This document shows positions 1-22,713 of a DNA stretch of 22,713 nt, piece by piece. The stretch comes from a virus. How positions within the stretch are numbered: position 1 is the first letter of the stretch; every line of letters starts with the position of its first letter. The DNA is taken from IMG/VR virus record IMGVR_UViG_3300025785_000104, positions 1 through 22,713 of that record; one strand, 5' to 3'. A program made the position numbers and the translations under genes. A model generated the notes under the pieces. The model did not search any database, had not been told where the DNA came from, and saw only the letters and a list, made by a program, of their open reading frames with translations.

Positions 1-205
1 CTCCGTACTGTTCTTGGGTGTCTTTCATCTTCTTTTCAAACTCAAATTTACGCACATCGTTGGCCATTCTCAAGCGATTTAGGTGTGCTAGTGTTAGTCT
101 TGTTTTGCGTAGATCCGACAATTTCATGACGGTATTATCATCGGCCTCAGACTGATAGCCAGGCTTGGCTGGCTCAGGAGATTCAAATAGGTCGGTTACA
201 AACAT
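1..205 (-). CDS. Partial unknown protein downstream of portal (3' end outside window)
   Basis: An open frame on the minus strand starts at the ATG at 205-203 and stays open for 68 codons to the window edge, so its C-terminus is missing. It begins MFVTDLFESPEPAKPGYQ and becomes strongly charged and helical (KLSDLRKTRLTLAHLNRLR, then KFEFEKKMKDTQEQYG), which looks like a coiled-coil or helical assembly protein. The start lies 22 nt beyond the portal stop. No Shine-Dalgarno site is visible, and a CATAAATA box (218-211) sits just upstream. In T4 the genes after gp20 are prohead core genes 67, 68, 21 and 22, so a head-core or scaffold role is possible from position alone. I do not recognise the family. 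Confidence 0.6.
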   Translation of the reverse strand, partial: MFVTDLFESPEPAKPGYQSEADDNTVMKLSDLRKTRLTLAHLNRLRMANDVRKFEFEKKMKDTQEQYG

Positions 206-210
206 AGTGT

Positions 211-218
211 TATTTATG
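211..218 (-). promoter_or_regulatory. Late-promoter-like box CATAAATA
   Basis: The minus strand reads CATAAATA, one base off the T4 late -10 box TATAAATA, between the portal stop and the ATG at 205. A T4-type late start would fall about 6 nt downstream of the box, almost on the ATG, so it would give a transcript with essentially no leader. It may be a chance match. Confidence 0.3.
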
Positions 219-227
219 TAATATGGA

Positions 228-1961
228 TTACATTACGCCCGGTGGGCTGGCTGGTGCAGCGCCAGCGGCAGGTGCTCCTGCTTCTGCCCCAGTGTCTAGT
301 GCTCCGCCTGCACCCTCTGCGCCTGCTTCAGGTGTAACATTGCCGAGATCGTTGGCAAGTCCGCCAGGAGTAACACCCACGTTACGCAAGTTGGCTTGGC
401 CAGCATCTGCGCTTTCTGCTTTGCCTTTTTCTTCGGCCCACATCATTTCGTTTTCGCTCATTTCCATCTCGCTTAGGCCCAAATAGCGCTTCATCAAGAA
501 ACGTTTACTTAGATAAGGATACTGTTCAAGCTGTGTAAATGTGGCAATTTTAGCGCTATCAATATCGGCTTGGCGATACTGTGCAAAGTTTTGTGGTTCG
601 TTAAAGTGCAGTTCAAAGATTTGACCGTCAATGTTGATGCCTCTCCAGCGCATAAACATCTTGAATTCATTGTCCAGCTTGTCAATAACCATGCTTTGTA
701 GACGTTTACAGTACTGGTTAAAGCGCCACTCTTGAATAAGAGCTGTGCCTACTTTACCGTCACTCATGGTTTGTGTTCCGTCGTCAATACCTGTTGGCAA
801 GTAACTGGCAGGGATGCGTAGTCCACGGAATAGCTTGTTAGTAAAGAACTTCAAGTCTGTGATCTCACCTAAGTTCTGTCCACCGGGCAATACTTCTACA
901 CTAGAGCCACGTCCGTCGGCTGTTTGTGGGAAAAAGTAATCTTCGTTGGTTTGCAATGGATTGTATGTGGCATCCATCATGTTGACGCCGCCCTGTGTTT
1001 GTGTGGGAATACGGCGTTGACTGATCTCGTTCTTTACACGATCTACGAAGGCCATGGCCATGTGTGTTGGCATGTTGCCCACATCAATCTTGAACATACG
1101 GCGTTCTGGAGCACGTTGCACACGATAGATAATGATTGAGTCTTCTAGTAGTTCTTTTTGTTTGAATACTTTGAAAACGTTTTCCAACACTGAGTTACCA
1201 AACGGCCAAAAAATGTCAAGTCCTTCAGTCAAGCTCAAGTGTACCACGTGTTCTGCGTTGATAACTGCTTCGTTTTGTGCGTGACTGAATCTTGATCCAC
1301 CACTATACGGGCTGCGTGGTTGCACATAAGCACCCGACGGACCGCCAACTTGTGGATGGTTAGTAAACGTATCTGACGTGCTGACTGCGGTTACAGTCAT
1401 GTTTTGGAAATTGGGGTTAATGTCTTTGATAACATACTGCTCGGGCTTTTTGCCATCGCTTTCGTTAACAATAACTTTGGTAACTTTTGACATTTCAACC
1501 CAGAACAGCTTGAATGTTTCTGGATCACGTATAAACACTTGATCGCCGTATTTGATGGAGTTACGGAAGATTTTGAAAATACGTTTGTTAAATTCGTTCA
1601 GTGTGATCCACTGTTGTAGCTGCTCTTTGATAATCTTGACTTCGTTGTCGGTGGGCTTTTCGTGAAAGTGTATGTCAAATGCACTGAGGTTTTCATCGTT
1701 CTTCTGTGTTGAGAATTCAGCTAAAATGTCCAGTGCAGCATTAACTTCACTGTCCATGTCCATTTGTTCGTACTGATTATAACGCTCAATACGGTTTGGG
1801 TGCCCAATGTACACCTCAGGTAGTGTGCTGGCTGTGGCACGATACGCTGGGTTTACTGCCTGGGCAGTGCTGCCCATTGGACTAGTCTGTCCTTGTAGAT
1901 TACCGGTTTTGAAGTACTTTTTCCAAGATCCTCCTGTTGGGCCCTGAGTTTTAGTTGGCAT
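228..1961 (-). CDS. 20: Portal vertex protein, T4 gp20-like
   Basis: This 577-aa protein matches the T4 gp20 family in length (T4 gp20 is about 520 aa) and content. The N-terminal block around residues 48-85 (PEVYIGHPNRIERYNQYEQM, then DSEVNAALDILAEFST) is typical of T4-type portals. A core with IFRNSIKYGDQVFIRD and a late RGLRIPASYLPTG block follow. The last 60 or so residues are Ala/Gly/Pro rich and probably disordered. The portal forms the dodecameric ring at the special vertex through which DNA is packaged and to which neck and tail attach. The ATG at 1961-1959 lies inside the last codons of the upstream homing endonuclease gene (11-nt overlap). An AGGGA Shine-Dalgarno sequence about 8 nt upstream is therefore also inside that gene. 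The gene would be transcribed with tape measure from the late promoter near 4840. Confidence 0.92.
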   Translation of the reverse strand: MPTKTQGPTGGSWKKYFKTGNLQGQTSPMGSTAQAVNPAYRATASTLPEVYIGHPNRIERYNQYEQMDMDSEVNAALDILAEFSTQKNDENLSAFDIHFHEKPTDNEVKIIKEQLQQWITLNEFNKRIFKIFRNSIKYGDQVFIRDPETFKLFWVEMSKVTKVIVNESDGKKPEQYVIKDINPNFQNMTVTAVSTSDTFTNHPQVGGPSGAYVQPRSPYSGGSRFSHAQNEAVINAEHVVHLSLTEGLDIFWPFGNSVLENVFKVFKQKELLEDSIIIYRVQRAPERRMFKIDVGNMPTHMAMAFVDRVKNEISQRRIPTQTQGGVNMMDATYNPLQTNEDYFFPQTADGRGSSVEVLPGGQNLGEITDLKFFTNKLFRGLRIPASYLPTGIDDGTQTMSDGKVGTALIQEWRFNQYCKRLQSMVIDKLDNEFKMFMRWRGINIDGQIFELHFNEPQNFAQYRQADIDSAKIATFTQLEQYPYLSKRFLMKRYLGLSEMEMSENEMMWAEEKGKAESADAGQANLRNVGVTPGGLANDLGNVTPEAGAEGAGGALDTGAEAGAPAAGAAPASPPGVM

Positions 1962-2442
1962 TTAATGATTCCCTAATTGCTTTATTTCTTGCTTTAAGTG
2001 TAGCCGATATCTTTGCAGCTCTAACTGGATCGTACGGTCTTCCTAAATTAGCTTGTCTTATTTTTTCAGCATGTTCAGCAGTTTTAGGTTTACTGTAGTT
2101 TTTCTTATGTTCTTCAGTTCTAACTTTGCCTAGATTTCCTTGTCGTATTTTTTCAATTGATTCCAGAGAATGTTTCCATCCAGCATAACATGCCCATTGA
2201 TTTATTTTAATATTTTCTAATATCCCACCATCAACTTTTCTACCATATTTTAAGATTAAATCTTTTTCTAAATTTTTAGCAGCTTCGTTGGTTAAATTAT
2301 TTTCAATGATTACTCTACGTTCTTTTGGCGGTAGATCAACACCATGCTTAACATTAATTCTATTTCCAGTTCCCTTACCAATATAATAAGGAGTACCTTC
2401 TTCAGTTAAGTATTGATAGACATAAAATCTATTATCGGCCAT
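1951..2442 (-). CDS. GIY-YIG homing endonuclease with NUMOD3 repeats
   Basis: This 163-aa protein has an N-terminal GIY-YIG nuclease domain: YVYQYL at residues 7-12, YYIGKG at 19-24, Arg28, and a probable metal-binding Glu59 in NLEKDLILKYGR. Residues about 90-155 carry repeated helix-turn units (HSLESIEKIRQGNLGK, then TAEHAEKIRQANLGRP) typical of NUMOD3 DNA-binding modules. The combination is characteristic of free-standing phage homing endonucleases that nick a neighbouring gene and spread by gene conversion. The start is the ATG at 2442, preceded by AGGA with 7-nt spacing. The gene sits in the 33-nt gap after the tape measure and overruns the portal start by 11 nt. It is visibly more A+T rich than its neighbours, which suggests a recent arrival. 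The likely target is the portal or tape-measure gene of a related phage (inference). Confidence 0.88.
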   Translation of the reverse strand: MADNRFYVYQYLTEEGTPYYIGKGTGNRINVKHGVDLPPKERRVIIENNLTNEAAKNLEKDLILKYGRKVDGGILENIKINQWACYAGWKHSLESIEKIRQGNLGKVRTEEHKKNYSKPKTAEHAEKIRQANLGRPYDPVRAAKISATLKARNKAIRESLNAN

Positions 2443-2462
2443 TATATATTCCTACTGTGCAA

Positions 2463-2470
2463 TATTTACC
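2463..2470 (-). promoter_or_regulatory. Possible weak late-promoter-like box ahead of the homing endonuclease
   Basis: The minus strand reads GGTAAATA, two bases off TATAAATA, at a position that would give a leader of about 15 nt including the AGGA site before the ATG at 2442. It is a weak match, and read-through from the tape measure gene is equally plausible. Confidence 0.2.
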
Positions 2471-2475
2471 ACACG

Positions 2476-4806
2476 TTATGCAACTGCGTTGTGAATCTTC
2501 TTGTTGAGGTCCACACTGGCACGTAGGTAATCATTGGTTTGTTTTTGTTCTTTCAACATGTCCTGCATGAGTTTGGCTGTGTTAGTTTCTCCTCCGCTGG
2601 TACTGCCACCAGTTTTGTTTCCGCTGCCAAACATGTGATCTAGTACACCAACTGCTGCCATCTTGGCTAGATCTGCTGCTGTAGGCAAGCTCTCATTGAT
2701 CTTTTTCATTGCCCCAGCTACTGCCATCAACCGATTGGGATCCAACTGCTCAAATTTTTGTACGCCTGCTACCACAGCATCAAACCCGCCTGCACCACTT
2801 ACTAGTCCCGCTAATGCTCCTCCAACACCAAACGGCAACATGGCTATACCAACAGCAGCTATGCCCGGAGCAATGGCCAGCAACTGCAAAGGGTTGACTT
2901 CAGTTGCCATTTTGATCAGGCTATCAGCTAGAGTACCTAGAACTGCACTGGCTGCTTTGCCCATTGCTTCAATAGCAGGTGCAGCATATTCTAGCGCTTT
3001 GCCCAGTCCCATTGCTGTTAGTGTAAATGCTGCCATACCTGCCAGTGTTGCAGAATTTGCCAACAAAGCGAATCCTTCAGCAAGGCCTTTTAGTCCCCCG
3101 CCAATGCCGCCGCCGGCGCCTCCGCCCACAGCTCCTCCAACTTTTTCCAGTGCCCCACCAGCTCCGCCTAGAGTTTTTTCAAGTACTGATCCACCTACAC
3201 TAGCCGCACCTTTGGCTGCTACTGCGGTTCCTGCAAGGGCACCAAACCCTGCTACAATTGCCTGTACTATCATTCCAGTCCATCCACTCATTGCACTGGC
3301 TAACCAAGATCCTCCGCCAGCAGCAACACCCACAGCACCTTTGATCTGGTTAATTGTGGTAATCAACGCATCTTTAAAAGCTGGCAAGTGATCACTTGCA
3401 ATTTTTTGCATCTGTTTGGCCATGTCTTGCTGTGCAGACATTAGATCAGCGGCAGTATCTTTACCTTCTTTACCAGCTTTTTGCTGTTTTGCAATCTTGT
3501 CTTTTTCTTCTTGAACGTTGGCACTGCCCATCTTGCCGTATTCTTTCATGGCCTTGGTAGCCATTTCGTCCAGTCCTGAATACCCGTGCTGTGCCGCAGT
3601 GGCCAATGCACCTTGATTGGCCAACTGTGATTCAATTTGATCTCCGTATTTTTTACGCAGATTCATTTCAGCTTCGGCATCCAGTTTGCCTTGTTGGGCC
3701 AATCTGAATTCTTCTTCGTGCATGGCCTTAAGTGCAGGGCTTGCCTGTTCTAGTATGGCCACGTTTTTATCTGTAACTGCACCGCCGTGAGCTATACGAT
3801 CTTGTATGGCTTTGGCACTGTCTTCAGTCATTGCACCTAATGCTTTATTAAACTTGTCACGTGCAATAGGATCCATCTTGGCCAGTTCTTGTTGCATTTT
3901 GAAATTGTTTGATCTGGCTTCGGCTTCTTGTTGCTGTTCCTTTGCGCTCTTGCCTGTCAAGTCTGCTACTAGTTTAAGATCACGTGCATACTGTTCTGTC
4001 AATGCTGCAACTTGTTCGTCGCTGGCCTGTAGCTTACCTGCAGGCCCAGCCAAGCGTGCCATGGTAGCTGCATAAGCATCAGCCTGTTCTTCCATGGTCA
4101 TGCCCAGAGCAAACATACCGTTACGTGCAGCATCACCACCAGCTTTCATGGCCGCTGCCATTTTTTTGCTGCCTTCTGCAACGCCTAGACCTGACTTGGT
4201 AAAGTTTTCAGTATTGGCTGCAACTGATTTGCTAAACTGTTCTACAGTCATACCGGCACCAAGTGCAGTGGCAGTCATGGCCTCTAGCCCGCCACTATAG
4301 ACTGCACCCACAGACGACATTTGTCGGAAACCATCAATCATCTTGTTGGTTTCTTTCAGCATAAAGTCAATGCCAGCTTTGGTTAATTCTTGTATAGCAC
4401 CAACTAGTCCGCCCAGCGCCTGCCCAGCAGCAGCCATGTAACGACCATTGTTGTTGCCTTCTTTGGCCATTTGATTACCAATTCGTATCATGGCATCAGT
4501 GCCAACTTTGAATCCTGCGCCCATCGTATCGATGTTGCTTTTCATAAAGCTGGCGGCTGTGGCCATGGCATCTCCGCTGGCCATAGCGCTGGTAGCTGCA
4601 CCCATAAAGCTCTTGACTAGCCCGCCAACTATAACTCCACTAAACTTGGCGGCAGAAGATTCCATAACTTCCGTAGAAGTTTCCAACTCATCTGTCCAGA
4701 GTCCCAATGCTTTTGCTACTTCTTTATCGCGCTTTTCTTGTTCTTTGCTCCGCTTCATGTCTTTTTCATGCTGGGCGGCTTTTTCGCGATCAATTTCGTC
4801 GGCCAT
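2476..4806 (-). CDS. Tail tape measure protein
   Basis: This 776-aa protein has tape-measure composition: a charged helical N-terminus (residues 1-40, many Lys/Glu), long Ala/Met/Lys-rich helices to about residue 470, then Gly/Ala-rich hydrophobic segments (about 490-690, including GGAGGGIGGGLKGLAEG and LLAIAPGIAAVGIAMLPFG) that could enter or cross the host membrane. A helical tail follows. The tape measure sets tail length and is ejected ahead of the DNA; the T4 counterpart is gp29 (590 aa), so a somewhat longer tail is expected if the ruler rule holds. It is assigned by composition and context (next to hub assembly protein gp26 and the portal), not by a specific motif. The ATG at 4806-4804 is preceded by AGGA 5 nt upstream. 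It is transcribed from a perfect TATAAATA box at 4845-4838. Confidence 0.82.
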   Translation of the reverse strand: MADEIDREKAAQHEKDMKRSKEQEKRDKEVAKALGLWTDELETSTEVMESSAAKFSGVIVGGLVKSFMGAATSAMASGDAMATAASFMKSNIDTMGAGFKVGTDAMIRIGNQMAKEGNNNGRYMAAAGQALGGLVGAIQELTKAGIDFMLKETNKMIDGFRQMSSVGAVYSGGLEAMTATALGAGMTVEQFSKSVAANTENFTKSGLGVAEGSKKMAAAMKAGGDAARNGMFALGMTMEEQADAYAATMARLAGPAGKLQASDEQVAALTEQYARDLKLVADLTGKSAKEQQQEAEARSNNFKMQQELAKMDPIARDKFNKALGAMTEDSAKAIQDRIAHGGAVTDKNVAILEQASPALKAMHEEEFRLAQQGKLDAEAEMNLRKKYGDQIESQLANQGALATAAQHGYSGLDEMATKAMKEYGKMGSANVQEEKDKIAKQQKAGKEGKDTAADLMSAQQDMAKQMQKIASDHLPAFKDALITTINQIKGAVGVAAGGGSWLASAMSGWTGMIVQAIVAGFGALAGTAVAAKGAASVGGSVLEKTLGGAGGALEKVGGAVGGGAGGGIGGGLKGLAEGFALLANSATLAGMAAFTLTAMGLGKALEYAAPAIEAMGKAASAVLGTLADSLIKMATEVNPLQLLAIAPGIAAVGIAMLPFGVGGALAGLVSGAGGFDAVVAGVQKFEQLDPNRLMAVAGAMKKINESLPTAADLAKMAAVGVLDHMFGSGNKTGGSTSGGETNTAKLMQDMLKEQKQTNDYLRASVDLNKKIHNAVA

Positions 4807-4814
4807 GTTAGTCC

Positions 4815-4822
4815 TATAAATA
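4815..4822 (+). promoter_or_regulatory. T4-type late promoter driving the gp26-like gene
   Basis: An exact TATAAATA box. With the T4 spacing (box at about -13 to -6) transcription would begin near 4828-4830, giving a leader of about 25 nt with AGGA at 4845-4848 and an ATG at 4855. It would be recognised by the phage late sigma factor gp55, encoded in this window. Confidence 0.75.
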
Positions 4823-4837
4823 TGTTAGTATATCAAG

Positions 4838-4845
4838 TATTTATA
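4838..4845 (-). promoter_or_regulatory. T4-type late promoter driving tape measure, homing endonuclease and portal
   Basis: An exact TATAAATA on the minus strand. The expected start near 4830-4832 gives a leader of about 25 nt with AGGA (4815-4812) and the ATG at 4806. It faces the plus-strand late promoter with start sites almost touching, so the two polymerases would compete for the same 35 bp. Confidence 0.75.
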
Positions 4846-4854
4846 GGAAAAAAC

Positions 4855-5736
4855 ATGACACAATTTGCTCCACAAGCAATACCCAACCAAATTGCCGGAA
4901 ATAACCCGTTAGCCAAACATTTTAGGCAACCTGCTATTTTTACACGCCTGATCAGCGGTGGCAAGTACTGGCCTGATGGCGCATTGGATTTACCAGTAAC
5001 TGGCAAGATTCCCGTGTATCCTATGACCACACGAGATGAGATCACACTGAAAACTCCTGATGCCCTAATTGATGGAACCAGTGTTGTTAATGTGATACAG
5101 AGCTGCTGCCCAAATATCAAAAATGCCTGGGAAATGCCCAGTGTTGATGTTGATGCTATCTTGATTGCTGTGCGTATCGCCAGCTATGGTGGATCGATGG
5201 GTATTGAATCAGTTTGTCCTCACTGCAAGAATGAACACGAATATGATATCAACTTGAGCAGTATACTTGACACCATACCAATGCCCGACTACGACACTGA
5301 GCTGCGTATCAATCAAGAAATTTCAATTAAACTGAAACCCATGAATTACTTGCAGGTAAGTCGTGCAGGCACTGCTGCATTTGAAGAACAACGTTATATA
5401 CAGTCGTTGAGCACATCAGATGCCACCGATGAGCAAAAGAAAGAGCAGTACGGTCTACATTTGGAAAAACTGGTTGATCTCAGTATCAAGAACATTGTCT
5501 ACTGTACAGAAGCTGTTATTTTAAACAGTACAGAACGTGTGACTGATCCCAAGTACATCTCTGAATACTATGCAAATGCTGAAACTAGCGTACTAAAGAA
5601 ACTGCAAGATCGTATCAAAGAATATGCAGATATCACTGCGCTCAAACCCATGACTGTGCAATGTACTGCTTGCCAAGCAAACTTTTCATTGAGCATTCAA
5701 TTTGACTATGCAAGTTTTTTCGGCAAAGGCTTTTGA
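4855..5736 (+). CDS. 26: Baseplate hub assembly protein, gp26-like (T4_baseplate family)
   Basis: A 293-aa protein. The start is the ATG at 4855 because AGGA lies 6 nt upstream and the late promoter lies at 4815. The open frame continues 39 codons further upstream, but those codons overlap the tape-measure coding sequence and the promoter. Residues 50-120 (GKIPVYPMTTRDEITLKTPD, later WEMPSVDVDAILIAVRIASY) match the gp26-like baseplate family of T4-type phages. Cys pairs CPHC (121-124) and CTAC (270-273) look like a zinc ribbon split by a long helical middle. In T4, gp26 acts in assembling the central baseplate hub. The protein is longer than T4 gp26 (208 aa). Its TGA overlaps the TTG start of the next gene, implying translational coupling. 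Confidence 0.75.
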   Translation: MTQFAPQAIPNQIAGNNPLAKHFRQPAIFTRLISGGKYWPDGALDLPVTGKIPVYPMTTRDEITLKTPDALIDGTSVVNVIQSCCPNIKNAWEMPSVDVDAILIAVRIASYGGSMGIESVCPHCKNEHEYDINLSSILDTIPMPDYDTELRINQEISIKLKPMNYLQVSRAGTAAFEEQRYIQSLSTSDATDEQKKEQYGLHLEKLVDLSIKNIVYCTEAVILNSTERVTDPKYISEYYANAETSVLKKLQDRIKEYADITALKPMTVQCTACQANFSLSIQFDYASFFGKGF

Positions 5737-5951
5737 CTCTAGACAACTCTGAGATTGTTGAATACATTGGTAAGTTCGACAAAGAGACAAAAGCCCTCAA
5801 AGAAGAAGCACTCAGATTTTGTTGGTACATGCGCGGAGGACTCAGCTATGATGACGCATTCATGCTGAGTGCAAATGAACGTGATATCATAGGCAAAATA
5901 GTCAAAGAGAACTTAGAGACAACCAAGAAGTCAGGTCTTCCCTTCTTTTGA
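5733..5951 (+). CDS. Small conserved tail/hub assembly protein, TTG start
   Basis: A 72-aa protein starting at TTG (5733-5735), which overlaps the TGA of the gp26-like gene, so translation probably depends on ribosomes finishing gp26. The sequence is helical and charged (EYIGKFDKETKALKEEA, then FCWYMRGGLSYDDAFML, ending ENLETTKKSGLPFF). Short proteins of this kind follow gp26 in T4-like phages. I know no firm function; a chaperone-like role in hub or tape-measure assembly is inferred from position. The junction GGC TTT TGA also places this frame at -1 to gp26, so a gp26-fusion product by frameshift is conceivable, although the slip site is not a classical heptamer. No other start codon in frame gives a better Shine-Dalgarno site. 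Confidence 0.7.
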   Translation: MTLDNSEIVEYIGKFDKETKALKEEALRFCWYMRGGLSYDDAFMLSANERDIIGKIVKENLETTKKSGLPFF

Positions 5952-5969
5952 ATATATGTCATTCTTTTA

Positions 5970-5988
5970 AGATGTACTACGTACATCT
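5970..5988 (+). terminator. Possible terminator after the gp26 operon
   Basis: A perfect 8-bp stem AGATGTAC/GTACATCT with a 3-nt loop begins 19 nt after the last stop. The following tract GTTATTT is only partly T-rich, so intrinsic termination is uncertain. The stem is nearly self-complementary and would work equally on either strand. Confidence 0.35.
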
Positions 5989-6028
5989 GTTATTTCGCTT
6001 GCGCTCATAACTGTATTTTCTGTAACTA

Positions 6029-6053
6029 GAGCGAAGCGACTTGAGCGAAGCGA
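6029..6053. repeat. Tandem GAGCGAAGCGA repeat
   Basis: Two identical copies of GAGCGAAGCGA (6029-6039 and 6043-6053) are spaced 14 nt apart. A nearly complementary TCGCTTGCGCTC lies upstream at 5995-6006 and could pair with either copy, giving alternative hairpins. Confidence 0.75.
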
Positions 6054-6106
6054 TATATACTGTTCATCCAGATCTATCAGTCACACTTTGCCCGCACAGG
6101 GCAAAA

Positions 6107-6241
6107 ATGAATAGTTCGCTTCATCCGAGTCGACACCAGTCACCGGCGTTAGAGCAATTACAGAGGCGGTTGTCCGGTACCTCGAGCTCAGTTCTTATCA
6201 CAACGGCAATTAATACTGTATACGCCAGCATACTGTATTAA
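6107..6241 (+). CDS. Doubtful 44-aa ORF in the intergenic region
   Basis: An ATG at 6107 follows AGGG (6098-6101) with 5-nt spacing and opens 44 codons beginning MNSSLHPSRHQSPALEQLQ. The Shine-Dalgarno fit is good, but the sequence resembles nothing I know, and the frame runs through palindromic DNA (6210-6241) that looks structural. It is listed only because the region has no other gene candidate. Confidence 0.2.
   Translation: MNSSLHPSRHQSPALEQLQRRLSGTSSSVLITTAINTVYASILY
6210..6241. repeat. 12-bp inverted repeat with one mismatch
   Basis: TTAATACTGTAT (6210-6221) and ATACTGTATTAA (6230-6241) pair over 12 positions with a single central T-T mismatch and an 8-nt loop. The same bases also form a direct repeat of ATACTGTAT. 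It could be an operator-like binding site or an RNA hairpin. Confidence 0.7.
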
Positions 6242-6244
6242 CCT

Positions 6245-6266
6245 GCTACATCACTGTAGCGTCTTT
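6245..6266 (+). terminator. Possible weak intrinsic terminator
   Basis: GCTACA/TGTAGC forms a 6-bp stem with a TCAC loop followed by GTCTTTT. The stem is short and the T-run brief. It lies about 300 nt after the gp26 operon, where it could stop read-through into the early operon. Confidence 0.3.
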
Positions 6267-6425
6267 TCAGCCATAAAAATCGTCTTCAAATAGCAAAACT
6301 GGGGCATTTAACCAGTCGTCGTCCTGTCAAGGATAGTTGCTAAGTGCTCTGTACGGCGCAGAGGCTTCCGTCCCCCTTTTTATCAGGTTGTCGCTAGACA
6401 CACGTTTTAAGACCTGTGTGAGTCG

Positions 6426-6860
6426 TTATCCGTTTAATTTGTTTATAATGTGGGAGCCATGAACACGAACACTAATTTGTCCGTTATAATAATCTGTTGA
6501 TTCTAATACTCTATGTGTAAATTGTTCTCTAGCCTCAATGTAACTACATTCTGCTTTTGATTTGCAATAGTAAAGTATTTCTCTGGTAAAGTTTTCGGTG
6601 CCATGAGTTTGAACGTCTCGGTTTAGTTGATCGTTTGAGCCATAATAGGTAAGCCAATCGCTGTCCACTTTGCTGCGGATCTTTTGCTTTTTCTTTGTAC
6701 CGTTCTTGAGTTTTACTGTTTTATAAGAAGTTTTTGCGAATTTCGCTAGTTTTTTGCCTATGTACTTTTTGCCAGATAGATTATTTGTAATGAGGTATAC
6801 GAAGCCCACACAGTCTTCGGGTAGAGTTTCTACAGGGGTTCCTTGATAGTACCAGGTCAT
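6426..6860 (-). CDS. GIY-YIG nuclease-like protein
   Basis: A 144-aa protein with a GIY-YIG-type core: VYLITN at residues 21-26 and KKYIGKK at 31-37, then a basic insertion (about 39-65, Lys-rich), DWLTYYGSN at 68-76, and Glu109 in YIEAREQF as the probable metal ligand. No NUMOD or other DNA-binding module follows, so it is a compact one-domain nuclease. Similar short proteins occur in T4-like phages; whether they home or act in DNA repair or degradation is not established. It is the last gene of the minus-strand operon, 18 nt after the radical SAM gene upstream, and starts with ATG at 6860. It is unrelated in its C-terminal half to the NUMOD3 endonuclease at 1951-2442. Confidence 0.75.
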   Translation of the reverse strand: MTWYYQGTPVETLPEDCVGFVYLITNNLSGKKYIGKKLAKFAKTSYKTVKLKNGTKKKQKIRSKVDSDWLTYYGSNDQLNRDVQTHGTENFTREILYYCKSKAECSYIEAREQFTHRVLESTDYYNGQISVRVHGSHIINKLNG

Positions 6861-6878
6861 TACACATATAGTTATGAC

Positions 6879-7880
6879 TCACCATTCGGTAGCGTATTTT
6901 TCAGTAACCACACTGCTTGAACATTTAGTTTGACATTCCTGCCAACGAAACGTTTGAAACTCACCTGTCCAAAATTCATGGGCCAGTGCTTGTTCTAGTG
7001 TTGTATGATTTAAGTTAAATTGTTCTGCCAGTGTTTGCCATTCGTTATTGTGATTATATCTATTTGCGACCCAACAGCAGGGAAATAATCTTCCCCGTGC
7101 ATCAATGTATAGCCCCTTGTTACCAATAGCGCAAAGGGGTGTAATTTCAGCGGAGCCGCTAATTTTATTATAAAGTTGCTGGTTTGTAAAATTTATAGGT
7201 TGCCATGATGAATAATCTGTAGCGATGCGTTCAAATCTATGTGTAGAGCTAATTAAATCTCTACTGGGCTCTAGCGCATCGTTTGTGCCATAAGAATCGT
7301 ATATTGAGCCAAATTTTGTGCTCTTTGTCAGTTGAAATCTATCAACGCCCAACTGTTTTGCAAATCGTTGCATAAAATCCAAACGATGTTCGTTAAATTT
7401 AAATGCAATAGCTGCCCAAACAATCTTACAGCGACTGATAGCTCGTAGGGTTTTTAACCCAGCAATGATGCTGTCCCAGTCGCTGTTGACACGATAGATG
7501 TTATTACTGTAATTATCGTAGCCGTCGATACTAAAATGTACGCTGTCAATTTCAGTTAAGGTTTTGCCCAGTTCAAGCCACCAAGTGATCTTTTTGTGTG
7601 ATCCATTGGTAACTATCACAATCTCAACGGGCTTGATGCTTTTGACGTACTCAATGACAGGGATCAGATCGTGTGCATATATGGGGTCTCCGTCGTCGCC
7701 GCAGAATGTGATCTTTTCCACATTCGCTTGTATAAACTCGGGAGTAAAGTTGCGTTTGAAAAATGCCAAGTCTAGCTCGGTGTTTACCAGTGTGTCGGGT
7801 ACTTCTTGTCGAGCACAGCGAGGGCAGCGCAAGGTACACTTGCTTGAAATCTCAATATGAAAATGCCAAGTTGCTAACAT
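6879..7880 (-). CDS. Radical SAM/SPASM-like protein 1
   Basis: A 333-aa protein. The radical SAM cluster motif CTLRCPRC (Cys15, 19, 22) binds the catalytic 4Fe-4S cluster and S-adenosylmethionine. FCGDDGDP (59-66) fits the GGEP-type SAM contact and HFSIDG (115-120) a later core strand. The C-terminal part has Cys250, paired Cys268/269 in RLFPCCW, and Cys316/Cys320, the layout of a SPASM or twitch auxiliary cluster. Such proteins modify peptides, proteins or small molecules by radical chemistry; the substrate here is unknown. Its ATG overlaps the end of radical SAM 2 by 7 nt, so the two are translationally coupled. It shares motifs with the other two radical SAM proteins (TNGS, WW, IYR, HNEH-like FNEHR), so they are paralogues. 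This is the longest of the three, with an extended C-terminus. Confidence 0.88.
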   Translation of the reverse strand: MLATWHFHIEISSKCTLRCPRCARQEVPDTLVNTELDLAFFKRNFTPEFIQANVEKITFCGDDGDPIYAHDLIPVIEYVKSIKPVEIVIVTNGSHKKITWWLELGKTLTEIDSVHFSIDGYDNYSNNIYRVNSDWDSIIAGLKTLRAISRCKIVWAAIAFKFNEHRLDFMQRFAKQLGVDRFQLTKSTKFGSIYDSYGTNDALEPSRDLISSTHRFERIATDYSSWQPINFTNQQLYNKISGSAEITPLCAIGNKGLYIDARGRLFPCCWVANRYNHNNEWQTLAEQFNLNHTTLEQALAHEFWTGEFQTFRWQECQTKCSSSVVTEKYATEW

Positions 7881-8719
7881 AAATTTACCTCACGTTGCCA
7901 TTGACTGTTAAAACTGTTAACGGTACCTGAACAGGTAGCTTTGCAAACTGGATGCGGATTTGTACTCCATGTAAGTTTAACCTGTTCCATAGTGACAAAA
8001 TTAGACAACCTATGTCCTTGCCAGCAGCAGGGATGAACATGTGCCCGTGCGTCTATATAAACACTAGATTCTTCAAGTGCCTGACAAACTATATTGCCTT
8101 GTGTTTTGATAGGATTTTGCCATCCAACAGGAAATTCTAGCCCATCGATATATGGTCTCTTACTGACCTTGGCTCTAAACCATTTGAATCCCATCTGTTT
8201 AGCCAATGCTTCACAAGCATCAACTTGGTGTTGATTGTGTCGATAGACCAGCATATCCCAGTGTGCGTTACCACCAGCATCAATAAAACTTTTGGCATTG
8301 GTCATTAGCTTGTGCCAATCTACGTTTTTACGATATATGTGATTTGTATCTTCTAGGCCGTCGATGCTGAATACTACAAAATCTTTGGGCTTGTTTAAGA
8401 TATTTGCTACCTCAACCCACCAATTGGGTTTACGTAGTGCGCCATTGGTATTCATACCCAACGTTATATTAGGATTTATTTTTCTAAACTGTCTATAGAT
8501 GTTGAGTGTGTGTTGCCCAGCAGCTGGGTCTCCATAATTACCACACATAAACATTTTATCTAGTCCAGCTATAGCATCAACCCCTACTGCTTGAATAACA
8601 TCAAACATTGACAAATGATGCTGTACTGATTTATCAAATTCAGTGCTGGTTTCGCGGGCACAGAGAGGACAGGCCGCTTGGCAAACGTCTGTTGGCTCTA
8701 GGTGCAAAATTTTAATCAT
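7874..8719 (-). CDS. Radical SAM/SPASM-like protein 2
   Basis: A 281-aa protein with CQAACPLC (Cys13, 17, 20) for the catalytic 4Fe-4S cluster, MCGNYGDP (58-64) as the SAM-contact loop, MNTNGALRKPNWW (89-101), and VVFSIDGLEDTNHIYR (115-130). Auxiliary-cluster candidates are Cys212, Cys231/232 in HPCCW, Cys259 and Cys263, plus Cys281 as the very last residue. The layout matches SPASM/twitch radical SAM enzymes that act on peptides or other large substrates. The start ATG overlaps the gp46 stop by 4 nt, and its own end overlaps radical SAM 1 by 7 nt, so gp46, this gene and the next are one translational unit. Substrate unknown. Confidence 0.88.
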   Translation of the reverse strand: MIKILHLEPTDVCQAACPLCARETSTEFDKSVQHHLSMFDVIQAVGVDAIAGLDKMFMCGNYGDPAAGQHTLNIYRQFRKINPNITLGMNTNGALRKPNWWVEVANILNKPKDFVVFSIDGLEDTNHIYRKNVDWHKLMTNAKSFIDAGGNAHWDMLVYRHNQHQVDACEALAKQMGFKWFRAKVSKRPYIDGLEFPVGWQNPIKTQGNIVCQALEESSVYIDARAHVHPCCWQGHRLSNFVTMEQVKLTWSTNPHPVCKATCSGTVNSFNSQWQREVNLC

Positions 8720-10485
8720 ACAATTTCTAAATCTGTATCGTAGCTGGTATAGCCGTTTTCTTTGACTACTTTGAGTGTATTATTAACACGCCCTGCTAGT
8801 TCGTCCTTGTGACTCACAAGCCAAATGCTCTTGTTTTGATCTCTACTCATCTTTTTAAGAATAGCAAGGCTGTTTTCAACACCCGAACTATCCATACCGC
8901 TGTCAACCAGCTCGTCGATAAACAACAAGTTGATGGGTTGATATAGACTTTCCCATACATCGCGGAATGCCCAGCTCAATGATAGAATCAATCTGTTACG
9001 TTCACCACGACTCAAGTTGTCAAAGTCCAAGTCACGTCCTAGTTCTGTAATGCTCACAGTCAAGTCGTTGTTGAATTTTACAGTATGCGGGAGACCAATG
9101 CGATCTAAATATTGTCCTAACCTAGCATTCAAGTAGCTCAAGTTCTGATCAATGATACGTTTACGAATAAAGCTATCCTTGTTAGTCAACAGTTTGTGCA
9201 AGAAGTCTTGGTGTGTGCGTAGTTCATCTAGCTGGTTCATAACATCAAAGTCAATTTCTTCTAAGGCCTGTTCCTGCATCTCACGGATCTGATCCACATA
9301 AGGATCTTGCTCGTTTTGTTTGGCTGTAAGCTGTGCAAGTAAGCTGCCCATACTTGAACGATGTTCAAACGCATCTGCTTCGTTATCATAAAACACCTTT
9401 GGCATCACACCCAATTCACCTAGTTCAGCCAGTGCGTCCTGATGTTCCATTAACTGTGTGTTGGTTGCCAGTGCTTGTAGAGCTGCTTCTCGTAGTGCCG
9501 CTCGTTTGTCTTCTAGCAACTGTTCTTGTTTGTCGTCGTGAAACCCTTGCCCACAACTGTGGCAAGTATGATTCTCTAATGCTGCAATGTCACTCTTGAG
9601 TTTTTCAATATCTTTTTGCTCACGCCGTTCGTCCAGCTCACAACGCTTGATCCAGCCGTTGAGATCATTAATGGCCTTGCGCTTGACATTATAGTCAGCT
9701 AGTGCCTTGTGTGCAGATAGTTCAGCTTCGATGTTGAGTTTAGCAAGTTCATCATAAGCTGCCTGCAACGCCGCAACATCGTTTGTCTTTTTGCTGTTCC
9801 ATAAATTCTGGCGTCGTAAGAGTGCATCAATTTGATCCTGTATACGTTTGTTGGCATCGCCTACTGCTTTGATACGGAATTCTTCGGCAGTGATGGCATC
9901 TTTGGTGGCTTTGGCTAGTTCTTTGAGTCGTTCGGCTTTTTCACTTAGTAGTGTAATGCCCAGCAACTGTTCAATCATGAGTCGTTGATCGTTGCTTTTT
10001 AAACTAAGGAACGGCTCCGTATAGGTGTTGAGTGCCACGATGTGCTTGAACATCTCGTGGCTCATACCCAACATGCGTTCAATGTCGGCCTGTGTTTCGC
10101 GACTGTCGCCCTGACTCTCGTCTGTGATCTCACGTTCGGTATCATCAATGAAGAACCGCATGACATTGGGCTTGCGTCCGCGTTCAATGCGATAGTTTAT
10201 GCCGTTTACTTCAAAATCAACAGTGACCATCATGCCTTTGCCGTTGGTCTTGTTGATCAAGTTGTCCTTCTTGATGTTTGTGAGCGCCTGCCCATACATG
10301 CCATAGCTGAGTGCATTGATGATAGTGGTCTTGCCTGTGCCGTTACGTGCGCCGCTGTCATCGCCGCCCAAGTCCAGGTTTTCACCTAGTACCAGAGTCA
10401 GGTCATTGCGATCAAAGTTTACGGCCTGTGTAGCATTACCCACACTCATAAAGTTTTTAACTGTTAGGTCTTTTATTTTAAACAT
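8716..10485 (-). CDS. 46: Recombination nuclease ATPase subunit gp46 (SbcC/Rad50-like)
   Basis: A 589-aa protein, close to T4 gp46 (560 aa). The order is Walker A NGTGKTT at 48-54 (the usual leading Gly is Ala46), long coiled coils at about 180-440 broken by a zinc hook CHSC (Cys308, Cys311), ABC signature LSRGERNR at 491-498, Walker B LLFIDE at 520-525, and H-loop SHKDEL from 558. With gp47 it forms the Mre11/Rad50-type complex that resects DNA ends for recombination-dependent replication and host DNA breakdown. In T4, 46 and 47 are close neighbours; here three cargo genes (132-aa unknown, sulfotransferase-like, radical SAM 3) lie between them. It begins 3 nt after radical SAM 3 and overlaps radical SAM 2. 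Confidence 0.95.
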   Translation of the reverse strand: MFKIKDLTVKNFMSVGNATQAVNFDRNDLTLVLGENLDLGGDDSGARNGTGKTTIINALSYGMYGQALTNIKKDNLINKTNGKGMMVTVDFEVNGINYRIERGRKPNVMRFFIDDTEREITDESQGDSRETQADIERMLGMSHEMFKHIVALNTYTEPFLSLKSNDQRLMIEQLLGITLLSEKAERLKELAKATKDAITAEEFRIKAVGDANKRIQDQIDALLRRQNLWNSKKTNDVAALQAAYDELAKLNIEAELSAHKALADYNVKRKAINDLNGWIKRCELDERREQKDIEKLKSDIAALENHTCHSCGQGFHDDKQEQLLEDKRAALREAALQALATNTQLMEHQDALAELGELGVMPKVFYDNEADAFEHRSSMGSLLAQLTAKQNEQDPYVDQIREMQEQALEEIDFDVMNQLDELRTHQDFLHKLLTNKDSFIRKRIIDQNLSYLNARLGQYLDRIGLPHTVKFNNDLTVSITELGRDLDFDNLSRGERNRLILSLSWAFRDVWESLYQPINLLFIDELVDSGMDSSGVENSLAILKKMSRDQNKSIWLVSHKDELAGRVNNTLKVVKENGYTSYDTDLEIV

Positions 10486-10488
10486 AAA

Positions 10489-11343
10489 TTATCGGCTGCA
10501 TTGATGTATACATACAGCTCTGGGAGTATCCTGTAATTCTTTTGCTATATCAGGCAAATTGTTGTAGTCGTCGAAACATAACTCAGTATTGAAAAAACAA
10601 CAGCTACTGATCTTTCCGTTAGCATTCAAGTATACACTAGGTTGAGCTAGATGTCGACAGTAATCGACTTTTATATCTCGACGAACTTTTTCATATTTGT
10701 TCATCGCAGCATTACTCTGCCAAGACTGTATATCTAATTCAACACCTGTTTGATAGTGCTTGAAAGGAAATTCTTTACGTACATCTCGTATGAATTCAAA
10801 ACGCTTGAATCCCAACTGTTGGCTCAAACGTATACAGTCTTTGATTTGATGTTCGTTATGCTTCCACGGAATAAACTGCCATACCGCAGTACCGCCCGCT
10901 GACATAAAAGTTTTTGCGTTATCAATTATGGTATTAAAATCAGTGCCTTGGCGATATATGCTGTGTGTATCAGCAAGCCCATCTAAACAAAACCAAACTT
11001 CATGTTTGTGCTCTTTTAATATATTGGCATATTGAGTCCACCAAACGGCATTTCGTAAACTACCGTTAGTTCTTACAATAATCTTTTCAGCATACTGTTT
11101 GGCAATTTCTGTCAACGACTTGATATTATAAGCAGCGATGGCATCTCCATAAGTGCCACAAAAATCAATTACTTCAAGATTGGGCATGAGTTTGACATAT
11201 TGTTCAAATACACTTTCATCCAGATCTTCTAGTACCAATGCAGGATTTAGGCCGTAGCCGCCTTGACTGCGATAACAGCCCGGGCACCAGGCATTGCATT
11301 TGGTTGTGGCTTCTACTTGTAACCATTTGATGTTTGTTATCAT
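10489..11343 (-). CDS. Radical SAM/SPASM-like protein 3
   Basis: A 284-aa protein with CNAWCPGC (Cys16, 20, 23), FCGTYGDA (61-68), RTNGSLRNAVWW (91-102), FCLDGLADTHSIYR (118-131) and KHNEHQIKDC (161-170). The C-terminal cysteines are Cys229, Cys248/249 in SSCCF, Cys256, Cys278 and Cys282, consistent with a SPASM/twitch-type auxiliary cluster. It is nearly the same length and pattern as radical SAM 2, but sits on the other side of gp46, so duplication followed by separation, or separate acquisition, must have occurred. It starts 27 nt after the sulfotransferase-like gene and ends 3 nt before the gp46 ATG. Substrate and reaction are unknown. Confidence 0.88.
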   Translation of the reverse strand: MITNIKWLQVEATTKCNAWCPGCYRSQGGYGLNPALVLEDLDESVFEQYVKLMPNLEVIDFCGTYGDAIAAYNIKSLTEIAKQYAEKIIVRTNGSLRNAVWWTQYANILKEHKHEVWFCLDGLADTHSIYRQGTDFNTIIDNAKTFMSAGGTAVWQFIPWKHNEHQIKDCIRLSQQLGFKRFEFIRDVRKEFPFKHYQTGVELDIQSWQSNAAMNKYEKVRRDIKVDYCRHLAQPSVYLNANGKISSCCFFNTELCFDDYNNLPDIAKELQDTPRAVCIHQCSR

Positions 11344-11370
11344 TGATTTCTATAATATCTTTTTAACTGA

Positions 11371-12003
11371 TTAAACATCCATCTTCCAATGACTTAGATT
11401 TTTCTTTACAGAGTCTTGAAAAGTATCTATGAAATTATTTAATAGCATAATATACTTGGGGTCAAATGTTAGATTTTTTTGATAATTGGTAACGTTGACA
11501 TAATTTTCAGATATGGCAATGGTATCTATCTCCAAGTAGTCTGTAATTTGATTCATTGTGTACTGCGGTGAATTTTTTATATCGTCGTAGTATAGAATCA
11601 GTATATCTGCTGGTAATCTTTTTATTATGTTTGCATAATCAAAAAATTGAATAAAAGAATCTAAAAAATTATCTGAATCCCAGTTGTGTAGCTGCCAAAA
11701 ATTATACAGGCTGTTGGCGTAGGTATAAGGATTTCTAAATATGATACTTTTGTGTGTGGCCCTACTGGATATTTGGTTGATCTGATTACTATCTAATCTC
11801 CAAGAACTGACATTAAAGTTTAAACTGAACTGGCTGTTTTCAAAATATTTGTTGTAAGACTCAAGATTTCTGGCTATGTGCAAGCCTGGCTCTTTTATAC
11901 CTTGATAGTCAATGGCAGGCGAAGTCATTAAATTATTGTACAGCCAAGACGATGCCGTCTTGGCAGTTCCAAAATTAATAAAATGCTTGGTCGAGGTATT
12001 CAT
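11371..12003 (-). CDS. Sulfotransferase-like protein (PAPS-binding)
   Basis: A 210-aa protein. Residues 9-21 (INFGTAKTASSWL) fit the 5'-phosphosulfate-binding loop of sulfotransferases (G-x-x-K-x-x-x-x-W), with Lys15 as the candidate catalytic lysine. Residues 90-100 (RNPYTYANSLY) fit the 3'-phosphate-binding motif, with Arg90 and Ser98 at the canonical spacing of eight. Such enzymes move sulfate from PAPS to sugars, peptides or small molecules. It is short (typical members are about 250-300 aa) but both nucleotide-binding motifs are present. It overlaps the end of the 132-aa gene by 29 nt and is visibly A+T rich compared with gp46 and gp47, suggesting transfer. The acceptor is unknown; surface glycans, phage glycans or a radical SAM-modified product are possible (inference). 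Confidence 0.72.
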   Translation of the reverse strand: MNTSTKHFINFGTAKTASSWLYNNLMTSPAIDYQGIKEPGLHIARNLESYNKYFENSQFSLNFNVSSWRLDSNQINQISSRATHKSIIFRNPYTYANSLYNFWQLHNWDSDNFLDSFIQFFDYANIIKRLPADILILYYDDIKNSPQYTMNQITDYLEIDTIAISENYVNVTNYQKNLTFDPKYIMLLNNFIDTFQDSVKKNLSHWKMDV

Positions 12004-12373
12004 GTATTGGGTGGGAAAATGAAAATATCAACTCGCCTGTAAAGAAAAGAATGTGATTGTCAACTACTGAATAATCAACTGTGATATTTTTTAAATTTGC
12101 AAACTCTATATAGTGCTCAGAATATATATTTTGACCTCGGGCAATCTTATTGCCGCACAATTCCCAAAAGTCATCAAACACAATCTTATTTACTACAACA
12201 GGCTGTTCTGTTATGCGTGGATTGTCGGACCGCAACCTCAATTTGAAAATTTTATCAAATTCAGGATCATATGAAATTCTAATAGAATCTGTATCTTTGC
12301 TGATATTAAATACTTGATTTTCAAATATTACTTCAAAGTCGACTCCAGCTGAAAAATACAAATCTAAATTCAT
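11975..12373 (-). CDS. Unknown 132-aa protein, probably beta-rich
   Basis: I do not recognise this protein. It alternates polar and hydrophobic residues (DFEVIFENQVFNISK, VVVNKIVFDDFWELCG, ITVDYSVVDNHILFFTGELI), suggesting a beta-sandwich, with no signal peptide and one Cys. It starts with an ATG that shares one base with the gp47 stop (TAATG), and its 3' end overlaps the sulfotransferase-like gene by 29 nt, so it is tightly coupled to both. A carbohydrate-binding-like partner of the sulfotransferase, or a substrate of the radical SAM proteins, are guesses from context only. Like its downstream neighbour it is A+T rich. Confidence 0.75.
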   Translation of the reverse strand: MNLDLYFSAGVDFEVIFENQVFNISKDTDSIRISYDPEFDKIFKLRLRSDNPRITEQPVVVNKIVFDDFWELCGNKIARGQNIYSEHYIEFANLKNITVDYSVVDNHILFFTGELIFSFSHPIHEYLDQAFY

Positions 12374-13389
12374 TAGAGATTTCTGTAGATGTCTAGCAGT
12401 AAATTCTTGTTAAATTTACCATTTTCTAGTGTAGTAAGTTGACCAGTAACAATTTGGTCCACACTTTCAAATTCAATATTGCCCTGTATTTCGTATTCAG
12501 TCAAGTCAGTGACCTTGGCTGGAATCAAGGTGAGCTCACGTAGATTGTACTGGCCCACAAAGGTTTCTTTGATAAAACTGGCTTCTTCGTAGCTGATGTC
12601 AATGTCCAAATTTACACGAATGTGCATGTTGGGTTGTAACATGACTTCGGTGTTCTTTAGCACATCGCTCAATTGGAACACGCGATAGCGCGGTTGATCA
12701 GGCCAAGCATGGTACACTGGATCCTGGCCCCATTCTAGTATAGTAAGGCCACGTTCATCATCGCCGGCATCGGCATAGTTGTGGGGGAAAGCATTGCCGA
12801 TGTAGGTCACATTGTTTTTGGTCTGACGCTTATGGAAGTGCCCGGTAAACACATGTCCAAAATGACCAAAGTCTTCTCGCCGCACCTCGCCATGATCGGG
12901 CATAGCCACCATGGCATTCATCAAATAGCCCGGGAGCTCCAAGTGACCAAAGATGTATTGTCCCTTGAGCTTGGATAGTCGCTTGTGGTCGTCTCCGACG
13001 AGCCAAGGAGCAATAACCACATCATCAGCAACAAACCAATCGTTAACAATTTGAATGTTCGGGAGGTGACGAGCCCATTCAACTGATTGGATATCACGTT
13101 TATCGCGATAATAAAGATCATGATTGCCAGGAATGAAGTAAACGCGATCAAAATTATCATTTAGATGTTCCAGTGCCCGTAAACTGTAGTTGAGTGTGAC
13201 GATATTGATGCTGGCACGGTTGTTGTGCCAGTCACCGAGAAACATAGCCGTTTCACAGCCTTCTGCCTTGGCCTTAGCAGTGGCCCACTTGACAAAATTC
13301 AAACAGTCTTCGTTGTGCTGTTGACTGTTTGATTTGAGTCCAAAATGGATATCAGTAAAGATTGCTGCTTTTTTAAATAAGTTACTCAT
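12373..13389 (-). CDS. 47: Recombination nuclease subunit gp47 (SbcD/Mre11-like)
   Basis: A 338-aa protein, essentially the length of T4 gp47 (339 aa). All metallophosphoesterase motifs are present in order: FTDIHFG (Asp13, His15), LGDWHNN (Asp53, His55), PGNHDLYYRD (Asn89, His90, Asp91), FGHLE (His149) and TGHFHKR (His184, His186). It is the two-metal nuclease partner of gp46. The ATG at 13389 has no visible Shine-Dalgarno site. Six bases upstream ends an extended -10 box (TGCTATACT), so a transcript from it would start about at the ATG. Otherwise it is read from the gp55 promoter 980 bp upstream. It ends one base into the next gene. Confidence 0.95.
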   Translation of the reverse strand: MSNLFKKAAIFTDIHFGLKSNSQQHNEDCLNFVKWATAKAKAEGCETAMFLGDWHNNRASINIVTLNYSLRALEHLNDNFDRVYFIPGNHDLYYRDKRDIQSVEWARHLPNIQIVNDWFVADDVVIAPWLVGDDHKRLSKLKGQYIFGHLELPGYLMNAMVAMPDHGEVRREDFGHFGHVFTGHFHKRQTKNNVTYIGNAFPHNYADAGDDERGLTILEWGQDPVYHAWPDQPRYRVFQLSDVLKNTEVMLQPNMHIRVNLDIDISYEEASFIKETFVGQYNLRELTLIPAKVTDLTEYEIQGNIEFESVDQIVTGQLTTLENGKFNKNLLLDIYRNL

Positions 13390-13395
13390 CTACAC

Positions 13396-13404
13396 AGTAT
13401 AGCA
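13396..13404 (-). promoter_or_regulatory. Possible extended -10 promoter directly upstream of gp47
   Basis: The minus strand reads TGCTATACT, an extended -10 (TGn plus TATACT, 5 of 6 to TATAAT). A weak -35 TTGCTC lies 18 nt upstream of the hexamer. The predicted start coincides with the gp47 ATG, so the transcript would be leaderless or serve only downstream genes. Confidence 0.35.
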
Positions 13405-13437
13405 AACTGCCATGCCCTAGAGCAATGGTCAATTTGC

Positions 13438-14316
13438 TCAGTCATCGTGGCCGCCATCTACACTCACATAACCGCCGCCAATGCCTTGTCGTGTGTAGCT
13501 GGGATTCAAACCATTCATTTCCAAAATGTCATCTCGAATGTTTTGATTACGCTTTTCAGTGTTCAGTACTCGAGTAAAACTATTGGTAACTGCCGCAGTG
13601 TAGTAGGCAAATGGGTTTTGACTTTTGGATTCGTCAAACTGTAGCCCAATCTGTACTAATTGTAGCAGAGCTTGACTACGCATTTCGTCATTGTAGGTGT
13701 AGCCACGCCAGTTGCTACGTGTAGCATAGCGTTCGCACAGTTTCATATACATGTTGGCCAAGGTCCTGGTGATGCTGCCATGATCTCGAGTGTAGGCTCC
13801 GGTTGCCAAATCACCTCGCCAGTGGCTCTTGCCCACACAGTAAGGATTGCCTTCTTCGTCCAGTTTGTAGTGCTGGAATGGTGGAAAATTGACCTTGACA
13901 TACTTGTTATGTGCAGTATCTTCTTCATCAAAATCTGTGATTAATGGATCAGCTTCATCTTCAATTTCCAAAGCAGCCATACGGGCCTTGCGAGTTTTAG
14001 CATCATCAATGGGTATATGTTCCCAGGTCATCACACGAAAAATCACATCCGAGTCTTTGACATCTTTGAGTTTGACTTCAAATTCGTCCAATTTACGTTT
14101 AACGCCATCGGTAGCAGCCGCTTCATGTGCCAGTTTGGCCAAGCGTTCTGCACGTAAACGTCTACCTTCTAGGGTGTTCTTTTTGTTTAATTTGCTGATG
14201 TCGGGCAAGATAATGTCGTAATCTGCATATTCGGGTCGTGCATACGTGCAGTATGTGGTCTTGCTCTTGTGGATTTCTTTTAAGATATCCTTGTTGTTGA
14301 GGTAATTGTGCTTAAT
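13438..14316 (-). CDS. 55: Late sigma factor gp55-like; apparent ATT start
   Basis: The N-terminal KHNYLNNKDILKEIHKSK matches the NYVNNKELLQAI start of T4 gp55, and the C-terminal third (GYTYNDEMRSQALLQLVQIG, then FDESKSQNPFAYYTAAVTNS) matches its sigma region 2. It directs polymerase to TATAAATA late promoters. The open frame extends to a TTG at 14370, but that TTG is part of the -35 hexamer TTGACA, so translation cannot begin there on a transcript from this promoter. Downstream of the promoter no in-frame ATG, GTG or TTG precedes the homologous region. An ATT at 14316-14314 stands 7 nt after AGGAG (14328-14324). The ATG at 14323 is out of frame and stops after three codons. From ATT the protein is 292 aa, much longer than T4 gp55 (185 aa), owing to about 130 charged residues between the conserved ends. 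Confidence 0.85.
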   Translation of the reverse strand: MKHNYLNNKDILKEIHKSKTTYCTYARPEYADYDIILPDISKLNKKNTLEGRRLRAERLAKLAHEAAATDGVKRKLDEFEVKLKDVKDSDVIFRVMTWEHIPIDDAKTRKARMAALEIEDEADPLITDFDEEDTAHNKYVKVNFPPFQHYKLDEEGNPYCVGKSHWRGDLATGAYTRDHGSITRTLANMYMKLCERYATRSNWRGYTYNDEMRSQALLQLVQIGLQFDESKSQNPFAYYTAAVTNSFTRVLNTEKRNQNIRDDILEMNGLNPSYTRQGIGGGYVSVDGGHDD

Positions 14317-14341
14317 TTTGCATCTCCTGGTAACTCGAACA

Positions 14342-14370
14342 ATAATAACAAAGTTTGCAGAATTTGTCAA
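14342..14370 (-). promoter_or_regulatory. Strong sigma70-type promoter for gp55 and the early operon
   Basis: On the minus strand, TTGACA (14370-14365), a 17-nt spacer and TATTAT (14347-14342) make a near-consensus host promoter (11 of 12 bases). The start is expected near 14335, giving a leader of about 20 nt that contains AGGAG. It faces away from the late promoter at 14403-14410, so early and late transcription diverge here. Confidence 0.82.
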
Positions 14371-14402
14371 CCTTTTTATAATATTAGTACTTTATTATAG
14401 AT

Positions 14403-14410
14403 AATAAATA
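14403..14410 (+). promoter_or_regulatory. Late-promoter-like box AATAAATA before the tail-tube-fold gene
   Basis: AATAAATA is one base off the T4 late box. The expected start near 14416 leaves a leader of about 15 nt before the ATG at 14431. The following bases include AACGGA, also seen downstream of the box before gp6 (22617-22624). Confidence 0.55.
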
Positions 14411-14430
14411 CTACAAACGGACAAATACTT

Positions 14431-15321
14431 ATGCCACTTTTACCATCAGCAGGCGGATATAATCCATCTCCCAACAACGGCGGAGTGACTGGTAGCCCCC
14501 AAGGCGGCGGTGGCGGTATCACCGACACACTACTGAACCTAGTAGATCCCGCAGGAATACGAAACAAAATTTCAGGACTGCTACCAGGTGGAGTGACATC
14601 ATTGTTTAATAAAAGTGCCCCTCCAGGCATCAACATCACGGACAGCAGCGGGCAATCAAATCCCTCTAACCCAATTGGTAAAGATTGGCGTGTGCGTGTG
14701 GGACTATTTGATTGGTCACCGTTTGCTAACAACAAGATGTTTGCACCCCTGTTAACCAAGACCAACGGTGTAGTATTCCCCTATACTCCCAGCATTAGTG
14801 TGACTCACAATGCTCGCTACGCAGAACAAGCATTGACACACAGCAACTATAAGAACTATTTCTATGAAGGCAGCGATGTTGCAGCCATTACTGTCAGTGG
14901 CGATTTTACCGTACAAAATCACGATGACGCCATTTACCTGTTGTCAACCATCTACTTCTTTAGAACCTGTACAAAAATGTTCTTTGGCGATGATGCACTG
15001 GCCGGTAACCCACCGCCCATTGTGTCTTTAAACGGCTATGGTGATTTTTACTTCCCCAACGTTCCTTGTATTTTGACTAGTTTTCAACATACCATGCCCT
15101 CTGACGTTGACTACGTGGAATTTTATTACACGGGCGAATCCCCAAGTCAAGATCTGGGCGGCGGTGTGATTTCTACAGCAAGCCAACAGTTGGCTCGATT
15201 ACCAACTACTAGCCAAATATCTATTACACTACAACCAGTCTACAGTAGAAAAAATGTACACGACAAAATGACATTGACAGAATTTAGCCAAGGGCACCTG
15301 TTGGGCAAAGGATTTATATGA
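14431..15321 (+). CDS. Baseplate tail-tube-fold protein, gp48/gp54-like
   Basis: A 296-aa protein. Residues 1-85 are Gly/Pro/Ser rich and flexible. From about residue 88 (DWRVRVGLFDW) a beta-rich domain follows with GVVFPYTPSISVTHNARYAE, NYKNYFYEGSDVAAITVSGD, and near the end SQISITLQPVYSR. This pattern is shared by tube-fold baseplate proteins of T4-like phages that cap the baseplate and start the tail tube (T4 gp48 and gp54). I cannot tell which of the two it is, and a hub role is also possible. It is the first gene of the baseplate operon and overlaps gp53 by 4 nt (ATGA), consistent with coupled translation. The Shine-Dalgarno site is weak. Confidence 0.6.
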   Translation: MPLLPSAGGYNPSPNNGGVTGSPQGGGGGITDTLLNLVDPAGIRNKISGLLPGGVTSLFNKSAPPGINITDSSGQSNPSNPIGKDWRVRVGLFDWSPFANNKMFAPLLTKTNGVVFPYTPSISVTHNARYAEQALTHSNYKNYFYEGSDVAAITVSGDFTVQNHDDAIYLLSTIYFFRTCTKMFFGDDALAGNPPPIVSLNGYGDFYFPNVPCILTSFQHTMPSDVDYVEFYYTGESPSQDLGGGVISTASQQLARLPTTSQISITLQPVYSRKNVHDKMTLTEFSQGHLLGKGFI

Positions 15322-15626
15322 CCGCCAGCTACTCCAAGACTAGTCCTTACTTTACCACAAATACTTTTGGTAATGGTAAGTTTCTTGACATCATGGTCAA
15401 TCGCCCAATTAGCCAACAAGCTGACGATGTCAGTTATGCCATTGACAAAATTTATGAATATCGCCCTGACCTATTGGCCTATGACCTTTATGGCGACAGT
15501 AGTCTGTGGTGGGTATTTCGTAGCCGTAACCCTAATGTAATTGACGATCCTGTGTTTGATTTTCGTGCAGGTGTGGCCATAATGATACCTAAGAAAACAA
15601 CACTTCAATCCAACTTGGGACTCTAA
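15318..15626 (+). CDS. 53: Baseplate wedge protein gp53-like
   Basis: A 102-aa protein. The segment YEYRPDLLAYDLYGDSSLWW plus VFRSRNPNVIDDPVFDFRAG and final VAIMIPKK is the characteristic gp53/LysM-like pattern (low-copy wedge protein that bridges neighbouring wedges and lets the hexagonal baseplate close). It is shorter than T4 gp53 (196 aa) and corresponds to its conserved part. It starts in the ATGA overlap with the upstream gene and ends 3 nt before the hub gene. Confidence 0.8.
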   Translation: MTASYSKTSPYFTTNTFGNGKFLDIMVNRPISQQADDVSYAIDKIYEYRPDLLAYDLYGDSSLWWVFRSRNPNVIDDPVFDFRAGVAIMIPKKTTLQSNLGL

Positions 15627-15629
15627 CAA

Positions 15630-18600
15630 ATGGCAGATACACCGAGCGTTGCTCAAGCACAAGATCAAGTAAATTCTGCACAGGATGCTTTAACCAAAGC
15701 CAACCAGGATGTATCTTATCGCACCACGGTATTCAATTCTCTAGATTCAGACTTGCATATCGCTGCTGATAAAGCAGCTGGAAAAACTGCGGATAGCCCG
15801 GAAGCCAAGTATTATAATGGTTTGCAAGCGCAATGGCAAACTGCGTCTAATAATCTAAGTGCTGCACAGGCAAATGCTATTACGGCTTCTAATAATCTTA
15901 CTGCCGCACAACAAAATTTAACTACTGCTCAACAAACCGCATCAGCAGCATCAAGTCAAACGGCCGGCGATGCTGCTACTACCAATACTGATCCAGCTAC
16001 ACAGAACACTGGCACAGACAGCGGCGATCGCAATGATCCAGTAACAGGCGACGAAGAAGCCAACCAAACAGACAACAATGATGACAGCACCAGTCCAGTA
16101 CCAGCAGTGGGCACAAATCTATTTGCTCAGTATGTACCAAGTTCGTCAGATGTCAGTAATGTACCTACTCCTTTGGTGCTCGGAGCACCTGCTCCAACAG
16201 TGCCAGGACAACGTGTAGGTGGCCCAACTGATCCAAACGAAAATATCTTAGACAGTTATGCAAGTTACACATATGGATTGACTCTACATGTATTGACCAA
16301 AGACGACTACAACACACTGGTTCAAACCCCAACGGACTTTACTCCTACCAAAACTTTGATCAGTAGTGCTTCTCGTTATCAAAACAGCCGCGATCCTGAG
16401 TTTAATGTTGACTTCTATTTTGATGACTTCAAGTTAGAAACTGTAATTGGCCAAAATGCCACCAATCGCGGCACCAATGCCATTACCATGAGTTTTACTA
16501 TCATTGAGCCATATGGCATGACCTTGTTGGATCGTATCATCAATGTCAACAACACAGGACTAAATGGCAAAAACTATCTTGACATGCCCTATCTGTTGGA
16601 ACTGAATTTCTTTGGTGCCGACGATTCAGGACAACTGTCTGAGATATCAGCGCATACCAAGTGGTTCCCTATTAAGTTTATCAGTTTCAAAATCAAAGCC
16701 AGCACCAAAGGGTCTGAATATGCAATCGAAGCAATACCTTTCAATCACGTGGCCAACCTTGACAGTATACAGAGCCTTAAAACCCGTATGGAAATTACTG
16801 CTAAAACTGTGGCAGAATATTTTGCTTACGAGCTTGATGCAGACTCGGCAGCATCGGTTAAGGATGCTGACAACGATGATACTAAACGACAAGAAAAAAT
16901 AAAAGCAGCAGCAGAAGATACCAAAGCACGTCAAGAAGCAGCCAACAAGGCCGCCGCAGATTATAATCGACAACAAGAAGAACAGCCATTTGACCCAGAA
17001 GGTACAGGCAGTCAAAACTACGGCGATCAAGCAGTACGTAAACCTGAAAAAGTAAAACCCACTGATCCAGGAGTGTCTGACAAGCCAATATCAATTAAAA
17101 CTAAAAGTTTTGCAGCAGCCTACAATGCCTGGAATCAAGTTGAGGTCAAACGCGGAACATTTGAAGTTGCTGATGAAATAAATTTTGTGTTTGTAGACCA
17201 CGACATTGAAAATTCTTCAATTGTTGACCCCAAGAAAAACTCGTCTCGCAAGGTTGGAGAAACTGATGCAGCAACCAATGCCAAATCCACCGGGGACAAC
17301 AAAGATGCGGCTCCTGCTACCACAGCAGACTTTCAAACCACAGTACGCAGCCTTGATGCAGGCACATCAATCAACGACATTGTCAATTTGGCTTTGACTA
17401 ACAGCAAATGGTGGCAAGATCAAACAGTTGATTCTGCAACACAAAATGCGTCATCTAACAACTCGTCAAGCAATCAGCCATCATCATCTTCTGACAATAC
17501 TCCGCTGAGAATGTGGAAGATAGTGCCCAGCGTGATCTTGAAAGACTTTGACCACAAACGTAACGAGTGGGGTAAAATCATTACTTTTTATGTAAACAGC
17601 TATGATGTTCATCAGCAAGATGATGATCGCATGAAAAAAGCTGCACCGCCCAATCCAGTAAAAATCTACAACTATACCTATACTGGGCACAACAAATCTA
17701 TCCTGAGTTTTGAGCTTGACTTCAATACCTTGTACTATAACCAGATCAATGCTGACCGTGGTAACGGATCAGCAGCAACTGGTCCATCGCAGGATAGCGA
17801 CGAAAAAAACAACAACGATAAAACCAGCTACGACAATGACAAAGGTAGAATAGATCAAACAATCAAAAAAGGCAATTCAGGCACAGCACAGACCACAGCT
17901 GGTGGTTCTATCAATTCCAGTAAGGCACAAAATGCTGCTAGTGCAGCAGAAAGTAGATATACCAGTGCCGGGGGCGATATGATTACCTTAGATTTAACCA
18001 TATTGGGCGATCCTGAATTTATCAAACAAGATGATTTATTTTTAACCCCGGCAAACGCAGGCGATGATCCTAAATATGCAGGAAACAGCGGTAGTCTCAA
18101 AATGGACGAAAGTGAAATTTTCTGCTATGTGACATTTAGAACACCAACGGATTTTAATCAATCAACTGGGCTCTATGATTTAGACAGCTCAAACAAATAT
18201 GCAGTCAGTGAGTTTAGTGGGTATTATCAAGTCAACACAGTCAGTAGCGAGTTCAAAAGCGGTAAATTTATACAGATACTGCACATGTATCGTGTTAAAA
18301 AACAAGAAGTAGTCAATAAGAGCAACACACAGGATCCTGCACCAGCAGACAATCAAAGAAATCAAGACACAACAAATATGCCAGCAGACAACCCAGCAGT
18401 ATCAGCAGGCGATGTAGCCGCTCCAGTTGACACTCCACCGCCGCAAGAACAAACACCACCCGCAGCAGAGGCGGAAACACCAGCGCCTGAAGCACAACCA
18501 CCAGCCGGTGAGTTGGTAGCCAGTGACGAAAATCCTTTTGCAGATCAAGAAGATCAAAATCTTGCCAAAGTTGCTGACACAGCGCCAACAGTATCTGTTG

Positions 18601-18944
18601 ATGAAGCAACCAGCAGTGACGGCAACACAGTACCAGTTCAATCAATTGATGTTAAAGCTGCAACTGATGCAACTAATGCACAAGATGCTACGACTCAGAT
18701 TACTGCACTGTCAAATGCCAACCTTGACTTACAAGTTCAAAATGCAATGCTGACTCAGCAAAATTCTATCTTGCAACAGCAGGGCAACCTTGAACAAGTG
18801 TTTGCTAATAAAGATATTATTGCAAAAAATCAAGCTACAGAAAAAGCCAACGCAGACAAAGCATTTGAGTTGGCTAGAAAATACAAACTTGACATAGCAA
18901 CCGGAACAACAGTTACCGGCGACTCATACATCAAATTAGGATAA
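15630..18944 (+). CDS. Large baseplate hub protein, probable gp27-like, with disordered arms
   Basis: An 1104-aa protein. Residues 1-115 are an Ala/Gln/Asn coiled coil with a repeated 14-residue unit, and 115-200 are acidic and Thr/Asn rich. A first folded domain at about 205-390 carries FDDFKLETVIGQN, SFTIIEPYGMTLLDRI and YLLELNFFGADDSG. A long charged linker is followed by folded segments at about 490-530 and 630-700 (MWKIVPSVILKDFDHKRNEW, ITFYVNSYDVHQ). The last folded block, about 770-890 (ITLDLTILGDPEFIKQDDLF, FSGYYQVNTVSSEFKSGKF), is typical of tail hub proteins. The C-terminus is Pro/Ala/Gln rich, then coiled coil. By order (53, this, 5, 25, 6) and beta-rich hub-type segments it probably plays the gp27 role under the gp5-like spike. 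It is far larger than T4 gp27 (391 aa). Confidence 0.6.
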   Translation: MADTPSVAQAQDQVNSAQDALTKANQDVSYRTTVFNSLDSDLHIAADKAAGKTADSPEAKYYNGLQAQWQTASNNLSAAQANAITASNNLTAAQQNLTTAQQTASAASSQTAGDAATTNTDPATQNTGTDSGDRNDPVTGDEEANQTDNNDDSTSPVPAVGTNLFAQYVPSSSDVSNVPTPLVLGAPAPTVPGQRVGGPTDPNENILDSYASYTYGLTLHVLTKDDYNTLVQTPTDFTPTKTLISSASRYQNSRDPEFNVDFYFDDFKLETVIGQNATNRGTNAITMSFTIIEPYGMTLLDRIINVNNTGLNGKNYLDMPYLLELNFFGADDSGQLSEISAHTKWFPIKFISFKIKASTKGSEYAIEAIPFNHVANLDSIQSLKTRMEITAKTVAEYFAYELDADSAASVKDADNDDTKRQEKIKAAAEDTKARQEAANKAAADYNRQQEEQPFDPEGTGSQNYGDQAVRKPEKVKPTDPGVSDKPISIKTKSFAAAYNAWNQVEVKRGTFEVADEINFVFVDHDIENSSIVDPKKNSSRKVGETDAATNAKSTGDNKDAAPATTADFQTTVRSLDAGTSINDIVNLALTNSKWWQDQTVDSATQNASSNNSSSNQPSSSSDNTPLRMWKIVPSVILKDFDHKRNEWGKIITFYVNSYDVHQQDDDRMKKAAPPNPVKIYNYTYTGHNKSILSFELDFNTLYYNQINADRGNGSAATGPSQDSDEKNNNDKTSYDNDKGRIDQTIKKGNSGTAQTTAGGSINSSKAQNAASAAESRYTSAGGDMITLDLTILGDPEFIKQDDLFLTPANAGDDPKYAGNSGSLKMDESEIFCYVTFRTPTDFNQSTGLYDLDSSNKYAVSEFSGYYQVNTVSSEFKSGKFIQILHMYRVKKQEVVNKSNTQDPAPADNQRNQDTTNMPADNPAVSAGDVAAPVDTPPPQEQTPPAAEAETPAPEAQPPAGELVASDENPFADQEDQNLAKVADTAPTVSVDEATSSDGNTVPVQSIDVKAATDATNAQDATTQITALSNANLDLQVQNAMLTQQNSILQQQGNLEQVFANKDIIAKNQATEKANADKAFELARKYKLDIATGTTVTGDSYIKLG
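15843..15926 (+). repeat. Two imperfect 42-bp tandem repeats in the hub gene
   Basis: Codon-phased copies at 15843-15884 and 15885-15926 encode ASNNLSAAQANAIT and ASNNLTAAQQNLTT. They extend the N-terminal coiled coil by two heptads each and are a likely site of length variation. Confidence 0.75.
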
Positions 18945-18947
18945 TAC

Positions 18948-21900
18948 ATGGCACAGGATAAACTACACGGCACTAAAATATCAAAGGCCTATAATAGGGA
19001 TGCGATCCCCGGGGTCAAATTTGATACTGCCACCATGTTGGGTATTGTTAAAGACAATATCAGTCCTGCTCGTGATGGACGTTTGCGTGTGTGGATTCCG
19101 GACATGGGCGGCGATGAAACTAATCCACTGTTCTGGCGTACAGTAAACTATGCCAGCCCTTACATGGGAACCACGTTTCAACCCAGTACTAGCCAAAACA
19201 ACAATTTTACTGGAGTAGTACACAGCTACGGTATGTGGATGACTCCACCTGACATCGGCAACCAAGTACTGTGTACATTTGTCAATGGTGATCCAGATCG
19301 CGGATTTTGGTTTGCCTGTGTGTCGGGTGTGCTCAGTAACTGGATGACGCCAGCCATCGGGTCTAGTTCTAACGTAGATAAATCAACTGTTAGCCCAGAC
19401 ATTAAAGCCAGTATATTGCCCGATACCAATGTGCCGCCACAGGTGTTGCCCGTAGTTGAGTTTAACGAAAATATTGACGGTTCAATCAACAGTACATTCT
19501 ACTCTAACAAAAAACCCATACACGAGTTTCAAGCCAACATCTTGTTCAAGCAGGGACTGGACAGAGATCCTACCAGAGGCGCTATCAGCAGCAGTGCTCA
19601 AAGAGAAACTCCTAGTCACGTATTTGGTATATCAACACCGGGTCGTGCTCTGACCAAAGATCCAGTGGATGATCCAGGTTATGCTGATAAAGTAAATGCT
19701 GGCGGCATTACAGCAGATCAATACAGTGTTCCTACACGCAAAGGTGGACACACATTTGTCATGGATGACGGTGATGTCAACGGCAAAGATCAGCTTATAC
19801 GTCTACGCACAGCAGGTGGACATCAGATTTTGATGAATGATGATCAATCAACCATGTATGTGGCTCACAAAAATGGTACCAGCTGGATTGAAATTGATGA
19901 CACTGGTATCAAAATGTACACCATTGGCGATTTCAGTGTACGCAGCGAGGGCAACTTTAACCTACATGCAGACAAAGATATCAATATTCAAAGCGGTGGT
20001 TCAATCAACATAGCTAGTGACACTGCTTTTACGGTAAACAGTAATGCAGTCAACATTGGTGGCAGCGATAGCCTATTGTTGTACGGTACTAAAACCAACA
20101 TTGGCGGTGGACAGCTTACCATGAGTTCTGACGGTAAACTGACGGTCAGCAGCGGCGGCGCAATGACAGTAAGTGGTAGTACCATTGATATCAATGGTGG
20201 TAGCGGCGGCAACAGCGTCAGTATGCCAACTCTGGAAAAGAACAAACTAGCCGATACTACATTTGATGATCAGAAAACCAAACTGTGGTACAGTGTTCCG
20301 CAAAGTGTTGACAGTGTGGTCACGATACTTCCAAGCCACGAACCTTGGACACGTACTGGCGCAGCAGCGCCGCTGACAAAACAAGCAGGATCCAGTGTTT
20401 GTGCTCCGCCTGCAGGATCACCAACTGCTCCAGCAGCATATTCATTACCAGCACCCAACAGCAACAAAGCTGACAATGGTAAAGTTAAAGGTGTACCAAC
20501 CCCATGGGCAACAGACACTGCTTTCATTGACAAAGTCAAGAGCGTGGCCACAGCAGTCAATGCCAACTATATTGATCTGTTGTGCTGTATGGCCAACGAG
20601 ACCGGCGCCACGTTTGACCCAGGCATTGTCAACAGTATTGGTGCCACAGGACTGATTCAATTTATTCCCAACACAGCCAAAGGCCTTGGTACAACCACCG
20701 ACGCATTGAAAGAGTTGAGTCGTGCGGATCAAATGGACTGGGTATTGAAGTTCTTCCAAAGTTTGGGCCTAAACAAGAAAGCACCTACTCCTAAATTACA
20801 AGACTTGTATTTGTGTATCTATTGGCCGGCAGCAGTTGGCAAACCTGATGACTTTATTGTCAACGCAGCGGACAGTAAGCAAGCACAGCAAAACAAAGGA
20901 CTACAGGCAGCAGATGGCAGCATCACCTGTGCCAGCGTAGGTGCGGCAGCAGCAAAATGGTTGCCGCAGGTTCAACAGGCCCTGGCCAACGCTGGAGCAG
21001 CAAGTCAAACTCCCGCAGCACCGGCTGGCGCAATCTTAGACGGATCAGGTCATCCAATAACATCGGGGTCAGGACAAGCAGTTACTAGCGGCGCAGCAGC
21101 CAGCAAAGATGCAGGTATTGTTAACGCAACAGGACAAACTATAGTACAGCCAACTTGCCCTGCAGAGTACCTCAATAAGAGTACAACTTATGCACCTCCG
21201 GGCAACTTTGGTGCTACAAGTCCTAATCTAAATACCACACAGGCCAAGGCCATGATGGCAGAATTGGGCTACTTTGTTAGCCAGTTTAACTACAGCTATG
21301 TCAGCAAAGACTCCACACGCATTGGCAAGTACGGTATGGATGCACAGTTCTTGGCCGATGCTGGTTATATCAAACCAGATGCCATCAAGCAATACGGCAC
21401 AGCAACCCTAAGCAAACCTGCCAGTTGGACAGGCAAAAACGGTATTCAAAGTCAAGACGATTTCTTTAGTAGTCCAGCACAACAAGATTCTATCATGTAT
21501 ACAGCATTCAGTACTTACTATACTGAATTGATCAGCAACAGCGGTATAACATCTGCAGATGATGTGTGTACCGCAGCAGGCATGATGTTTGTAGCTTACC
21601 AGATGCGTAGTAGTGCAACGGCCAAGACCTGGAGAGACAACGGCAGTGTATCTGATGCGCTTGGACAAGACGGTGCGGTCTATTACAACCATGGACGTTA
21701 TGCCATTGACATATTAGCCGCAGGCGGCGCTGTCAGCAGCGTAGCCCAAACTGTTGGCCTAAGCGGACCAAATACATCAGGTGTCAATCCTGATGATGTG
21801 TTTACCTTTGCTACTTCGGGCACTGGTACTAGAGACCGCTTTGATCAACTCAGTGGCGAATTTAAAGATGCTGTACTCAAAATGGCGCGAGATTTTAAAA

Positions 21901-22196
21901 CTAAAACAGGTGCTAAAATTGCAATCTCTAGTTCTTATAGAAGTCAAGCTGATCAGCAGGGATTGATTGATCGTTGGCATGCTGCCGGCGGGGGACCTAA
22001 CAATCCCACAGCAGGTGGCATTACTACACCATCACTGAAAAAGAGCGCACATACTGAAGGTATGGCAATTGACAGTGGACAAATGGCGTTGGTTGCTAGA
22101 ACTGTTGACCTAGCAACCTACGGACTACGTTGGGGCGGCTCGTTCAGTAAATCTGACCCTGTACACATACAATTATCAAACTTCCAATTACAATAA
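18948..22196 (+). CDS. 5: gp5-like hub spike with transglycosylase and M15 peptidase domains
   Basis: A 1082-aa protein. Residues about 28-135 form the OB-fold neck domain of gp5/VgrG (GIVKDNISPARDGRLRVWIP, then GFWFACVSGVLSNWM). Residues about 265-430 are short repeats (NIQSGGSINIASD, LTVSSGGAMTVSGS) of a beta-helix spike. Residues about 520-650 are a lysozyme-fold transglycosylase domain: Glu551 in CMANETGATFDP, then GATGLIQFIPNTAKGLG. Residues about 755-905 include RIGKYGMDAQFLADAGYI and WTGKNGIQSQDDFF, which resemble a second lysozyme-like domain. The C-terminus is a peptidase M15 domain: SSYRSQADQ, SAHTEGMAID (His1035, Asp1042) and DPVHIQL (His1073). It should puncture the envelope and cut both glycan and peptide bonds. 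T4 gp5 (575 aa) has one lysozyme domain placed before the helix; here the enzymes follow it. Confidence 0.88.
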   Translation: MAQDKLHGTKISKAYNRDAIPGVKFDTATMLGIVKDNISPARDGRLRVWIPDMGGDETNPLFWRTVNYASPYMGTTFQPSTSQNNNFTGVVHSYGMWMTPPDIGNQVLCTFVNGDPDRGFWFACVSGVLSNWMTPAIGSSSNVDKSTVSPDIKASILPDTNVPPQVLPVVEFNENIDGSINSTFYSNKKPIHEFQANILFKQGLDRDPTRGAISSSAQRETPSHVFGISTPGRALTKDPVDDPGYADKVNAGGITADQYSVPTRKGGHTFVMDDGDVNGKDQLIRLRTAGGHQILMNDDQSTMYVAHKNGTSWIEIDDTGIKMYTIGDFSVRSEGNFNLHADKDINIQSGGSINIASDTAFTVNSNAVNIGGSDSLLLYGTKTNIGGGQLTMSSDGKLTVSSGGAMTVSGSTIDINGGSGGNSVSMPTLEKNKLADTTFDDQKTKLWYSVPQSVDSVVTILPSHEPWTRTGAAAPLTKQAGSSVCAPPAGSPTAPAAYSLPAPNSNKADNGKVKGVPTPWATDTAFIDKVKSVATAVNANYIDLLCCMANETGATFDPGIVNSIGATGLIQFIPNTAKGLGTTTDALKELSRADQMDWVLKFFQSLGLNKKAPTPKLQDLYLCIYWPAAVGKPDDFIVNAADSKQAQQNKGLQAADGSITCASVGAAAAKWLPQVQQALANAGAASQTPAAPAGAILDGSGHPITSGSGQAVTSGAAASKDAGIVNATGQTIVQPTCPAEYLNKSTTYAPPGNFGATSPNLNTTQAKAMMAELGYFVSQFNYSYVSKDSTRIGKYGMDAQFLADAGYIKPDAIKQYGTATLSKPASWTGKNGIQSQDDFFSSPAQQDSIMYTAFSTYYTELISNSGITSADDVCTAAGMMFVAYQMRSSATAKTWRDNGSVSDALGQDGAVYYNHGRYAIDILAAGGAVSSVAQTVGLSGPNTSGVNPDDVFTFATSGTGTRDRFDQLSGEFKDAVLKMARDFKTKTGAKIAISSSYRSQADQQGLIDRWHAAGGGPNNPTAGGITTPSLKKSAHTEGMAIDSGQMALVARTVDLATYGLRWGGSFSKSDPVHIQLSNFQLQ

Positions 22197-22199
22197 ATA
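22192..22199 (+). promoter_or_regulatory. Late-promoter-like box AATAAATA before gp25
   Basis: The box overlaps the stop of the gp5-like gene and ends 7 nt before the gp25 ATG. A T4-type start would fall at about 22205, giving a nearly leaderless transcript. The gp25 gene has no clear Shine-Dalgarno site, which is compatible with that, or the box may be chance. Confidence 0.35.
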
Positions 22200-22206
22200 C
22201 TAGACT

Positions 22207-22593
22207 ATGGCAATTATCTACAAAGGTTTCAGCACCGTAAATCGCAGCAAAAAGTTTCGAGCCAGTGATATAGACTTGGTTAAACAAGACCTGTTGAATC
22301 ATTTTGGCATACGCAAAGGCGAAAAACTCATGCAGCCAAACTTTGGCAGTCTAATATGGAGCCTAATGTTTGAGCCATTGTCTGACAGTGTTAACGATCT
22401 GATCATTAACGATGTAAAACAGATTGTGGGCTACGAGCCACGCCTAGGTCTGAGTAATATCACCATTACTTCGCAGGATCAAGGCATTCAAATTGTATTA
22501 GATCTAGTCTATATTCCCACCAATCAAACTACCAATTTGAGCATGACATTTGATGCCAATTCAAACCGTCTAACTACAAACGGTCCCTATTAA
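22207..22593 (+). CDS. 25: Baseplate wedge protein gp25-like
   Basis: A 128-aa protein matching T4 gp25 (132 aa) in length and pattern: an N-terminal helix region (DIDLVKQDLLNHFGIRKGE), the family core MQPNFGSLIWSLMFEPLSD at about 42-60, then beta strands ITITSQDQGIQIVLDLVYIP. Gp25 belongs to the GPW/gp25 family shared with type VI secretion TssE and contacts the first sheath ring, forming part of the baseplate wedge core with gp53 and gp6. It begins 10 nt after the hub gene, and gp6 follows after 52 nt. Confidence 0.92.
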   Translation: MAIIYKGFSTVNRSKKFRASDIDLVKQDLLNHFGIRKGEKLMQPNFGSLIWSLMFEPLSDSVNDLIINDVKQIVGYEPRLGLSNITITSQDQGIQIVLDLVYIPTNQTTNLSMTFDANSNRLTTNGPY

Positions 22594-22616
22594 TTAACTA
22601 CGTAGATTTTGATTTT

Positions 22617-22624
22617 AATAAATA
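22617..22624 (+). promoter_or_regulatory. Late-promoter-like box AATAAATA before gp6
   Basis: AATAAATA is followed by AACGGA and an ATG 21 nt after the box. Spacing allows a leader of about 16 nt. It resembles the arrangement before the gene at 14431. Confidence 0.5.
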
Positions 22625-22645
22625 CATAATAACGGATGTATTTAG

Positions 22646-22713
22646 ATGTCAACAACTACACGTCAGACTAACTTACTGGTAAACCAAGACTGGACCCAGA
22701 TTTACCAGACTTT
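22646..22713 (+). CDS. 6: Baseplate wedge protein gp6-like, 5' end only
   Basis: Only the first 22 codons lie in the window: MSTTTRQTNLLVNQDWTQIYQT and on. The start resembles gp6-type wedge proteins of T4-like phages of aquatic bacteria, and the position after 53, 5 and 25 fits. Gp6 forms the ring of dimers that holds the baseplate wedges together. The identification rests on 22 residues and gene order. Confidence 0.65.
   Translation, partial: MSTTTRQTNLLVNQDWTQIYQT

Follow-up and report, generated by a model that had tools for sequence, protein, structure and literature searches.

The 22,713-nucleotide stretch of DNA analysed here, called the window, comes from the genome of a giant T4-like phage, of which it is a 22.7-kb fragment. 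Two divergent genes in the window, a baseplate hub gene on the + strand and a probable tail tape measure gene on the - strand, have start codons separated by 48 bp, and the gap between them holds a perfect palindrome. This layout raises two questions: how both genes are expressed from so little DNA, and whether the symmetry itself is what selection has kept. Judging from the sequence motifs and their distribution, we consider it very probable that the gap is a compact two-way late promoter, in which two gp55-type octamers stand face to face.

Genes and motifs at the junction

The genes found in the window include those for a portal protein, the gp26-like hub, SbcC-like and SbcD-like proteins, a gp55-like late sigma factor, and baseplate proteins. 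The features needed for the argument are the following.

2476..4806, - strand: probable tail tape measure protein, 776 aa, profile homologue of RaK2 ORF088
4812..4848: palindrome of 37 bp, with perfectly matching 11-bp arms TCCTATAAATA (4812-4822) and TATTTATAGGA (4838-4848) and a 15-nt spacer
4812..4815, - strand: Shine-Dalgarno (SD) site AGGA of the tape-measure-like gene, 5 nt before its ATG at 4806
4815..4822, + strand: T4-type late promoter octamer TATAAATA for the gp26-like gene, predicted start ~4828
4838..4845, - strand: T4-type late promoter octamer TATAAATA for the tape-measure-like gene, predicted start ~4832
4845..4848, + strand: SD site AGGA of the gp26-like gene, 6 nt before its ATG at 4855
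4855..5736, + strand: baseplate hub subunit, gp26-like, 293 aa, PHROG 150 and Pfam PF12322 (T4 baseplate protein)
13438..14370, - strand: gp55-like late sigma factor, PHROG 12791, 268.8 bits

The first-pass annotation had described perfect 11-bp arms around a 15-nt spacer, each arm serving as the late octamer of one gene and the SD of the other, with two start sites that nearly coincide. The arms and spacer were confirmed, and the octamers and AGGA sites were located on both strands. The near coincidence of the starts also holds as a prediction, since the T4 late octamer spans -13 to -6 (PMC1524935), which places them at 4828 (+) and 4832 (-). Exact copies of TATAAATA occur twice in the whole window, both in the palindrome arms (0.86 expected by chance in total). 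When the 110 bp upstream of the gp26-like gene were shuffled with dinucleotides preserved, an inward pair of NATAAATA was seen in 0 of 500 shuffles.

The two genes had been identified as gp26 and tape measure. The first name stands as gp26-like on the PHROG 150 and PF12322 matches, while the second is only probable. The 776-aa left ORF had no family match of its own, and tblastn of the protein against named phages gave no match, so that a profile was needed to reveal its homology. A profile built from 50 sequences finds RaK2 ORF088, annotated as similar to a tape measure, at 5.8e-14. The same profile did not recover T4 gp29, and for this reason we call the protein a probable tape measure rather than a demonstrated one. 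The nearest named relatives of the hub protein are in Sinorhizobium phage Phosso, Agrobacterium phage Atu_ph07, and the RaK2/121Q/CBB group, all at <35% identity. The order portal, tape measure (-), hub (+) is shared with RaK2, 121Q, and Phosso; in Atu_ph07 the hub/tape measure gene pair is rearranged.

Several other features of the window were recorded. The tape measure and portal genes are separated by an inserted homing-endonuclease-like ORF (1951-2442, -; PHROG 314, 15526). Three radical-SAM-like ORFs (6879-7880, 7874-8719, and 10489-11343, all -) lie beside or between the SbcC- and SbcD-like genes, and there is a weak sulfotransferase match at 11371-12003. Past the 3' end of the hub gene, on the tape-measure strand, the Rfam family RF01718 ('Polynucleobacter-1 RNA') matches at 6288-6424 (-). 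Directly upstream of this RNA on the same strand is a SegE-like GIY-YIG endonuclease ORF (6426-6860, -; PF19835), the family of which carries the PHROG 447 label 'NAD synthetase'. RF01718 was also found near the hub gene in 13 related loci (72-118 bits). It was not found in five others or in the RaK2, 121Q, and Phosso loci, some of these sequences extending too little past the hub to exclude it. This distribution suggests that RF01718, a family without known function, is at least partly a conserved phage RNA. A second divergent gap (14371-14430) separates the gp55-like gene (-) from a structural gene (+). It has a late-type octamer, AATAAATA at 14403-14410, directed toward the structural gene only, as expected if gp55 is not itself a late gene.

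Conservation in relatives and recurrence at other junctions

To measure conservation independently of the motif, 24 gp26 loci were picked by hub-protein similarity, some of them closely related to one another. In 18 of them the 110 bp before the hub start contained an inward ATAAATA (NATAAATA) pair, compared to 0.05 expected from dinucleotide shuffles. The outward, back-to-back pair was found in 0 of the 24 (0.06 expected). Most of the six loci that lack the exact inward pair have one exact octamer and one mismatched octamer; the Phosso hub locus has no facing pair, even under a loose match. Short AT-rich repeats abound in phage DNA, and unselected pairs of TATAAATA..TATTTATA often do not lie between divergent ORFs, so a chance palindrome in AT-rich intergenic DNA had to be considered. 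However, the conservation refutes it, and we give this explanation virtually no weight.

The pair also occurs in named phages. RaK2 has a facing pair at the orthologous junction and a second one at a divergent gene pair beside a structural gene. Atu_ph07 has one facing pair, in a neighbourhood similar to that of the second RaK2 pair; in both cases the pair has a structural gene on one side and, on the other, a small ORF next to a 'DNA polymerase' gene. Among the 33 divergent gaps of RaK2, two inward pairs and one outward pair were counted, and both annotated facing pairs were recovered. Twelve long relative contigs, chosen because they hold the module, have one or two inward pairs each and no outward pair. 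A tally of divergent pairs on a 354-kb contig was discarded because the simple ORF caller missed the known gp26/tape measure pair, probably through wrong starts.

A strict scan of IMG/VR was conducted for the full module with its SDs, CCTATAAATA-N10-20-TATTTATAGG. It returned 110 loci with 45 distinct sequences, and in 105 of the 110 the module separates two divergent ORFs. The spacers of these divergent loci are 11-17, and nearly all of the loci have start codons 4-14 nt beyond the GG on both sides. As a control, a palindrome with matching base composition, GGTATAAATA..TATTTATACC, gave 15 loci, none of them divergent. The module joins the following gene pairs.

hub / tape measure: 87 loci
tail tube cap / gp4-like head closure: 8 loci
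tail tube cap / gp53-like wedge: 6 loci
gene pair without known identity: 4 loci

All the identified genes at these junctions function in the virion or in tail assembly. Thus, the search for the same module between divergent late genes of relatives, proposed in the first-pass annotation, found it in many of them, and octamers on one side only, which would have spoken against that annotation, are not the case in most relatives tested. A few strict loci do appear single-sided, one of which resembles a GIY-YIG endonuclease by sequence. Outside the 10-20 spacer range the module is rare in IMG/VR, with 4 loci at 0-9 and 19 at 21-51. Two of the short-spacer loci resemble hub/tape measure junctions by ORF length, so the lower spacer limit is not strict. 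Scans for bare octamer pairs were set aside because chance AT-rich matches dominate them; under a loose test, 55 of 120 inward and 22 of 121 outward pairs were between ORFs, among the matches listed.

The facing pair is conserved, but is the symmetry? The first base differs between the two arms in RaK2, the CBB group, PHA46, and two further gp26 loci. In relatives with unequal arms AATAAATA stands opposite TATAAATA, and in some the SDs are not adjacent to the octamer. The inward octamers in the gp26/tape measure gaps of relatives are spaced by 10-18 or 23-26. These two spacer groups are about one helical turn apart, with none at 19-22, in a small and related sample. Since the first base of the arms varies while both octamers persist, the symmetry itself is not conserved. 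The facing promoter pair is widely conserved and the SD abutting the octamer less widely.

These observations bear on two explanations in which symmetry is the selected feature. The first-pass annotation had proposed that the symmetry locks equal expression of the hub and tape measure proteins, and the octamers and SDs are indeed identical in the window and in several near relatives. However, many relatives have unequal octamers, SDs, and spacing, up to the full spacer range of 10-26, and the module also joins the tail tube cap gene with gp4 or gp53, pairs for which no fixed ratio is known. The variable arms and spacers leave equal expression unsupported, and we regard selection for equal amounts as very unlikely. 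Alternatively, a dimeric repressor or activator might use the inverted repeat as its operator. The dyad is perfect and the octamers could be read as half-sites, but a fixed dimer would poorly tolerate a spacer that varies from 10 to 26 and arms that are asymmetric at base 1 and in their flanks. The chance that the repeat is such an operator seems slimmer still.

Predicted hairpin in read-through RNA

The palindrome could also act in RNA. In T4, the leaders of gene e, I-TevI, and segB form a hairpin that hides the ribosome-binding site, with a late promoter in the 5' arm (PMC2988022, PMC3014915). The junction studied here is similar in having an octamer in one arm and an SD in the other, and in a late RNA that would lack the first arm. 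In T4 this arrangement controls one gene, in contrast to the present repeat, which is used by both strands and in which the hairpin is not significantly conserved. For read-through RNA of the palindrome the computed folding energies are -11.5 kcal/mol on the + strand and -9.0 kcal/mol on the - strand (z about -3). The predicted probability that the SD is unpaired is 0.01 and 0.02 in read-through RNA, compared to 0.93 and 0.72 in late RNA. Late RNA would start inside the spacer and keep the far arm only, so that the hairpin could not form. The earlier expectation that a hairpin hiding AGGA is limited to read-through RNA is therefore borne out by these computations.

We asked whether the palindrome is mainly a two-sided RNA switch of the gene e/I-TevI type, in which an early read-through hairpin would hide the SD and late RNA would be translated. 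The computed folding hides the SD on both strands, and the only inward ATAAATA pairs of T4 belong to I-TevI and segB, both known to be controlled in this way. Middle-type SbcCD-like genes lie upstream on the - strand, which makes read-through into the tape measure gene conceivable. On the other hand, there is no sense gene upstream of the gp26-like gene on its strand, and 105 of the 110 strict palindromes lie between divergent genes rather than at single-sided loci such as the endonuclease-like one. Among relatives, hairpin energy drops from -10.7 to 0 kcal/mol while the octamers are kept or nearly kept. In a permutation test of pairing, the bases flanking the CC/GG pair did no better than permuted at five of the six outer positions; position 5 outside the arm was significant, and none of the four inner positions was. 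SD hiding was not significant against octamer-preserving shuffles (p = 0.08, 29 sides). None of these three comparisons revealed conservation of structure beyond the promoter octamer, and we consider a primary role as an RNA switch unlikely.

The hairpin may be a second use of the palindrome in lineages in which the SD abuts the octamer. A combined reading, in which the 37-bp palindrome is two overlapping late promoters together with a translation-silencing hairpin in read-through RNA of either strand, is one we hold with considerable doubt. If it is true, the same bases would keep two divergent structural genes late in both transcription and translation. An intrinsic terminator was also considered and rejected: the stem is mostly A-T (9 pairs, against 2 G-C), and the bases after it are AAAAAC (+) or CTAAC (-), giving neither a G+C-rich stem nor a U run.

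Probable facing late promoters

We return to the two-way late promoter. As in T4, where late transcription uses the gp55 sigma factor, gp33, and the gp45 clamp, late structural genes are preceded on their own strand by a TATAAATA/NATAAATA octamer without a -35 element, and the phage encodes a gp55-like late sigma factor. The ATAAATA late motif has likewise been reported upstream of structural genes in CBB and GAP32 (PMC5259590). The orientation differs: in the T4 26/51 divergent gap the octamers are back to back, TATTTATC then TATAAATA, whereas here they face each other, and T4 has no inward pair between divergent genes at spacers 8-22.

In T4 a late promoter consists of one TATA box, and the upstream end of the complex is where the clamp binds (PMC2988020). 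Because such promoters need the octamer only and no -35 element, two of them can be packed face to face, and the upstream side of each could sit inside the other gene. We infer that the gp55-like factor would read both octamers. Rightward RNA would begin at ~4828 and leftward RNA at ~4832, their 5' ends overlapping by ~5 nt, and each leader of ~26-27 nt would hold the opposite promoter's octamer with the SD immediately after it. With the SD of the opposite gene lying next to each octamer, the two functional signals together make a perfect inverted repeat; in this reading the palindrome is a by-product of packing and symmetry is not the selected feature. Two polymerases should not fit at once, and firing in one direction at a time is expected from the overlapping geometry of the two promoters.

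Bidirectional promoters of E. coli offer a comparison. Warman, Grainger and colleagues (PMC12825309) describe pseudo-symmetrical regions at which polymerase can bind in both orientations but not simultaneously, which resembles the present case. The divergent-start distances that they give as common are 18, 10, and 23 bp, 18 most often, and the predicted starts at the palindrome do not show such a distance. Here, unlike in the promoters described there, two separate inward octamers stand 15 nt apart, the predicted 5' ends overlap by ~5 nt, and a phage sigma factor is expected. According to the same paper, competition in these E. coli promoters has an effect only under strong activation of one direction, and it lowers noise. 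Competition between the two late polymerases, as the first-pass annotation had it, is plausible by this analogy, since late phage transcription is expected to be strong.

Face-to-face promoters are found in bacteria as well. In divergent operons such as argECBH, overlapping promoters face each other and serve divergent genes, with the host sigma factor and under repressor control; the present junction differs in having phage late octamers without a -35 element. We found no published description of facing late promoters in the literature searched, most subscription journals lying outside the search.

In this phage, 48 bp serve two genes with two promoters and two ribosome sites. The junction offers a natural, widely conserved test case of two sigma-programmed polymerases on the same base pairs in opposite directions. 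The CBB authors found no gp33 or gp45 homologue (PMC5259590), so clamp-dependent late transcription is only presumed in this phage group. If the clamp on which T4-type late transcription depends has a defined face, a facing pair might allow a late gene to be fired whichever way the clamp is oriented. For annotation, two ATAAATA motifs that face each other are usually the sign of a place where divergent late genes meet, in the giant T4-like phages covered by this analysis.
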